Below are positions 1 to 64,000 of a stretch of DNA of 64,000 bases, piece by piece. The DNA is from Collimonas fungivorans Ter331 (lineage in GTDB: Bacteria; Pseudomonadota; Gammaproteobacteria; Burkholderiales; Burkholderiaceae_D), in the NCBI RefSeq assembly GCF_000221045.1, contig NC_015856.1, positions 3,802,542 to 3,866,541 on the forward strand, in the 5' to 3' direction. Both the position numbers and the translations under genes were made by a program. The notes below the pieces were generated by a model. The model had not been told where the DNA came from, did not search any database, and worked only from the letters and a program-made list of their open reading frames with translations. Every line of letters begins with the position of its first letter. Position 1 is the stretch's first letter.

Positions 1-773
1 GTCCAGCGCTTGACATCGGCGGTCTTGTGGGTAAATACCGGATGGACAAAATTCGCCCGCACATCCAGCGGCGCGGCGAATGACGCCGGCGGCGTCGCCC
101 GCACCGACAATTGATGGCGGCGCCAGCGGTTTTGCAGCACCAGGTCGATATTGGTCAGGACCAGTTCCGGCGCCTTGCGCAAGTCGTCGCGCCAGCGCAG
201 CTGACCGTCGCGGATCACGATCTTGCGCTGGGCCAGCAGCCATTCGGCGCCGGCGCCATCGTTTTCCTGCTTGGAATTGACCAGGATGCCGGCCACGAAC
301 AGATTGCCCTGGGCATCGCGCTCGACCTGCAAATCGGGTTTATTGATCTCCAGCGAAGCCAGCCGGACGGCGCCCACCAGCGCGGAGCGCCAGGAAATGG
401 TGGCCGCCACCTGCGGCAAGGTCAGGGCGGGCTGACCTCCTTTATCGTGCACCACTACGTTGTCCAGCACCAGGTGCGGCTGCAAGCCATGCCAGGATGC
501 CTGGATCGCGCCGATCGAAATCGGATTGCCCACTGTTTTGCTGACGATATGCTCAACTTCAGCCTTGTAGTAGCCGACGTTCGGCAACACTACATAACGC
601 AAACCCAGGAACAGTCCGCAAAACAGGAAATACGCCACGACCAGCAATGTCAGCAAAGCGCCCAGCAGATGATGGGTAACCAGGTTAACGTGTTTGTAAG
701 TGGCAATCCCGGCGCGCCAGCAGATGGCAAGCTTGCTGGCCGGCGACGGGATTTTTGCTTGTTCTTCCAACAT
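1..773 (-). CDS. yhdP: YhdP family protein, N-terminal part (runs off window)
   Basis: About 257 codons of the N-terminus are visible; the gene continues left of base 1. A short cytoplasmic N-terminus is followed by one hydrophobic segment (about residues 34-58, rich in Leu/Val/Phe), then by an AsmA-like periplasmic region with alternating beta-type sequence (VVLPNVGYYKAEVE, GNPISIGAIQASWHGL, VVVHDKGGQPALTLP). This is the layout of the YhdP/TIGR02099 family, large inner-membrane AsmA-like proteins that in E. coli help move phospholipid to the outer membrane. The start is the ATG at 773, about 230 bp from the divergent glnE, so promoters for both probably lie between. Family assignment is by recognition of sequence style and TM position. 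Confidence 0.85.
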   Translation of the reverse strand, partial: MLEEQAKIPSPASKLAICWRAGIATYKHVNLVTHHLLGALLTLLVVAYFLFCGLFLGLRYVVLPNVGYYKAEVEHIVSKTVGNPISIGAIQASWHGLQPHLVLDNVVVHDKGGQPALTLPQVAATISWRSALVGAVRLASLEINKPDLQVERDAQGNLFVAGILVNSKQENDGAGAEWLLAQRKIVIRDGQLRWRDDLRKAPELVLTNIDLVLQNRWRRHQLSVRATPPASFAAPLDVRANFVHPVFTHKTADVKRW

Positions 774-1003
774 CAATCAGAATGGGTAAAATTAATCATT
801 GTGAGACAGGGCGGGGATAGGAAGTAAAATAAATCGGCTATATCTGAGTGTTTCAAAATAGCAAACTGTTCGACAAGCCGCCAAGCCATATGTTCGCATG
901 GATCGGCCCGCACATAGCTGAAAAAACGAAAAGGCCCTGGAAAACCCTGCCATTTTCCTTGAATCCTGCGCCATTTACCCTTTAATTCTTTGAATCCGTC
1001 TCT

Positions 1004-3757
1004 GTGAATCCATCTCTATTAAGCAGCACCGCCGCCTCGCGTTATTTCTCGCGCTGGGTGAATGCCGAAGCCGGACGCGCCGGCCAGGTCGCAGAGTTGG
1101 CCAGACCGTTGACAAGATTAACCGTCGACGCGCCGCTGCTCAGGCATTTATTACAAAAAGAAACAGATTCCGGCATGCCGTTACCGCGCGCCATGCGCCG
1201 CCTGCGCAACCTGCTGGTGTGCACCCTGATCGAACGCGACCTGCGCGGCGTGGCCGACCTGGATGAAGTGGTCAGCGCCGTCACCGCCTTCGCCGAATTC
1301 GCGGTGCAAACCCACCTGGCGGCGCTGACTGCCGACCTGGTGGCGCTGCACGGCATGCCGCTGGGCGAAGAATCGGGGCAACCGCAAGAGTTGCTGGTGC
1401 TGGGCATGGGCAAACTGGGCGGCTGCGAACTCAACGTTTCTTCCGATATCGACCTGATCTTCACCTACGCCGAAGATGGCGATACCCAGGCCGGCGACGG
1501 CCAGCGCGCGCTGTCGAACCATGAGTTCTTTACCCGCCTCGGCAAGAAACTGATCGGCGCCTTGTCCGAGATCACCGAAGACGGCTTCACCTTCCGGGTC
1601 GACATGGCGCTGCGGCCGAACGGCGCCTCGGGGCCGCTGGTGGCCAGCTTCAACATGGTCGAGACCTACCTGGTGACCCAGGGCCGGGAATGGGAACGCT
1701 ATGCCTGGTGCAAGGCGCGCGCGCTGACCGGGCGGCCGGAGGACATCGCTGTCCTGGCCAACATCAGCCGTCCGTTCGTGTTCCGGCGTTACCTGGATTA
1801 CGGCTCGATCGACGCCATGCGTTCCATGCACGCGCAGATCCGCACCGAAGTAAAACGCCTGGAAGCGTTGCATCCGGAACGCAGCAACAACGTCAAGCTG
1901 GGGCGCGGCGGCATCCGCGAAATCGAATTCCTGGCGCAGGTGTTCCAGCTGATCCGCGGCGGCCGCGACTGCGATTTGCGCGACCGCTCGACCCGCGCCA
2001 CGCTGCGCACCCTGGCCGTCAAAAACCTGCTGGACGCCGAAGTCGTCGACAAGCTGCTGGCAGCCTACGATTTCCTGCGCAACCTGGAGCACCGGCTGCA
2101 ATACCTGGACGATGCGCAAACCCATACCTTCCCGACCAATGACGCCGACTGCCTGATCGTCGCCCAGACCATGGGTTTTCCCGATGTGCCGTCACTGATG
2201 CTGGAACTCGACCAGCACCGGGCGCTGGTCGACGCCCAGTTCGACGATATCTTCAAGGACAAGCGACACAGCCGCCCCAGCCAGCAAGACTGGGACGACT
2301 GTGATAATCCGCTGCACACGCTGAGCGAAACCGACAGCCGTGAAACGATTGCGCTGGTGCTGACCCACTGCGGCTTCTCCGACGCCTCGGCGGCGGCGCA
2401 GCGCCTGGTCACCACCTGGCAATCGACGCGCGTGCAGAACCTGCCGGCGGCCAGCCGCGCGCGCCTGCTGGCGCTGGTCAATGCGGCGCTGCCGGTGGTG
2501 GCAGCCATTCCGGAGCCCGAGCGCCACCTGCCCACCCTCAACCGCCTGCTGGATTTCCTGGAGGCGATCGTGCGCCGCGCCGCCTACCTGGCGCTGCTGA
2601 CCGAATATCCGGCCACCCTGCACCGCGTGATCCGCATGATCAGCGCCAGCGACTGGGCCGCGAAGTACCTGACCCAGCATCCGATCCTGCTGGACGAGCT
2701 GCTCGATCCGCGCAGCCTGAACGCGGCGCCGGACTGGCCGGTGTTCGCCCAGGAATGCAAGCGCCAGCTCGATACCGCGCCGGGCGACACCGAACGGCAG
2801 ATGGATATCCTGCGCGAAATGCACCATGCACAGCAATTCCGCCTGCTGGCGCAAGACCTGGAGGGGGTGCTCAGCGTCGAGGCGCTGGCCGACCATCTTT
2901 CCATCCTGGCCGACATTCTGGTGGCCGCCACCGTGCAGGCGATCTGGAACATGATGCCGGGCCGCCATCGCGAAACGCCGCTGTTCACCGTGATCGCCTA
3001 CGGCAAGCTGGGCGGCAAGGAGCTCGGTTACGTCTCCGACCTGGACGTGGTGTTCCTGTACGAGGATGAAGACCAGGACGGCCCTGCCCTCTACGCCAAG
3101 CTGGCGCAACGCTTCATCACCTGGATGACCAGCCATACGCCGGCCGGCATCCTGTTCGACATCGACATCGCGCTGCGCCCCGACGGCGCCAGCGGCCTGC
3201 TGGTGTCGTCGTTCGGCAAGTTCGAGAAATACCAGCGAGAATCGGCCTGGCTGTGGGAGCACCAGGCCCTGACCCGAGCCCGCTACTGCGCCGGCGACGC
3301 CGCCATCGGCGAACGCTTCGAAACCTTGCGCGTGGAAGTGCTGCGCCAGCAGCGCGATGCCGCCAAGCTGCAAAGCGAAGTGCTGGAGATGCGCCAGAAA
3401 ATGCGCGACGCCCATCCCAACCGCAGCGACCGTTTCGACCTCAAGCACGACGCCGGCGGCATGATCGACATCGAATTCCTGGTGCAATTCCTGATCTTGC
3501 GTCACGCTGCCGCCTACCCGCAGCTGACCGCCGACATCGGCAACATCGCCTTGCTGAAACTGTGCGGGGAACTCGGACTGATTGACGGCAGCCTGGCCAA
3601 CGCAGTAGCCGACGCCTACCGCACTTTCCGCAAACTGCAGCATCAGGGCCGCTTGCAGGGAGAAGAACGGGCGCGCGTGGCGGCGAGCCGCATAGCGTCC
3701 GAAATCTCGGTGGTAAAACAATTGTGGTCCGAAGTTTTTACGACCACAGCAACGTAG
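1004..3757 (+). CDS. glnE: Bifunctional glutamine synthetase adenylyltransferase/adenylyl-removing enzyme
   Basis: 917 aa with a GTG start, close to the roughly 945 aa of the E. coli enzyme. It adenylylates and deadenylylates glutamine synthetase in response to PII, coupling nitrogen status to glutamine synthesis. Two nucleotidyltransferase domains are visible: the N-terminal (deadenylylase) one with GMGKLGGCELNVSSDIDLIF at about residues 132-151, and the C-terminal (adenylylase) one with AYGKLGGKELGYVSDLDVVF at about 664-683. Each carries the GS-x9-DxD-type metal-binding aspartates. Each is followed by a helical GlnE-associated region (GRGGIREIEFLAQ, DAGGMIDIEFLVQ). No strong Shine-Dalgarno precedes the GTG. 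The TAG stop lies inside the first arm of an inverted repeat (3754-3785). Confidence 0.96.
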   Translation: MNPSLLSSTAASRYFSRWVNAEAGRAGQVAELARPLTRLTVDAPLLRHLLQKETDSGMPLPRAMRRLRNLLVCTLIERDLRGVADLDEVVSAVTAFAEFAVQTHLAALTADLVALHGMPLGEESGQPQELLVLGMGKLGGCELNVSSDIDLIFTYAEDGDTQAGDGQRALSNHEFFTRLGKKLIGALSEITEDGFTFRVDMALRPNGASGPLVASFNMVETYLVTQGREWERYAWCKARALTGRPEDIAVLANISRPFVFRRYLDYGSIDAMRSMHAQIRTEVKRLEALHPERSNNVKLGRGGIREIEFLAQVFQLIRGGRDCDLRDRSTRATLRTLAVKNLLDAEVVDKLLAAYDFLRNLEHRLQYLDDAQTHTFPTNDADCLIVAQTMGFPDVPSLMLELDQHRALVDAQFDDIFKDKRHSRPSQQDWDDCDNPLHTLSETDSRETIALVLTHCGFSDASAAAQRLVTTWQSTRVQNLPAASRARLLALVNAALPVVAAIPEPERHLPTLNRLLDFLEAIVRRAAYLALLTEYPATLHRVIRMISASDWAAKYLTQHPILLDELLDPRSLNAAPDWPVFAQECKRQLDTAPGDTERQMDILREMHHAQQFRLLAQDLEGVLSVEALADHLSILADILVAATVQAIWNMMPGRHRETPLFTVIAYGKLGGKELGYVSDLDVVFLYEDEDQDGPALYAKLAQRFITWMTSHTPAGILFDIDIALRPDGASGLLVSSFGKFEKYQRESAWLWEHQALTRARYCAGDAAIGERFETLRVEVLRQQRDAAKLQSEVLEMRQKMRDAHPNRSDRFDLKHDAGGMIDIEFLVQFLILRHAAAYPQLTADIGNIALLKLCGELGLIDGSLANAVADAYRTFRKLQHQGRLQGEERARVAASRIASEISVVKQLWSEVFTTTAT

Positions 3758-3785
3758 GGTGGGCACGCCTTTGTGCCCACCCTAC
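3754..3785. repeat. REP-like inverted repeat at the glnE stop codon
   Basis: Arms GTAGGGTGGGCAC (3754-3766) and GTGCCCACCCTAC (3773-3785) form a perfect 13-bp inverted repeat around a 6-bp loop. The same arms recur after ileS at 13405-13524. The TAG at bases 2-4 of the left arm is the glnE stop codon. This is a dispersed palindromic (REP-type) element rather than a plain terminator, since it has no T-tract of its own. Confidence 0.85.
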
Positions 3786-3789
3786 GCAA

Positions 3790-3823
3790 AACGCCCCGCT
3801 CAATGCATGAGCGGGGCGTTTTA
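3790..3823. terminator. Bidirectional Rho-independent terminator between glnE and gapA
   Basis: Stem AACGCCCCGCTC (3790-3801) pairs with GAGCGGGGCGTT (3809-3820) and is followed by T-rich sequence; A residues on the left serve as the T-tract for the opposite strand. glnE (+) and gapA (-) converge here. Confidence 0.85.
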
Positions 3824-3840
3824 TTTATGCAAACCCGGTT

Positions 3841-4854
3841 TTATTTGGCGTTAACCAGTGCCACCGTGGTGTCCAGCATACGGTTCGAGAAACCCCACTC
3901 ATTGTCGTACCAGCTCGACACCTTGACCAGGCGACCGGACACCTTGGTCAGCGTGGAATCGAAGTTGGAAGAAGCCGGGTTGTGGTTGAAATCGACCGAC
4001 ACCAGGGGTTCGACGTTGTAAGTCAGCAAGCCCTTCAAGGCGCCGTTTTCCGATGCATCTTTCATGATCGCATTGACTTCATCGACAGTCGTGTCGCGCG
4101 CGGCGACGAACGACAAGTCGACCAGCGAGACGTTGATGGTCGGCACGCGGATCGCAAAACCGTCCAGCTTGCCGTTCAGCTCAGGCAGCACCAGGCCGAC
4201 CGCAGCGGCAGCACCGGTCTTGGCCGGAATCATGCTCATGGTGGCGGAACGGGCGCGGCGCAGATCTTCGTGATAGACGTCGGTCAGCACCTGGTCGTTG
4301 GTGTAGGAATGGACAGTGGTCATCAGGCCGTTCAGCACGCCGATCTTGTCGTTCAGCGGCTTGACCAGCGGCGCCAGGCAGTTGGTGGTGCAGGACGCGT
4401 TGGAGATCACGGTGTCGCTGGCTTTCAGCACGCCGTGGTTGACGCCGAACACGACAGTGGCGTCGACATCCTTGCCGCCCGGTGCGGAGATGATGACTTT
4501 CTTGGCGCCGCCCTTGATATGGGCGCTGGCCTTTTCCTTGGTGGTGAAGAAGCCGGTGCATTCCAGCACGACGTCCACGCCCAGCTCGCCCCATGGCAGT
4601 TCGGCCGGGTTACGCTGCGCCAATACCTTGATGCGGTCGCCGTTGACCACGATGAAATCGCCGTCCACCGTCACGGTGCCTGGGAACTTGCCGTGGGCGG
4701 TATCGTACTGGGTCAGGTGGGCATTGGTTTTTGAGTCGCCGAGGTCGTTGATGGCGACGATCTCGATGTCATGCTTTTTGCCGCCTTCGTAATGGGCGCG
4801 AAGGATGTTGCGGCCGATGCGGCCATAGCCATTGATGGCGACGCGAATAGTCAT
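3841..4854 (-). CDS. gapA: Type I glyceraldehyde-3-phosphate dehydrogenase
   Basis: 337 aa, full length. It interconverts glyceraldehyde-3-phosphate and 1,3-bisphosphoglycerate with NAD+ in the cytoplasm. The Rossmann motif [10 protein letters not shown] is at the N-terminus, the catalytic cysteine is in the [12 protein letters not shown] signature, and the C-terminal [13 protein letters not shown] segment is intact. A TAGGAGAAAACC ribosome-binding site precedes the ATG. It is the last gene of a leftward run tkt, GNAT, gapA (36 bp after the GNAT stop), placing glycolytic and pentose-phosphate steps in one probable transcript. Confidence 0.97.
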
Positions 4855-4890
4855 GGTTTTCTCCTAAGGTATTAACATATCAAAAAAAAT

Positions 4891-5466
4891 TCAATTGACC
4901 CTGATAGTACGCCAGCCGTAGCCGGCTTCCTGCAAATCCAGACCATCCCAGCTGAACGGCTGCTCGGCCAGCAGCTCGGCGCCGAGCATCTCGTAAAACT
5001 GCCGCGCCGGGCGATTGTCCGCCAGCACCCATACCAGCATGTTGTTGGCGCCGGCGCTGGCCAGGGCGGCGGCCACGTGCGCCACCAGCTTGCGGCCGAT
5101 GCCGGCCCGCTGCACCGACGGCTCCAGATAGATCGCGGTCAGCTCGGAATCGAAGCCGAGCTTGGCCTCTGCCAGCGTCATGCCGGCAGCAAAACCCAGC
5201 ACCTCGCCGTCGACCTCAGCCACGAAAACATTGGCGGCATTCGATGTCGCCGCCAGGATGCGGCTCCAGATAGCCTTACTGTCTTCGACCTTCATGCCGT
5301 CCAGGTAATCGTCCGGAATGATGCCGCGGTAAGTGGTGCGCCAGCTATCGATACGCACCGCCGCAATCACCCCCGCATCGGCGACGGTGGCGCGGCGGAT
5401 GACAACATCACCGACGACGTTGGTGATGTCCATCTTGCCGATAGCTCTCGCAGCTCTCAGATTCAT
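4891..5466 (-). CDS. GNAT family N-acetyltransferase between tkt and gapA
   Basis: 191 aa. A single GNAT fold: an N-terminal [20 protein letters not shown] start, the acetyl-CoA loop [18 protein letters not shown] (about residues 116-133, R/Q-x-x-G-x-G/A pattern), and the C-terminal [14 protein letters not shown] motif. The substrate cannot be told from sequence. The ATG overlaps the tkt TGA by four bases (ATGA), so translation is probably coupled to transketolase, and gapA follows 36 bp later. The position suggests, but does not show, a link to central carbon enzymes, for example small-molecule or protein acetylation. Confidence 0.9.
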
Positions 5467-7457
5467 GCCAGTACCAGCTTGGTCTTGGCCACGACGTTTT
5501 CAACAGTGAAGCCGAAGTGCTTGAACAGCACAGGGGCAGGAGCCGATTCGCCGAAGGTGTCGATGCCGACCACGGCGCCTTCCAGGCCGACATACTTGTG
5601 CCAGAACGCCGTCACGCCGGCTTCGATCGCCACGCGCGGCACGCCGCGCTCCAATACGCTGGCCTTGTATGCAGCTTCCTGGCGGTCGAAGACGTCGGCG
5701 CAAGGCATGGACACCACGCGCACTGCAATGCCTTCCTGCGCCAGCGCAGCGGCGGACTGCATCGCCAGTTCCACTTCGGAACCGGTGGCGATCAGGATTG
5801 CCTTGGCGTCCGGCGCATCTTTCAGGATGTAAGCGCCGCGCTTGATGTCGGCGATCTGCTGCGCATCGCGTTCCTGGTATTGCAGGTTCTGGCGCGAGAA
5901 AATCAGCGTGCTCGGACCGTTCTTGCGTTTCACCGCCTGTTCCCATGCCACGGCCGATTCAACCGTGTCGCATGGACGCCAGTTGTCCAGCTGCGGAATC
6001 AGACGCAGGCTCGACACGTGTTCCACCGATTGGTGGGTCGGGCCGTCTTCGCCCAGGCCGATGGAGTCATGGGTGAACACGAAGATCGAACGGATCTTCA
6101 TCAGCGCCGCCATGCGCAGGGCATTGCGGCTGTAATCGGAGAAGGTCAGGAAAGTGGCGCCGAACGGGATGTAGCCGCCATGCAGGGCGATGCCGTTGAT
6201 CATGGCGCTCATGCCGAATTCGCGCACGCCGTAGTTGATGTGGTTGCCCGGCTGGTCGGCGCGCACTGCCACCGATTCTTTCCAGTTGGTCAGGTTGGAA
6301 CCGGTCAGGTCGGCCGAACCGCCGAGGAATTCCGGCAGCACCGGCGCCAGCGCCTGGATCGCGTTCTGGCTGGCTTTGCGGGTGGCGATGGTTTCTTTCT
6401 TGGCGACGCAGCTGGCGACGTAGTCGCTCGCGGTCTGTTCGAAATTGCCTGGCAATTCGCCCTTCATGCGGCGCGTGAATTCAAGCGCTTGCTGCGGGTA
6501 TTCGGCAGCGTAGGCGGCGAACAGCGCGTTCCAGTCGCCTTCGAACTGCTTGCCTTGCGGCTTGGCGTCCCAGGCGGCGTAGACGTCTTCCGGGATTTCG
6601 AACGGCGCCGAAGTCCAGCCCAGCGCTTCGCGCACGGCGGCGATTTCCTTGTCGCCCAATGCCGCGCCGTGCACCTTGTCGGTGCCGGCCAGGTTCGGCG
6701 AACCCTTGCCGATCACGGTCTTGCAGCAGATCAGGGTCGGCTTGTCGGACAGCTTGGCCTGGTGAATGGCAGCGCTGACGGCTTCCACATTGTGGCCGTC
6801 GACGGCGCGGATCACGTTCCAGCCGTAGGCTTCGAAACGCTTCGGGGTGTCGTCCTTGAACCAGCCTTCGACATGGCCGTCGATCGAGATGCCGTTGTCA
6901 TCGTAAAGCGCGATCAGCTTCGACAGGCGCAGCGTGCCGGCCAGCGAACAGGCTTCGTGCGAAATGCCTTCCATCAGACAGCCGTCGCCGACGAAAGTGT
7001 AGGTGTAGTGGTCGACTACCGGGAAATTGGCGCGGTTGAATTCCGCCGCCAGCAGTTTTTCCGCCAGCGCCATGCCGACCGCATTGGTCAGCCCCTGGCC
7101 CAGCGGACCGGTAGTGGTTTCTATGCCCGGCGTGACATCGACTTCAGGATGGCCCGGCGTCTTCGAGTGCATCTGGCGGAAATTGCGCAGCTCGTCCATC
7201 GGCAGGTCGTAGCCGGTCAGGTGCAGCAACGCGTACTGCAGCATCGAACCATGACCGTTCGACAACACAAACCGGTCACGGTTGAACCAGTGCGGATTGG
7301 CCGGGTTGTGACGGTAGTGCTTGGCCCACAAGGCGACTGCGATTTCCGCCATGCCCATCGGCATGCCGGGATGGCCGGAGTTGGCTTTCTGTACAGCGTC
7401 CATTGCCAGCGCGCGGATTGCATTGGCCATCTTGGTAGTCGGGAGTGTGGAGGTCAT
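5463..7457 (-). CDS. tkt: Transketolase
   Basis: 664 aa, normal length. A thiamine-diphosphate enzyme of the non-oxidative pentose phosphate pathway that transfers two-carbon ketol units between sugar phosphates. The ThDP/Mg motif begins at GDGCLMEG (about residue 157) and ends near DDNGISIDG. The pyrimidine-binding domain has [18 protein letters not shown], and the C-terminal domain is complete ([13 protein letters not shown]). First gene of the leftward tkt-GNAT-gapA operon, with its promoter expected in the 7458-7759 gap. Confidence 0.97.
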
Positions 7458-7759
7458 GGTGTGAGCAAGTAGACAACGAGTTGAAAATCGGTTGGCGGGC
7501 CAAAAGCGGCAAAACAGCCCACAAAGGCCGATATTTTACCAAAATGCGATCGATTCCGGTTCAAATCGGCTCGTCTCTCCTGCGTCGATACCGTAAAGGA
7601 GCAGTAAAATGCTGCGGCGCTCCATACAAAAGCTATGTACAGTGGATATCCGGGGGCAGGATCGGTTCCTGCTTATTTCTTGCTACAGTCATGCTGGCTG
7701 CCCGCGCATTACTCTGTACCCGCTCCATCAATACCGACGAATAAGAACTTATCAACGCC
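7458..7759. other. Divergent intergenic region tkt / rsmE
   Basis: About 300 bp between divergent tkt and rsmE. Open frames on the plus strand here have no start context or recognisable similarity. I see no convincing terminator, RNA or repeat; two outward promoters are presumed. Confidence 0.4.
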
Positions 7760-8485
7760 ATGCCTCGTTTCTACATCCCTGCCCCGCTCGAAATCGGCCA
7801 GCTGCTGGCGCTGCCGGAAGCCGTCGCCCATCACCTGCTGGTGCTGCGGCTGGGGCTGGCGGCGCCGATTACCCTGTTCAACGGCGAAGGCGGCGAGTAC
7901 ACCGCCACCATCGTCAGCATCGAAAAAAAGCGCGTGAACGTCGAGATCAAGACTTTTTCACCGCGCGAAGCCGAGCTGCCGTATGCAATCACGCTGGCCC
8001 AGGCGCTGCCGGAATCGTCGAAACTGGACTGGATCATCGAAAAAGCCGTCGAGCTCGGCGTTGCTGCGATCCAGCCGCTGGCGGCGCAACGCTGCGTGGT
8101 GCGCCTCAACAGCGAGCGCGCCGAGAAGAAGCAAAACCACTGGCAAGCGGTGATCGTCGCCGCTGCCGAACAGAGCGGCCGCAACCGCCTGCCTACCCTG
8201 TCCACCCTCAGTCCTTTCAACGACTGGGCGCAGCAGCAGGATCTCCACAAGCGCATCCTGCTGTCGCCGCGCGGCGAACAGTCGCTGTCGGACTGGGCGC
8301 GCCACCAGCCGCCGCAGGCGCTGGCGCTGCTGATCGGTCCGGAGGGCGGCTTCACCGAAGCGGAAGAAAACCTGGCCTGCAGCCAGGGCGCGCTGATGCT
8401 GTCCATGGGTCCGCGCATCCTGCGCACTGAAACCGCTGGCCTGGCGGCGCTGGCGGCCATCAATGCGATCTGGGGCGAGATGTAG
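7760..8485 (+). CDS. rsmE: 16S rRNA (uracil-1498-N3)-methyltransferase
   Basis: 241 aa, the usual RsmE length. It methylates N3 of U1498 in 16S rRNA using SAM. A PUA-like N-terminal domain (MPRFYIPAPLEIGQ; RLGLAAPITLFNGEGGEY) is followed by a SPOUT/trefoil-knot domain with LDWIIEKAVELGV, LLIGPEGGFTEAE (about residues 192-204) and the C-terminal knot MGPRILRTETAGLAAL. Start taken at the ATG that begins the conserved MPRF. Confidence 0.96.
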   Translation: MPRFYIPAPLEIGQLLALPEAVAHHLLVLRLGLAAPITLFNGEGGEYTATIVSIEKKRVNVEIKTFSPREAELPYAITLAQALPESSKLDWIIEKAVELGVAAIQPLAAQRCVVRLNSERAEKKQNHWQAVIVAAAEQSGRNRLPTLSTLSPFNDWAQQQDLHKRILLSPRGEQSLSDWARHQPPQALALLIGPEGGFTEAEENLACSQGALMLSMGPRILRTETAGLAALAAINAIWGEM

Positions 8486-8730
8486 TTTCGCCAACTTATT
8501 TGATCGGCTTATCGCTTGCCTCTATCGATCCTACAATTTGTTCTAAGCAAAAATATCAGCACTGGCTAGAATGAGAGACGCAGCCAAGACACAATCGTTT
8601 TCAGTTGCATAACTACTCAAAGCACTTAACGCGTTGTAAGATTAATCTTCTCAACTGCTTTGTATTCCGCGAAGCAGTAATCTGCCTTGATGGCTGACGT
8701 TTTATTAAGCATTTTACTCAGGAGAATATT

Positions 8731-9210
8731 ATGGGATTGCTGGATTCGGTACTTGGCGCAATCGGTGGCGGCGGCCAACAGCAAGCAGGTGGAAATAACA
8801 CGCAAGCCCTGTTGATCCAGGCTGCATTGCCGTTGCTGCTGAAGGCATTGCAAGGCGGCGGCACAGGCGCTGGCCAGGCTGCCGGCGCGGACGCTGGTTC
8901 TGCTGGCGGCGGCCTGCTCAGCGCATTGGAAGGCGCGGGCCTGGGTTCGGTCGTGCAGTCATGGATAGGCACTGGCCAGAACCAGCCTATTTCGCCGGAC
9001 CAGGTACAACAGGCTCTGGGCGGCGGCCAGCTGCAGGAACTGGCGCAAAAGGCCGGCATTTCACCGAGCGAAGCAGCCGGGCATCTGTCGGAAATCCTGC
9101 CTGGCCTGGTAGACAAGCTGACGCCACACGGCGAAGCTAGCCCTGCCCCTGGCGGCGTCGATCTCAGCAGTTTGCTGGGTGGACTTCTGGGTGGGAACAA
9201 ACCGGCCTAA
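8731..9210 (+). CDS. YidB family protein (DUF937)
   Basis: 159 aa, Gly/Ala/Gln-rich. It begins MGLLDSVLGAIGGG, with an amphipathic LLIQAALPLLLKALQGGG segment and a C-terminal helical half containing QPISPDQVQQALG, LAQKAGISPSEAAGHLSEILP and VDKLTPHGE, the pattern of the YidB/DUF937 family, whose function is unknown. A CAGGAGAATATT ribosome-binding site precedes the ATG. It has a hairpin terminator 27 bp downstream and so is probably monocistronic. Confidence 0.88.
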   Translation: MGLLDSVLGAIGGGGQQQAGGNNTQALLIQAALPLLLKALQGGGTGAGQAAGADAGSAGGGLLSALEGAGLGSVVQSWIGTGQNQPISPDQVQQALGGGQLQELAQKAGISPSEAAGHLSEILPGLVDKLTPHGEASPAPGGVDLSSLLGGLLGGNKPA

Positions 9211-9236
9211 GCAAAACCAGGCTGAGCTGATTGATA

Positions 9237-9264
9237 AAAATCGCCCTCCGGGGCGATTTTTTTT
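9237..9264 (+). terminator. Rho-independent terminator after yidB-like gene
   Basis: AAAATCGCCC (9237-9246), a TCCG loop, then GGGCGATTTT (9251-9260) running into TTTT. Perfect 10-bp stem with T-tract. Confidence 0.9.
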
Positions 9265-9444
9265 GGCCATGGCAATCCTGAATTCCTGATTCAGTATCCA
9301 AAATTCAATAAAATAGCCGTTTTATCAATTAAAAATCGTGCAATCAGCTGCGGTTCGACTTCAGGGCAGGGGCAAGACGCCGAAAGCATTTATAATGCAG
9401 GGTTTTGGCAACAAATATTCCGGTCACTTATTTCGGTCACTCCC

Positions 9445-10431
9445 ATGAAGGTATTTCGCGGACTTCCCAACGCCGAATCGCGCGCGCCTTGCGCGCTCAC
9501 TATCGGCAACTTTGACGGCGTGCATCGCGGCCACCAGGTGCTGCTCGCGCACGTCCGCAAGGCCGCCACCGAACTGGGGCTGGATGCCGCGGTAATGACG
9601 TTCGAGCCGCACCCGCGCGAGTTTTTTGCGCAACGTTCCGGCCAGCCGGACAATATGCCGACCCGCGTCGCCAACCTGCGCGACAAGCTGCAGTCGCTGT
9701 CGCAGGCCGGTATAGACCGTGTGATCGTCGAACATTTCAACGCCAGCTTTGCCGCCATGTCGCCCCAGGATTTCATCGAAAAAGTGCTGGTGGAAGGCTT
9801 GCATGTGAAATGGCTGATGGTGGGCGAAGATTTCTGTTTCGGCGCCCGCCGCGCCGGCAATATCGCGACCTTGGTCGAGGCCGGCAAGAAATATGGCTTC
9901 CAGGTCGAGACTTTGCCGACCGTGATGAACGACGGCGCGCGGGTATCCTCATCGGCGGTGCGGGCTGCGCTGGCGGCTGGCGATTTCAGCCATGCGCGAG
10001 CCTTGCTGGGCCATCCGTACTCGATCTCGGGCCACGTAGTGCACGGCAAAAAGCTGGGCCGCACCATCGGTTTCCCGACCCTGAACCTGCGCGTCAACCA
10101 TAAGCTGCCGGCGCTGTCCGGCATCTTTGTGGTCAATGTCCACGGCCTGGCCGAACAGCCTTTGCCGGCAGTCGCCAGCATCGGCATCCGCCCCACCGTG
10201 GACGACAGCGGTCGAGTGCTGCTGGAGAGTTATATCCTCGACTTTGCCGGCGATTGCTACGGCAAGCTGATACAGGTCGAGTTTTTGCAGAAACTGCGCG
10301 ACGAAGAGAAATATGTCGACCTGCCGACCCTGACTGCCGCGATTACGCGCGATGTCGGCAATGCGCGCGCGTATTTCCGCCAGCACGGCCAGCACGATAT
10401 GTCGGCAGTTTCGGCCACTGACCGAATTTGA
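9445..10431 (+). CDS. ribF: Bifunctional riboflavin kinase / FAD synthetase
   Basis: 328 aa. Converts riboflavin to FMN and FMN to FAD. The N-terminal adenylyltransferase domain has [14 protein letters not shown] (about residues 18-31) and [10 protein letters not shown]; the C-terminal kinase domain has [11 protein letters not shown] (about residue 200 onward) and [15 protein letters not shown] hexamer at 9391-9396 is a plausible -10 element about 50 bp upstream. No FMN riboswitch is evident. First gene of the ribF-ileS-lspA order usual in proteobacteria; ileS follows after 67 bp. Confidence 0.96.
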
Positions 10432-10498
10432 CGCTGTCGCAACTCCTCGGCCTTGCCCGCATTTATGTTGGCCCCACAGAATTCCACTGAAGAAAATT

Positions 10499-13408
10499 AT
10501 GTCCGACCAGACCAGCAAACCAGAAAACGATAAACCTGCGAAACCGCAAAGTAAATTGCAAAATAAACCGCAGAGCAAATACCCGGTCAACATGACCGAG
10601 ACGCCCTTCCCCATGCGCGGCGACCTCGCCAAGCGCGAGCCGCAATGGGTCAAGCAATGGCAGGAAAAGAAAGTCTACGAACGGATCCGCAAAGCCTCCA
10701 AGGGCCGCCCGAAATTCATCCTGCATGACGGCCCGCCGTACGCCAACGGCGAGATCCACCTGGGCCACGCCGTCAACAAGATCCTCAAGGACATGATCGT
10801 CAAGGCCCGCAACATGGCCGGCTTCGATGCGCCTTATGTGCCGGGCTGGGATTGCCACGGCATGCCGATCGAGATCCAGATCGAAAAGAAATACGGCAAG
10901 AACCTGCCGGTGGCTGAAGTGCAGTCGAAAGCGCGCGCTTACGCCAACGAACAGATCGACCTGCAGCGCAAAGACTTCATCCGCCTCGGCGTGCTGGGCG
11001 AATGGGACAACCCCTACCTGACCATGGCCTTCGGCAATGAAGCCGACGAACTGCGCGCGCTCGGTGCCATCCTGGAAAAGGGTTATGTCTATCGCGGCCT
11101 GAAACCGGTCAACTGGTGCTTCGATTGCGGTTCGGCCCTGGCCGAGGCGGAAGTCGAATACCAGGACAAGCGCGACCCGTCGATCGACGTCGGCTTCCCG
11201 TTTGCCGAGCCGGACAAGATCGCCGCCGCGTTCGGCCTGGCGTCGCTGCCGGCCGGCCAAGGTTATGTCGTGATCTGGACCACCACGCCGTGGACCATCC
11301 CGTCCAACCAGGCCCTCAACGTCCATCCGGAAGTCGACTACGCGCTGGTGCAGACCACGCGCAACGGCGCGCCGCTGCTGCTGATCCTGGCGCAGGACCT
11401 GGTGGAAGACTCGCTGCAGCGTTTCGGCCTCGAAGGCAAGGTCATCGCCAGCTGCAAAGGCGAAGCGCTGGCGCTGATCAATTTCAAGCATCCGCTGGCC
11501 GCCAGCGATCCCGGCTACAACCGCCTGTCGCCGGTCTACCTGGGCGACTACGTCACCACCGACAGCGGCACCGGCATCGTGCACTCTGCGCCAGCCTACG
11601 GCATCGAAGACTTCATCTCCTGCAAAGCGCATGGCATGAAGGACGACGACATCATCAGCCCGGTCATGGGCGACGGCAAGTTCGCGTCCTGGCTGCCGTT
11701 CTTTGCCGGCATGACCATCTGGGAAGCATCCAAGCCGATCTGCGCCAAGCTGGAAGAAGCCGGCGCGCTGTTCAAGCTGGTCATGTTCGACCACAGCTAC
11801 ATGCACTGCTGGCGCCACAAGACGCCGATCATCTACCGCGCCACTTCGCAGTGGTTCGCCAGCATGGACAACTTGCCGAAGGACGGCCAGCCGAGCCTGC
11901 GCGCAACCGCCCTGCAAGCGATTGAAGAAACCGCATTTTTCCCTGCCTGGGGCAAGGCGCGCCTGCACGGCATGATCGCCAACCGCCCCGACTGGACCCT
12001 ATCGCGCCAACGCCAGTGGGGCGTGCCGATGGCGTTCTTCGTGCACAAGGAAAGCGGCCAGCTGCATCCGCGCACGCCGGAGCTGCTGGAACAGATCGCG
12101 CAGCGCGTCGAGCAAAGCGGGATCGAAGCCTGGCAGGCGCTGGACCCGAAGGAATTGCTGGGCGACGACGCCGTCAACTACCTCAAGAACAAGGACACGC
12201 TGGATGTCTGGTTCGACTCCGGCTCTACCCACCAGACGGTATTGCGCGGTTCGCACGCCAGCCAGCTGCAGTTCCCGGCCGACCTCTACCTGGAAGGTTC
12301 GGACCAGCATCGCGGCTGGTTCCACTCGTCGCTGCTGACTTCCTCCATGCTGAATGGCCGTGCGCCGTATAACGCGCTGCTGACGCACGGTTTCGTGGTC
12401 GACGGCGAAGGCCGCAAGATGTCGAAGTCGCTGAAGAACGGCGTCGAACCGCAAAAGGTAGCGGATTCGCTGGGCGCGGAAATCCTGCGCCTGTGGGTGG
12501 CTGCCAGCGACTACTCAGGCGAGATCACCATCTCCGACGAAATCCTGAAACGCGTCACCGAATCGTATCGCCGCATCCGCAATACCTTGCGCTTCCTGCT
12601 GGCCAACACCTCCGACTTCGATCCGTTGAAGGACGCGGTGCCGATCGCCGACCTGCTGGAAATCGACCGCTATGCGATCGCCAGCATGGCGCAGTTGCAA
12701 GCCGACATCCTGCAGCACTACGAGACTTACGAATTCCATCCGGTGATCTCGAAGCTGCAGATGTACTGCTCGGAAGACCTGGGCGGCTTCTACCTCGACA
12801 TCCTGAAAGACCGCCTGTACACCAGCGGCGTCAGTTCGCCGGCGCGCCGTTCCGCGCAGACCGCGATCTGGCACATCACCCAGGCCTTGCTGCGGGTGAT
12901 GGCGCCGACGCTGTCGTTCACGGCGGAAGAAGCCTGGTCGTTCTTCGCCAGCCCGGAAGCGTTTGCCGCCAGCGATGAAACCATTTTCACCCAGACCTAT
13001 TACACGCTGCCGGAAATCGACGGCGCTGCCGCCCTGATCGATAAATTCAGCGCGCTGCGTGCGGTGCGCGCCGACGTCACCAAGCAGCTGGAAGAAGTGC
13101 GGGTCGCGGGTGGCATCGGTTCTTCGCTGCAGGCGGAAGTCGAAATCAAGGCGGCGCCGGCCAAGCATGCGCTGCTCAGCAGCCTGGGCGACGACCTGAA
13201 GTTTGTCTTGATCACTTCCAGCGCAACGGTATCGGAAGTGGCGACCGAAGCAGAAGAAACGATCGTGGTGACGCCGTCGGCGCAGCAGAAATGCGAACGC
13301 TGCTGGCATTACCGGGCCGACGTCGGCAGCCACCCGGAACATCCGGGCCTGTGCGGACGCTGTGTCGCCAACCTGTTCGGCGACGGCGAAGACCGGCATT
13401 TTGCGTAG
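10499..13408 (+). CDS. ileS: Isoleucyl-tRNA synthetase
   Basis: 969 aa from the ATG at 10499; an upstream in-frame extension to 10352 overlaps ribF and is not needed. The class I signature is [13 protein letters not shown] (HIGH region), the KMSKS loop is [11 protein letters not shown], and the CP1 editing domain contains [17 protein letters not shown]. The C-terminal zinc site is [12 protein letters not shown] followed by LCGRC (four cysteines). The N-terminal 30 residues are Lys/Gln/Pro-rich, as in many betaproteobacteria. The TAG stop is embedded in the first arm of a compound inverted repeat. Confidence 0.97.
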
Positions 13409-13524
13409 GGTGGGCACGCCGTGCCCACGCGTGACAGCGATAGCCGGAGTATTGGCCCATTCGGTACTGAAATAGACATATACGTAGAGTGAATTCCTGC
13501 GTGGGCACGATGTGCCCACCCTAC
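13405..13524. repeat. Compound REP-like palindrome between ileS and lspA
   Basis: Outer arms GTAGGGTGGGCAC (13405-13417) and GTGCCCACCCTAC (13512-13524), inner arms GTGCCCACGC (13421-13430) and GCGTGGGCAC (13499-13508), around a roughly 68-bp centre. The outer arms are identical to the single hairpin after glnE (3754-3785). The ileS TAG stop is formed by bases 2-4 of the left arm, exactly as at glnE. The arrangement is that of paired REP elements (BIME-like). Confidence 0.85.
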
Positions 13525-13541
13525 AACCAACTTATCTTAAT

Positions 13542-14045
13542 ATGGCCACCAAAAAACGTTCCTCGTCATCTTCTTCCAACTACGGCCTGGCGCCATGGCT
13601 GGCGATCGCCGCACTGGTGCTGCTGCTCGACCAGCTCACCAAGATCACCATCGTGCGCCTGTTCAGCTACGGCGAATCGCATGCCGTGACCTCCTTCTTC
13701 AACCTGGTGCTGGTGTATAACAAGGGCGCCGCGTTCAGCTTCCTGTCCACCGAATCCGGCTGGCAGCGCTATTTTTTCACCGCGCTCGGCATCGCCGCTG
13801 CGCTGTTCATCACGTTCCTGCTGAAACGCCACGCCGGACAACGCATGTTCTGCACCGCGCTGGCCCTGATACTGGGCGGCGCCATCGGCAACGTGGTCGA
13901 CCGTATCGCCTACGGCCATGTGATCGATTTTCTCGACATCTACGTGCGCAACTGGCACTGGCCGGCTTTCAACATCGCCGATAGCGCGATCTGCATCGGT
14001 GCGGTATTGTTTGTCATTGATGAGCTGCGCCGCGTGAACAAGTAA
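13542..14045 (+). CDS. lspA: Lipoprotein signal peptidase (signal peptidase II)
   Basis: 167 aa. Inner-membrane aspartyl protease that removes signal peptides from prolipoproteins. Four hydrophobic segments are visible, with the family signatures LDQLTK near the N-terminus, [31 protein letters not shown] and FNIADSAI; the two catalytic Asp are in NVVDR and NIADS. Start chosen at MATKKRSS; a longer frame would begin inside the upstream repeat at 13512. Confidence 0.95.
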
Positions 14046-14092
14046 CTGAGCAAGCAACTAAGCAAATAAGCAAGTAAGCAAGTAGCCAATAG
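14046..14092. repeat. Short degenerate tandem repeat (AAGCAA units)
   Basis: Between lspA and coaBC about five imperfect copies of a roughly 8-bp unit (GAGCAAGC, TAAGCAAA, TAAGCAAG, TAAGCAAG) run head to tail. Simple-sequence repeat, possibly slippage-prone; no gene inside. Confidence 0.6.
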
Positions 14093-14113
14093 ATAACGTT
14101 TCCAGGAGCAGGT

Positions 14114-15319
14114 ATGGATCTCGCTGGTAAAAAAATCGTGCTGGGGCTGACCGGCGGCATCGCCTGCTACAAGGCGGCCGAATTCGCGCGGGCGCTGATC
14201 AAGGCCGGCGCTTCGGTGCAAGTCGTGATGACCGCGGCGGCCACCCACTTCATCACTCCCATCACCATGCAGGGCCTGTCCGGCAAGCCGGTGTTTACCG
14301 ACCAGTGGGATGCGCGCATCGGCAACAACATGCCGCACATCGACCTCACCCGCGACGCCGACGCCATCGTGATCGTGCCCTGCTCCGCCGATTTCATCTT
14401 CAAGCTGGCGCACGGCGCCTGCGACGACCTGCTGTCGACGCTGTGCGTAGCGCGTCCAGCCACCCTGCCCTTGCTGGTGGCGCCGGCAATGAATGTCGAA
14501 ATGTGGCAAAACGCGGCGACCCAGCGCAACCTGGCGCAGCTGCTGGCGGACGGCATCCAGCTGCTGGGGCCCGACGCCGGCGAGCAAGCTTGCGGCGAAG
14601 TCGGCATGGGCCGCATGCTGGAAGCCCATGAGCTGCTGGCAGAAGTAATCGCCTCGTTCCAGCCTAAGCTGCTCAAAGGCAAACGTGTGCTGCTGACCGC
14701 CGGCCCCACCTTCGAACCGATCGATCCGGTGCGCGGCATCACCAATCTTTCATCCGGAAAAATGGGGTATGCCGTGGCCCGCGCCGCGTATGAAGCGGGA
14801 GCGGAAGTCACCCTGGTATCCGGCCCGACGGCGCTCACCGCGCCCTACGGCGTGCGCCGCATCAGCGTCCAGACCGCGCAGCAGATGCACGATATCGTGC
14901 TGGCGCAGCTGGCCGGCGCCGATGAGCGCACCGATGTTTTCGTCGCCGTGGCGGCGGTGGCCGACTGGCGGGTAGCCAACGCCAGCCCGCAAAAACTGAA
15001 AAAGAACGCCGACGGCAGCGCGCCCGCACTGGTGTTCGAACAAAACCCCGATATCCTGGCGACAGTTGCAGCTTTGCCGAAAGCGCCTTACTGTGTCGGT
15101 TTTGCGGCCGAATCGGAAAACCTGCTGCAATATGGCGAGGCCAAGCGCCTGCGGAAAAACGTGCCGCTGTTGGTCGGCAATATCGGCCACGACACATTCG
15201 GCAAGGACGACAACCAGCTGGTGCTGTTCGACGCCAGCGGCCATGTCGACCTGCCGCGCGCCGGCAAGCAGCAGCTGGCGCGCCAGCTGATTGCGGCCAT
15301 CGCAGCTCGTCTTGTTTAA
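14114..15319 (+). CDS. coaBC: Bifunctional phosphopantothenoylcysteine decarboxylase / phosphopantothenate-cysteine ligase
   Basis: 401 aa. Catalyses the second and third steps from pantothenate to CoA. The flavoprotein CoaC domain has GGIACYKAAE and the PAMNVEMW (PXMNXXMW) motif near residue 124; the CoaB domain starts at TAGPTFEPIDPVRGITN (about 195) with SSGKMGYA and the substrate-binding KLKKNADG. ATG preceded by CAGGAGCAGGT. dut follows, as in many proteobacteria. Confidence 0.96.
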   Translation: MDLAGKKIVLGLTGGIACYKAAEFARALIKAGASVQVVMTAAATHFITPITMQGLSGKPVFTDQWDARIGNNMPHIDLTRDADAIVIVPCSADFIFKLAHGACDDLLSTLCVARPATLPLLVAPAMNVEMWQNAATQRNLAQLLADGIQLLGPDAGEQACGEVGMGRMLEAHELLAEVIASFQPKLLKGKRVLLTAGPTFEPIDPVRGITNLSSGKMGYAVARAAYEAGAEVTLVSGPTALTAPYGVRRISVQTAQQMHDIVLAQLAGADERTDVFVAVAAVADWRVANASPQKLKKNADGSAPALVFEQNPDILATVAALPKAPYCVGFAAESENLLQYGEAKRLRKNVPLLVGNIGHDTFGKDDNQLVLFDASGHVDLPRAGKQQLARQLIAAIAARLV

Positions 15320-15442
15320 CAAATCGCCGGTCGTTTCAGCGCTGGCAATTTGCATCGAAAAGTAGCCTAATGAACACCCGGCGGCTGGTTTCTGCCATGT
15401 TTGCTGCATCTTTTTTTACCTAATAGATTGTTACAAAATTCA

Positions 15443-15892
15443 ATGAATATCATCGACGTCAAGATTCTCGACCCGCGCATGCAAGATCAACTGCCGGCCT
15501 ACGCTACCGAAGGCAGCGCCGGCCTCGACCTGCGCGCCTGCCTGGACGCCGCACTGACGATCAAACCCGGTGAAACCCACCTGGTCCCGACCGGCCTGGC
15601 GATCCATATCGGCGACCCGGCTTACGCGGCGATGATCCTGCCGCGCAGCGGCCTCGGCCACAAACACGGCATCGTGCTGGGGAACCTGGTGGGCCTGATC
15701 GACTCTGATTACCAGGGTCAACTGATGGTTTCCACCTGGAACCGCGGCACGACCGAATTTACCCTTAACCCGATGGACCGGCTGGCGCAATTGATCATTG
15801 TGCCTGTGGCCCGTGTCCGTTTTAATGTCGTAGCCGATTTCGAGAGCAGCGAACGCGGCGCAGGCGGCTTCGGCAGCACCGGAAAACATTGA
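15443..15892 (+). CDS. dut: Deoxyuridine 5'-triphosphate nucleotidohydrolase
   Basis: 149 aa trimeric dUTPase; hydrolyses dUTP to dUMP and pyrophosphate. All five motifs are present: [31 protein letters not shown] with catalytic Asp, DRLAQLI, and the C-terminal P-loop-like [12 protein letters not shown]. Start is the ATG of MNIIDVKIL. The TGA overlaps the region of the next gene's ribosome-binding site. Confidence 0.97.
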
Positions 15893-15903
15893 TGGAGAAA
15901 CTG

Positions 15904-16986
15904 ATGAGATTGACGCGTAACAATGGATGGCGGCAAGCCCGGCGCTGTGCAACGCTGGCGCTGCCAGTGCTGTTGCTGGCAGCCTGTGCCACACAGGAGC
16001 CGGCCACCACCGCGCCGCAAGTCGTGCCAGTCCCTCCCAAACCGGTCGTACTCACACCGCCGCCGCAACAGGCTGAACTGAAAGCCCTGATCGGCTTGCA
16101 AGACCGCTTGTACGACGTTGCCGCGCCTTTGCTGGTGAACAATGCCCTGCTGTGCCGGAACAATGCGCGCAACCTGCTGGGCTTCACCGCCAAGACCAAA
16201 TATTCCTTTACCTCCGAGTTCATTGAAGCGGCAAGCGCTCTCGGCCTGAGCGACCAGCTACAAGTGACCGGCGTGCTGGCCGGCAGCGGCGCCGCCAAGG
16301 TCGGCCTGCAGCGCGGCGACCTGCTGGTGAGCATCCAGGACAAGCCGGTGCCGGCCGGCGCCGACGCCGAACGCCAGACTGCCCTGCTGCTCGGGCCGCT
16401 AGTGAACGGCCGCAACAGCATCAAGGTCGTCATTGCGCGCAACGGCGCCAACCAGACCCTGAACATCCCGCTGACCCGCGCCTGCGCTTTCGGCATCGAA
16501 CTCGGCAACACCGAGAACGTGATCAGTTATGCCGACGGCCGCCGCGTGCTGATCAGCAGCGGCATGATGAAATACACCAAGAACAACGACGAACTGGCGC
16601 TGGTGATCGCCAAGGAAATGGCGCATAACACGCTGACGCATCCGTCGCGCCAGCGCAATACCGCCACCATGACCGGCGTCATCGACAACCTGATCCGCCT
16701 GAAGCCGGATACCGCGGCCCTGAACGGTATGGCCGGTGTCAAGCCTTATCCGCAGCAGTTGGACGTGGCGGCCGACAAGCTGTCGCTGTACATGGTTGCC
16801 CGCGCCGGCTACAAGGTCGACGACGCCGCGGCTTTCTGGCAACGGCTGGCGACCAGCTATCCGGCCAGCGTGCTCAATGGTTATACGGCGATCCATCCCG
16901 GCACGGAATCCCGCCTGTCGGCAATCCAGCAGGCTGTTTCGGACATCCAGGCCAAGCAGGCGAGCGGCACCGCCATACAACCTTAA
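15904..16986 (+). CDS. M48-like lipoprotein with PDZ-type domain, degenerate metal motif
   Basis: 360 aa from the ATG at 15904, chosen because GGAG lies 6 nt upstream. A lipoprotein signal with lipobox LLAAC places it in the envelope. A Pro-rich linker follows, then a conserved helical region, a PDZ-like segment (VTGVLAGSGAAKVGLQRGDLL), and a C-terminal region resembling M48 peptidases (LALVIAKEMAHNTLTH). The zinc motif HExxH reads K237-E-M-A-H241, so the first His ligand is Lys. Probably a non-catalytic relative of M48 peptidases. It may share the dut transcript; a terminator lies about 70 bp downstream. Confidence 0.75.
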   Translation: MRLTRNNGWRQARRCATLALPVLLLAACATQEPATTAPQVVPVPPKPVVLTPPPQQAELKALIGLQDRLYDVAAPLLVNNALLCRNNARNLLGFTAKTKYSFTSEFIEAASALGLSDQLQVTGVLAGSGAAKVGLQRGDLLVSIQDKPVPAGADAERQTALLLGPLVNGRNSIKVVIARNGANQTLNIPLTRACAFGIELGNTENVISYADGRRVLISSGMMKYTKNNDELALVIAKEMAHNTLTHPSRQRNTATMTGVIDNLIRLKPDTAALNGMAGVKPYPQQLDVAADKLSLYMVARAGYKVDDAAAFWQRLATSYPASVLNGYTAIHPGTESRLSAIQQAVSDIQAKQASGTAIQP

Positions 16987-17052
16987 ACAAGCTCCATCGC
17001 GTTGCAGTTCAGCGATGGAGCGCCGCCCGATCCTCACAATGCGGCGGCCATA

Positions 17053-17089
17053 AAAAAGCCTGAATCACTTGCGTGCATTCAGGCTTTTT
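17053..17089. terminator. Bidirectional terminator between M48-like gene and clpA
   Basis: AAAAAGCCTGAAT (17053-17065) pairs with ATTCAGGCTTTTT (17077-17089). Serves the two convergent genes. Confidence 0.9.
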
Positions 17090-17129
17090 AACGCGCCGGG
17101 CAAACGCCCGGCTGCATCGGCTGGCTTCG

Positions 17130-19430
17130 TTATTCGACTTCCACCGTTTCTTCTGGAGCCGCCGGCGAGGACGAATCTTTTTCTGCAAAGTCCAGGCTGA
17201 TCAGGTCCTTGTCGTCGAGGTCGACCGTCACGCGGCCGCCGGTCACCAGCTTGCCGAACAGCAGTTCGTCGGCCAGCGCCTTGCGGATCATGTCCTGGAT
17301 CAGGCGTGACATCGGCCGCGCGCCCATCAACGGATCGAAACCCTTCTTGGCCAGGAACTTGCGCAGGTTCTCGGTGAAGACCGCTTCCACTTTTTTCTCG
17401 TGCAGCTGCTCTTCCAGCTGCATCAGGAACTTGTCGACCACGCGCAGGATGACTTCTTCATCCAGCGCATGGAAGCTGATGATGGAATCGATGCGGTTGC
17501 GGAATTCCGGCGTAAACATACGCTTGATATCCGCCATCTCGTCGCCGGCTTCTTTCTTGTCGGTGAAACCGATCGACCGTTTTTGCAGGCTTTCCGCGCC
17601 GGCATTGGTGGTCATGATGATGATCACATTGCGGAAATCCGCCTTGCGTCCATTATTGTCGGTCAATGCGCCGTGATCCATCACTTGCAGCAGGATGTTG
17701 AAAATGTCCGGATGGGCTTTTTCGATTTCGTCCAGCAGCAGCACCGCATGCGGTTTCTTGGTCACGGCTTCGGTCAGCAGGCCGCCCTGGTCGAAACCGA
17801 CATAACCCGGAGGCGCGCCAATCAGGCGGCTCACCGCATGGCGCTCCATGTATTCCGACATGTCGAAACGGATCAGGTCGATGCCGAGGATGAACGCCAG
17901 CTGCTTGGCCACCTCGGTCTTGCCGACGCCGGTCGGACCGGAGAACAGGAAGGAACCGATCGGACGGTCGGTCTTGCCGAGGCCGGCGCGCGCCATCTTG
18001 ATCGCCGACGCCAGGGCGTCGATCGCCGGATCCTGGCCGAACACCACATTGCGCAAATCGCGGTCTATGGTTTGCAGCTTGCTGCGGTCGTCCTGGTTGA
18101 CCGACTGCGGCGGAATGCGCGCGATCTTGGCGATGATGTCCTCGATCTCGCCTTTGCCGATGGTCTTCTTCTGCTTCGACTTCGGCAGGATGCGTTGCGC
18201 CGCGCCGGCTTCATCGATCACATCGATAGCCTTGTCGGGCAGATGGCGGTCATTGATGAAACGCGCCGCCAGTTCGGCCGCACTGGTCAGTGCGGACGCC
18301 GAATACTTGACGCCGTGATGTTCTTCAAAGCGCGACTTCAGGCCGCGCAGGATCTGCACGGTTTGCTCGACCGTCGGTTCGTTGACGTCGATCTTCTGGA
18401 AGCGCCGCGACAGTGCATGGTCTTTCTCGAACACGCCGCGGAACTCGGTGTAGGTAGTCGCGCCGATGCATTTCAGCTGGCCGCTGGACAACGCCGGTTT
18501 CAGCAGGTTGGACGCATCCAGCGTACCGCCGGAAGCCGAACCGGCGCCGATGATGGTGTGGATTTCGTCGATGAACAGGATGCCGTTCGGGCTGTCTTTC
18601 AACTGCTTGAGCACCGCTTTCAGGCGCTGCTCGAAATCGCCGCGGTATTTGGTGCCGGCCAGCAGCGAACCCATGTCGAGCGAATAGACGATCGCATTCT
18701 GCAGGATTTCAGGCACGTCGCCCTGGGTGATGCGCCACGCCAGTCCCTCCGCAATCGCGGTCTTGCCGACGCCGGCTTCGCCGACCAGCAGAGGGTTGTT
18801 CTTGCGGCGCCGGCACAAGGTCTGGATCACGCGTTCGACCTCGTACTCGCGGCCGATCAGGGGATCGATCTTGCCTTCAGTCGCCAGCTTGTTCAGGTTT
18901 TGCGTGAACTGGTCGAGCGGGCTTTCCTTGGCCTGGCCTTCGGCCTGCACTTCTTCCGCGCCTTCCGAGGATTTCTGCGCATCGGCCTGCTGGTCCTTGC
19001 GCACCCCGTGCGAAATGAAATTCACCACGTCGAGCCGCGTCACGCCTTGCTGGTGCAGGTAATACACCGCGTGCGAATCCTTTTCGCCGAAGATCGCGAC
19101 CAGCACATTGGCGCCGGTCACTTCCTTCTTGCCGTTGGAAGCCGATTGCACATGCATGATGGCGCGCTGGATGACGCGCTGGAAACCTAAGGTCGGCTGG
19201 GTATCCACTTCATTCGAACCCGGCACCGTCGGTGTGTTGTCGCCAATGAAGATGGTCAGCGTCTTGCGCATATCATCAATATTGACGGCACACGCACGCA
19301 GCACCTCTGCCGCGGACGGGTTATCGAGCAAGGCCAGCAGCAGGTGTTCAACCGTGATGAACTCGTGCCGTGCTTGCCGTGCCTCGACAAACGCCATGTG
19401 CAAACTTACTTCCAGTTCCTGCGCAATCAT
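17130..19430 (-). CDS. clpA: ATP-dependent Clp protease ATP-binding subunit ClpA
   Basis: 766 aa. AAA+ unfoldase that feeds ClpP. Two N-terminal Clp repeats ([24 protein letters not shown]), first AAA module with [13 protein letters not shown] and [11 protein letters not shown], second module with [12 protein letters not shown] and [12 protein letters not shown], and the sensor-2 region [10 protein letters not shown]. Start set at 19430: GGAGGAAGC precedes that ATG, and it overlaps the clpS stop as ATGA. An in-frame Met at 19448 lies inside clpS. C-terminus is acidic (APEETVEVE). Confidence 0.97.
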
Positions 19431-19735
19431 GCTTCCTCCATCATGCATTGCAGGGGATGCCCTGCTTTGCGTGCGTGCGTTAATACCAGTTCAACCTTGG
19501 TGGAAGCGATATCTTTCGGATATACCCCACACATGCCTTTGCCATCGCGATGCACTTTCAACATTATCTGCGTTGCGGCTTCACGATCCTTGTTGAAATA
19601 TTCCTGCAGGATAGCGACCACGAACTCCATTGGAGTGTAGTCGTCATTGAGCAAAAATACTTGATACATGGGGGGCGGCTTGAGCTTTTGCTCCTGTCGC
19701 GTCGCTACTGTCCCGTCTTCGTGCTTGGTTACCAT
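19427..19735 (-). CDS. clpS: ATP-dependent Clp protease adaptor ClpS
   Basis: 102 aa. Adaptor that delivers N-degron substrates to ClpAP. The hallmark [20 protein letters not shown] is present (NDD/DYTPM motif), followed by [17 protein letters not shown]. Translationally coupled to clpA by an ATGA overlap. Confidence 0.97.
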
Positions 19736-19789
19736 GCGCCTATTCTAAAACCTTCCAACAAATGCGCAACGCGCGACACAGAATAAAAG

Positions 19790-19888
19790 ATGACTTATAA
19801 CGATATTACGCGTTTTCCGATTGCTATGCAGATGACGATAGAAGAGATTAAATCAAGAGCAAAAAAACGGCCAAAACCAGAAATTTAA
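19790..19888 (+). CDS. Possible 32-aa small ORF upstream of the cold-shock gene
   Basis: ATG at 19790 to TAA at 19888 encodes MTYNDITRFPIAMQ... ending in a basic segment KSRAKKRPKPEI. No good ribosome-binding site and no recognised family. Base use is AT-rich like the surrounding leader. Listed only because the basic tail looks protein-like; may be chance. Confidence 0.15.
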   Translation: MTYNDITRFPIAMQMTIEEIKSRAKKRPKPEI

Positions 19889-20062
19889 TTGCATAAAGGA
19901 AATTACTTGACTTTTTTATTTTTTGCGCAAAGAATGACATTCATTGGTGAGCGTGTTTCTGCTTATTAATAGAAGTGAGCAAGTTCTAGAAGGGGCAGCG
20001 TTACGCGAGGCTTCTTGCTTTTACGGCTCGTGTGATTGTTATTATTTGAAAGACGCTATTTT
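19889..20062 (+). promoter_or_regulatory. AT-rich promoter and long 5' leader of the cold-shock gene
   Basis: A TTGACT hexamer followed by a long T-run lies near 19907-19930, and over 100 bp of non-coding sequence separates it from the cold-shock ATG. Long structured leaders that control translation by temperature are known for cspA-type genes. The exact start site cannot be read from sequence. Confidence 0.35.
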
Positions 20063-20266
20063 ATGGCAACAGGTACAGTCAAGTGGTTCAACGATTCTAA
20101 GGGCTTCGGCTTTATCACTCCGGATGACGGCGGTGAAGATTTGTTTGCACACTTTTCCGCAATCCAGATGAACGGCTTCAAGACCCTCAAAGAAGGTCAA
20201 AAAGTCCAGTTCGAAGTCACGCAAGGCCCTAAAGGCAAGCAAGCTTCTAACATCCAAGCTCCTTAA
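20063..20266 (+). CDS. Cold-shock domain protein (CspA family)
   Basis: 67 aa single cold-shock domain. RNA/ssDNA-binding OB fold with RNP1 KGFGFI and RNP2 DLFAHF. The start [10 protein letters not shown] is the family consensus, although no clear Shine-Dalgarno precedes it. Monocistronic, followed by a hairpin terminator. Which Csp paralogue it is cannot be decided. Confidence 0.95.
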
Positions 20267-20297
20267 TTTCGCTTTGCGTCATTAAGCGGCTTTTGTG

Positions 20298-20326
20298 AAA
20301 AACCTCACCGCGGTGGGGTTTTTTTA
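20298..20326 (+). terminator. Terminator after the cold-shock gene
   Basis: AAAACCTCACC / GGTGGGGTTTT stem with one G-T pair, followed by seven T residues. Confidence 0.85.
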
Positions 20327-20352
20327 TGCGTACGGCCCGCAAGCAAGCCGAA

Positions 20353-20382
20353 AAAAAAGCCAGGACATGTCCTGGCTTTTTT
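20353..20382. terminator. Terminator at the icd 3' end (perfect palindrome)
   Basis: AAAAAAGCCAGGACA (20353-20367) is directly followed by its complement TGTCCTGGCTTTTTT (20368-20382). Works for leftward icd and as a second stop for rightward transcripts. Confidence 0.9.
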
Positions 20383-20397
20383 GTGAAAACAGCAAAA

Positions 20398-21651
20398 TTA
20401 CATGTTTTCGATCAGCACTTCGCCGAAACCCGAGCAGGAAACCTGGGTAGCGCCTTCCATCAGGCGCGCAAAGTCGTAGGTGACCTTTTTCGAGGTAATC
20501 GACTTTTGCATCGATTCGATGATCAGGTCGGCAGCTTCGACCCAGCCCATGTGGCGCAACATCATTTCCGCCGACAGGATCAGCGAACCCGGGTTGACAT
20601 AGTCCTTGCCTGCATATTTAGGCGCGGTGCCGTGGGTTGCTTCGAACATGGCGACCGAATCCGACAGGTTGGCGCCCGGCGCGATGCCGATGCCGCCGAC
20701 TTGCGCCGCCAGCGCGTCGGAAATGTAGTCGCCGTTCAGGTTCAGGGTGGCGATCACGCTGTATTCGTTTGGACGCAACAGGATTTGTTGCAGGAATGCA
20801 TCAGCGATCGAATCCTTGACGATGATTTCGCGGCCGGTCTTCGGGTTCTTGAATTTCGCCCATGGACCGCCGTCGATCAACTCGGCGCCGAATTCCTTTT
20901 GCGCCAGCGCGTAGGCCCAGTCACGGAAGCCACCTTCGGTGAACTTCATGATGTTGCCCTTGTGGACAATGGTGACGGACGGTTTGTCGTTGTCGATCGC
21001 GTACTGGATCGCCTTGCGCACCAGGCGCTCGGTGCCTTCGCGCGAAACCGGCTTGACGCCGATGCCGGAAGTGTCAGGGAAGCGGATCTTCTTGACGCCC
21101 ATTTCCTTGATCAGGAACTCGATCAGTTTCTTGGCGCCGTCGCTGCCTTCTTGCCATTCGATGCCGGCGTAGATGTCTTCCGAGTTTTCGCGGAAAATCA
21201 CCATGTCGGTCTTTTCCGGCTCACGCACCGGCGAAGGCACGCCCTTGAAATAACGCACCGGGCGCAGGCAGACGTACAGGTCCAGTTCCTGGCGCAAGGC
21301 CACGTTGAGGGAACGGATGCCGCCGCCGACCGGCGTGGTCAGCGGGCCTTTGATCGACACGACGTAATCCTTGATCGCGGCCAGGGTCTCTTCCGGCAGC
21401 CAGACGTCAGGACCGTATACCTTGGTCGACTTTTCGCCGGCGAACACTTCCATCCAGCTGATCTTGCGCTTGCCTGCATATGCCTTGGACACAGCGGCGT
21501 CCACAACCTTGATCATGACTGGGCTGATATCGACGCCGGTGCCGTCGCCTTCGATGTAAGGAATGATTGGATTGTCAGGGACGTTGATCGAAAAATCGGC
21601 GTTGACGGTGATTTTTTTGCCTTCGGCAGGCACTTTGATATGTTGGGACAT
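20398..21651 (-). CDS. icd: NADP-dependent isocitrate dehydrogenase
   Basis: 417 aa. TCA-cycle enzyme converting isocitrate to 2-oxoglutarate with NADPH formation. Conserved active-site segment [20 protein letters not shown] includes the serine phosphorylated by AceK in E. coli. [20 protein letters not shown] and the dimer-type [19 protein letters not shown] are intact. GGAG lies 8 nt before the ATG. Divergent from rluE, an arrangement also found in E. coli. Confidence 0.97.
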
Positions 21652-21842
21652 CTGTGTATCTCCGGAGTTGAGGAGGTAAAAGTGACTAGTGCAGTCTGAT
21701 TTGAAACACGGTTGGTCTTATATAAGACATAAGACAAGCATTCCATATTATGCACTAGTATTTTACTGGACGCTATGTTTTTGCGACACCGGCGCTGCGC
21801 TTCCGTCGTGCTGCGCCCATGGCGAAGCACTATACTAGCGCC

Positions 21843-22412
21843 ATGTCTCTGATTCTATTCAACAAACCATTTCAAGTGATGTGCCAGTTTTCAGCCCATC
21901 CCGGCCGCCCTACGCTCGCCGACTATATCAAGATCCCCGATATCTATCCGGCCGGACGCCTAGATGCCGATAGTGAAGGATTATTGTTACTTACCGATGA
22001 CGGCCAGCTGCAGCACAATATCAGCCATCCGGCGGTGAAGCAGCCCAAGACCTACATGGCGCAGGTCGAAGGCGTGCCGACCGAGGTCTTGCTGGAGCGC
22101 TTGCGGCACGGCGTCGATCTTGGCGATTTCCGCAGCAAGCCGTGCCAGGCGCGCCAGATCGAGGAACCGGACTGGCTGTGGCCGCGCGATCCGCCGATCC
22201 GCCAACGCCAGGACAAACCCACCAGCTGGCTGGCGCTGACTCTGACCGAAGGCAAGAACCGCCAGGTGCGGCGCATGACGGCGGCGGTGGGATTGCCGAC
22301 CTTGCGCCTGGTGCGAGTGGCGATCGGCCAGGTGTCGCTGCAAAGCCATCCGCTGTGGCCGGGCGAGTCGCTGGCGATCGATCCGGCGGATCTGGTCACC
22401 CTGAGGAAGTAG
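21843..22412 (+). CDS. rluE: 23S rRNA pseudouridine synthase E
   Basis: 189 aa from the ATG at 21843 ([16 protein letters not shown]). Makes pseudouridine 2457 in 23S rRNA. The RsuA/RluB/E/F motif with catalytic Asp is [20 protein letters not shown] (about residues 35-54), and [22 protein letters not shown] closes the fold. No S4 domain, as expected for RluE. Linkage to icd supports the assignment. Confidence 0.93.
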
Positions 22413-22494
22413 CAGTTGATACAAATAGATACAGGTTTCCGCTCTTTTTAAAAATCAATGTCAACCATACCTTTCCGGAGGTCGTTAATCGCAG

Positions 22495-22510
22495 TGATTC
22501 AAGTGAATCA
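22495..22510. promoter_or_regulatory. Perfect dyad upstream of the Ala/Lys-rich protein gene
   Basis: TGATTC (22495-22500), AAGT spacer, GAATCA (22505-22510), about 37 bp before the ATG. Could be an operator or a leader hairpin; no regulator is assigned. Confidence 0.3.
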
Positions 22511-22546
22511 TCGATTGATTAACTCGCTAACTGAATGGATTTGAAA

Positions 22547-22771
22547 ATGAAAAAACTGATCGCTGTTCTGATTGCCGGCCTGTTCGCTTCTTCCGTTTTC
22601 GCTGCCGATGCAGCTCCTGCTGCTCCAGCAGCACCTGCTGCCGCCGCTGCTGAAGCTTCGGCGCCTGCTGCAAAGAAGGCTACACACAAAGTCAAGAAAG
22701 CCAAGAAAACTGCAAAAGCCAAAGCTGCAAAAGCTGAAGCCCCAGCAGCCGACGCTCCTGCTGCCAAGTAA
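22547..22771 (+). CDS. Small exported Ala/Lys-rich protein
   Basis: 74 aa. Signal peptide MKKLIAVLIAGLFASSVFA, predicted cleavage after AFA-type residues at about 19-20, then a low-complexity mature chain: Ala/Pro-rich (APAAPAAPAAAAAEA), then Lys/Ala-rich (KKATHKVKKAKKTAKAKAAK) and Ala/Pro-rich again. Composition resembles acid-shock (Asr-like) or other basic periplasmic proteins, but no domain is recognised. Own terminator downstream. Confidence 0.7.
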   Translation: MKKLIAVLIAGLFASSVFAADAAPAAPAAPAAAAAEASAPAAKKATHKVKKAKKTAKAKAAKAEAPAADAPAAK

Positions 22772-22793
22772 TTCCAGCATCAGCTTCAACAAG

Positions 22794-22820
22794 AAAGGCA
22801 GGCGCGTCCTGCCTTTTTTT
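22794..22820 (+). terminator. Terminator after the small Ala/Lys-rich gene
   Basis: AAAGGCAGG (22794-22802), CGCGT loop, CCTGCCTTT (22808-22816) and further T residues. Confidence 0.85.
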
Positions 22821-22911
22821 ACGTCCTGAAACAATTAATGTCCACCACCCCTACCCCTCCGGCGATTTACCTCTCTGTATAATCTCCCGATCCTAAAGGA
22901 GCTTTATCGAT

Positions 22912-23373
22912 ATGAGAAAAATTCGCGCCGCCTACCTTGCAGCCACCGCTGCCTGCCTCGCAAGCCTTGCTGCCGTCGCACTGCCGGCAACGGCCCAGGA
23001 AATCCAGCAGCTCCCGGTCACTCCCCTGAATATCGGCATCCACGTGATCAAGGCCGAAGTGGCGCGCAGCGAAGATCAGCGCGAACAAGGGCTGATGTTC
23101 CGCAAGAAAATGGGCGCCAACGAGGGCATGGTGTTTGTATTCGAGACTCCTGCGGGCATCTGCATGTGGATGAAGAACACCCTGATTCCGCTGTCGGTGG
23201 CGTTCATCGACGCCAAGGGCGCGATCCTGAATGTCGAGGAAATGAAGGCGCAGACGCTGGATTCCCATTGCGCCCAGGGCGCGGCGTCTTATGCGCTGGA
23301 GATGAACAAGGGCTGGTTCAAGGACAAGAACATCAAGCCGGGCACCGTGATCCAAGGTTTGCCGCAACTGTAA
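22912..23373 (+). CDS. DUF192 family exported protein
   Basis: 153 aa. An N-terminal signal peptide (about 28 residues, ending LPATAQE) precedes one DUF192 domain: EVARSEDQREQGLMFRKKMG, GMVFVFETPAGICMWMKNTL, IPLSVAFIDAKGAI and a C-terminal YALEMNKGWFKDKNIKPG. The family is widespread and periplasmic, with no established biochemical role. AAAGGAG ribosome-binding site upstream; terminator downstream. Confidence 0.92.
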   Translation: MRKIRAAYLAATAACLASLAAVALPATAQEIQQLPVTPLNIGIHVIKAEVARSEDQREQGLMFRKKMGANEGMVFVFETPAGICMWMKNTLIPLSVAFIDAKGAILNVEEMKAQTLDSHCAQGAASYALEMNKGWFKDKNIKPGTVIQGLPQL

Positions 23374-23426
23374 ACACCTCCGGCGGCGGCCTGAACAGCT
23401 GCCGCCGGACAATCAAGACAAAACAG

Positions 23427-23463
23427 AAAAACCCTGCATAACGCACGTTATGCAGGGTTTTTC
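23427..23463. terminator. Bidirectional terminator between DUF192 gene and rpsT
   Basis: 17-bp arms AAAAACCCTGCATAACG (23427-23443) and CGTTATGCAGGGTTTTT (23446-23462) with a 2-nt centre. Confidence 0.9.
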
Positions 23464-23524
23464 TTAACCATCAACAACTTAACAAGAAACGCCAGCCGCG
23501 GCTGACGCTGCTACTTGCTAGTTA

Positions 23525-23794
23525 TTAAGCAGCCGACAATGCTTTCAGAGCAGCATTCAAACGGCTCTTATGGCGTGCAGCCTTGTTCTTGTGGATGATT
23601 TTCTTGTCCGCGATACGATCGATAGTCGATACGGAAGTTTGCAGGACCAGCGCTGCTGCAGCCTTGTCGCCGCCAGTGATTGCCTTGCGGGCAGCTTTGA
23701 TAGCTGTGCGCAGGGTCGAACGCTGACTGGAGTTGTGCAGGTTTTGCTGAACTGCTTGACGAGCACGCTTACGTGCTTGTGCGGTATTTGCCAT
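23525..23794 (-). CDS. rpsT: 30S ribosomal protein S20
   Basis: 89 aa, basic, with the standard start [13 protein letters not shown] and [10 protein letters not shown] / [18 protein letters not shown] segments. Binds 16S rRNA in the small subunit. Divergent from murJ, as in many betaproteobacteria. Confidence 0.97.
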
Positions 23795-24123
23795 TTATAT
23801 TTCCTAAAACGAGGTCGGGAATGCGAGGTAAGAAATGCTTACGCGGCAAACCAGACCGCGGCGCAGAATTCTGTAAAGCCACGGATTATAACCAGTTTTT
23901 GAAGAACAGGCAAATCCCCTCTTGCTTTGGAAGCAATTCTGTCGCAAGAAAGCACAGTTTCCAGAATGACAATCTTATATCATGCTCGCTGCGGGAACGT
24001 TCCAGTGCGGACTTTATCACAGTCAGTGTTTGCCGGCAGTCAACGAAACCGGCACGAACTCCCGCTTTTCCACCTCCTGAGAAAGCTGCGGCAGGCGATC
24101 TGCTACAGCTATAATGCCGCTCC
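23795..24123. other. Divergent intergenic region rpsT / murJ
   Basis: About 330 bp. Holds the rpsT promoter region and, at 24110-24115, a TATAAT only 8 nt before the murJ ATG. Short frames on both strands lack start signals. No RNA gene recognised. Confidence 0.4.
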
Positions 24124-25674
24124 ATGAACTTGCATAAAACGCTTGCCACCGTCTCTGGCATGACCATGGTGTCGCGTGTGACGGGCCTGATTCGCGAAAT
24201 CCTGTACGCGCGCGCATTCGGCGCCGACGGCTACACCGATGCTTTCGCCATCGCTTTCCGTATTCCCAACCTGTTGCGCCGGCTGTTTGCCGAAGGCGCT
24301 TTTTCCCAAGCGTTCGTGCCCATCCTGGGCGAATACAAGAACCAGAAAGGCGAAGCGGCGACCAAACAGCTGGTCGACCACGTCGCCACCGTGCTGACCT
24401 GGGCCATGCTGTTTACCTGCATCGTCGGCATCCTGGCCACCCCGGTGCTGGTGTATTTCATCGCCACCGGCCTGAAAGACAACAAGGAAGTATTCGACGC
24501 CTCGGTCTTCATGACCCGCATCATGTTTCCCTACATCGGCTTCATGTCCTTTGTTGCGCTGGCCGGCGGCATCCTGAATACCTGGCATGAATTCAAGATC
24601 CCGGCCTTCACTTCGGTGCTGCTCAACCTGGCGTTCATCGTTGCCTCGCTGTTCGTTGCACCTTATATGCAACATCCCATCTATGCGATGGCGTTTGCGG
24701 TGCTGGTCGGCGGCGTGCTGCAGGTGGCGATCCAGGTGCCGGCGCTGCTCAAGGTCGGCATGCTGCCGCGGATCGCGCTCAATCCCATGGTCGGCTTGCG
24801 CGACCTGGGCGTGCAGCGGGTCCTGAAAAAAATGGGGCCGGCAGTGTTTGCGGTGTCGGCCGCCCAGCTCAGCCTGCTGATCAACACCAACATCGCCTCG
24901 CGCCTGGGGCATGGCAGCGTGTCCCTGCTGACCTATGGCGACCGCCTGATGGAGTTCCCTACAGCATTGCTGGGCGTGGCCCTCGGCACCATCCTGTTGC
25001 CCAGCCTGTCGAAAGCCAATGCCGACAAGGACCATGGCGAATATTCGTCGCTGCTGGACTGGGGCTTGCGCCTCACCTTCCTGCTGGCGCTGCCGTCCGC
25101 GGTCGGCCTGGCAACCTTGTCAGTACCGCTGACGGCAACCTTGTTCCAGCATGGCAAATTCGATGCGGCCTCGGTCGCGGTCACCAGCCAGGTGCTGATC
25201 GCCTACGGCGTTGGCTTGATCGGCCTGATCGTGGTGAAAATCCTGGCGCCCGGCTTTTACGCCAAGCAGGATATCCGGACTCCGGTCAAGATCGCGGTCG
25301 GCGTGTTGATCGCTACACAATTGATGAACTACCTGTTCGTGCCGGTATTTGCAGTGGCCGGCCTGGCGCTGTCGATCAGCGTCGGCGCCTGCCTGAACGC
25401 CGGTTTCCTGCTGTGGAGCCTGATGCGGCGCGGCATCTACAAGCCGGAAAGCGGCTGGATCCGCTATTTCATGCGTCTGCTCGGCGCCCTGTTCCTGATG
25501 GCGGCGGTGGCGCTGTGGTGCGGCCAGCAATTCGACTGGACCGGTCCGCACACCAGCTCGCTGGCGCGCATCGCCGCCCTGTGCGCGGTGCTGGCGGCCT
25601 GCGGCATTACTTACTTTGGAGCACTATTGGCGATGGGGTTCCGATTCAGCGATTTCAAGCGGATTGCGCGTTAA
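24124..25674 (+). CDS. murJ: Lipid II flippase MurJ
   Basis: 516 aa with about 14 hydrophobic segments. Flips lipid II across the inner membrane for peptidoglycan synthesis. Family signatures: SGMTMVSRVTGLIREILYAR at the N-terminus, FGADGYTDAFAIAFRIPNLLRRLFAEGAF, DRLMEFPTALLGVALGTILLPSLSK in the middle and VKILAPGFYAKQDIRTPVKI. Ends with a normal C-terminal hydrophobic pair. The -10-like box close to the start hints at a very short leader. Confidence 0.96.
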   Translation: MNLHKTLATVSGMTMVSRVTGLIREILYARAFGADGYTDAFAIAFRIPNLLRRLFAEGAFSQAFVPILGEYKNQKGEAATKQLVDHVATVLTWAMLFTCIVGILATPVLVYFIATGLKDNKEVFDASVFMTRIMFPYIGFMSFVALAGGILNTWHEFKIPAFTSVLLNLAFIVASLFVAPYMQHPIYAMAFAVLVGGVLQVAIQVPALLKVGMLPRIALNPMVGLRDLGVQRVLKKMGPAVFAVSAAQLSLLINTNIASRLGHGSVSLLTYGDRLMEFPTALLGVALGTILLPSLSKANADKDHGEYSSLLDWGLRLTFLLALPSAVGLATLSVPLTATLFQHGKFDAASVAVTSQVLIAYGVGLIGLIVVKILAPGFYAKQDIRTPVKIAVGVLIATQLMNYLFVPVFAVAGLALSISVGACLNAGFLLWSLMRRGIYKPESGWIRYFMRLLGALFLMAAVALWCGQQFDWTGPHTSSLARIAALCAVLAACGITYFGALLAMGFRFSDFKRIAR

Positions 25675-25715
25675 ACTGGATCGCGCTAGGGAAAATAGTT
25701 TGCTAGGATAGAGTC

Positions 25716-26567
25716 ATGACGATTACATCTCTTGACTACTTTACTTCGCTGGTGCAACAGGCCAACGATGTTCCTTTGTTCGAGGCAGCCTTGGCGATTG
25801 CGCAGGATGTCTATCCCAAGCTGGATTTCGATGCGCCGCAGAATGACCTGGACCGGCTGGCCAATACCTTGCGCCTGCGCCTGCCGGCGGACGCCTCGGC
25901 GATCCAGAAGCTACGCCTGCTGAACCAGTTCTTCTACCAGGAGCTGGGATTCGCGATCAACGTCAATCATTATTACGACACCGACAACAGCTACCTGCAC
26001 CGGGTGATCGCCAAACGGCGCGGCATCCCGATTTCGCTGGCGCTGGTCTATATGGAACTGGCGCAGCAGATCGGCTTGCCGGTCAAAGGCGTGTCCTTCC
26101 CCGGCCATTTCCTGATGAAGCTGACCGTGCCCTCGGGCGACATCATGATCGATCCGGCCAACGGCGCCAGCCTGTCGCGCGAAGAACTGGAAGAACGGCT
26201 GGAGCCTTACCTGCCGACCGAAAACGATGAAGAAAGAGCGGCCAGCCGGCTATCGCTGATCAGCTATCTGCAGATCGCCCACCCGCACGACATCCTGGTG
26301 CGCATACTGCGCAACCTGAAAGCCATCTACCAGCAAGGCAATCATTGGCAACGGCTGCTGGAAGTACAGCAGCGGATCCTGATCCTGCTGCCCGGCGACG
26401 CCGTCGAACGGCGCGACCGCGGCCTGGCGTTCGCGCAGCTGGATTGCCCGCAAGCGGCTCTGGAAGACCTAGAACATTACCTGGCGCAGCGGCCGCTGGC
26501 CGCCGATGCAGCGACCTTGCGCGAGCAGGTGATGGAACTGCGCGAGGCTTGCAAACGCTTGAATTAA
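25716..26567 (+). CDS. SirB1 family protein (transglutaminase-like plus TPR)
   Basis: 283 aa. N-terminal transglutaminase-like fold typical of SirB1: LNQFFYQELGFAINVNHYYD, VIAKRRGIPISLALVYMELA and VSFPGHFLMKL, followed by a C-terminal TPR-like half (ILRNLKAIYQQGNHWQRLLEVQQRI; RDRGLAFAQLDCPQAALEDLEHYL). No classical Cys nucleophile is evident at the usual site. The role in these bacteria is not established. 41 bp after murJ, possibly co-transcribed. Confidence 0.88.
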   Translation: MTITSLDYFTSLVQQANDVPLFEAALAIAQDVYPKLDFDAPQNDLDRLANTLRLRLPADASAIQKLRLLNQFFYQELGFAINVNHYYDTDNSYLHRVIAKRRGIPISLALVYMELAQQIGLPVKGVSFPGHFLMKLTVPSGDIMIDPANGASLSREELEERLEPYLPTENDEERAASRLSLISYLQIAHPHDILVRILRNLKAIYQQGNHWQRLLEVQQRILILLPGDAVERRDRGLAFAQLDCPQAALEDLEHYLAQRPLAADAATLREQVMELREACKRLN

Positions 26568-26571
26568 GCAG

Positions 26572-27141
26572 TTAGTCGATATTGGTCGCCGGCCATTCGC
26601 TGCGCAGCAGCGACAACATCAGCATGTCGTGGTAGCGGCCGCCCCAGTGGCCGACCTGGCGCATCCTTCCTTCATCGACGAAACCGAGCTGGCGCAGCAG
26701 CTTGAGCGAACCCAGGTTGTCGGGATGGACCATGGCTTCGATGCGGTTGAGCGCCATCTCGGCGAAACCCCAGGTCATGACGGCGGTCAGCGTCTCGCGC
26801 ATGAAACCCTGCTTCTGGACATGCGTCGAGAGTTCGTAGCCGATCATGCATTTGCGCCAGTTGCGGTCCCAGCGGAACAAGCCGCACGATCCCAGCAACT
26901 GATTGTTTTCCCTGACCTGGATACCCCAGCGGGTACCTGGATTTTCATCCAGGCGGAAACTGGCGAAGCGCTTGATCAAACCTTGCGCCGCCGCCAGGTC
27001 CGGCAAGGGATCCACGCCAAACCAGCGCATCAGCTCAGGATCGCCATGCATGGCGAGTATCTGCTCAGCATCGCTCTCGACGATCTCGCGCAGCAGCAGG
27101 CGTTCGGTCTGGATGACGGGGAAAGCCGGGGTTTCGCTCAT
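26572..27141 (-). CDS. GNAT family N-acetyltransferase (RimJ/RimL type)
   Basis: 189 aa. Begins with IQTERLLLREIVESDAEQIL, typical of the RimJ-like Acetyltransf_3 group, and continues with GSCGLFRWDRNWRKCMIGYEL, MTWGFAEMALNRIEAMVHPDN and LLRQLGFVDEGRMRQ. Acceptor substrate unknown. Leftward, upstream of and convergent with nothing nearby except the SirB1-type gene (4 bp apart, convergent). Confidence 0.92.
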   Translation of the reverse strand: MSETPAFPVIQTERLLLREIVESDAEQILAMHGDPELMRWFGVDPLPDLAAAQGLIKRFASFRLDENPGTRWGIQVRENNQLLGSCGLFRWDRNWRKCMIGYELSTHVQKQGFMRETLTAVMTWGFAEMALNRIEAMVHPDNLGSLKLLRQLGFVDEGRMRQVGHWGGRYHDMLMLSLLRSEWPATNID

Positions 27142-27203
27142 TGCTCAGCCATGTCCTTCCATGAAAGGTTACGTAGATCTGGAGGGCGAAGCCTTCTCCT
27201 TTT

Positions 27204-29099
27204 TTACCCCTTGCTGCGCGCCTCGATCACTTCCCACTTCTCCAGGCTCTCCAGCAGCAGGCCGTCGATCTCGGCGAAGCGGTCGTTGAGGCGCTTCACT
27301 TCGTCCGGCTTCTGCTTGTACAGGTCAGGATCGGCCAGCTGGCTGGAAATGGTTTTCTGTTCCGCTTCCAGCTTGGCGATCAGCAGCGGCAATTCTTTCA
27401 ATTCCTGCTGTTCCTTGTAGCTGAGTTTTTTCTGCTTGGCGACAGGCTCCGCCTTGGCTTCCAGCTTGGCGTCGCCCTTGGCCTTGGCGATCACGGCTGA
27501 CTGGCTCGGGCGCACGCGCTCCCAGTCGGTGTAGCCGCCGACATACTCGCGCCACATGCCGTCGCCCTCGGCAGCGATCACCTGGGTCACCACATTGTCG
27601 AGGAAGGTGCGGTCATGGCTGACCAGGAACACCGTGCCGCTATAGTCTTCCAGCAGTTCTTCCAGCAGTTCCAGGGTATCGATATCGAGGTCGTTGGTCG
27701 GTTCATCCAGCACCAGCACGTTGGCCGGCTTGGCGAACAGGCGCGCCAGCAACAGGCGGTTGCGCTCGCCGCCGGACAGCGACTTGACCGGCGAGCGCGC
27801 ACGCTCCGGCGCGAACAGGAAATCGTTCAGGTAAGTCATCACATGCTTGCGCTGGCCGTTGATCTCGACCCAGTCGCTGCCCGGCGCGATGGTGTCGGCC
27901 AGGCTGGCGTCTTCGTTCAGCTGCGCGCGCATCTGGTCGAAATACGCGATCTGCAGTTTGGTGCCCTGCTTGACCGTGCCGCTGTCGGGCTGGTCCTGGC
28001 CCAAGATCAGTTTCAGCAAGGTGGTCTTGCCGGCGCCGTTCTGGCCGATCAGGCCGACCTTGTCGCCGCGCATGATGGTGGCGGTGAAATTGTTCACGAT
28101 GACCTTGTCGCCAAACGCCTTGTTGACATCGGTCAGCTCGGCCACGATCTTGCCGGAACGCTCGCCCGAAGACACATCCAGCTTGACCTGGCCCTGCTGG
28201 TCGCGGCGCGCGCTGCGCGCCAGGCGCAGAGATTCCAGGCGGCGCACGCGGCCTTCGTCGCGGGTGCGGCGTGCCTGCACGCCTTTGCGGATCCAGATTT
28301 CTTCCTGCGCCAGGAATTTGTCGAACTTGGCGTTTTCGACTTCTTCGATTTCCAGCTGCTCGGCCTTGCGCACCTGGTAAGCCGTGAAATTGCCTGGGAA
28401 GGACAAGATGCGGCCGCGATCCAGTTCGATGATGCGGGTGGCGACGTTGTCCAGGAAACTGCGGTCATGGGTGATGAAAAGCACGCTGCCTTTGTAGTCG
28501 CGCAGCAAACCCTCGAGCCACATGATGGAGCTGAAATCCAGGTGGTTGGTCGGCTCGTCGAGCAGCAACACATCGGGCGCGCTGACCAGGGCGCATGCCA
28601 GCGCCACGCGCTTTTGCATACCGCCCGAGAGCTGGCCCATCAGCAGGTCTTTATCCAGGTTGAGGCGATCCAGCGTGGTCTCGACCTTGTTGGTCAGGCT
28701 CCAGGCATCGGCAGCGTCGAGCTTGCTCTGGATCTCGTGCATGCGTTCCATGATGGCGTCGTCGTTGTCGCCGCCGAACTGACCGGTCAGTGCATCGTAT
28801 TCGTTCAGCAATGCCTGCATCTCACCCATGCCTGACGCCACGGCGTCGAACACCGACATCTCGGTTTCGAAATGCGGTTCCTGGTCGACATAGGCGATCT
28901 TGATGCCTTGCTGCATCACCATCAGGCCGTCGTCCAGCCTCGATACGCCGGCGATGGTTTTCAGCAGCGACGACTTGCCGGTGCCGTTGCGGCCGATCAG
29001 GCCGACCCGCTCTCCCGATTCCAGGGAAAATTCCGCGCGGTCCAGCAGCGCAACGTGACCGAATGCGAGTTGCGCATTGGTGATAGAGATGACAGCCAT
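27204..29099 (-). CDS. uup: ABC-F family ATPase Uup
   Basis: 631 aa from the ATG at 29099. Soluble ABC-F protein with two ATPase cassettes and no membrane domain: first Walker A IGRNGTGKSSLLK, signature LSGGMQKRVALA, Walker B VLLLDEPTNHLD; second IGQNGAGKTTLLK, LSGGERNRLLLA, VLVLDEPTNDLD. A linker follows the first cassette and a Lys/Glu-rich coiled-coil C-terminal domain (about residues 550-625) marks Uup, which binds DNA or ribosomes and limits precise transposon excision in E. coli. A longer frame to 29183 lacks start signals. Confidence 0.94.
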   Translation of the reverse strand: MAVISITNAQLAFGHVALLDRAEFSLESGERVGLIGRNGTGKSSLLKTIAGVSRLDDGLMVMQQGIKIAYVDQEPHFETEMSVFDAVASGMGEMQALLNEYDALTGQFGGDNDDAIMERMHEIQSKLDAADAWSLTNKVETTLDRLNLDKDLLMGQLSGGMQKRVALACALVSAPDVLLLDEPTNHLDFSSIMWLEGLLRDYKGSVLFITHDRSFLDNVATRIIELDRGRILSFPGNFTAYQVRKAEQLEIEEVENAKFDKFLAQEEIWIRKGVQARRTRDEGRVRRLESLRLARSARRDQQGQVKLDVSSGERSGKIVAELTDVNKAFGDKVIVNNFTATIMRGDKVGLIGQNGAGKTTLLKLILGQDQPDSGTVKQGTKLQIAYFDQMRAQLNEDASLADTIAPGSDWVEINGQRKHVMTYLNDFLFAPERARSPVKSLSGGERNRLLLARLFAKPANVLVLDEPTNDLDIDTLELLEELLEDYSGTVFLVSHDRTFLDNVVTQVIAAEGDGMWREYVGGYTDWERVRPSQSAVIAKAKGDAKLEAKAEPVAKQKKLSYKEQQELKELPLLIAKLEAEQKTISSQLADPDLYKQKPDEVKRLNDRFAEIDGLLLESLEKWEVIEARSKG

Positions 29100-29522
29100 A
29101 ATTTGGATAAAACCAGAAAAAGAAAGATCTGCAGCAGCGCAACAGCGGCTTTGTGCAGTCGATTGGATGAATGAACCGCACATTGTACCTATACTCGCGC
29201 CGCGTGGCCGTACATTTGTCGCGGCCGGGCCTGCACTGAACCCGTATTGAACCTGCGCCCGACCCGCCCGAGGCTTGGCGGCCAGCTTCCCGCCAATGGT
29301 GATTTTGACCAGTCAGCCGCCGCCACAAAATATTTCTAAAAATGTATTGCCGTATAGAAATTTTAGCCCTATATTATTTCCACATGGAAATACCTACCCA
29401 CAAGGTGGGCACATGTCATGGCGTAACTTATCCGACCCGCATTTCATAATAACATTGTTGCAAAAACAAGGGCAAAAGTGCTTCGCTTTTGTCTCACACA
29501 TTCATACGACAGGGAGAAAGCC
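29100..29522. other. Intergenic region uup / MHYT gene
   Basis: About 420 bp between divergent genes, AT-rich from 29320 to 29470. Small frames have no recognisable products. Presumed promoters only. Confidence 0.35.
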
Positions 29523-30287
29523 ATGGATCCATTACTAGGCCAATTATTGGCGCCGAAATACGACGCAGCGCTGGTTTTGCTGTCATACATGATTTCGTTC
29601 TGGGGCGCGCTGCTGGCCCTGCAATGCGCCAAATCCATGTTTCGCAAGGACGGCACGCTGGACCTCGGCATGACCATCTGCGCCGCCGCTTCGCTGGGCG
29701 GCATCGGCATCTGGTCGATGCACTTCCTGGCCATGCAGGCTTACCGCCTGACCGTGCCGATCGCCTACGATGTCGTGCTGACCGCGGCCTCGCTGGGGGC
29801 GGCGATCCTGATTTCCGGCATCGCACTCTATCTGGCCGGCAGCCACGGCAAATTCAAGGTATCCGGCTGGCTGGCCGGCAGCCTGCTGGCCGGCGTCGGC
29901 GTGTGCGTGATGCACTACATGGGCATGTATGCGATGAACCTGCGCGCCACCATGCTGCTTAACCCGACCATCGTCGTGATCTCGATCGTCATCGCGATCG
30001 CCGCCGCCTCCGCTGCGCTATGGCTGGCGTTCAACCTGACCCGGCTGCTGCACCGCGTGATCGCCGCGTTGGTGATGGCGCTGGCGGTGTGCAGCATGCA
30101 CTACGTCGGCATGTATGCCGCCAACATGATCTGCACCAGCGACGCACCGCTGATCCCGCTCAAGATCGGCGGCAACTATCTCGATGTGTCGGTCTATGCC
30201 GTCGCCGGCTTGCTGTCGCTATGCATTTTCTGGGTAGTGCTGGGGCGCAGCATGGATGAAAACAAGCTGGTCGAGACGCTGCGCTGA
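29523..30287 (+). CDS. Stand-alone MHYT domain membrane protein
   Basis: 254 aa, about seven hydrophobic segments. Three copies of the MHYT signature are present as SMHFLAM, CVMHYMGMYAM and SMHYVGMYAAN, whose Met/His/Tyr residues are proposed to bind copper and sense O2, CO or NO. Most family members carry a C-terminal GGDEF/EAL or kinase domain; this one ends after the seventh segment with a short tail, so it lacks an output domain. Start at 29523 chosen for its GGGAGAAAGCC ribosome-binding site. Confidence 0.9.
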   Translation: MDPLLGQLLAPKYDAALVLLSYMISFWGALLALQCAKSMFRKDGTLDLGMTICAAASLGGIGIWSMHFLAMQAYRLTVPIAYDVVLTAASLGAAILISGIALYLAGSHGKFKVSGWLAGSLLAGVGVCVMHYMGMYAMNLRATMLLNPTIVVISIVIAIAAASAALWLAFNLTRLLHRVIAALVMALAVCSMHYVGMYAANMICTSDAPLIPLKIGGNYLDVSVYAVAGLLSLCIFWVVLGRSMDENKLVETLR

Positions 30288-30294
30288 ACAGACG

Positions 30295-31356
30295 CTAGAG
30301 GTCGAAGCCTTTCATGATGCCGATCGTCATCAGGTCGGCATCATTCTTGTTCCTGAAAGTGACCACCCGGCCGAAACTGGCGAAGCCGCGCAATTGATGG
30401 CCCAGGTCGCGCCCGACCTGCAGGCTGATCAGGCCGTTGACTTTCCAGTCGCTCGAATCGCGTTTATTGACCGCCAGATAAGGCCCGGCGCCGGCGCTGA
30501 TATCCCAGTGCTCGGCGACCGGCTGCACATACCAGCCCTGCGCGGCGATCCCGTGCCGGTTCACGCGTACGCCGTCGTCGCCTTCTTCAATCGCAGACAC
30601 CGAAGCGGCCCAGGGGCCATAATATTTTTTCGCTTCCAGCGCATAACTCAGGCGCTTGCCCGGCCCCGACTGGTTGGTCTGGGCAAAACCGCCCAGCGCC
30701 GCCAGCCACACGCCATGCCGGCCGTCCGCATCGGGCGGGCTCACATGCGCCGCGCCGAAATCCTTGCCGAGGCCAACCAGGAAAGCATCCGAGGAAGGCG
30801 CGCCGGGCGTCAGCACGTGGTTGTACGCCAGCCGAAGACTGAGGCCAGGCGAATACTGGTCAAGGCGCGTCAGCAGCGCCACGGAAACCAGGCCGCCCAG
30901 GCGCGCATCGTCTTTTTCCGTACCGTTGACGGTAGTTCGATTCATGCTGAAATACGGACCGGCGCCTACTTCAAGGTCAAAACTGGGACGCAAATTCTGG
31001 CGGTAAACCATCTGCACGGCGTAACCGTCGCGGTGGTTGTTGTCGGGATGGCCCTCGTTGTAATACACATAGTCAAGCCGGGTGCTGGCGCCCGCCGGCA
31101 GATGCCCGCCGGCCGCCAGCCCGAACAGGTCGAGAGCCGGCCCGAAGCGGATTTCCGCCGCGCGCCAGCGCATCGGCTTCTGGCCGTCCAGGCTGGTGCC
31201 GTACAGGATGCCGTTGCCGAGTGCGGCCGAGGCGTAGCTGCTGTCGCCCGCCGGCGCCAGCGGCGGCATGGCGTCATCGGCCTGGGTGAAGGGATGCCAG
31301 CAAAGAAACATGGATGCCAGCGCAACATTCCTAACTACTCTGTTTTTCTTAGACAT
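30295..31356 (-). CDS. Probable outer-membrane beta-barrel protein
   Basis: 353 aa with an N-terminal signal peptide (MSKKNRVVRNVALASMFLCW...TQADD). The mature part is a series of alternating polar/hydrophobic strands ending in aromatic residues (LDYVYYNEG, VQMVYRQNLRPSFDLEVGAGPYFS, LRLAYNHVL, WYVQPVAEHWDISAGAGPYLAV), repeated in two similar halves each containing GAGPY(F/L). That pattern indicates an outer-membrane barrel, but I cannot name a family. GGAGGCTGCC precedes the ATG. Convergent with the MHYT gene, 7 bp apart. Confidence 0.65.
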   Translation of the reverse strand: MSKKNRVVRNVALASMFLCWHPFTQADDAMPPLAPAGDSSYASAALGNGILYGTSLDGQKPMRWRAAEIRFGPALDLFGLAAGGHLPAGASTRLDYVYYNEGHPDNNHRDGYAVQMVYRQNLRPSFDLEVGAGPYFSMNRTTVNGTEKDDARLGGLVSVALLTRLDQYSPGLSLRLAYNHVLTPGAPSSDAFLVGLGKDFGAAHVSPPDADGRHGVWLAALGGFAQTNQSGPGKRLSYALEAKKYYGPWAASVSAIEEGDDGVRVNRHGIAAQGWYVQPVAEHWDISAGAGPYLAVNKRDSSDWKVNGLISLQVGRDLGHQLRGFASFGRVVTFRNKNDADLMTIGIMKGFDL

Positions 31357-31453
31357 GGCAGCCTCCATTATCAATAAGACCTTGTTTTACGGCTTGCTCA
31401 AGCTTGTTTGTATGTGACCAACAAATAACGATAATGTTTCAGTCCTTGACTTA

Positions 31454-31469
31454 GGGAACAAACGTTTCC
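31454..31469. promoter_or_regulatory. Putative TetR operator in the tetR promoter
   Basis: GGGAACAAACGTTTCC is an imperfect dyad (GGGAAC / GTTTCC, 4-bp centre) just downstream of TTGACT (31446). Its reverse complement matches 15 of 16 bases of the site at 32121-32136 before the MFS gene. Inferred autoregulatory site. Confidence 0.6.
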
Positions 31470-31480
31470 ATAATCCAGAA

Positions 31481-32104
31481 ATGTCAAATTCCCTGTCAGA
31501 TCCAGTCAATGTTTCCCGCAGCCGCGGCAGGCCGCGCGAGTTCGACATGGACCAGGCGCTCGACAAGGCCGTACGCGTATTCAGCGAGCGCGGTTATCAC
31601 GCCACCACGGTATGCGACCTGACGCAAGCCATGCAGCTCGCCTCGGGCAGCGTCTACAAGGCGTTCAAGGACAAAAAGAGTGTTTTCCTGGCAGCGCTCG
31701 ACCGTTACAAGACCGTGCGCGATGCGCAGCTGCGGGCGGTGGTCAGTGCGGGCGCGACGGGAAAGGACCAGGTGCGCCTGGCGTTAGCCTTCTATGCCGA
31801 TGCATCGCATGGCGCCGGCGGTCTCGAGGGTTGCATGGTGGTCGGCAGCGCGGCGGAACTGGCCACCTTTGATCCGGATGTCGCGCAGTGGGTGACTGCA
31901 GCACTGACTCGCAACGAAGTATTGATCGGTGCGCTGATCCGGCAGGGCCAGCAAGACGGCTCGATTCCGCCGCATATAGATAGCGCAGCTACCGCCCGCC
32001 TGCTGCTGTGCATGATCCAGGGCATGCGCGTGGTCGGCAAGACCGGCCGCACCCGGAACGAGATGAGCGTGCTGACAGATATCGCCATGAAGGTGCTCGC
32101 CTGA
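31481..32104 (+). CDS. TetR family transcriptional regulator
   Basis: 207 aa. N-terminal helix-turn-helix (ALDKAVRVFSERGYHATTVCDLTQAM...SVYKAFKDKKSVFLAALDRY, about residues 27-80) and a variable ligand-binding C-terminal region with a Cys in EGCMVVGSA. N-terminal SRSRGRPREFDMD is the usual TetR arm. 47 bp upstream of an MFS transporter, with matching operators before each gene, so it probably represses itself and the transporter. Confidence 0.93.
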   Translation: MSNSLSDPVNVSRSRGRPREFDMDQALDKAVRVFSERGYHATTVCDLTQAMQLASGSVYKAFKDKKSVFLAALDRYKTVRDAQLRAVVSAGATGKDQVRLALAFYADASHGAGGLEGCMVVGSAAELATFDPDVAQWVTAALTRNEVLIGALIRQGQQDGSIPPHIDSAATARLLLCMIQGMRVVGKTGRTRNEMSVLTDIAMKVLA

Positions 32105-32120
32105 TTTTTTTGCCAATTTA

Positions 32121-32136
32121 GGAAACGTTTATTCCC
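32121..32136. promoter_or_regulatory. Putative TetR operator before the MFS gene
   Basis: GGAAACGTTTATTCCC, the same element as 31454-31469 in opposite orientation (one mismatch), placed between the tetR stop and the MFS start. Confidence 0.6.
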
Positions 32137-32151
32137 TTTTTAAGGATCACC

Positions 32152-33354
32152 ATGACCACATTTAGCGCTAGCGCCGAGACCAGAACCGAACCGTCAGCCT
32201 CGGCCTGGATGATGCTCCTGCTGGCATTCGCCTGCGGGCTGATTGCCGCCAACCTGTATTACGCCCAGCCCCTGGCCGGACCGATAGGCGTAGCGCTGGG
32301 CCTGTCGCCCGGCGCCACCGGACTGATCGTCACCTTGACCCAGATCGGCTACGGCATCGGATTGCTGTTCATCGTGCCGCTCGGCGACCTGCTCGAGACC
32401 CGCCGCCTGGTGCTGACCCTGATCGGCCTCGCCGCCCTGGCGCTGCTGGCAGCCGCATTGTCGACGCATCCCCTGCCCTTCTTCGCCGCCACGCTGTGCA
32501 TCGGCCTCGCCTCGGTTGCAGTGCAGGTGCTGGTGCCATATGCCGCGCACCTGGTGCCGGAAGCGGAACGCGGCCGCGCCGTCGGCAGCGTCGTCAGCGG
32601 CCTGATGCTCGGCATCATGCTGGCGCGTCCGGTCTCCAGTTTCATCGCCCAGTTTGCATCGTGGCACACGGTGTTTTTCATCTCGGCCGCGGCGATGGCG
32701 CTGCTGGCGCTCATGCTCAGGCTGGCCTTGCCGCGGCGAGAACCGGTATCCACCATTTCCTACGGCAAGCTGCTGGCCTCCATGGTCGACCTGATGCGCA
32801 ACACGCCGGTGCTGCGGCGGCGCGCGTTCTATCAGGCCAGCCTGTTTGCCGCCTTCAGCCTGTTCTGGACCACTACCCCGCTGCTGCTGGCGGGACCGGA
32901 GTTCCGGCTGTCGCAGGGAGGCATTGCACTGTTCGCCCTGGCGGGCGTAGCTGGCGCCATCGCCTCGCCCATCGCCGGCCGTTTCGCCGATCGCGGCTGG
33001 ACCAAGGCGGCGACTGCATTCGCGATGCTGGCCGTCGCCGGCGCCTTCCTCATCACCCATATCGGCGCCTATGGCTCGCCGCTCGCACTGGGCTTGCTGG
33101 TTGCCGCCGGCATCCTGCTGGATTTTGGCGCCACCACCAACCTGGTGCTGGGGCAGCGCGCCATCTTTGTATTGGGCGCCGAATATCGGAGCCGCCTCAA
33201 TGGCCTCTACATGGCGACTTTCTTCGCCGGCGGCGCGCTCGGTTCGGCGCTGGGCGGCCTGGCTTTCGCGCATGGCGGATGGGTCATGGCGTCGTGGCTT
33301 GGTTTTGCTTTGCCTATGGTTGCATTACTCTATTTTTTCACCGAGCCGAAATAG
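32152..33354 (+). CDS. MFS transporter
   Basis: 400 aa, 12 hydrophobic segments. The N-terminal NLYYAQPLAGPIGVALGLSP and RRLVLTLIGL are seen in sugar-efflux/DHA1-like MFS proteins of the YgaY/YdhP type. Substrate not predictable. AAGGATCACC ribosome-binding site; downstream partner of the TetR regulator. A GC hairpin (CCCCACCG/CGGTGGGG, 33370-33397) lies just after the stop but lacks a T-tract. Confidence 0.92.
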   Translation: MTTFSASAETRTEPSASAWMMLLLAFACGLIAANLYYAQPLAGPIGVALGLSPGATGLIVTLTQIGYGIGLLFIVPLGDLLETRRLVLTLIGLAALALLAAALSTHPLPFFAATLCIGLASVAVQVLVPYAAHLVPEAERGRAVGSVVSGLMLGIMLARPVSSFIAQFASWHTVFFISAAAMALLALMLRLALPRREPVSTISYGKLLASMVDLMRNTPVLRRRAFYQASLFAAFSLFWTTTPLLLAGPEFRLSQGGIALFALAGVAGAIASPIAGRFADRGWTKAATAFAMLAVAGAFLITHIGAYGSPLALGLLVAAGILLDFGATTNLVLGQRAIFVLGAEYRSRLNGLYMATFFAGGALGSALGGLAFAHGGWVMASWLGFALPMVALLYFFTEPK

Positions 33355-33459
33355 ATTTTCCGGAGGTTTCCCCACCGTCTGCTTACGGGCGGTGGGGAGC
33401 TTGTTCTACTGTGGGCAAGCTACAAATTCTGGGCCTGGCATTTAACGTCAATGCCAGCA

Positions 33460-33621
33460 TCACGGGTTTGAAGCCGGCGAAAACCGGCGGGCTTCAAAAC
33501 CCGAATTTCCCGTTCTGGTTTTTCCACTCGCTCTGCGCGGAATCGCTTGGTGAACATCCCAGTGCTCGGCAATCTTGCCGTCCTGTACCCGGAACAAATC
33601 GTATAAGGAAACCGGCTTATC
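33460..33621 (-). pseudogene. 3' remnant of a SnoaL/NTF2-like gene
   Basis: Reading leftward from 33621 gives DKPVSLYDLFRVQDGKIAEH then WDVHQAIPRRA, the C-terminal signature of the SnoaL-like/nuclear transport factor 2 family (LFRxxdGKIxEHWD), ending at TGA 33460-33462. There is no start and only about 54 codons, so this is a truncated relic lying 3' of qorB. A long hairpin (33463-33503) overlaps its end and may act as the qorB terminator. Confidence 0.65.
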
Positions 33622-33630
33622 CGAGGCAGG

Positions 33631-34479
33631 TCAGGCAAGCGCTGCTTTAACCAGCGTCGCAAGCGACGTCGTCGGCCGGCCGATCAGCCGGCTCAGCTGA
33701 TGGCTATCGTCAAACAGTGCGCCTTTAGATGCCCCGATATCGGAATCCGACAGCAAACCGGCGACATGCTCAGGCAAGCCTGCGCCAAGCAGCGCTTCCT
33801 TGAAATCGGCTTCCGCCAGGTTCTGGTAGACCACCGTCTTGCCCGACTGGCGACTGATTTCAGCCGCCAGTTCCGTCAGTGTGTAGGTTTCGTCGCCGGC
33901 CAATTCATATACCTTGCCGGCCTGGTCGGCGCTGGTCAATACGGCCGCAGCTGCAGCGGCGTAGTCGGCACGCGCCGCCGATGCAATCCGGCCTTCGCCG
34001 GCACTGCCAATGTAGGCGCCATGCAAGGCGGTGGGTACGCTGGCCAGGTAGTTTTCCGTGTACCAGCCGTTGCGCAGCACTACATGCGGCAGGCCGGACG
34101 CCTTCAGCAGCGCTTCGGTTGCCCTATGTTCGCCGGCCAGGCCCAACGGCGAAGTATCGGCGCGCAGGACACTGGTGTAGGCCACCAGGCCGACACCGGC
34201 GCGCTTGGCGGCGTCAATCGCATTGCGATGCTGCGGCAGGCGCTGCCCCACTTCGCTGGACGAAATCAGCAGCAGCTTGCCGGCGCCCTTGAATGCAGCG
34301 TCGAGCGTCGCCGGCTGGGCATAGTCGGCCAGCCGTACCTGCACACCCAAGGCGGCCAGGTCAGAAACTTTTTCGGGAGTGCGCACGGCGGCGACGATTT
34401 CGCTTGCCGGCAGTGTTTTAAGCAGTTCCTTGATGGCAAGACGGCCCAGTTGGCCGGAGGCTCCAGTTACGACGATCAT
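33631..34479 (-). CDS. qorB: NAD(P)H-binding quinone oxidoreductase, QorB/YtfG type
   Basis: 282 aa from the ATG at 34479 (GGAG seven bases upstream). NmrA/SDR-like Rossmann fold with VTGASGQLGRLAIKELL and close resemblance to E. coli YtfG (QOR2): KLLLISSSEVGQRLPQHRN, AYTSVLRADTSPLGLA, LRNGWYTENYLAS, ARADYAAAAAAVL, and SDIGASKGALFDDS. Reduces quinones with NADPH. Divergent from an HxlR regulator of the YtfH type, the same pairing as in E. coli. Confidence 0.92.
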   Translation of the reverse strand: MIVVTGASGQLGRLAIKELLKTLPASEIVAAVRTPEKVSDLAALGVQVRLADYAQPATLDAAFKGAGKLLLISSSEVGQRLPQHRNAIDAAKRAGVGLVAYTSVLRADTSPLGLAGEHRATEALLKASGLPHVVLRNGWYTENYLASVPTALHGAYIGSAGEGRIASAARADYAAAAAAVLTSADQAGKVYELAGDETYTLTELAAEISRQSGKTVVYQNLAEADFKEALLGAGLPEHVAGLLSDSDIGASKGALFDDSHQLSRLIGRPTTSLATLVKAALA

Positions 34480-34528
34480 GGTCAAACTCCTTTATATGCG
34501 AGAGAAGAACTGGCACAATATCACTCAA

Positions 34529-34545
34529 ACTTACGTTTAGTAAGT
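34529..34545. promoter_or_regulatory. Putative HxlR operator between qorB and ytfH
   Basis: ACTTAC-GTTTA-GTAAGT, a perfect 6-bp dyad in the 89-bp divergent gap, with another GTAAGT half-site at 34557. Inferred binding site of the HxlR protein encoded alongside. Confidence 0.55.
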
Positions 34546-34568
34546 ACCAACACAAAGGTAAGTGCCCA

Positions 34569-34979
34569 ATGAATAAAGACGCCAACAGCCCGACAGCGGC
34601 AACCATGCCCCTCTCCGCCCAGATGCAGAGAGGCGACCTGTTTACCGGCAAGTGTCCGTCACGCGAAGTGCTGACCCACGTCACCAGCCGCTGGGGAGTG
34701 CTGATCCTGGTCGCCTTGCTCGGCGGGACCTACCGTTTCAGCGATTTGCGCAGGAAGGTGAATGGCGTCAGCGAAAGGATGCTGGCGCAGACGCTGCAAT
34801 GGCTGGAAGCCGACGGATTCGTGCTGCGCAAATCCTATCCGGTTGTGCCGCCGCATGTCGAATACAGCCTGACGCCCCTCGGGCTAGAGGTCGGAAATAA
34901 AGTGGAGGCACTGGCCGACTGGATTGAAGAGAGCTTGCCGCAGATCATGGAAGCGCGGCGTCTTGTTGCAGAGGCGTGA
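34569..34979 (+). CDS. ytfH: HxlR family regulator, YtfH/QorR type
   Basis: 136 aa winged helix-turn-helix. CPSREVLTHVTSRWGVLIL, FSDLRRKVNGVSERMLAQTL and YPVVPPHVEYSLTPLG match E. coli YtfH closely. The Cys in the CPSREV motif is the redox-sensing residue in related QorR/YodB regulators. Probably senses quinones or oxidants and controls divergent qorB. Confidence 0.92.
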   Translation: MNKDANSPTAATMPLSAQMQRGDLFTGKCPSREVLTHVTSRWGVLILVALLGGTYRFSDLRRKVNGVSERMLAQTLQWLEADGFVLRKSYPVVPPHVEYSLTPLGLEVGNKVEALADWIEESLPQIMEARRLVAEA

Positions 34980-35099
34980 GCCCTCGGCGATAAACCGGGC
35001 ATAATTTATAGTGTTGCCGCACGTGCTAAGATCGCCCCAAAAGACGCTAGGCAACTCATCCCAGCGCTTTCGACCAAGCTAGATTCCGAGAGGAACGCC

Positions 35100-35534
35100 A
35101 TGCCAGTACATCACGCCCTGATTCCTTGCCTGCGCTATAGCGATGCGCCGGCTGCCATCTCTTTCCTCTGCACGGCCTTCGGCTTCGAACGCAAAGCCGT
35201 GTATGCCGACGAGGGCGATCCCTCGATCGTGCACCATGCCGAGCTGCTGCTGAATGGCCAGATGATCATGCTTGGTTCGGACAGGCCTGGCGAGGTCAAG
35301 GACAAGTATCGCTGGAAGACCGTCGCCGAAGCGGGCGGCATAACGGCCTGCATATACGCTGTGATAGATGACCCGGACGCGCACTGCGCCCGGGCTCGCG
35401 CCGCCGGCGCTGAAATACTCACAGATCCGAAGGACAATGACGGTTATCCCGGCCGCGGCTACGATGCGCGCGACACCGAAGGCAACGTCTGGAATTTCGG
35501 CAGCTACGATCCGTTCGCCTCAGAGCAGCATTGA
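35100..35534 (+). CDS. VOC (glyoxalase/bleomycin resistance) family protein
   Basis: 144 aa. PhnB/YdeS-like VOC fold: IPCLRYSDAPAAISFLCTAF near the N-terminus, GQMIMLGS, a second module VIDDPDAHCARARAAGAEIL and the terminal RGYDARDTEGNVWNFGSY. Function of this subgroup unknown. GAGAGGAACGCC precedes the ATG. Confidence 0.88.
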   Translation: MPVHHALIPCLRYSDAPAAISFLCTAFGFERKAVYADEGDPSIVHHAELLLNGQMIMLGSDRPGEVKDKYRWKTVAEAGGITACIYAVIDDPDAHCARARAAGAEILTDPKDNDGYPGRGYDARDTEGNVWNFGSYDPFASEQH

Positions 35535-35648
35535 TAAACGGCGTAGTGTCGTGCGCAGTTCAGCTTCGAGGCGGCGAAACAATTGCCTCCACTGCATGTC
35601 CCACCGAGAGAATGTGGTGATCGCCCCTATCTCGATCCATTTTTACAA

Positions 35649-36524
35649 CTAAGGCGTCGCGTGCTTTTTTATCGCTTTCCTGAGATCGCCGTCATTCAAC
35701 ATCCGCACCAGCGACGGCAAATGACGGCTGGCCAGAAAAGAAAACCATCCGTCCCAGCCGATTGGGTTCTCAAAACGCGAACCACATGTGGCTATCAGCA
35801 GCCGGCGCGCCACCTCGTCGGCGCTACGCACCACGTTAAACGCATTGTTGCTTTCGATTTCCCACACTACCTTAGGCTTGTCAGCATTCTCCTGGGCCAG
35901 GCCAGGGGTGTCGATAGTGCCGGGATACACTACTTTCACCTGCACGCCGTATAACCCTAATTCCTGCCGCAAGCCCTCGGCGAAACCGACGATGGCCCAC
36001 TTGCTGGCCGAATACGCGGCATAGCCGTAAGTACTGAGATAGCCAAGCACAGAGCTGACCATCACTACCGTGCCGGCTTTCTGCTGCATGAAATGCGGCG
36101 CAAACGCGCGGCAGAGGTAGGCATGGCCAAGGTAATTCACCTCGATCAGCTGTTTGAAGTCCTTGACTGGAAGCTCATGCACCTGGCCGGCGTGGGCGAA
36201 GCCCTGGTTGCAGATCAACAGATCCAGTCCGCCGAGCGCGGCCACCGCATCCGCAGCCACCAGCTCCACCGCCGCCGGATCGGTAACATCTACATTGCGC
36301 GCGATCAGCACCGTGTCTCGGCCGGTCGCCGCCTGCCTCATCTCTGCCACGGTCTGCGCCAAGGCGTCGAGCCCTCGAGCCGCCACGCATACATGAGCGC
36401 CATCGCGGGCGAGCTGCAAGGCAATGGCGCGGCCAAGCCCTTGAGAACCGCCGGAAACGAACACCCTCTTGCCTGCGTAGCTATTTTTTTGATGTTGCTG
36501 AATATCGTTGATTGGCAAACCCAT
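35649..36524 (-). CDS. SDR family oxidoreductase
   Basis: 291 aa from the ATG at 36524 (CGGAG 7 nt upstream). Classical short-chain dehydrogenase: cofactor motif VSGGSQGLGRAIALQLA (about residues 21-37), CNQGFA, catalytic Ser in VMVSSVLGYLS and YAAYSASKWA (YxxxK). A C-terminal extension of about 60 residues and the GGSQGLG pattern recall 3-ketodihydrosphingosine reductase-like SDRs; I do not regard that as proof of substrate. An upstream extension of the frame to 36695 is unlikely. Confidence 0.88.
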   Translation of the reverse strand: MGLPINDIQQHQKNSYAGKRVFVSGGSQGLGRAIALQLARDGAHVCVAARGLDALAQTVAEMRQAATGRDTVLIARNVDVTDPAAVELVAADAVAALGGLDLLICNQGFAHAGQVHELPVKDFKQLIEVNYLGHAYLCRAFAPHFMQQKAGTVVMVSSVLGYLSTYGYAAYSASKWAIVGFAEGLRQELGLYGVQVKVVYPGTIDTPGLAQENADKPKVVWEIESNNAFNVVRSADEVARRLLIATCGSRFENPIGWDGWFSFLASRHLPSLVRMLNDGDLRKAIKKHATP

Positions 36525-36710
36525 TCTTGAACTCCGAAGACAATGGCCAGACCGATTTGAATTGTTTAGCGTCCATCCAATGTAACCAGATCCGAGCCGC
36601 AGTGTGAGGGCTGAAACGGACGACATGGGGGTCATTGACGGACAAATCATTGTTCGTTCCATAGATTGACGCTGGGCAGACATATGTGTCGCCAACGGCC
36701 GTCTTGACCA

Positions 36711-36962
36711 GCTGAAAAGCTGGCTTCGGGTATCTCGTCCGCCGGCTACTTGCTAAGCGCCGAATCCGAGACCAACCAGGTATTCCCCATACTGCCGGAC
36801 TCCGTGATCTCCACGCTGCAGCGAGACTTTCAGTTCTATGTCTGGGAGAAGCTGGGACCGGACAGTTCGATGATTCGTTTGGTCACTTCGTGGGCAACCT
36901 CATGTCGATGCGTTTCTATCGAAGCTGCCGCCCGTGCAATAACCACCGCAGGGACAGTTTGA
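36711..36962 (+). pseudogene. C-terminal remnant of a threonine aldolase-like gene
   Basis: In frame from 36711 the sequence reads AEKLASGISSAGYLL, then SETNQVFPILPDSVI, FYVWEKLG and IRLVTSWAT, the C-terminal signature of low-specificity L-threonine aldolases (TNQ(I/V)F...F.(V/T)WE...R(L/F)xTSWAT). A stop codon lies just upstream and about three quarters of the protein is missing. The end of the frame (36894-36962) no longer resembles the family. Relic, not a functional gene. Confidence 0.6.
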
Positions 36963-37007
36963 ATCGATGCCGGGCCGGCGCAAGGCCGGCGCCCGGTACT
37001 GCGAACA

Positions 37008-37041
37008 AAAAAATGCCCGCCAACCTTTCGGCTGCGGGCAT
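37008..37041 (-). terminator. Terminator of the TonB receptor gene
   Basis: Reading leftward, ATGCCCGC (37041-37034) pairs with GCGGGCAT (37020-37013) and runs into TTTTTTT. A GC-rich hairpin of GCCGGC blocks sits beyond it (36970-36996). Confidence 0.75.
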
Positions 37042-37224
37042 GAAGGTCCATCGAGGGAGGGGATACCGTCATGGTTAGTGACGGGGTAAGTATAAGACGG
37101 ACTTGATTCAATAACATTAAGGTAGCGTTAAGATCGGCGAAGCACCAAGACAGATGCCGCAACGCGGTATTGCCGCTGGACTGTTTGTCAATGGGAAGAA
37201 GGTGACGAGCGAGTCCATAAAGGC

Positions 37225-39402
37225 TCAGTAATCTACTCGCAGCGTGACTTTGGCCGTACGTGGATCGCCAAGCTTGATCCAATCCTGCACGAACTGGTGG
37301 CTGCCAGTGTAGTACTTCTTGTTGAAGACATTGTCGATGTTGAACTGCAGCGACGCCTTGGAGCTGGCGAGGCCGAATTTATACGCCAACATCGCATCTA
37401 CTCGAGCGTATCCCGGCAATTGGAACGTATTACCGACATCTCCTTGGCGCTGTCCCTGTGCGAAGATGCCGCCAGCAGCCGCCCACTGGCTATCGAGTGC
37501 ATAGCGTGCCCACATACTGGCGGTGTGGCGCGCGACGTTTGCCAGCGTCTTTCCCTGGTAAGTAGGATCTTCTGTGACTTCCGTGGCCGTGTAGGCATAG
37601 GAGGCAATCAAGGACAGGCGTTTCGTCAACTGGCCCGAGACATCCCATTCGACGCCGCGTGAGCGGGCCTTGCCAATCGTAACGGTGTCGTAGAACGGGG
37701 CAACTGCAATGGGTACCGAGCCTCCTCGGTTGCGCTTGGTTAGCTCGTATAGTGCGACGGTGGAGCTGAGTTTTCCGCCGAACAGTTCGATCTTGTGACC
37801 AATCTCAAATTGCTTTGCCCGTTCTGCTGCTAGCGGAGCACGGGTAACTGTGTCGCGCCCGTTGTTCGCAGACACTGCGTCCTGATACTGCACATAGATG
37901 GCCTGGTTCGGCGCAAACTGCCAAACGGCACCCAGCCGTGGCGTGGTAAAGGATTGTTTGTTTGGTTCTGTCCCTGGGGGAGCATAGATGGCACTGGTGC
38001 GGTCGTGCCGCAGGGCGCCGGTCAAAAAAACATTACCCAGGGCCAGTTGGTCTTGTACGTACAAGCTAGTCCAGCGGTTGCGGTCATCGATCTCCGTCGG
38101 CATCGACATGGCGGCGTCGAACGCAGGCGTGCCGCCAAGCTGCGGGTTGTAAATGTCTACAGCCGAGATCTGTTGAAAGTAGGTCGTACCGCTCTTCTTG
38201 CTGGTATAGGTATCTAAGCCCAACAGGACGGTATGTCCGATATCGCCCGTCTGGAACTTGCCGATCAGATCGGTGTTGAACTGATCGAGCTGGTATCGAC
38301 CATTGGGGCGCACGTAAAAATAGTAACGGCACAAGGGATTTCCCGTGCCGGGACAGGCCTGGTCCGGCGCCATCGCGGCCCCGAGGTCCACACGGTAAGG
38401 ACTGATGTCCATCTCCGAAGTGTCGCTGCGCAGGCTCAGGAATTTGGCTTTGATTTGCCAGGTGTCGTTCAACTGGTGCGACACGTCGAGCTTGAAGCTG
38501 GCAGTCTTGGCGCTCGACAGGTAAGGCGAGTCATTGAACTGTTGCGACCAGGGCAGGTCCGCCGGGCGACTGCCTACGGCGGGGACGCCATAGTCGGTGC
38601 GATAACGCTGGTCGGTGTAGTCGAGCGTTGCGGTGACACTGGTGCGTGCGTCGGGCACCCAGGCCAGACTCCCGTTGAAAGCGCCGAGCCGATCCGTTAC
38701 GAAATCACGGATGGAGTTCGATGTGTGGTAGGAGGCAGCTACTCTGCCGCGTACCGTCCTGTCTTCATTAAGGGCACCAGAGGCCTCGATAGCAGTGCGC
38801 GACAGACCGCGCTGGCCAACGGTCTGCTCGACGCTGAATTCGGGTACGCTGGAGATCGGCTTGGTTACGACGTTGACCAATCCCCCAGGTTCAGCCCGGC
38901 CATACAGGACGCTTGACGGCCCCTTGATCACCTCGACCGACTGGACATTGGCCATGTTGATTGGAACGCCCGTTACCTTACTGCCGTCAAGATAGTAGGT
39001 GGACATGCCTGACATCGGTCCCATTGCGGTCATGGATGCGCTAGGGAAACCGCGCAGGATGATCAAAGGCTGCATCGAGCCGTTGAAGCCAAAATCGAAC
39101 TGTACGCCAGCCACGTTACGCAAGGCCTCCGACGGTGTCAACGCGTTTTGATCACGGATCACTGCTTGGGGCACGATCTGAATGTTCTGCGGCGTCTGTA
39201 ACGACGGTGTGTCAGTGCGTGTGGCGGTGGTGCTTGAAGACGGCTGGTAGCCCTCTCGGTCACCGGTGATCGTAACGGCCGGCAATGTTTGCACAGGCTG
39301 GCCGGCTACGGCATCGGATTGCGCCTGCGCAATGGCCGGCAGCCCTGCGATACCGGCCATGCACAGCGCGGTCGTCAGGGGATTTAGGACGGAGCGTTTC
39401 AT
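37225..39402 (-). CDS. TonB-dependent siderophore receptor
   Basis: 725 aa from the ATG at 39402, chosen because it starts a clear signal peptide (MKRSVLNPLTTALCMAGIAG...AQA). Plug domain: PQNIQIVPQAVIRDQ, LRNVAGVQFDFGFNG, VEVIKGPSSVLYGRAEPGGLVNVVTK. Barrel domain with SVTATLDYTDQ, KQFEIGHKIELFGGKLSSTVALYELTK and KSRGVEWDVSGQLTKRLSLIASYAYT. The C-terminus ends in aromatic Tyr (KVTLRVDY). Imports a ferric siderophore across the outer membrane; which one is unknown. An alternative start at 39558 has the stronger AAGGAG ribosome-binding site and adds 52 residues. Confidence 0.93.
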   Translation of the reverse strand: MKRSVLNPLTTALCMAGIAGLPAIAQAQSDAVAGQPVQTLPAVTITGDREGYQPSSSTTATRTDTPSLQTPQNIQIVPQAVIRDQNALTPSEALRNVAGVQFDFGFNGSMQPLIILRGFPSASMTAMGPMSGMSTYYLDGSKVTGVPINMANVQSVEVIKGPSSVLYGRAEPGGLVNVVTKPISSVPEFSVEQTVGQRGLSRTAIEASGALNEDRTVRGRVAASYHTSNSIRDFVTDRLGAFNGSLAWVPDARTSVTATLDYTDQRYRTDYGVPAVGSRPADLPWSQQFNDSPYLSSAKTASFKLDVSHQLNDTWQIKAKFLSLRSDTSEMDISPYRVDLGAAMAPDQACPGTGNPLCRYYFYVRPNGRYQLDQFNTDLIGKFQTGDIGHTVLLGLDTYTSKKSGTTYFQQISAVDIYNPQLGGTPAFDAAMSMPTEIDDRNRWTSLYVQDQLALGNVFLTGALRHDRTSAIYAPPGTEPNKQSFTTPRLGAVWQFAPNQAIYVQYQDAVSANNGRDTVTRAPLAAERAKQFEIGHKIELFGGKLSSTVALYELTKRNRGGSVPIAVAPFYDTVTIGKARSRGVEWDVSGQLTKRLSLIASYAYTATEVTEDPTYQGKTLANVARHTASMWARYALDSQWAAAGGIFAQGQRQGDVGNTFQLPGYARVDAMLAYKFGLASSKASLQFNIDNVFNKKYYTGSHQFVQDWIKLGDPRTAKVTLRVDY

Positions 39403-39548
39403 GAGCGGTATTTCTTTTAGTTCTCGCTGATTCGAGCAAGAGTCTTCGGCAAAGCGTAGACCTGGGGATTTGGGGCCAGTAGCGACAATCCTGAAGCTAC
39501 GGATCAACGGCAGCCTGAACTGCCCGCGCGGAGAACGCAGGAATTTTT

Positions 39549-39758
39549 TTAATGACATTCGATGCTCCTTATACCTACTCTAGTAACGGCTTGGGTGGCA
39601 CACCTGGCGAGGCTTTCCGATGAGATTAATTGCTTGAAGGCGCTCGTGGCCTTCTGCCGCGATACGGTGGCGCGCACCCAGGCGTTCTTGACGACAGGCT
39701 GCGCGCGCACGTCAGCAAAGGCCGACGCCAAAAGCGCAGACAGAATGAAAAATTTCAA
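39549..39758 (-). pseudogene. 5' fragment of a PCu(A)C copper chaperone gene
   Basis: From a TTG at 39758 the frame gives a signal peptide (KFFILSALLASAFADVRA) followed by PVVKNAWVRATVSRQKATSA, the start of PCu(A)C (DUF461) periplasmic copper chaperones (VxxAWVRATVPxQKATGAF). The similarity then breaks off at about residue 45, and the H/M copper-binding region is absent. The gene is truncated where it meets the TonB receptor leader. Together with the DUF2946 gene upstream it is the relic of a copper-handling operon. Confidence 0.65.
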
Positions 39759-39919
39759 AAGATATCCAGTGTCAAATCGACCAACCCACATCCAACGCAG
39801 GGGCCGAAATCGATTGGCGGCATCACCCAATGGCGCGAAATTATCGGGCCGAGCCTTGAGCGGAAATTACGGAAGCCGGACACGCATAGCACATGCGGGT
39901 CAAGCCAGCGGCGACAGGA

Positions 39920-40312
39920 TCAGACTGGTATGGGAGGCGCGCGAGATTGCGCAACAGTCCATATAGGAAGGGGCTGCGGAGACTGGAAGAAAAGGACGGG
40001 GTAAATATCCTGCGTTTCGATCAGGGGGGTGGTAAATCCTGAATTCGGCGGTAAGGCGAACGAGCCGGCGTGCGTGGCACAGAACGGACAATGTTCAAGG
40101 TGGATTGAATCTTGCGTGGTCGGTTCGGAAACCCCTCCCCTGTCAACGCTCACATCGACGAATTTCGTGCGGCCGGCGCTGCAAATCTCGGTCCAGATTT
40201 CACCTCGAGACACCGAAAGGGCATGAGAAATCGATGGCGCCAGCGCACCGAAGATCATCGCAAAACACGCGATCCAGGCGGCGAAGCGGCGAGTGACTCT
40301 TTTCATTCCCAT
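39920..40312 (-). CDS. DUF2946 family exported protein
   Basis: 130 aa. Signal peptide (RRFAAWIACFAMIFGALAPSISHA), a Cys in the EICSA motif, and the family hallmark HCPFCATH with two Cys and two His in the middle. A Pro/Ser-rich C-terminus follows. DUF2946 proteins are encoded with PCu(A)C chaperones and TonB copper receptors, which suggests a metal (copper) role; here the neighbouring chaperone gene is broken. Confidence 0.8.
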   Translation of the reverse strand: MGMKRVTRRFAAWIACFAMIFGALAPSISHALSVSRGEIWTEICSAGRTKFVDVSVDRGGVSEPTTQDSIHLEHCPFCATHAGSFALPPNSGFTTPLIETQDIYPVLFFQSPQPLPIWTVAQSRAPPIPV

Positions 40313-40564
40313 GAAGAAAGTATATCAGCGTACGCAGTATTTCGTAAGCCGCAAGGGTCCACTTCAGAATACGCACTACACGCGACTTGAATGTTTTACT
40401 TCTCCTAATCCGGTCGCTAGGCGGGAAATTCACTTTATCTCTATTTTTGTAAAAAATGGCACTCAATTGTTAACAATATAAGTAATATATCCTCAAAGCA
40501 ATTCCTCGCATCGGATGAGATGAGGCTAAGTAACCCGAAATTAGAAACCAGGGAGCCGTCGGTC

Positions 40565-41164
40565 ATGAGTACTACATCACCATCAAGAATCAGCGATGCT
40601 CGGCGTGCCAGCCGAGCAATTGGTGTAATGTTTTTCAGCGTCTTTGGTGGTGCTTGGCTAATCTTGTGGAGTTATTCGGTATTCGGGGTAGCCCCTATTG
40701 TCCTAGGGGGCGTCGTCACAGCGACGATCATATTATTTTCTTGCGCACTATTGCGATATCGCAGATATCGAGACGCATTAGCGGCAGACGCTAATTCTCC
40801 CGAAAGACGGCGAACAGCGCGCGTTTTTAATATAGTAAATGCAGTTCAATGGACACTCATTATTATTGTTGCCAATGTTTTCTCAAATTTTGGCATGACT
40901 TCGTGGATTGTCCCCTCTATTATTTTTATCGTTGGCCTACACTTCTTACCCTTGGCCCGTGTCTTTTCAAACCGAGCTCACTATGTCACCGGAAGCTCGT
41001 TGATGTTGCTAGCCATCGCCTATCCACTATTTGCTCAAGCTGGTGCCAGCGACCCAGTCGGATGCCTTGGTGCCGGCATCATTCTTTGGGCTAGCGCAGT
41101 GTGGGGGTTATGTACTAGCCCCACCTCAGGAACACGAATGATTGACGTACCTAATAAACGTTAG
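40565..41164 (+). CDS. Membrane protein of unknown function
   Basis: 199 aa with about six hydrophobic segments (for example GVMFFSVFGGAWLILWSYSV, VVTATIILFSCALL, WTLIIIVANVF, IIFIVGLHFLPLARVF, LMLLAIAYPLFAQ). No domain recognised. Base composition is AT-richer than the core genes and codon use differs, suggesting transfer. GGGAG precedes the ATG at 40565. Isolated, with long flanking spacers. Confidence 0.6.
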   Translation: MSTTSPSRISDARRASRAIGVMFFSVFGGAWLILWSYSVFGVAPIVLGGVVTATIILFSCALLRYRRYRDALAADANSPERRRTARVFNIVNAVQWTLIIIVANVFSNFGMTSWIVPSIIFIVGLHFLPLARVFSNRAHYVTGSSLMLLAIAYPLFAQAGASDPVGCLGAGIILWASAVWGLCTSPTSGTRMIDVPNKR

Positions 41165-41289
41165 TTATATGAAGCGATCCCGTTATCGGCAATTTTAACT
41201 ATCTTAAACGGACATCCGTGTGGGGACCGCGAAAGCGGCCCATGTCAGTCTCACGATTTCGTTCTTTGAATACGGGCTTCTTATGAAAG

Positions 41290-41463
41290 CTACTGCGGTT
41301 TATTTTCATGACTGATATCGACGCAGTCTTCCTTGACTTTCCGCTCTATTTTTTCTGTTTGTTTCCTCTCGTCTTGATGTTCTTCAGCGACCTCTTTACT
41401 CGGTCCATGTTCAACTTCAGCTTTTATTTCCTTGGGAATGGCTCCTGTAAAAGTTTTCATCAT
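41290..41463 (-). CDS. Small charged protein (57 aa)
   Basis: ATG at 41463 (ATGATG; GAGGGGGCAAA upstream) to TAG 41290. The product, MMKTFTGAIPKEIKAEVEHG onward, is dominated by Glu/Lys/Gln/His and ends KPQ, with one Cys. The strong ribosome-binding site makes translation credible. No family recognised. It lies 35 bp downstream of the hemerythrin gene on the same strand, so may share its transcript. Confidence 0.55.
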   Translation of the reverse strand: MMKTFTGAIPKEIKAEVEHGPSKEVAEEHQDERKQTEKIERKVKEDCVDISHENKPQ

Positions 41464-41497
41464 TTTGCCCCCTCATCATATTGGTGATACGACCTTA

Positions 41498-41941
41498 TCA
41501 AGATGATTCGTCTTTCCGAGCTTGCATAACCTCACCTAGCTGAACGAGATCAAGATTAGTCTTTCTCACTTTGGGAAACATCGTGCCCTCTTCTTCGCTG
41601 ACATGATGATCGATTTGTTCCGAGAGCACGGTAACTTTGGCATCGTATAGTTCCTCGCCTGGCTCCATGCCTGCGATCTCTGCAATCAACTCCTTTGCAC
41701 TGGCATGCTCCACTAGCGCCTCGTCCATCAGATCGTCATCTTTGATGGCCTCGCGCACGGCGGGATAAAATATTTCTTCTTCGATTATCGTATGCAAAGT
41801 CAAGGCATCGCAGATTTGGTCCGCAATCTTTTTCTTTCCAATTTTGGAGCGATCAGTAAGTCCCTCGAACTCCTTGAACATCGCCTTGACCTTCTTATGG
41901 TCGCCGATCAGCAATTCGATCGCATCGTTAGGTTTTTTCAT
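41498..41941 (-). CDS. Hemerythrin domain protein
   Basis: 147 aa four-helix hemerythrin-type protein. Candidate diiron ligands are spaced as in the family: His15 (LIGDHKKVK), His50 and Glu54 (TLHTIIEEEIFYP), His79 (VEHASAKELI), HH112-113 and Glu117 (DHHVSEEEGTMFP). Could bind O2 or NO or act as a stress protein. Sits in the AT-richer island. Confidence 0.92.
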   Translation of the reverse strand: MKKPNDAIELLIGDHKKVKAMFKEFEGLTDRSKIGKKKIADQICDALTLHTIIEEEIFYPAVREAIKDDDLMDEALVEHASAKELIAEIAGMEPGEELYDAKVTVLSEQIDHHVSEEEGTMFPKVRKTNLDLVQLGEVMQARKDESS

Positions 41942-42352
41942 AATTTCCTCTTTTCTGTAAAGACACCGGAGAAAAAATGGTGCGCTTTCGCGAATAGAAA
42001 GTATGTTCGGTGACTAACACCCTCATTGGAAAAAATAAAAATCTGTTCGCGTCTCAGCCTATTTAGAACGAAGCTTTTTGGCGCCTTAGCGATATGCCGG
42101 CCCATTCTTTATAGTCCATTAATCCCTTCCCGTGATTGACGCAAGCCGGCACTCACAGCCAGTGAGATGTCATTGTATTTGCCAATTATTATTTTTATTG
42201 AGGCCGGTATATTTTTTTCAAAAAGTTGAAATTTTTTAATGGAATTCGCTATCAAGTATTTCTAACATTTAAGCGGCGCCAATGCGCTAACTAGCACACC
42301 ACAATGTCTGAGTTAATTTTTCTAGCCACATTGATATAAAGGAAGATAGGCA
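41942..42352. other. AT-rich intergenic region before the Imm51 gene
   Basis: About 410 bp without a gene. At 42091-42126 it contains the first copy of an imperfect direct repeat (GATATGCCGGCCC followed by T-rich sequence and TCCATtAaTCCC) whose second copy follows the Imm51 gene. An AAGGAAG sequence at 42341 begins the Imm51 ribosome-binding region. Confidence 0.5.
42091..42126 (+). repeat. Direct repeat, left copy, flanking Imm51
   Basis: GATATGCCGGCCC then TTCTTTATAGTCCATTAATC. About 28 of 35 bases match the right copy at 42844-42878, and both copies are preceded by GGCGCC. May be the 3' end left by loss of a tandem immunity-gene copy. Confidence 0.5.
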
Positions 42353-42814
42353 ATGAAGCTCGATACCATGACAAGGATCGCCGAGGAACAGGCGATCATA
42401 GGCATGCCGCAGGGCAAAAGCGACTTGGTAGATACGACAACGTTCACACCATTTTTTCTTATTGATGGCAGTTGTACGGCACTGGTTCTGCTGGATTCAA
42501 GTTTTGAAGAAAAAGCGCACATATTCCAAGAACGAGCAGAAGAAGGCTGGACCGGTAATGGGCTGGACTGGGATTCCGTTGCACAAGTGATCATTGCGGA
42601 GCAGTTGCCGCATTTGGCTGAGGAACTGACGTTCACTTCTGACGCCGATATTTTCTCTGTTTCTGGAACCAGAGCGAATTTGACTATGCTAGGCCTCGCG
42701 TTGAAAATCACCTTCGATGACGATCACATCCTCAGAGATATTTTGTTTCGCGCCAAGTTGCACGATAGTGGCCGAAGTGCCATAACAGAAAGTCTCCGAT
42801 CAACTCCAGCTTAA
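42353..42814 (+). CDS. Immunity protein, Imm51 family
   Basis: 153 aa, soluble, acidic. The central segment GNGLDWDSVAQVIIAEQLP, then LTFTSDADIFSVSG and a hydrophobic LTMLGLALKITF follow the Imm51 pattern (GNGYDW.S.A.V...E..P.L...i.FD.EA.MF). Imm51 proteins neutralise toxins of polymorphic or contact-dependent systems; no toxin gene is nearby, so it is an orphan. Flanked by imperfect direct repeats in the AT-richer island. Confidence 0.7.
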   Translation: MKLDTMTRIAEEQAIIGMPQGKSDLVDTTTFTPFFLIDGSCTALVLLDSSFEEKAHIFQERAEEGWTGNGLDWDSVAQVIIAEQLPHLAEELTFTSDADIFSVSGTRANLTMLGLALKITFDDDHILRDILFRAKLHDSGRSAITESLRSTPA

Positions 42815-43203
42815 CCGGCGCCAACCTGGTTGGGCCGAGCAAGGATATGCCGGCCCTTTTTTATTCCATCAGTCCCCCAGGGCTCGAATCCCGTAAACGC
42901 GGCTACGTAATCAGTGGGGCAGGTGCCGCCACCGTGCCGGCAGAGCGCAGCATCAAATCAAGGCCGCGCCATCTGTACGGTTAAACGAAGCGGCACATTT
43001 ATACAGGCACGCCCAAATGCTGGCCACGGTTGCGAAAGTTCCTTCATGTCGCGTCGCTGAGCCGAACTCAGATCGCTACTATCAAATTTGACAGTAGCCA
43101 ACAATTAAATTTGCCTAAATGATAGCGCTAACAATGGAAGATATTTCATGTTGCTTCCTTTTCCGCGCTCGCGAAAAGTCTTGGAAAAATTTTGGTAATT
43201 AAT
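42815..43203. other. Intergenic region Imm51 / transposase fragment
   Basis: About 390 bp, holding the second copy of the direct repeat and nothing else convincing. A stretch resembling a tRNA T-arm (42881-42893) lacks the rest of a tRNA. Confidence 0.4.
42844..42878 (+). repeat. Direct repeat, right copy, flanking Imm51
   Basis: GATATGCCGGCCC then TTTTTTATTCCATCAGTCCC. Pairs with 42091-42126. Confidence 0.5.
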
Positions 43204-43632
43204 ATGGCACAGTTGAAGAAATTGCATGATTGGCAATGGGAGCAAATAGAACGCAGCTTCCCCGGAAAAAGTAGTCTTCTTAGAAACGATAATCGTCTAT
43301 TCATCGAGGCTATATTCTGGATCGTAGAGCGTAAGGGAACATGGGCAGAATTGCCTCTTCAATATGGCAATTGGAGGGCGGTGTATATGCGTTTCCGGCG
43401 TTGGTGCGCCGCTGATTTCTGGAGGCGGCTGGCACGTAGTCGACGCATTGAGGATTACAGGGTGCGGTTCCTGCTGATACAGATCGAACAGTTTAGCCGC
43501 GATTATTTGCATCACACTCACCAGCTTAAGGAAAAGCGGGCGCGCAAAACATTAAACGTCGAGTCAGAAAATAATAAAGCTGTCTCGATAGAGGGTGTTT
43601 CAACTTCAATTCAAGCCGATAAGGTGCTGTAA
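43204..43632 (+). CDS. Truncated or domesticated IS5-type transposase N-terminal domain (DUF4096)
   Basis: 142 aa. Residues 1-80 (LHDWQWEQIERSFPGK, LFIEAIFWIVERKGTWAELP, NWRAVYMRFRRWCAADFW) are the DUF4096 DNA-binding domain found at the N-terminus of IS5/IS402-type transposases. The catalytic DDE domain is absent; instead there is a charged, Lys/Glu-rich tail. No terminal inverted repeats are evident nearby. Either an IS relic or a reused DNA-binding protein. ATG at 43204; weak ribosome-binding site. Confidence 0.7.
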   Translation: MAQLKKLHDWQWEQIERSFPGKSSLLRNDNRLFIEAIFWIVERKGTWAELPLQYGNWRAVYMRFRRWCAADFWRRLARSRRIEDYRVRFLLIQIEQFSRDYLHHTHQLKEKRARKTLNVESENNKAVSIEGVSTSIQADKVL

Positions 43633-43694
43633 AAGTACATCACGCACCAACGCATGATCCATAGTGCCAAAGTCGAATAAAGGCCGGGCTGGAT

Positions 43695-43766
43695 ACCTGA
43701 ATCCCGTTGCCCCTGGACGTAGAGTTGAACACGCCAAACATTTCCATCTTTTTTCGTGGGAATCAC
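43695..43766 (-). pseudogene. N-terminal fragment of a tyrosine-recombinase integrase
   Basis: From a GTG at 43766 leftward the frame reads IPTKKDGNVWRVQLYVQGQRDSG, split here as IPTKKDGNVWRVQLYV and GQRDSG: the arm-binding N-terminus of many phage/island integrases. After RDSG the similarity stops and the short frame ends soon after. Only 63 bp separate it from tRNA-Arg, the usual integration target for such enzymes. Confidence 0.55.
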
Positions 43767-43828
43767 GAATGGGGAAGGATCACCGGTGGCTTATGGCAAA
43801 TTGAAGGGGGAGTTAAAGAAAAGAGACT

Positions 43829-43903
43829 TGGTCCCGCCAACAGGAATCGGACCTGTATCTAGCGCTTAGGAGGCACTCGTTCTATCCATTGAACTATGGC
43901 GAG
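43829..43903 (-). tRNA. tRNA-Arg (anticodon CCU)
   Basis: 75-nt cloverleaf on the minus strand: acceptor CTCGCCA (43903-43897) pairs with TGGCGGG, followed by ACCA; D arm GTTC...GAAC; anticodon loop CTCCTAA with CCT; T arm ACAGG-TCCGATT-CCTGT. The 3' CCA is encoded. tRNA-Arg(CCU) genes are common island insertion sites, and an integrase relic adjoins it. Confidence 0.93.
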
Positions 43904-44033
43904 ACTTGCATTGCAGGCAGGAGTATAGCAAAAACCTGCATGGCCAAGATGAGGAAATAGCCACACATCGCCGCCGAGACACAGATTGGCCCTGGGAATG
44001 CTGCAATCGGGCCGACTTCTGTATGATTCCCTC

Positions 44034-45677
44034 ATGCCAATCTTCCAAAGCATCAAGTTCCGCCTGATTGGCCTCGGTATCCTGATTATCGTGGCCGGCA
44101 TCGGTCTACGCCTGTTTTTTGCGCTGCCTTTCGCCCAGGGACTGTTGCGCGACGAGGTGGCGGCCCAGCAATTGTCGATTGCGTCGTATATCGCACGCGA
44201 CATTGACCATAGCGTCCAGGCGCGCCAGGCACTGATCGCCGAACTGAGTTCGGCACTGCCGCCGGCGCTGCTGCAGCAGCCCGAGAAGCTGGCGATCTGG
44301 CTTGAGGAACGGCAGCGCGTCAATCCCCTGTTTAACAGCGGCCTGCTGGTGGTACGGCCGGATGGCGACGGCTTGCTGGCGGAATATCCGACGGTGGCCG
44401 GGCGCAGCGAGCTGGTTTTTTCCGAAGTCGGGTGGTTCCAGTCCGCCTTGCAGGCCGATACTCCGGTGATGGGCCGGCCGCAGCGCGGCCGCGCCAGCGG
44501 CGAACCGATCCTGATCATGGCGGCGCCGGTGCGCAACGCGGCGCGCCAGGTAGTGGCGGTGCTGGCGGGCGTGGTGGCGCTCAATACGCCCGGTTTTCTC
44601 GACCGCTTGCAGGAAACCCAGCTCGGCGTCAGCGGCGGGTTTCTGCTGGTGTCGCCGGCCGACAAGCTGTTCGTCGGCGCCAGCGATCCTGCCATGGTGC
44701 TGAAACCGACGCCGCCGGTCGGCGTCAACCTGCTGCACGACCGCGCCATGGCCGGTTACCGCGGCACCGGGATAACCATTAACGCCAAGGGCATCGAAGA
44801 ACTGTCGGCAATGGTGACGGTGCCCAGCACCGGCTGGTTTGTGGTCGCCCGCATGCCTACCGCGGAGGTGTTCCATCCGATTAACGCCATGCTTGGTTTC
44901 TATCTCAAGAACACGCTGCTGATCGTGGCCGGCATGATTGCCATCATGCTGCTGCTGTTGCCGCGCACTTTACGGCCGTTGACGGATGCCGCACATGCGA
45001 TGCGTGAAATGGCTGACGGCAAGCGCCAGCTGGCGCCGTTGCCGATCAGGCGCCAGGACGAGGTCGGCAGCCTGGTGCTGGGCTTCAACTACCTGGTGGA
45101 GCGGTTGCGCGACAAGGAAATGGCGCTGAAGGAGAGCGAAGCGCGCATGGCTTTCATGGCGCATCACGATGCGCTTACCGGCTTGTGCAACCGGGCCATG
45201 CTGGAGGACCGTTTACAGCAGGCGATGGCGCGCGCGCAGCGCGACGGCGGTCATTTTGCGCTGCTGTTTTGCGACCTCGACGATTTCAAGCCGATCAACG
45301 ACGAATACGGACACGAGGCCGGCGACGCCATCCTGCGCCAGGTAGCGGCGCGCCTGCAGGACGGCCGCCGCAGCACCGATACCGTGGCGCGCCTGGGCGG
45401 CGACGAGTTTGTGATCCTGCTGACGGACCTGAACGATACCCGCAATGCAGCGGTCGGCGTCGCCCAGCAATTGCTGGCGGCGATCGGCATACCGTTCAAT
45501 ATCGCCGGCACCATATTCGAGCTCAGCGCTTCGATCGGCATTGCCCTGTACTGCGGGGGCGGCATCTCTACTTCGCAATTGATGTCGCAGGCCGATATCG
45601 CCATGTATCAGGCCAAGCGGGCCGGCAAGAACGAGTTTTTCGTGTTCGACGAAACGCTGGAGCCTTTCCGCATCTAG
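44034..45677 (+). CDS. Diguanylate cyclase with periplasmic sensor and HAMP
   Basis: 547 aa. One N-terminal membrane helix (about residues 10-35), a periplasmic dCache-like region of about 250 residues, a second helix (LLIVAGMIAIMLLLLP), a HAMP-like segment (LRPLTDAAHAMREMADGK) and a C-terminal GGDEF domain starting at HHDALTGLCNRAMLEDRL. The active-site GGDEF is intact in ARLGGDEFVILL, so it probably makes c-di-GMP; an RxxD inhibitory site is not clear. Start at 44034. Confidence 0.92.
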   Translation: MPIFQSIKFRLIGLGILIIVAGIGLRLFFALPFAQGLLRDEVAAQQLSIASYIARDIDHSVQARQALIAELSSALPPALLQQPEKLAIWLEERQRVNPLFNSGLLVVRPDGDGLLAEYPTVAGRSELVFSEVGWFQSALQADTPVMGRPQRGRASGEPILIMAAPVRNAARQVVAVLAGVVALNTPGFLDRLQETQLGVSGGFLLVSPADKLFVGASDPAMVLKPTPPVGVNLLHDRAMAGYRGTGITINAKGIEELSAMVTVPSTGWFVVARMPTAEVFHPINAMLGFYLKNTLLIVAGMIAIMLLLLPRTLRPLTDAAHAMREMADGKRQLAPLPIRRQDEVGSLVLGFNYLVERLRDKEMALKESEARMAFMAHHDALTGLCNRAMLEDRLQQAMARAQRDGGHFALLFCDLDDFKPINDEYGHEAGDAILRQVAARLQDGRRSTDTVARLGGDEFVILLTDLNDTRNAAVGVAQQLLAAIGIPFNIAGTIFELSASIGIALYCGGGISTSQLMSQADIAMYQAKRAGKNEFFVFDETLEPFRI

Positions 45678-45753
45678 CGCGGAAAAGATGACGCAGGACT
45701 CAGCGCGAAAATTGCGCGAGTGCCTGCGACTGTTTGCTCAGAGGGGAAATTGC

Positions 45754-46233
45754 TTACTTGCTTTTTTGAGCCGGGGCCGGGACCGGGGCTGGGGTTGCAG
45801 CAGCAGCCGGCTTGCCGTCGAGTGGGAATGCGCAAACGAAATTCATCATGACCTCGGCCACCGAGTCCTTGGCCGGTGCGGCATAGGTCGAATTCTTCAG
45901 GGCGTCGCTGTGATCCACCCTTGCGCCGGCGCCGTCAGCCTCGGCAAACAGGATTTCCCGCTTCAGGCTCAAGGTCTTGGCTTTGCAATCGTATACGGTG
46001 AAATCCTGGTACGACTTAAAAGTCGGCAATACCTTGGCGTCGCCGTCATTCTTGCGCGCCTCCTTGAAGTTCCACATGGACCATGCTTCGCGGATGCCCT
46101 TGTTGTCCTTGATCGAATTCTGGTCCAGCTTGAGCTCTGCAGTATCGCTGGAGCCGACGGATTGCCAGTCGGGAGCAGCCTGGACGGCGACGCAAGCCAG
46201 GCCGAGAGTCAGGGTGAGCGCTAGTTTTTTCAT
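45754..46233 (-). CDS. Exported protein, surface-adhesin E-like
   Basis: 159 aa. Signal peptide MKKLALTLTLGLACVAVQA followed by a domain of about 110 residues with the pattern WQSVGSS...ELKLDQNSIKD...REAWSMWNF, YDCKAKTLSLKREILFA and a Cys late in the domain (NFVCAFP), resembling the surface-adhesin E family. The Ala/Pro-rich tail may be a linker. Role unknown. Confidence 0.7.
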   Translation of the reverse strand: MKKLALTLTLGLACVAVQAAPDWQSVGSSDTAELKLDQNSIKDNKGIREAWSMWNFKEARKNDGDAKVLPTFKSYQDFTVYDCKAKTLSLKREILFAEADGAGARVDHSDALKNSTYAAPAKDSVAEVMMNFVCAFPLDGKPAAAATPAPVPAPAQKSK

Positions 46234-46383
46234 GTGTGGATCCTTAAAAAGTGCAAGCTTGGTTTCGACTTTGCATAGTAAACATTAATTCCCATGATAA
46301 GGAAGCAATTTGGTAACAAAATGAAAAAGCCCCGTCTGCGACAGGGCTTTTTTGCTACAGCAGGAATACGTGAATGGAATGTC

Positions 46384-46674
46384 TTATGCCTTAGGTTTGG
46401 ACAGGCATTGTTTCATGAACGCCTTGCGGTCGTCGCCCTTCTTGCCGGTAGCGTCGACATTGCACGACTTCATTTTTTCTTGCTGTGTCGCAGGAGCCGC
46501 GGCTTCCGGCTTTTTGCTCAGGCAATCCTTCATGAAAGCTTTGCGGTCGTCGCCAGCCTTGCCGGTCGCATCCTTGTTGCATGTCGCCATCTTGCTTTGT
46601 TGCGAATTTGCGGCAAATACCGGGTTAAAAATAAAGCAGCAAGCGAGCAGTGCCAGACCTGTCAGTTTTTTCAT
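46384..46674 (-). CDS. psiF: PsiF repeat-containing periplasmic protein
   Basis: 96 aa. Signal peptide MKKLTGLALLACCFIFNPVFA, then two PsiF repeats: KMATCNKDATGKAGDDRKAF and KMKSCNVDATGKKGDDRKAF, each followed by M-K-x-C-L-S-K. In E. coli psiF is phosphate-starvation inducible; function unknown. Start at 46674 has GGAGAAAATC upstream; a longer frame to 46836 is unnecessary. Confidence 0.93.
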   Translation of the reverse strand: MKKLTGLALLACCFIFNPVFAANSQQSKMATCNKDATGKAGDDRKAFMKDCLSKKPEAAAPATQQEKMKSCNVDATGKKGDDRKAFMKQCLSKPKA

Positions 46675-46933
46675 GATTTTCTCCGTTTCCACAGTGAGGG
46701 TTACCGCATTATTCTGCGTCGATGCGGCTTGCTGCATTACAGCACGAAAATTGTCGGCTGCCAATATGTTAGCTATATGCTTATGCGGGCTTGGCATATG
46801 CAACCATTTATCCAGGCAAAACCGTGTGATATTCATAAACCGTATGATTCGTATGTGAAAGCGAAATTGGATTAGTCATTTCATATTGCATATACTGCAC
46901 TGCAACATAGACGACTAACTGAAAGGGAATATC

Positions 46934-47101
46934 ATGGCCAGCATCTCTCCTCCACTGCCGCTGTCAACACGCGCGATGCAAGCCCAAGCTCGCCCTGATA
47001 TGTACAAGACGGCTCAACAACAGCCAAGCCTGCTCGACAAGGTGCTGACCGTCTGGAGCGCGCCTTACAAGAAACTGAGCGGTTCTTTCCTGCGCTTCTG
47101 A
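46934..47101 (+). CDS. Small protein of unknown function (55 aa)
   Basis: ATG at 46934 with AAAGGGAATATC upstream, TGA at 47099-47101, and a strong terminator 30 bp later, so it looks like a real single-gene unit. The product has a Pro/Ser/Ala-rich N-terminus (MASISPPLPLSTRAM), a Gln-rich centre and a basic, aromatic C-terminus (DKVLTVWSAPYKKLSGSFLR). No family recognised. Confidence 0.6.
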   Translation: MASISPPLPLSTRAMQAQARPDMYKTAQQQPSLLDKVLTVWSAPYKKLSGSFLRF

Positions 47102-47131
47102 AAACAGGACACTGTCGGACCGGTTGGAACC

Positions 47132-47162
47132 AGCCCCGCTGCCTGCGGGGCTTTTTTTTTTG
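47132..47162 (+). terminator. Terminator after the 55-aa gene
   Basis: AGCCCCGC (47132-47139), TGCCT loop, GCGGGGCT (47145-47152), then ten T residues. Confidence 0.92.
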
Positions 47163-47346
47163 CCCACAGAAACGCCGGACTCCTCAACCACCCGAGTTAC
47201 CCACAGAAAATGTGCGCAAGCCTGTTGATAACCTCACCGTAAAAAATCCAAGCCTTTGATTCGCATCATCTTTTTTACAATGCTCGCAGCCGGATCAAAT
47301 CTCACTCTGGGAATAGTTGTCCACGCCTTTGCACGATCCGTACAGG

Positions 47347-47381
47347 CAAAAAAAAGCCCGCTCACCTTGCGGTTGCGGGCT
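47347..47381 (-). terminator. Terminator for the leftward small exported gene
   Basis: AGCCCGC (minus strand, from 47381) pairs with GCGGGCT (to 47355), followed on that strand by eight T residues. Confidence 0.8.
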
Positions 47382-47515
47382 GAATCCAAACCTTAGGAGG
47401 TGTTGGAGGAGACAGGTGCAACTATATGGCGACGCAGCAATCGTGTCTGCTTTATTTGTCTGATAACAGATATTCTTTATCTATATATCTGTACGATATT
47501 TATCGTCGGCGGGTT

Positions 47516-47773
47516 TCATTTTGGTTTTCGGTCATGGTCACGGCAAGCATCGGCGCGCGCCTTGCGCATCGTCCCATCCTTGCAACGCATTACGCTGTGC
47601 GTCCCCATCCGGCGGCTGCCGTCGTAAAAAGATTCGGGCCGCCTGTCATTGCGGGCATCCGGATGGCCTTCCAGCCCCATGCCCGGTTCGGGCCGCGGCA
47701 TGGGTTCGTTCTGCGCATGGACCCAGGGTGTAAAAGCCAGCAATAGCGTCAGTGCGCCTAAAAGCTTCTTCAT
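47516..47773 (-). CDS. Small exported protein, Arg/Asp/Met-rich
   Basis: 85 aa. Signal peptide MKKLLGALTLLLAFTPWVHA; mature chain has MPRPEPGMGLEGHPDARN, and two Cys in VMRCKDGTMRKARADACRDH, which could form a disulfide. The C-terminal CxDGT...ARxxAC pattern is seen in small exported proteins of betaproteobacteria, function unknown. AAAGGTCC precedes the ATG. Confidence 0.65.
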   Translation of the reverse strand: MKKLLGALTLLLAFTPWVHAQNEPMPRPEPGMGLEGHPDARNDRRPESFYDGSRRMGTHSVMRCKDGTMRKARADACRDHDRKPK

Positions 47774-47894
47774 ATCGGACCTTTCTTTGCAAGTGGATTA
47801 ACAGAGCGATCTCTGTTGCAACGACCCTGTTTCGAGTCAGGCCTGGCGCTTTGCGTTCCGTTATTTACAGAAAACGTTGCCGGTTCGGCTGCGC

Positions 47895-48908
47895 TCAATG
47901 CAAGGCGCGATACAGCTCCGCGCCGGACAGGGGCTGCACACCGTCCTGTTCGGCGGCATGGACCAGCGCCGTGATGCGCCGGTTGGCCGGCGCATCACGC
48001 GTCAGCGATTCGGCCAGGCGCACTATCGCACCATTCAGGTAATCCACTTCCGTCAGGCGCCCTGCTTGCAAGTCTTGCCACATCGAGGAGCGCGCTTCAG
48101 GATCGATTTTCAGCAGGGCCGCGGCAACCCGCTTGAAAACGACGTCAGGCAAACGCAACAGGACGGGCAGCAGCTGCGGCCTGACGCCGGCGATCCTGGC
48201 CGGACGAATCCCGGCAGCGCGCAGCACCGTTAGCGCTTCGTCAATCAGCAACGCCAGGCAACGGCGGTAGGCGCGTTGCGACAGCTCGCTTTTGAGCGCC
48301 AGGCCGGACAGGGCATTCACCGCATTGTTCAAATTCAGCAACAGCTTGCCCCACTGGACTGCGGCGAAATCCTCGCACTGCTGCAATGGCAGATGGGCCT
48401 GGCGAAACGGCGCCAGCCAGGGCTCCAGCCTGGCGTCCGCCTCAATCATCAACTCGCCGCCGGTGGCCCGGTGAAAACGATTGCCGTCCATCTGCGCCAC
48501 GTTGAACGGCACCATGGCCGCCAGCACTTGCCAGCCGCCTAACAGGCTGCGCAGCGTATCGGCGTTGCCGACGCCGTTTTGCAGGCTGACGATCAGCGCC
48601 GACGGCTTGGCGTGGCCGGCGATCGCGTGCGCCGCCGCGGCGCTGTCGGCGCTCTTGACGGTCACCAGGATCAGGTCGGCGCCGGCCAGCGCCGATGCGC
48701 TTTCCTGATACGGAACATGCGCGCCTTCAAGCCGTTGCTGGCGGCCTTCCAGGTCGCTCAGCAGCAAACCCTGGCTAGCGATCTGCGCGCGCATGCGGGC
48801 CCGCCCTATCAGCACCACGTCGACGCCCGCTGCCAGCAGCGAAGCGCCGACATAAATACCGATGGCGCGGGCGCCGAAGACGGCGACTTTCAGGGAAGCA
48901 GCAGGCAT
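47895..48908 (-). CDS. 2-dehydropantoate 2-reductase (ketopantoate reductase family)
   Basis: 337 aa from the ATG at 48908. Rossmann start KVAVFGARAIGIYVGASLLAAG has a variant GxGxxG (GARAIG). ADLILVTVKSADS, ISLQNGVGN-type VSLQNGVGNADTL and the C-terminal catalytic helix KLLLNLNNAVNALSG (Lys/Asn pair) identify the family, which makes pantoate for CoA synthesis. Other ketopantoate reductase paralogues reduce different oxoacids, so no symbol is given. Its ATG shares one base with the preceding TGA (TGATG), indicating coupling. Confidence 0.88.
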   Translation of the reverse strand: MPAASLKVAVFGARAIGIYVGASLLAAGVDVVLIGRARMRAQIASQGLLLSDLEGRQQRLEGAHVPYQESASALAGADLILVTVKSADSAAAAHAIAGHAKPSALIVSLQNGVGNADTLRSLLGGWQVLAAMVPFNVAQMDGNRFHRATGGELMIEADARLEPWLAPFRQAHLPLQQCEDFAAVQWGKLLLNLNNAVNALSGLALKSELSQRAYRRCLALLIDEALTVLRAAGIRPARIAGVRPQLLPVLLRLPDVVFKRVAAALLKIDPEARSSMWQDLQAGRLTEVDYLNGAIVRLAESLTRDAPANRRITALVHAAEQDGVQPLSGAELYRALH

Positions 48909-49363
48909 CAATACGCGATATGCAGGCGGCGGTACAGGAAACCGAGGACAAACAGGGGGCCGATCAGGAGAAAACGCAGATCCTCGAAAAACGACGGCTT
49001 CTTGCCCTCGATCTTGTGGCCGACAAACTGCCCGATCCAGGCGATCACGAACACGCTGACCGACAGCGGCAGCACCAGTCCGGGCGGCAGCACATAGAGC
49101 AAGGCCAGCATGGCGCCCGACATCAGCAGCATGCCGATCGCGAACGGCACCGACAAGGAAAAGTAGTAGAGCATGGAGGCCAGCACCGCCGCCAGCGCCA
49201 CCGCGGGGTGGATAACCCACAGCAAACCCAGCAAGGTGAACACGATGACCGGCACGCAAATGAAATGGATCACTTCATTTACCGGGTTCAGGTGGCTTTC
49301 GGAGTATTTGGCCAGCAAGGCGTCTATGGAACGGCCCGCTGCCTGTTGCGACTGCTGGTTCAT
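48908..49363 (-). CDS. Mpo1-like (DUF962) membrane protein
   Basis: 151 aa. LLAKYSESHLNPVNEVIHFICVP carries the invariant His residues of the DUF962/Mpo1 family; about four hydrophobic segments follow, with WIGQFVGHKIEGKKPSFFEDLRFLLIGP near the C-terminus. Yeast Mpo1 is an Fe-dependent dioxygenase that alpha-oxidises 2-hydroxy fatty acids; the bacterial role is unproven. GGAGACCGTC upstream of the ATG. Confidence 0.9.
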   Translation of the reverse strand: MNQQSQQAAGRSIDALLAKYSESHLNPVNEVIHFICVPVIVFTLLGLLWVIHPAVALAAVLASMLYYFSLSVPFAIGMLLMSGAMLALLYVLPPGLVLPLSVSVFVIAWIGQFVGHKIEGKKPSFFEDLRFLLIGPLFVLGFLYRRLHIAY

Positions 49364-49403
49364 GACGGTCTCCATCTTATATATGTACAACCATCTTAGA
49401 CCA

Positions 49404-50171
49404 TCATTTTTCCTCGCGCTTGAACGCAATCGCCATCTTTTGCAGCTCCGACGGCACTACGCCGAAGGTATGGCGGAAGGTGCGGCTCATGTGCGCCAGG
49501 TCGGCGAAACCCGCGGCGTGCGCGGCGTGCGTCATGTTATCGCCGCGCCCCACCGCCTCAACCGCAGCCAGCAGGCGCGACCACAGCAGGTAGCGCGACA
49601 GCGACAAACCGGTCTGCTGCCGGAACAGGTGGGTAAACCGGCTGGCCGATAAATGCACGGCCGCCGCCAATGCCGCGCCGTTCGGCGCCTGCCCCGGCTG
49701 CGCGGCGATCAGCGCCAGCGCCTGGCTGATTCGATGATCGAAACCCGGCTGCGGCGGCTCAACCAGAGCGGTGCAATCCAGCCATTGCTGGCCCAGTTGT
49801 TCGACCTGCGACAGCGCAAGCCGGCCCAGCCTGGCTTGCGCCAGCCCCGCTTGCACCTGCAAGAATCCGGGGGCGCTGTCATAAGCGGCCAGCAGCACGC
49901 TGGGCGCGCCTTGCGCGCGCTGCGGCAACTCGACAAACAGATGCGCCAGCTGGGTCGCGTCGCAATGGATCTGGTGCGGCTGGTTGGAAGCGAAGATGGC
50001 GGCACGGGTGGTGGTCCACGGCTGGTCCGGCGCCAGCCGCGCCTGGAACGGCGCGTCCAGGCCCCAGGTCAGCTGGGTGCCGAAATGGGCATGGAAGCGG
50101 GAGTCGATGCCGGGGCCGAGGACCAGGGCCCGGCCGCGCCAGAGAAACAGATGAGAGTGTTGCCGGTTCAT
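49404..50171 (-). CDS. AraC family transcriptional regulator
   Basis: 255 aa. An N-terminal cupin-like sensor region (LVLGPGIDSRFHAHFGTQL, HCDATQLAHLFVE) and a C-terminal double helix-turn-helix (LAAAVHLSASRFTHLFRQQTGLSLSRYLLWSRL; MTHAAHAAGFADLAHMSRTFRHTFG). Effector unknown. Leftward, between the Mpo1-like gene and the cupin-like gene. Confidence 0.92.
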   Translation of the reverse strand: MNRQHSHLFLWRGRALVLGPGIDSRFHAHFGTQLTWGLDAPFQARLAPDQPWTTTRAAIFASNQPHQIHCDATQLAHLFVELPQRAQGAPSVLLAAYDSAPGFLQVQAGLAQARLGRLALSQVEQLGQQWLDCTALVEPPQPGFDHRISQALALIAAQPGQAPNGAALAAAVHLSASRFTHLFRQQTGLSLSRYLLWSRLLAAVEAVGRGDNMTHAAHAAGFADLAHMSRTFRHTFGVVPSELQKMAIAFKREEK

Positions 50172-50191
50172 TGCGCTCTGATCAAGGCAGG

Positions 50192-51139
50192 CTAGAATTT
50201 ATGGCAGGTGCAATTGCCCCAGCGGTACAGGTGCATCTTGTGGAACACGTTTTTGATCTCGTTCGGCACGCCGCCAAACAGCACCTCGGGCGCGGTCAGG
50301 CCGAACACGCCGAGGCTGATCGACGGCTCCAGCGCCACCACCGCATGCCATGTGCGCTTGGGAATGAACAGCGCATCCCCGGCCTCGACCCGGGCGTACA
50401 GGCCCTGCGTTTTTTCAAATTCCTTGAGTTTGTCCGGCTGCCGGTCCAGCTGCGAGATATTGATGTCGCTCAGGATCGCACCCCAGTCGTATTTCTCTGA
50501 AATGCACATGTGCGGCGTCTGCTCAGGCGGGAACAGGATGAACTCCTTGCTGCCGCGCACCTGGCAAAACCAGTTGTGCGGGAAGTCGTAGTGCAGGCCG
50601 GTGACGGTATTGGCCGGCCCCATGAATACATATTCCCAGGTCCAGCGCCAGCCCGGCCACAGGTCCTTGATCGAGAAATCATGGCGCAGCGCCGGGAATT
50701 CGTCCAGGATATTCCACTGCGCCAGGTACATGCGGTCGGGCTGGAACGACTGCATGTGCGACCAGTCGAGAAAAAACCGTTCGCCCGCCGCCAGCTGGCG
50801 CCGCCGCCGGTCCGGCAACAGGCCGACATCGTCCGGCAGCGCCTGCTTGGCCAGCGCCGCCAGTTCCTGTAGATAAGGGCCGACCGGCATCACCGGCCGG
50901 TGCCGGGTCTGACCCTGCTCCACCAGGCCGTTCTGGAATTTCACCTGCGGTTCGGAACCGTCCTTGTAGCGCAGCGCCGCCATCTGTTCGAACGACCAGC
51001 TTTGCTGCGCCTGCCAGTTGCGCAACGCGCCCTTGACCAGCAAAGGCCGGGTGCGCGCGCCGAAACCGCCGTCGCGCTGCAGCTGCTCGGCATCGATCTG
51101 GTCGACTAGCTGGAAGGAAGGACCGCGGATCGAAGTCAT
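50192..51139 (-). CDS. Cupin-like (JmjC-type) domain protein
   Basis: 315 aa from the ATG at 51139. JmjC/cupin_8 fold: N-terminal ARTRPLLVKGALRNWQAQQSW (typical 'P-v-l/i-r-g' start), MYLAQWNILDEFPALRHDF, the HxD metal pair in TGLHYDFPHNWFCQV, LFPPEQT, and a distal His in FIPKRTWHAVVAL. Probably an Fe(II)/2-oxoglutarate oxygenase acting on protein, tRNA or a small molecule. A longer frame to 51250 is possible but lacks start signals. Confidence 0.85.
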   Translation of the reverse strand: MTSIRGPSFQLVDQIDAEQLQRDGGFGARTRPLLVKGALRNWQAQQSWSFEQMAALRYKDGSEPQVKFQNGLVEQGQTRHRPVMPVGPYLQELAALAKQALPDDVGLLPDRRRRQLAAGERFFLDWSHMQSFQPDRMYLAQWNILDEFPALRHDFSIKDLWPGWRWTWEYVFMGPANTVTGLHYDFPHNWFCQVRGSKEFILFPPEQTPHMCISEKYDWGAILSDINISQLDRQPDKLKEFEKTQGLYARVEAGDALFIPKRTWHAVVALEPSISLGVFGLTAPEVLFGGVPNEIKNVFHKMHLYRWGNCTCHKF

Positions 51140-51253
51140 AGGCGCGAAGTGATAGACAATTAAGAAGCTGAAATAAAAATGGGGGCGAAACCCCGCGGCA
51201 AGGGTTCCACAGTTTAGCAGGATGAGCCGGGAATCTTCCGGCAAGACCATTCT

Positions 51254-52516
51254 TTAGAAGTTGCGTATGTCGTCCTGGATCATCCTGATCCGGTTGTCGC
51301 TGTTGAGGCGATTGATCAGCTGCGCCTGGGCCGCCCGCCACAGCTGGTCGCGGTCCATCAGGTAACCTTCGGTACGGTAGCCGTAGCGGCCGTTGCCCGG
51401 CACATCGCCGTAATAGCTGATCGTCGCCCGCCGGCTTTCGGCGACTTCGTTATAACGCAGGTCGAGCGGCGGCACCCTGGTCACGGACAGGTCGAGGATG
51501 ATCTGCATGGCGTTGGCTTCTTCGACCACCCTGCGGTTGAAGCGATAGGTGCGCACTGCGGTGGTGCCGTCGGCTTTTTTATATTCGACGTTCTCGCTCA
51601 TTGCCTCTACGTACTGCCGGTACTTGGGCGGCTGGTACACGTAAGAGGTATTCAGGTACATGCCGAGGTCGGCGGCACCGCCGCCCTGGTATTGAAAGCG
51701 GGTAAAGCCGAGATCGAACAATGCCAGCACGCTCCTGGTGATCTCGCTGTTCGGTTCATTGCTGCTGATTTGCAGCACCACGGCGCCCATGTTGCGGTAT
51801 TTGTCGGAGAGCGGCTGCGCATCCTTGTAAGGACCGTGCTGGCGGTAGATGTCGTAGGCGTTGAAAAAAGCCAGACTGGCGTCGCGGTACAGCGCCTTGC
51901 GGCGCTGCGGATTATTCGCCGCCAGCTCGGTCCCCTGCTGGTAATAGCTGGCGGCGTCCTTGCTGTCCGCCGCATACTTGTACTTGTCGGCCAGTTTCCT
52001 GGCGTCCTTGAACTCGCCGTATTTCTGGTAGGCGTCATAAGACGCTGCATAGCTGACGGCTGCCATCCGGTCATCCTTGGCGGCGGCCGCCGCCCGTGCT
52101 TTCAGGTAGTACTGGCCGGCCAGGTTTTCCCGCAAGCCGACCTCAAGATAGCGATTCGGCAAATCCGTATATTTTGCGTAATAGGGCCTGCTGGCGAGCA
52201 TGGTCCGGATTGCCAGCAGATCGGAATAAGCGGCTATCTTCCTGTCGTATTCCTGGTCGCTGACGGTCTGCACCGTGGTAGCGTAACTGTCTTCGATAAT
52301 CCGCAGGCGCTCGCGGATGCCGTTTCTTTCATCGCTGTCGTCGTAATCCGCTTTCTTGTATTTGTCGTCGAGGTAGACCAGGGTCGATTGCACGCTGGCG
52401 ACATAGTTGCCGTCCTTGAACTGTGAAATCGAGGTGGACAGGGAAGCGCAACCCGCAAGCAGCAAGGCGCAGCCGAAGAATAAAAACGCAGATACGATTG
52501 ATTTGATTTTTTGCAT
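51254..52516 (-). CDS. Lipoprotein with helical repeats, function unknown
   Basis: 420 aa from the ATG at 52516 (ACAGGGAAAACCGA upstream). Signal with lipobox LLAGC places it in the outer or inner membrane. Tyr/Ala-rich helical repeats (YASYDAYQKYGEFKDARKLA; AFFNAYDIYRQHGPYKDAQPL) resemble TPR/Sel1-like hairpins over about residues 150-260, followed by a beta-rich C-terminal half. No named family. Confidence 0.75.
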   Translation of the reverse strand: MQKIKSIVSAFLFFGCALLLAGCASLSTSISQFKDGNYVASVQSTLVYLDDKYKKADYDDSDERNGIRERLRIIEDSYATTVQTVSDQEYDRKIAAYSDLLAIRTMLASRPYYAKYTDLPNRYLEVGLRENLAGQYYLKARAAAAAKDDRMAAVSYAASYDAYQKYGEFKDARKLADKYKYAADSKDAASYYQQGTELAANNPQRRKALYRDASLAFFNAYDIYRQHGPYKDAQPLSDKYRNMGAVVLQISSNEPNSEITRSVLALFDLGFTRFQYQGGGAADLGMYLNTSYVYQPPKYRQYVEAMSENVEYKKADGTTAVRTYRFNRRVVEEANAMQIILDLSVTRVPPLDLRYNEVAESRRATISYYGDVPGNGRYGYRTEGYLMDRDQLWRAAQAQLINRLNSDNRIRMIQDDIRNF

Positions 52517-52685
52517 TCGGTTTTCCCTGTGGCGAAACTGATCCGGCGTCGAGCGATGGCAGATCTTAAGCGGAAGTACAGGGAGGAGGCAATCTCTGCG
52601 GCAGCCATGGAAAAACCGTGCGCTCATGGCGCGATGGCGGTCAAGCGATCCCGGGGCGCGGCGCCGAGGCGCCTGGAATCGAGTT

Positions 52686-52718
52686 AAAAAAAAGCCCACC
52701 GCCTTGCGGCAGCGGGCT
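52686..52718 (-). terminator. Terminator downstream of the LysR gene
   Basis: Reading leftward: AGCCCGCTGCC, a short loop, GGCGGTGGGCT, then eight T residues; one internal mismatch. Confidence 0.8.
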
Positions 52719-52788
52719 AAATATCAACATAGGAGAGGATAGGCTCCGATAGACAGTTTTATTCTAGTGAGAATTGGAAACTGCCACA

Positions 52789-52808
52789 CCTGTCACTTTT
52801 AACAGGTT
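52789..52808. promoter_or_regulatory. lux-box-like 20-bp dyad, left copy
   Basis: ACCTGTCACTTTTAACAGGT: perfect ACCTGT/ACAGGT arms around 8 bp, the exact size and arm sequence of the Vibrio fischeri lux box. Its reverse complement occurs at 55936-55955, spacer included. Confidence 0.55.
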
Positions 52809-52888
52809 TACAAATCCGTGCTCCTGACAGTCATGTCAAGTATGACAACACCGTTGTCCGGGCAGGTGATCGTTCCATGTCCGCGATG

Positions 52889-53833
52889 CTAGGCGGCGCC
52901 GATGGCAGCCAGCGCTTCGCGCAGCCACAGTAGTGCGGGATCGGCCTGGTTGCGAGGATGCCAGGCGGCGAACAGGGAAAAATTCTCAGCCTGGAAAGGC
53001 AGTTCAAAAGCATCCAGCCTATCGCTATAGCGCGCAAACAAACGGCTTGGCAAGGTTGCAACATAGTCGCTATTGCACAACAGATCCGGCACCAGCGTGA
53101 AATTCTGCACCGACAAACAGACTTCGCGCTGGCGGCCCAGCCGTTCCAGGTGTTCATCCATGAAACCGGAAAAACTGCCGCCGCTGGTCGACACCAGCAC
53201 GTGCTTCAGGCTGCAGTATTCATCTATGTCCAGCGCACCGGCGCCGCGCGGATGCCCTTTCCTTTGCACCATCACAAACCGTTCATCGTACAGTTTCCTG
53301 GCTTTCATCGACGGCGGCACCATGCGCTCGGAACCGAGCAGCAGGTCGATCTCGGCCCGCTCGAGCTGCAGCGCCACCTGGCGCTGGTCGGCATTTACAA
53401 AAGCGATCTTGATGCCGGCGCCGGCCAGCTGCGGCAATTGCTCCATCAAGCGCAGGCCGAGCACCGCGGCGGCATTGTCGTTGGCCGCGATCACAAAATG
53501 CCGGCGGTCCTGGTAAGGATCGAACGCCGGCCGTTGCCTGACCACCGCCTGCAGATCGTTGAGCGCCGCATGCAGCGGCACGATCAGTCCCAGCGCCCGC
53601 GCGCTCGGCGTCATGCCGCGGCCGCTGTCGGCCGGGATCAGCAAGGGATCGTCGAAAATCTTACGCAGCCGCGCCAGCTGCGTGGACACCGCCGGCTGGG
53701 TCAGGTGCAGCCGCGCCGCGGCCTTGGTCACATTGCACTCTTCCAGCAAGGCGTCGAGCGACACCAGCAGGTTGAGATCGACACCGCGCAGATCAATCAC
53801 GTTGATAGGTCCTATGCCATTAATTGATTTCAA
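52889..53833 (-). CDS. LysR family transcriptional regulator
   Basis: 314 aa. N-terminal helix-turn-helix LNLLVSLDALLEECNVTKAAARLHLTQPAVSTQLARLRKIFDD is shown here in parts: CNVTKAAARLHLTQPAVS then LARLRKIF. A LysR substrate domain follows, with LEERAEIDLLLGSERM-like and PDLLCNSDYVATLPSRL segments. NodD/SyrM-like subgroup by the DLNLLV start. Divergent (63 bp) from an oxidoreductase gene that it probably controls. Confidence 0.93.
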   Translation of the reverse strand: MKSINGIGPINVIDLRGVDLNLLVSLDALLEECNVTKAAARLHLTQPAVSTQLARLRKIFDDPLLIPADSGRGMTPSARALGLIVPLHAALNDLQAVVRQRPAFDPYQDRRHFVIAANDNAAAVLGLRLMEQLPQLAGAGIKIAFVNADQRQVALQLERAEIDLLLGSERMVPPSMKARKLYDERFVMVQRKGHPRGAGALDIDEYCSLKHVLVSTSGGSFSGFMDEHLERLGRQREVCLSVQNFTLVPDLLCNSDYVATLPSRLFARYSDRLDAFELPFQAENFSLFAAWHPRNQADPALLWLREALAAIGAA

Positions 53834-53896
53834 ATATACGTCCTCACGCTCTAGAGTTCAATCATCGTTCAACCCGGAAACCAAAAGGAGTTCAAC

Positions 53897-54970
53897 ATGA
53901 AAGCATGGATGTTCAATCGCGCCGAACTGACGCTGGCGTTGCAAGAAACACCACAACCGGAGCTGCGTGCCGGCGCCGCGCTGGTGCGCATGGAAGCGGT
54001 GCCGCTGCTGAGTTATACCCGCAGTTACCTGAAGGGCGAATTGCCCTACGCCTATCCGCCCGGCACCTTCACGCCCGGCACCAACGGCATCGGTCGTATC
54101 ACCGCCGTCGGCGCCGGCGTGCAGCAGTTCCGGCCGGGACAGCGGGTCGCCATCAATCCTTACTGGATCGCCAACGAAGCAGTAGCCGAACCGCCGCAAA
54201 TCCTGATCGGCCTGACCGGCATCAGCCTGGACAGCGCGCAGATGCTCCAGGAATTCCCGCATGGCAGCCTGCGTGAAGTGGCCGACGTTCCGGCTTCCAC
54301 CCTGCTGCCGCTGGATGGACTCGATCACCTGAGCAGCGAACGGCTGGCGGTGCTGGCGAAATTCGTGGTGCCGTTCGGCGGCCTGCGCCGCGGCCGCCTG
54401 GCCGCCGGTGAAACGGTGGCCATCAACGGCGCCGGCGGCTATTTTGGTTCGGCGGCGGTGCTGGCCGCACTGGCGCTGGGCGCGGCTAAAGTCATCGCGC
54501 TGGGACGCCGCCCCGAAGCGCTCCGCAAACTGGTGGAATTAGGCCGTGGCAGAGTGTTGCCGGTGCTGCTTTCGGGCGACAGCAGCGCCGATGCGGCAGC
54601 GATCCGGGCCGCGGCCGGCGGCGGCGTCGAGCTGGCTTTCGACATGGTCGGCAAGGCTGGCGACGCCCACAGCACGCTGGCGCTGCTGCGCAGCTTGCGG
54701 CGCGGCGGCCGGCTGGTGCTGATGGGGAGCATGCAAGTGCCCCTGCCGATACCTTACGGCGACATGCTGCTCAACAGTTGGGAACTGATCGGCCATTTCA
54801 TGTATACGCCAGCCGACTACCTGGCGCTGCTGTCGCTGATCAGGGCCGGGCTGTTGTCGCTGGACGACATTGAAGTGAAAAGCTTCGCCTTCCCGGACCT
54901 GGAACAGGCCATGGACCATGCTGCCCAAATGCAGGGATTACAGGCGACAGTCACGCTTTTTGCGCAGTGA
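53897..54970 (+). CDS. MDR (zinc-type alcohol dehydrogenase-like) oxidoreductase
   Basis: 357 aa. GroES-like N-terminal domain (TPGTNGIGRITAVGAGVQQFRPGQRV) and a Rossmann domain (VAINGAGGYFGSAAVLAALALGAAKVIALGR). The structural-zinc cysteines are absent, so it is closer to the quinone oxidoreductase/acryloyl reductase side of the superfamily. Substrate unknown. Divergently paired with a LysR regulator. Confidence 0.9.
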   Translation: MKAWMFNRAELTLALQETPQPELRAGAALVRMEAVPLLSYTRSYLKGELPYAYPPGTFTPGTNGIGRITAVGAGVQQFRPGQRVAINPYWIANEAVAEPPQILIGLTGISLDSAQMLQEFPHGSLREVADVPASTLLPLDGLDHLSSERLAVLAKFVVPFGGLRRGRLAAGETVAINGAGGYFGSAAVLAALALGAAKVIALGRRPEALRKLVELGRGRVLPVLLSGDSSADAAAIRAAAGGGVELAFDMVGKAGDAHSTLALLRSLRRGGRLVLMGSMQVPLPIPYGDMLLNSWELIGHFMYTPADYLALLSLIRAGLLSLDDIEVKSFAFPDLEQAMDHAAQMQGLQATVTLFAQ

Positions 54971-54997
54971 AATTGACGATCCGGCGCCGGCAATGGC

Positions 54998-55390
54998 TCA
55001 ATTCGCGAGGAATTCACGCCATGGCTCGAAATATTTTTCGCGCCAGCCGAGCTTGACCTCTTCGTAATCCTGGTCCGGCACGTCCAGGTGCACCAGTTCA
55101 ATCCGCCCGTGCTCGCCTTGCGGGTGGAACGACAGGATCAGGATCGAATCCGGATCGTCTTCGGCAAACGCCGGCGAGCGCCAGGTCTGGACAATCAGGC
55201 GCGGTTTGACCACCTGCAGCATGACGCCGGTCAGGGCGCCGTCGAAAGCCACGAACTCAGCCCCGGCTTGCGCAGCAATAGTGACCGGCAAGCCGGTGAT
55301 CGCCTGGTGCAGCACCGGATCGACATACATGTCGAACAAAGCGTCGGGAGTAGCTTTCAAGACCACCGTTTTATAAATCACATTGCGCAT
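54998..55390 (-). CDS. SRPBCC (AHSA1-like) domain protein
   Basis: 130 aa from the ATG at 55390 (GAAGGAAGAACCAGC upstream). Single START-like fold: MRNVIYKTVVLKATPDALFD, then FVAFDGALTGVMLQVVKPRL, WRSPAF and the C-terminal LGWREKYFEPWREFL. The family includes Hsp90-activator-like and lipid/ligand-binding proteins; role unknown. Confidence 0.87.
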   Translation of the reverse strand: MRNVIYKTVVLKATPDALFDMYVDPVLHQAITGLPVTIAAQAGAEFVAFDGALTGVMLQVVKPRLIVQTWRSPAFAEDDPDSILILSFHPQGEHGRIELVHLDVPDQDYEEVKLGWREKYFEPWREFLAN

Positions 55391-55533
55391 GCTGGTTCTT
55401 CCTTCGATGCTGTGAATCAACAGGCGCCATGGCAAGCCGAGAGGTCCTGGCGCGGTAAAGAGTTTCCGAGACGGCTGCAAGTCGCCCGCAGTCACAGAGC
55501 CCATCGCAAAACTTTACCTTATTTTGCAAAAAC

Positions 55534-55758
55534 TCATTTCATTGCACGCCGCATGCCGACATACAGGGCTTCCACTTTTTCGCGCGCCCATGCCGTCTTG
55601 CGCAAGAATGTCAGGCTGGACTTGATGCTCGGATCGGCCTTGAAGCAACGGATGTCTATCCTCTGTCCCAGGCCTTCCCAGCCGTAGTGAGCGACCAGCT
55701 CGGTCAGCATGGCCTCCAGCGTGACGCCGTGCAGGTGGTTCTGTGTGTGTTGTGTCAT
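55534..55758 (-). CDS. VF530 (DUF2132) family protein
   Basis: 74 aa. The whole protein is the family domain: [40 protein letters not shown] and [18 protein letters not shown]. Structures of the family show a DNA-binding-like fold; function not established. Confidence 0.92.
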
Positions 55759-56379
55759 GAGCTTCTCGATCTACATTTCAAGCTGCTATTTTACGGGCTC
55801 GCCGGGCGATCCGGAAAAAAGGCTGCATACGTACTGCATCCGCCTCTTCATTCTCCTCCACAAATCCTAAAACAGTTTTTCGATGGGAAACCTGTCGAAA
55901 ACTTTCAGTTCCTGACATGCATGGCGCAACTTTCCACCTGTTAAAAGTGACAGGTGTTTGTTGGAATGTGTTTTCGTAAAAAAATAATATTCCGGAATAC
56001 TCGACACAGGACGATGCACTACCTAGCTATGAGATTTTTTAAAATCATTTTTTTTCATACGATTCATGCCAGATTATTTTTCAGAATATTCAACTACTCC
56101 TGGATCGAATCCAGCACGATGCAAAGTCAAAAAACTTGACTTACAGAAAGCAGAAGCTATGTTAAATAAACGTAGATTCGACGGACCGAAAACGACAAAC
56201 TAGAAATTCCCGTCCCGTGCACGATGCGTTGCAAACGCACGTGTCCATGCACCTGAATCTCGCGGACCACGCCGAATACGCGCGGGTAGATAGCTCCAGT
56301 TAAATGTAGCAATGCGTGTGGCAAGGCGCGTGGCAATACGGGAGACGCTTGTGGGCAAGCCATTACCTCAGGATTTATC
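55759..56379. other. AT-rich upstream region of the glycan-type operon
   Basis: About 620 bp. Contains the right copy of the 20-bp lux-box-like dyad (55936-55955), a TTCCGGAA palindrome near 55991, and strongly AT-rich DNA at 55975-56180 that probably includes the operon promoter. Small AT-rich frames here have no family resemblance. Confidence 0.5.
55936..55955. promoter_or_regulatory. lux-box-like 20-bp dyad, right copy
   Basis: ACCTGTTAAAAGTGACAGGT, exact reverse complement of the copy at 52789-52808 (identity extends to 22 bp). Lies 425 bp before the first gene of the rightward operon. Confidence 0.55.
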
Positions 56380-56925
56380 GTGAGCGCACTGTTCATCGCG
56401 TACGTCTATCCCGGCTGGCACGCGTCGTCGTTCCGTCCAGGTTTCGACGAGTGGAAACTGCTCGACCGCTTCCGGTCTTACTACGAGGGGCACGTGACGC
56501 CGCCCAGGCCGCAGGCCGGGTATTACGACGACTCCCGTCCCGAAACGGCCGAGGCAAGCATGCGCCAGGCGAGCGCCTACGGCATTGCCGGATTTTCCTA
56601 TTTCGCTTACTACCGGCGCGGCGGATTTGTCCTCGACGCACCTGTCGATGCAGCATTCGCGCGCGCCACAACCGTATCTGCGTTTCAATTGTCGCTGACG
56701 CTTTGCCTGCGCTTGCCGCATCGCGCACTGCCGCTGCCGCTCGACTACCGCCACTGGCGCGATGCCCGCCAGGCGGCTGCCGAGCCCTGCCTGCAACCGG
56801 ATATCGCCCGGCGCGCAGAGATCCCACGGCAGCATACTTTTAGCGAAGTCTCCGACCTCATCGGAGGTTCCGAACTGGAAGGCTTCTCGGTCGCATCATT
56901 CCTGCGAATGAAAAACTGCAGATAG
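56380..56925 (+). CDS. WbsX/GH99-like protein, N-terminal half, copy 1
   Basis: 181 aa, GTG start (AGGATTTATC upstream). FIAYVYPGWHASSFRPGFDE, W, YEGHVTPPRPQAGYYDDSRP and ASAYGIAGFSYFAYYRRGGF match the N-terminal part of WbsX/GH99-like glycan proteins (iayyfPqwHp...gfdEW...G...P..P..GYYD...GI.GF.f..Y). The domain stops after CLRLPHRALPLPL, where full-length relatives continue to the catalytic half. A short unique tail (HTFSEVSDLIGGSELEGF) follows. The matching C-terminal half is a separate gene at 57553. Confidence 0.8.
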   Translation: MSALFIAYVYPGWHASSFRPGFDEWKLLDRFRSYYEGHVTPPRPQAGYYDDSRPETAEASMRQASAYGIAGFSYFAYYRRGGFVLDAPVDAAFARATTVSAFQLSLTLCLRLPHRALPLPLDYRHWRDARQAAAEPCLQPDIARRAEIPRQHTFSEVSDLIGGSELEGFSVASFLRMKNCR

Positions 56926-56976
56926 CCGCTTATCCACCTCATGCGCCGATGACCGGCGAAAAAAGGGAGAAACATC

Positions 56977-57534
56977 ATGTCCGACGACGGCGACTATGGC
57001 TCTTGGTTCCACCACGACTGGGTAGAAGACTTGATCGATGTCATCAGATCCTATGTGGTGGATCCGGTCGACATCACCTTCGGCCAGCTGCGCGAACTGG
57101 TCGGCGCGGTCACCGAGCTCGACGTAGCCGGCGGCAACGCCGGCAAAGTGACGCTGCGCGCACTGGAGGCCACCATCCGCAGCCACAATGCGACGTTCCT
57201 GCCGGTGTCTTCGGTATTCGGCATCGTCGAGCTGTGCAGCAAGCATGCGAAAGCCGCCCACGGCCGCAGTTCGGTGCTGGACAGCCTGACGATGAACCAG
57301 CTGGGCGCCATCATGCGGCCCCAGTTTGCGCGGCTGAAACTGGAAGACCTGGTCGGCGTCGCCAAGCTGGCATCGCGCCAGGCGCGCCATGTCGACGTCT
57401 TCGACCAGGTCACCGTGGAACTGCTGACGCATTCGCTCTCGCATTCTGCCTTGCGCGCATTTACGCTTGCCGAATTGCGAACCACCCTGGAAGGATTGGC
57501 GACATCGGGAGTCTTCGCGAAGAGCGAGAAGTAA
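56977..57534 (+). CDS. Unknown protein between split WbsX-like halves
   Basis: 185 aa, strong AAAAGGGAGAAACATC ribosome-binding site. Starts MSDDGDYGSWFHHDWVEDLI. Mostly helical by composition, soluble. Contains repeated short motifs of the type (F/L)T-x2-(E/Q)L-x2-(L/I) : DITFGQLRELVG, SLTMNQLGAIMRP, AFTLAELRTTLEG, which recur in the tails of both N-terminal WbsX-like halves. No family recognised. Its position between the two halves suggests an assembly or substrate-binding partner. Confidence 0.7.
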   Translation: MSDDGDYGSWFHHDWVEDLIDVIRSYVVDPVDITFGQLRELVGAVTELDVAGGNAGKVTLRALEATIRSHNATFLPVSSVFGIVELCSKHAKAAHGRSSVLDSLTMNQLGAIMRPQFARLKLEDLVGVAKLASRQARHVDVFDQVTVELLTHSLSHSALRAFTLAELRTTLEGLATSGVFAKSEK

Positions 57535-57552
57535 TTCCGTCCAGGCGCCGCC

Positions 57553-58335
57553 ATGAATCGGGACAATCCGCACGAGCGGCTCGAACTGCTCGACTGGCAA
57601 AGCATGATTGCGTTATTCGAAGGATGGGCCGAGCGCTACTGCGCACATCCTTCGTATTTCCGCATCGGCGGCCGGCCGGTATGTTCGTTCCTGAACCTGG
57701 GCGATTTCGTGAACACCTATGGTCTGGATGGATTCCAGCTCATCATCCAGACCGCCCGCCAGATCATGCAAAGGCGCCTGGGGCAGGATCCTTTTGTCAT
57801 CGGCGTGTTTGGCGAAGCCACCTTGAAGCACTGCGCGCTGGCGAACCTGACTTCGATCGACGGCACCACGGGCTACGGACTGCTGCCGGAATGGACCGGC
57901 CCGCCGGTGCAGCACTATGCCGAACTGATTCCGCGCAGGACCGCCGAATGGGCCATGGTGCAGCGTCATCTGCGGGTGCCGTTCTTTCCCGTCGTGTGCG
58001 CCGGCTGGGATGCAACCGTGCGCGGCGAATGGGCGGCGGACCTGCGCAACTGCCGCGGCTTTCCCTGGCGCCCGGTAGTCGACGGCGTCAACGCCGAACT
58101 GTTCGGCCACTTCGTCGATGCCGCGGTCGCTTTCAACCTTGCCCACCACCCGGAGCTCAATGTGGTCTATGTGCATGCATGGAACGAATGGACGGAATCT
58201 TCCGCGATCGAACCCAGCGACCGCTTCGGCGACCAGTTCCTGCGGCAGCTGGCGCAGCGGACGCGCCCGATGCCGCTCGAACCGACTCCGAACCTGCCCT
58301 TGAATGGCGCTAACCACCGGGACATATCGACATGA
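57553..58335 (+). CDS. WbsX/GH99-like protein, C-terminal half, copy 1
   Basis: 260 aa. FEGWAERYCAHPSYFRIGGR and PVCSFLNLGDF, then PFFPVVCAGWDATVRGEWA and YVHAWNEWTESSAIEPSDRF. The N-E-W-T-E motif (Glu212, Glu215) corresponds to the catalytic NEWxE pair of GH99 endo-mannosidases and the WbsX domain. It has no N-terminal half of its own; that is the gene at 56380. Ends in ATGA overlapping the next gene. Possibly a glycan hydrolase or transglycosylase assembled from two chains. Confidence 0.8.
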   Translation: MNRDNPHERLELLDWQSMIALFEGWAERYCAHPSYFRIGGRPVCSFLNLGDFVNTYGLDGFQLIIQTARQIMQRRLGQDPFVIGVFGEATLKHCALANLTSIDGTTGYGLLPEWTGPPVQHYAELIPRRTAEWAMVQRHLRVPFFPVVCAGWDATVRGEWAADLRNCRGFPWRPVVDGVNAELFGHFVDAAVAFNLAHHPELNVVYVHAWNEWTESSAIEPSDRFGDQFLRQLAQRTRPMPLEPTPNLPLNGANHRDIST

Positions 58336-58889
58336 AACAACCTACACAGTTCATCGCCTATGTCTATCCTGGCTGGCACGCCAATGCATTCCGCGGCGAT
58401 TTTGACGAATGGACCCTGTTTGACAAGTTCTCGCCCTATTTTGACGGGCACCAGATGCCGTCGCGCCCTGCAGCCGGATTCTATGACGACAGCCAGCAGT
58501 CATGTTCAAGACGGCAGGTGCAGGAAGCCGCTGACGCCGGCATCAATGGCTTCACCTATTTTTTTTATTACGGCAACGACGGTCCGATCATGGCCGAACC
58601 GCTTGGCGCTGCCCTCGATGCAGCGGCCGCAGCCGACACTGTAGCTGATACCGCATTCGAGGTAGGAACAACCTGGTGCCTACGCCTGCCCCACACAAAT
58701 TTTCCCATTCCACTGGTTTCCGACGGCATGGGAATCAGCATCGACAGGATTACAGGCAAGGCCGCGCCGGACGGCGAATTCACCATCGGTGAGCTGGGCC
58801 GGGTGCTGGGACCGAATTGCCTTGACCAGCTTTCGCTCAGCGCAGCAATGCGGCTGACGCAAATCGGGCCCAGGCAGAAAAAGAAATAA
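58332..58889 (+). CDS. WbsX/GH99-like protein, N-terminal half, copy 2
   Basis: 185 aa. A paralogue of the gene at 56380: FIAYVYPGWHANAFRGDFDE, FDGHQMPSRPAAGFYDDSQQ, AADAGINGFTYFFYYGNDGP and again a truncated end CLRLPHTNFPIPL. Tail EFTIGELGRVLGPNCLDQLS carries the same short motif as the 185-aa protein. ATG overlaps the preceding stop (ATGA), indicating coupled translation. Confidence 0.8.
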   Translation: MKQPTQFIAYVYPGWHANAFRGDFDEWTLFDKFSPYFDGHQMPSRPAAGFYDDSQQSCSRRQVQEAADAGINGFTYFFYYGNDGPIMAEPLGAALDAAAAADTVADTAFEVGTTWCLRLPHTNFPIPLVSDGMGISIDRITGKAAPDGEFTIGELGRVLGPNCLDQLSLSAAMRLTQIGPRQKKK

Positions 58890-58951
58890 CCGGCCACTTT
58901 GTGCGGGAAGGAAAGACCAGGCGCAGCGATATCGAAGAAAACGAGGCTTCC

Positions 58952-59635
58952 ATGCTAAATCACCTGATCGTGAAGTACGACATAGAGCGCTATCCTTTTG
59001 CGCGCATCGTCGCCAGCCACTTGAAATGCTCGAACCTCGCCGCCATCCATCATGTCCATCAATATCCGAGATTCGACTGCGCCATTGAGCAGTCCACCGA
59101 GCTGCACCATCGGCTGTATGCGATCGGCAAGGAATTCTTCGATGTCTACGGCCGCTTCATCAGGGACCAGATCGCGCCGATGATCGGCGACGAAATCGTG
59201 TACCAGGCGCGGCCGAACTTCCGCTTCCAGCTGCCCGGAAACGTCGCCGTATCCGGCTTCCATCGCGACCGGGACAACCATCATCACACTGCCGAAATCA
59301 ATTTCTGGGTGCCGCTCACGCCGGTCTCGGAGCATACCGCCGTATGGATCGAATCGAGCGAAGGGAAACAGGATTTCCATCCCTATGTGGCCCAGTACGG
59401 CGAGATCCTGGTGTTCGACGGTGCCAACCTCATGCATGGCAATGTCGTCAACGAAAGCCAGGTCACCCGCTTCAGTTTCGATTTCCGCGCAGTGCCGGCG
59501 CGCCTGTTCGAGAACACCGGCATGCGCAGCGTAAACACGGAAGTCCCGATGTCTGTCGGCGGCTATTTTGCGCCGCTCGATCTTGCGCCTGCCCGCGATA
59601 TCGCTGCATCGGATGCGGCCTGCCATGTCGACTAA
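58952..59635 (+). CDS. Fe(II)/2-oxoglutarate oxygenase, StrG/phytanoyl-CoA hydroxylase-like
   Basis: 227 aa from the ATG at 58952 (ACGAGGCTTCC upstream; a GTG at 58901 would add 17 residues). The facial triad is visible: GFHRDRDNHHHTAEINFWVP gives His104 and Asp106, LMHGNVVN gives His162, and Arg173 in VTRFSFDFR can hold 2-oxoglutarate. The region from FHRD to DFR resembles StrG-type proteins of aminoglycoside clusters. Probably hydroxylates a sugar or amino-acid precursor. Its last 11 bases overlap the next gene. Confidence 0.85.
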   Translation: MLNHLIVKYDIERYPFARIVASHLKCSNLAAIHHVHQYPRFDCAIEQSTELHHRLYAIGKEFFDVYGRFIRDQIAPMIGDEIVYQARPNFRFQLPGNVAVSGFHRDRDNHHHTAEINFWVPLTPVSEHTAVWIESSEGKQDFHPYVAQYGEILVFDGANLMHGNVVNESQVTRFSFDFRAVPARLFENTGMRSVNTEVPMSVGGYFAPLDLAPARDIAASDAACHVD

Positions 59636-60389
59636 CCCGGCGACCAGGAATCCGCAGCCGCTGCGCCCTGTCATCCAGCGCTCGGGCCGGTTGAGCATCG
59701 GCGCCGTCGACGGTTTTCTCGACGACTGGATCGCCCGGTTTGCTTCGCGCCGGGCGTTTCTCCGGATTGACGGCCGCCCGGTGCTGTCGCTGCTCAACGT
59801 TACCGATTTCGACAAGCTCTATGGGACGGACGGCTTCCTGTTCCTGCTGCAGTACATCCGCCGCAAGCTGATCTCCCATTTCGGCGTGAATCCCTTTCTG
59901 ATCGGCGTCTTTCCGCTGATCGACGAATACCACACCAGAATTCTCCAGCGCTTGCCGGTAGACGCCGTCACCGGGTACGGCATGCTGCCCGACTGGGAAG
60001 GGCCGCCGGTGCAATGGTACGGCGAACTGATACCCAAGCGGGTGGCCGAATGGCATCGGCTCCAGCAGCGGCTCAGCATCCCGTTCCTGCCGGTGGTCTG
60101 CGCCGGCTGGGACGCCACGCTGCGCGGTGCGCCGGTCGCCGACATCCGGCAAGTGCGAGGTTTCCCCTGGCGGCCGATCGTGGCCGGCGTCACGCCCCAG
60201 CTGTTCGGCCGCTTCCTGGACGAAGCGATTGCCTTCAACCAGCGCTGGCACCCGGCCCACCGCGTGGTTTTCCTGCACGCCTACAACGAATGGACCGAGG
60301 CTTCGGCTATCGAGCCCAGCGAACGGTTTGGCTCGGGCTTCCTGGAGCAGATTCACGCCAGGTCCAGGCAGCTGGAAGGAGCGTTATGA
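59625..60389 (+). CDS. WbsX/GH99-like protein, C-terminal half, copy 2
   Basis: 254 aa. Close paralogue of the gene at 57553 (shared PPVQ-Y-ELIP-R-AEW, PVVCAGWDAT, RGFPWRPIV and EWTEASAIEPSERFGSGFL). The catalytic-type NEWTE is kept (Glu222, Glu225). Start taken at MSTNPATRN, 11 bp inside the oxygenase gene; stop overlaps the formyltransferase start (ATGA). N-terminal partner is the gene at 58332. Confidence 0.8.
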   Translation: MSTNPATRNPQPLRPVIQRSGRLSIGAVDGFLDDWIARFASRRAFLRIDGRPVLSLLNVTDFDKLYGTDGFLFLLQYIRRKLISHFGVNPFLIGVFPLIDEYHTRILQRLPVDAVTGYGMLPDWEGPPVQWYGELIPKRVAEWHRLQQRLSIPFLPVVCAGWDATLRGAPVADIRQVRGFPWRPIVAGVTPQLFGRFLDEAIAFNQRWHPAHRVVFLHAYNEWTEASAIEPSERFGSGFLEQIHARSRQLEGAL

Positions 60390-61228
60390 AACTGCTAATC
60401 GCCGGCAAGAGTTTCATCGGCTGCCACAGCTTGCGCCATGCCAGCGACATGCGGGCGCTGGGTATAACCGGCTATACGCTGCTGGCGCTGCCCAATGCCG
60501 GCGGTGACACTGCCTGGGAACCGTCAATGCGCCGCACTGCGCGCCAGCTTGGCGTCGATATCGTCGACGACATCGCCGCTGCCGGCCTCAGCGGCAGCGA
60601 TATATTCCTGTCGGTCGAATACGATCGCAAAGTCCGCATCGAGGATTTGGGCGGCGCCCGCGCCTACAATCTCCACCTGGCGGCGCTGCCTGGCTATCGC
60701 GGCTGCCTCAACAGCACCTGGCCGCTGCGCAATGGCGAATCTACCGCGGCCGCCACGCTGCACCAGCTGACCGACAAAATAGACGCGGGACCGGTGATCG
60801 CCGTTCGCCGATTCCAGATTTCAGCGTTTCATAGCGCCTTCGATTTGTATCTCCTCCTGCAACGCCATGGGTTCGAACTGGTGAAGGAACAATTCGCCGC
60901 CATGCTCACCGCCGATCACGTCCTGCAGCCGCAAGCTGCCGGCCAGGCGGCTTTTTATGCGCGAGGCTCGATCGATTTCCAGTCCCTGGACGTCGGTGAT
61001 TTCGAGCGGCCGGCGCGTGTTGTCGATGGCTGGGTGCGCTCCCTGATTTTTCCGCCGCATCAGCTTCCCCGATTCGGCGGACGCGCCATCTGTGCCTGCG
61101 AATGCATTGCGCTGCCGCGCAGGAAGCAGCACCGGCCGGGAGAGGTAGCCGCCGGCAGCGGCAGCCACGCAGTGATCGCCTGCGGAGATGGTTATGTGCG
61201 CTTCGAATTCGAGGGAGGCTTGCAATGA
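60386..61228 (+). CDS. Formyltransferase family protein
   Basis: 280 aa. Formyl-tetrahydrofolate-dependent transferase fold: NLHLAALPGYRGCLNSTWPL and HQLTDKIDAGPVIAV supply the conserved N95, H97 and D133 of the Fmt/ArnA/PurN catalytic triad. A C-terminal OB-like part (FYARGSIDFQSLDVGDFERP) is as in sugar-nucleotide N-formyltransferases. With the adjacent aminotransferase this suggests an N-formylated amino sugar. Methionyl-tRNA Fmt is not implied: it is longer and found elsewhere in genomes. Confidence 0.88.
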   Translation: MKLLIAGKSFIGCHSLRHASDMRALGITGYTLLALPNAGGDTAWEPSMRRTARQLGVDIVDDIAAAGLSGSDIFLSVEYDRKVRIEDLGGARAYNLHLAALPGYRGCLNSTWPLRNGESTAAATLHQLTDKIDAGPVIAVRRFQISAFHSAFDLYLLLQRHGFELVKEQFAAMLTADHVLQPQAAGQAAFYARGSIDFQSLDVGDFERPARVVDGWVRSLIFPPHQLPRFGGRAICACECIALPRRKQHRPGEVAAGSGSHAVIACGDGYVRFEFEGGLQ

Positions 61229-62385
61229 ACATCGCTTCGGCAAAGATCGTCATGCCGGCAGAGGATATCGACGAAATCACGCGAAACATCCGCCTCATTC
61301 TCGAAAGCGGGCGGCTTATCCTCGGGCCTTACACCGAGGCCTTCGAACACGCTCTGTCAAGCATGCATGGCGGCGCGCACGCAATCGCCGTCAGCAACGG
61401 TACCGGTGCGCTGGAAATCATCCTGCGCGCGCTGGGCGTGCAGGGCAGACAGGTAGTGGTTCCTGCCAATACCTTTTTTGCGACAGCCGCAGCAGCGCTG
61501 CATGCCGGCGCCACCCTGCGCTTTGCCGACGTCGGCGCGCAGACCATGATGCTTACCCTGGCGAGCGTCGAACGCGCGGTGACGGCCGATACCGCAGCGG
61601 TGGTCATGGTGCATATCGGCGGCGCCATTTCGCCAGAACTGGATGCGATCAAAGCGTTTTGCGAAGCGCGCGGCATATATCTGGCTGAAGATGCGGCGCA
61701 CGCCCTGGGATCGACCTATCAAGGACGGGCGGCAGGAACGCTCGGCGCAGCAGGCTCATTCTCGTTCTATCCGACCAAGATCGTCACTTGCGGCGAAGGC
61801 GGCGCGATCATCACGCACGATGCAGCGATTGCGCGCGAAGCCGTCATTCACCGCGACCAGGGCAAACAGGCTTTTTCCGAGAATTGCCACATCCGGCTCG
61901 GCTATAACTGGCGCCTGAGCGAAATTCATGCGGCGGTTGGACTGGTCCAGCTACGGCGGCTGCAGCAGTTCATCACGGCAAAACGCGCCGTTGCCGCAAG
62001 ATACGACCAGCGCATCGCTGTCCTCGACGGCGTCACGCCGGTCCCGGAAGGCGCCGGCGTACGTTCGAATTACCATAAATATGTTGTGCTGCTCGATGCC
62101 GGCTGCGACAGGGCGATGCTGCGCTCCATGATGCAGGAAACGGCTGGCATCCAGCTTGGAACCGGCGTCTACGATGTGCCGCTGCATCTGCAGCCGGTTT
62201 TTTCGGGCATGGACAATACCGGCCTGCAGGTAGCGGAAGACGTTTGCGCCCGCCACGTCTGCCTGCCGATTCATTCCGACATGACATTTGCGGACGCCGA
62301 CCGCGTCATTACCGCGCTGGCCGCCTGCCTGGCCCGCTTGCGCAAAACCGCGGCGCCGCTTGTCCACGAAGGCGATCTGCAATGA
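61225..62385 (+). CDS. DegT/DnrJ/EryC1/StrS family aminotransferase
   Basis: 386 aa PLP enzyme. VSNGTGALEIILRALGV near the N-terminus, LAEDAAHALGSTYQG (Asp156 stacking PLP), and GSFSFYPTKIVTCGEGGAII with Schiff-base Lys185. YNWRLSEIHAAVGLVQL is the sugar-aminotransferase signature. Likely transaminates a keto-sugar or related intermediate. ATGA-coupled to the formyltransferase. Its stop overlaps a 13-codon frame leading to the next gene. Confidence 0.92.
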   Translation: MNIASAKIVMPAEDIDEITRNIRLILESGRLILGPYTEAFEHALSSMHGGAHAIAVSNGTGALEIILRALGVQGRQVVVPANTFFATAAAALHAGATLRFADVGAQTMMLTLASVERAVTADTAAVVMVHIGGAISPELDAIKAFCEARGIYLAEDAAHALGSTYQGRAAGTLGAAGSFSFYPTKIVTCGEGGAIITHDAAIAREAVIHRDQGKQAFSENCHIRLGYNWRLSEIHAAVGLVQLRRLQQFITAKRAVAARYDQRIAVLDGVTPVPEGAGVRSNYHKYVVLLDAGCDRAMLRSMMQETAGIQLGTGVYDVPLHLQPVFSGMDNTGLQVAEDVCARHVCLPIHSDMTFADADRVITALAACLARLRKTAAPLVHEGDLQ

Positions 62386-62415
62386 AAACGCAGGCTTCCC
62401 ACACCGCAGCGCGCC

Positions 62416-63666
62416 ATGGATAGGCATGCTGCGCTGCCTCGCATGCGCCCTCCTGCGCCGCCCCTATGGAGCGATTGCCTGCTGACGGTCGGCGTCACCG
62501 GGACCAACGGCAAGACTTCGACTACCGGCATGGTGGCAAACGCGCTTGGCTGCCTGCAACAGCCGGTGGCTCGCATCACCAGCATCGGCGCCTATGTCGG
62601 CAGCGAGCACATGAACGTGCCGCGCAGCTACGCCGGCCTGGTCGAGACGATGCGCGCGGTCTTGCAGCGTGGCGGCCATTACGCCGCGCTTGAGCTGGCC
62701 AGCTGGTCGTTGGCCCAGGGTTTCATGCAAGCGTGGCCGTGCCAGGTTGGCGTCTTTACCAACCTTACCCCCGAACATATGGATATCCACGGCTCGATGG
62801 AAAACTACCTGGCCGCCAAGACCCAGCTGTTCATCAACCTGCCGGAAGCGGGGATCGCCGTGCTCAATGGCTGCGACCCGGCGTCAGAAGTTATCGCAGC
62901 CGTCACGCCGCCTGGAACGCGGATCATTTATTACGGTACGGCGTCGCGCGGCCGGCCGCGGCACGCGCTGGACATTATCGCGGACGAGGTTGCCGTGAGC
63001 TGGACCGGCACCCGCCTGCGCTTGTCGGCAGCAGCCGGCCTCGGTGCAGTGCCGGTGAAACTGACGCTGCGGGCGATTGGTGAAATTTACGCGGAAAATG
63101 CGCTAGCCGCACTGGCTGCAGCCATCGGCGCTGGTGTCCCGGCGCAGCAGGCGGCCGATGCCATTGCGGCAACCGCGCCGCCGCCGGGCCGCTTTGAAAT
63201 ACTCGGGCAATCACCATGGATCGTGCTGGACTATGCCCACACGCCCGATGCCATCTGCCGTACGCTTTCCACGGCGCGCCAGTTGAGCCACGGCTGCATC
63301 TCGATCGTCTTCGGCGCCGGCGGCGACCGCGACCGGCCCAAGCGGAAGCTGATGGGACAGGCGGCAATGGCGGCCGACCGCGTGTTCCTTACCAGCGACA
63401 ATCCGCGCAACGAAGATCCGCTGGCCATCATCGAAGATATCCGGCTTGGACTGCAAGGACATCGGGACATCAGTGTCAATCCCGATCGCAGGCAGGCCAT
63501 CATCGCAGCGCTTGCAGCGGCCTCGGGCGACGATGTCGTCATCCTCGCCGGCCGCGGCCCGGAGACGCACCAATGCGTACGGGCGGCCTGGCACCCCATG
63601 TGCGACGCCGATATCGTCCGGGAGATCATCGGCGGCGAACCGGTGGTTCACGAAGGATGGACATGA
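62416..63666 (+). CDS. Mur ligase family protein, MurE-like without domain 1
   Basis: 416 aa. The ATP-binding central domain begins almost at the start: VGVTGTNGKTSTTGMVANAL (P-loop residues 29-36), then FTNLTPEHMDIHGSMENYLAAKTQLF, NALAALAAAIGAGV and a C-terminal domain WIVLDYAHTPDAI, VFGAGGDRDRPKRKLMG, TSDNPRNEDP (MurE DNPR-type motif). The first about 90 residues of MurE, which bind the UDP-sugar, are missing. It probably joins an amino acid or peptide to a non-peptidoglycan acceptor. Stop overlaps the next ATG. Confidence 0.88.
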   Translation: MDRHAALPRMRPPAPPLWSDCLLTVGVTGTNGKTSTTGMVANALGCLQQPVARITSIGAYVGSEHMNVPRSYAGLVETMRAVLQRGGHYAALELASWSLAQGFMQAWPCQVGVFTNLTPEHMDIHGSMENYLAAKTQLFINLPEAGIAVLNGCDPASEVIAAVTPPGTRIIYYGTASRGRPRHALDIIADEVAVSWTGTRLRLSAAAGLGAVPVKLTLRAIGEIYAENALAALAAAIGAGVPAQQAADAIAATAPPPGRFEILGQSPWIVLDYAHTPDAICRTLSTARQLSHGCISIVFGAGGDRDRPKRKLMGQAAMAADRVFLTSDNPRNEDPLAIIEDIRLGLQGHRDISVNPDRRQAIIAALAAASGDDVVILAGRGPETHQCVRAAWHPMCDADIVREIIGGEPVVHEGWT

Positions 63667-64000
63667 CGGCTCCCAAAAAAATACTGCTGGTCAACGGCTG
63701 CAGCCACACCGCGGGATCGGAAATCGATACGCTTGGCGTGGCGCCGCACGGGTATTCGCCGGAAAAGGCATTCGGCGCCCATCTTGCCAATGCAATGGGT
63801 TGCGACGATTACGTCAACATTGCAATGCCCGGGGGTTCCAACGAACGGATCACGCGCACCACGATCGACTGGATAGGCAAATACCATAAGCCCGCGGACC
63901 AGCTGTTCGTGGTGATCATGTGGACCGGCCGCGACCGCTTCGAACTTTACGACGACCGCAACCGGATCTGGCTCAGCCTGTGTCCGGGCGTAGAACGCTC
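63663..64000 (+). CDS. SGNH-like hydrolase, 5' part (runs off window)
   Basis: 112 codons visible. MTAPKKILLVNGCSHTAGSE resembles SGNH/GDSL block I with the nucleophile Ser in NGCSHT, AMPGGSNERITR matches the GxN block III, and VVIMWTGRDRF follows. ATGA-coupled to the Mur ligase. Could deacylate or acylate a glycan. The catalytic Asp-His end is beyond the window. Confidence 0.65.
   Translation, partial: MTAPKKILLVNGCSHTAGSEIDTLGVAPHGYSPEKAFGAHLANAMGCDDYVNIAMPGGSNERITRTTIDWIGKYHKPADQLFVVIMWTGRDRFELYDDRNRIWLSLCPGVER

Follow-up and report, generated by a model that had tools for sequence, protein, structure and literature searches.

A WbsX/GH99-like protein of Collimonas, encoded twice and probably assembled from separate N- and C-terminal chains

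LacLM of lactobacilli is described in reports such as PMC4358714 and PMC3155831 as a heterodimeric β-galactosidase produced from two overlapping genes, and the half-barrels of HisF appear in excerpts of two others either as engineered constructs or as a proposed ancestral four-unit half-barrel (PMC4531894, PMC1963479). For GH99 enzymes, residue x of the EWxE motif is given as H or G in an excerpt of PMC11025385. No report of a split WbsX or GH99 protein was found among the titles and abstract openings of the open-licence PMC papers retrieved. Here, we describe a locus of the soil bacterium Collimonas fungivorans Ter331 at which a WbsX/GH99-like protein is encoded twice, each time as two separate chains with another gene between them.

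The locus lies in a 64,000-nucleotide stretch (the window, from whose first nucleotide positions are counted) of a genome that consists of a single contig of 5,186,898 bases. A sequence-only reading had proposed two modules with the order N-half, other gene, C-half, and the coordinates and frames of the six genes were borne out:

56380..56925, + strand: N1, N-terminal WbsX/GH99-like half (181 aa, GTG start, 60-residue tail; PF14307 positions 21-101, E 1.5e-13)
56977..57534, + strand: X, no known family, between N1 and C1 (185 aa)
57553..58335, + strand: C1, C-terminal WbsX/GH99-like half (260 aa, NEWTE; PF14307 positions 266-349, E 4.8e-11)
58332..58889, + strand: N2, second N-terminal half (185 aa, 57-residue tail; PF14307 positions 17-96, E 7.3e-14)
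58952..59635, + strand: OG, 2OG-Fe(II) oxygenase-like, between N2 and C2 (227 aa; TIGR04324 E 5.5e-17)
59625..60389, + strand: C2, second C-terminal half (254 aa, NEWTE; PF14307 positions 270-350, E 5.6e-12)

All six frames are open on the + strand, and the gaps at their five junctions are 51, 18, −4, 62, and −11 bases. The first 4 bases of N2 are also the last of C1, and OG and C2 share 11 bases; with overlap at two of five junctions, the earlier description of mostly coupled starts holds only in part. The halves are paralogous between modules, as first read, and far above chance: C1 and C2 share 51% identity (E 5e-86), and N1 and N2 share 38% (E 1e-38). The claim that the N-halves end after a CLRLPH...P.PL segment was wrong, since N1 continues for 60 residues beyond it and N2 for 57.

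A domain search of Pfam, called for at the outset, matched all four halves to WbsX (PF14307, Glyco_tran_WbsX) with scores of 43.2-52.4 bits, all of which exceed the curated cut-off (25.1 bits). N1 and N2 match the model only at positions 17-101, and C1 and C2 only at positions 266-350; no chain matches it over its whole length, its ends sit in separate chains, and its middle is unmatched. The four halves of a second Collimonas locus (L017) show the same division of the PF14307 start and end. On a 353-position profile built from 49 one-chain relatives, the N-halves are confined to positions 3-113 and the C-halves to positions 147-348 in all three genomes that carry the split. Of the one-chain relatives found, L007 (383 aa) is the closest; alignment to it places N1 at residues 8-135 and C1 at 129-359, together spanning 8-359, and N2 at 5-157 and C2 at 140-366, together spanning 5-366. 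The N and C alignments abut or overlap slightly, with an identity to L007 of just 28-34% over the aligned parts. Judged by length, little or nothing of the WbsX domain is absent from the N+C pairs.

The WANExW block, which comprises nine of the 65 well-conserved one-chain columns and whose residues are each present in 44-49 of the 49 one-chain rows, is unaligned in N-halves and C-halves alike: the profile alignment of N1 and N2 stops before it, and that of C1 and C2 starts after it. In the alignment to L007, CLRLPH of the N-halves occupies the place of WANHDW. The remaining conserved columns are kept at 19 of 31 positions in N1, 18 of 31 in N2, and 16 of 25 in each of C1 and C2. With the WANExW block and further conserved columns missing, the activity of the halves may be changed or lost.

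The NEWTE catalytic pair is kept in both C1 and C2, as the sequence-only reading had stated, and aligns with NEWHE of the GH99 enzyme 4ad1, in which the glutamates are E333 and E336 by a count along the alignment as printed; 4v28, titled E333Q, has Q at the E333 position of this alignment. C1 and C2 both have T, neither H nor G, as residue x of EWxE. Profile positions N323, E324, W325, E327, E332, and P333 are kept in both C-halves. The GH99 match of the C-half sequence is weak (E 0.07 for the whole; i-E 24 for the NEWHE stretch alone). The structure model of C2 (pLDDT 77.6, pTM 0.77) has GH99 as its best PDB match (Foldseek E 5.4e-6), and all 12 PDB matches of this model at E ≤ 0.001 are GH99, with a loose superposition (TM 0.49-0.53 of query, rmsd 6.3-7.1). 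DSSP assigns seven strand elements to the C2 model, of which, by our count, five may belong to the barrel, each then followed by a helix (51-57, 91-96, 114-117, 157-159, and 216-218). By this strand count the model is short of a full barrel, and C2 thus does not appear to be the complete independent fold that had been named beforehand as speaking against a two-chain enzyme. The N-half profile gave no match to the PDB at E 10. The cut would lie between barrel units 3 and 4, the N chain corresponding to units 1-3.

Loci with the same split, for which a search had been proposed, were found in three of 15 Collimonas genomes, the one analyzed here included. The same three genomes carry both N-halves, both C-halves, and X in a conserved gene order, and two of the three are single-contig. 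One relative, L017, was found in the named genome collection; it represents the genome G403 in the comparisons of gaps and dN/dS. All five gaps are equal in the three genomes except one, which measures 44 bases in G402 and 62 in the others. The dN/dS values range from 0.000 to 0.163 in 18 comparisons (six genes in three genome pairs), those of N1 being the highest of the six genes (0.140-0.163). The same intact frames in three genomes, together with low dN/dS, uphold the initial statement that this is not a single recent frameshift. In addition to the split form, G402 encodes an ordinary WbsX in one chain (L081), whose open frame spans 382 aa.

Outside the island, 36 loci were compared; both halves were present in a single chain in 35 of the 36 matched frames, each half being counted at a domain E < 0.001. 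Because L053 and L028 are the same gene, as are L055 and L025, the 35 frames represent 33 distinct one-chain genes. In the remaining frame, L008 (671 aa), the N-part falls below threshold. A class search yielded one-chain forms at 11 of 11 loci, and the relatives on viral contigs, 15 of 18 of which were read, contain no stop in the matched stretch. The C-half profile had no match in viral contigs, and C2 gave two weak matches to phages. Matches also occurred in plasmids. No split form was seen outside Collimonas in the sampled genomes, in which mostly few candidates were scored and at strict E-values; close relatives with fused halves, the other finding that had been named as contrary, did not turn up in the searches. 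Two genomes, G1090 and G936, each have a closely spaced pair of full-length one-chain WbsX genes (L091, L099; L092, L100).

Trees of 51 rows place N1 and N2 as sisters and C1 and C2 as sisters, with support of 100/99 in each case, and long branches meet in both trees; trees and profile use 49 one-chain rows, with L053, L055, L008, the class-search loci, and the viral L072-L074 left out. Because both pairs are sisters and the N-tails resemble each other, we prefer a history in which the split occurred once and the module was then duplicated, the copies now having different middle genes. The trees would fit two parallel splits after duplication as well.

The tails of N1 and N2 resemble each other weakly (score 33 vs. 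a shuffle mean of 20.2, p 0.0065, 2000 shuffles). For the N1 tail as a whole, dN/dS is higher than for the N1 core (0.264 and 0.174 vs. 0.081 and 0.132), pointing to faster evolution. The N1 linker is variable between species; the ends of the tails are nearly constant, the final 32 residues of N1 differing at 2-3 positions and the final 38 of N2 at 0-1. Homology of the tails to X was unsupported (p 0.0135 for the N2 tail, p 0.11 for the N1 tail), a tail profile scoring 0.6 on X, a value reached by 55 of 2000 shuffles and beaten by three unrelated frames, and homology to the start of the C-halves likewise found no support.

X has no Pfam match at E 1, no NCBIfam match, and no PDB match at E 10, and its best match in PHROGs reaches only E 0.14. 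Its model is all-helical with a pLDDT of 43.7, a low confidence that leaves nothing usable past mostly helix. A candidate 45-residue repeat was set aside: its best window score of 25 was reached by 15.5% of 200 shuffles, and the repeat is therefore not claimed. Relatives of X were found neither in plasmids nor in viral contigs, and within the genus it occurs only in the three cassette genomes (identity of 100% in G403 and 98.9% in G402), apart from a weak match in G410 (E 0.003, two internal stops). Among the six genes, dN/dS is lowest for X, at 0.000-0.024. OG matches TIGR04324 (sporadic carbohydrate cluster oxygenase) at 62.2 bits, under the cut-off of 150, and has no Pfam match above cut-off and no match at 1e-8 among 368 other genomes of the order.

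Both modules belong to an 11-gene cassette of about 10 kb, which continues as follows:

60386..61228, + strand: formyltransferase-like (PF00551 E 1.9e-7)
61225..62385, + strand: DegT/PseC-like aminotransferase (PF01041 E 1.8e-102)
62416..63666, + strand: MurE-like ligase (PF08245 E 2.6e-38, PF02875 E 6.9e-28)
63663..64000, on to 64385 past the window, + strand: DUF6071 protein (PF19547 E 1.3e-22)
64498-66045, past the window: carbamoyltransferase, last of the 11 genes (PF16861 E 1.8e-55)

The full set of 11 genes is present in the genome analyzed here and in G402, and the contig of G403 stops inside the aminotransferase gene. Pfam searches of the 11 genes returned no flippase, polymerase, or further glycosyltransferase. 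The MurE-like ligase scores above the TIGR01085 cut-off, yet its match covers the model only from position 85 of 472 onward, so that the N-terminal part is lacking. The upstream neighbor of the cassette is found at E 1e-50 in eight of 15 Collimonas genomes. Four of the five such genomes without the cassette (L085-L088) show an empty site, where sequence like 55,770-55,806 is followed by sequence like 66,078-66,086 with 239-493 bases between them; the fifth (L089) matched on the upstream side only. The 620 bases before the cassette (55760-56379) have a GC content of 44.7% vs. 61.9% for the cassette, and three promoter-like sites vs. 1.9 expected occur in 55760-60500.

We consider it likely that the locus encodes a two-chain WbsX/GH99-like barrel, conserved, derived from a single split, and duplicated thereafter, and not a broken gene. 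The two-chain enzyme first suggested by the sequence-only reading is supported by the complementarity of the halves with respect to one-chain relatives, conservation in three genomes, purifying selection, and the C2 model. In the mechanism we propose, each N-half and a C-half would form one two-chain (β/α)8 barrel, with units 1-3 coming from the N chain and units 4-8, together with the catalytic glutamate pair, from the C chain, so that an active site would arise only where N and C meet. One gene fission would have been followed by module duplication, giving the copies that now differ in their middle genes. The probable target would be an amino-sugar glycan or conjugate made by the other enzymes of the cassette.

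A different pairing may be envisaged, in which N- and C-halves associate in several combinations, giving up to four barrels, with the choice biased by the middle proteins. The intact frames of both modules, their paralogy, and their position in one gene run agree with such an exchange of partners, as do tail ends that hardly change between species while the N1 linker varies. Against it stand the faster evolution of the N1 tail as a whole relative to its core and the weak resemblance of the tails to X, and we regard it as unlikely. We hold the same low expectation of a combinatorial split barrel, in which GH99-like N- and C-chains would be interchangeable and X and OG would serve as assembly or selector subunits acting through the conserved N-tail end.

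The halves could also have turned into separate proteins with non-enzymatic or binding roles, as parts of a larger biosynthetic assembly that includes X and OG, a view to which the loss of the WANExW block and other conserved columns and the unrelated kinds of genes between the halves lend weight. However, the catalytic pair and neighboring columns are kept in both C-halves, and a lone part-barrel would, judging from the C2 model, expose open sheet edges; such roles seem doubtful to us. That the genes are broken, or misread by sequencing error, from a one-chain WbsX is suggested by one-chain forms being the rule elsewhere, but identical intact frames occur in three genomes, two of them single-contig, whole genes stand between the halves, and dN/dS stays at 0.000-0.163, which makes this extremely improbable; a frame error or pseudogene was rejected on the basis of the conserved frames, gene order, and low dN/dS. 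If the two-chain barrel that we favor is real, a conserved and duplicated natural split, with other genes lying between its parts, would offer a test case for the assembly of a two-chain (β/α)8 active site, and the same split would inform how gene fission becomes fixed.

With WbsX (PF14307), the halves share both profile ends and the NEW-E motif, and they differ from it in spreading one domain over two chains and in having CLRLPH instead of WANHDW. With the GH99 endo-α-mannosidases/mannanases (4ad0, 4ad1, 4v28), they share the two catalytic glutamates, and the C2 model has its best, if loose, fold match there; the sequence match is weak, and the locus has two chains and biosynthesis-like neighbor genes. 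LacLM, as those reports portray it, resembles the predicted Collimonas protein in being a two-gene sugar enzyme, but its genes overlap with none between them and it is a β-galactosidase. HisF, in the excerpts cited, likewise yields a barrel from part-barrels, whereas the Collimonas case would be a natural split, probably into three and five units.
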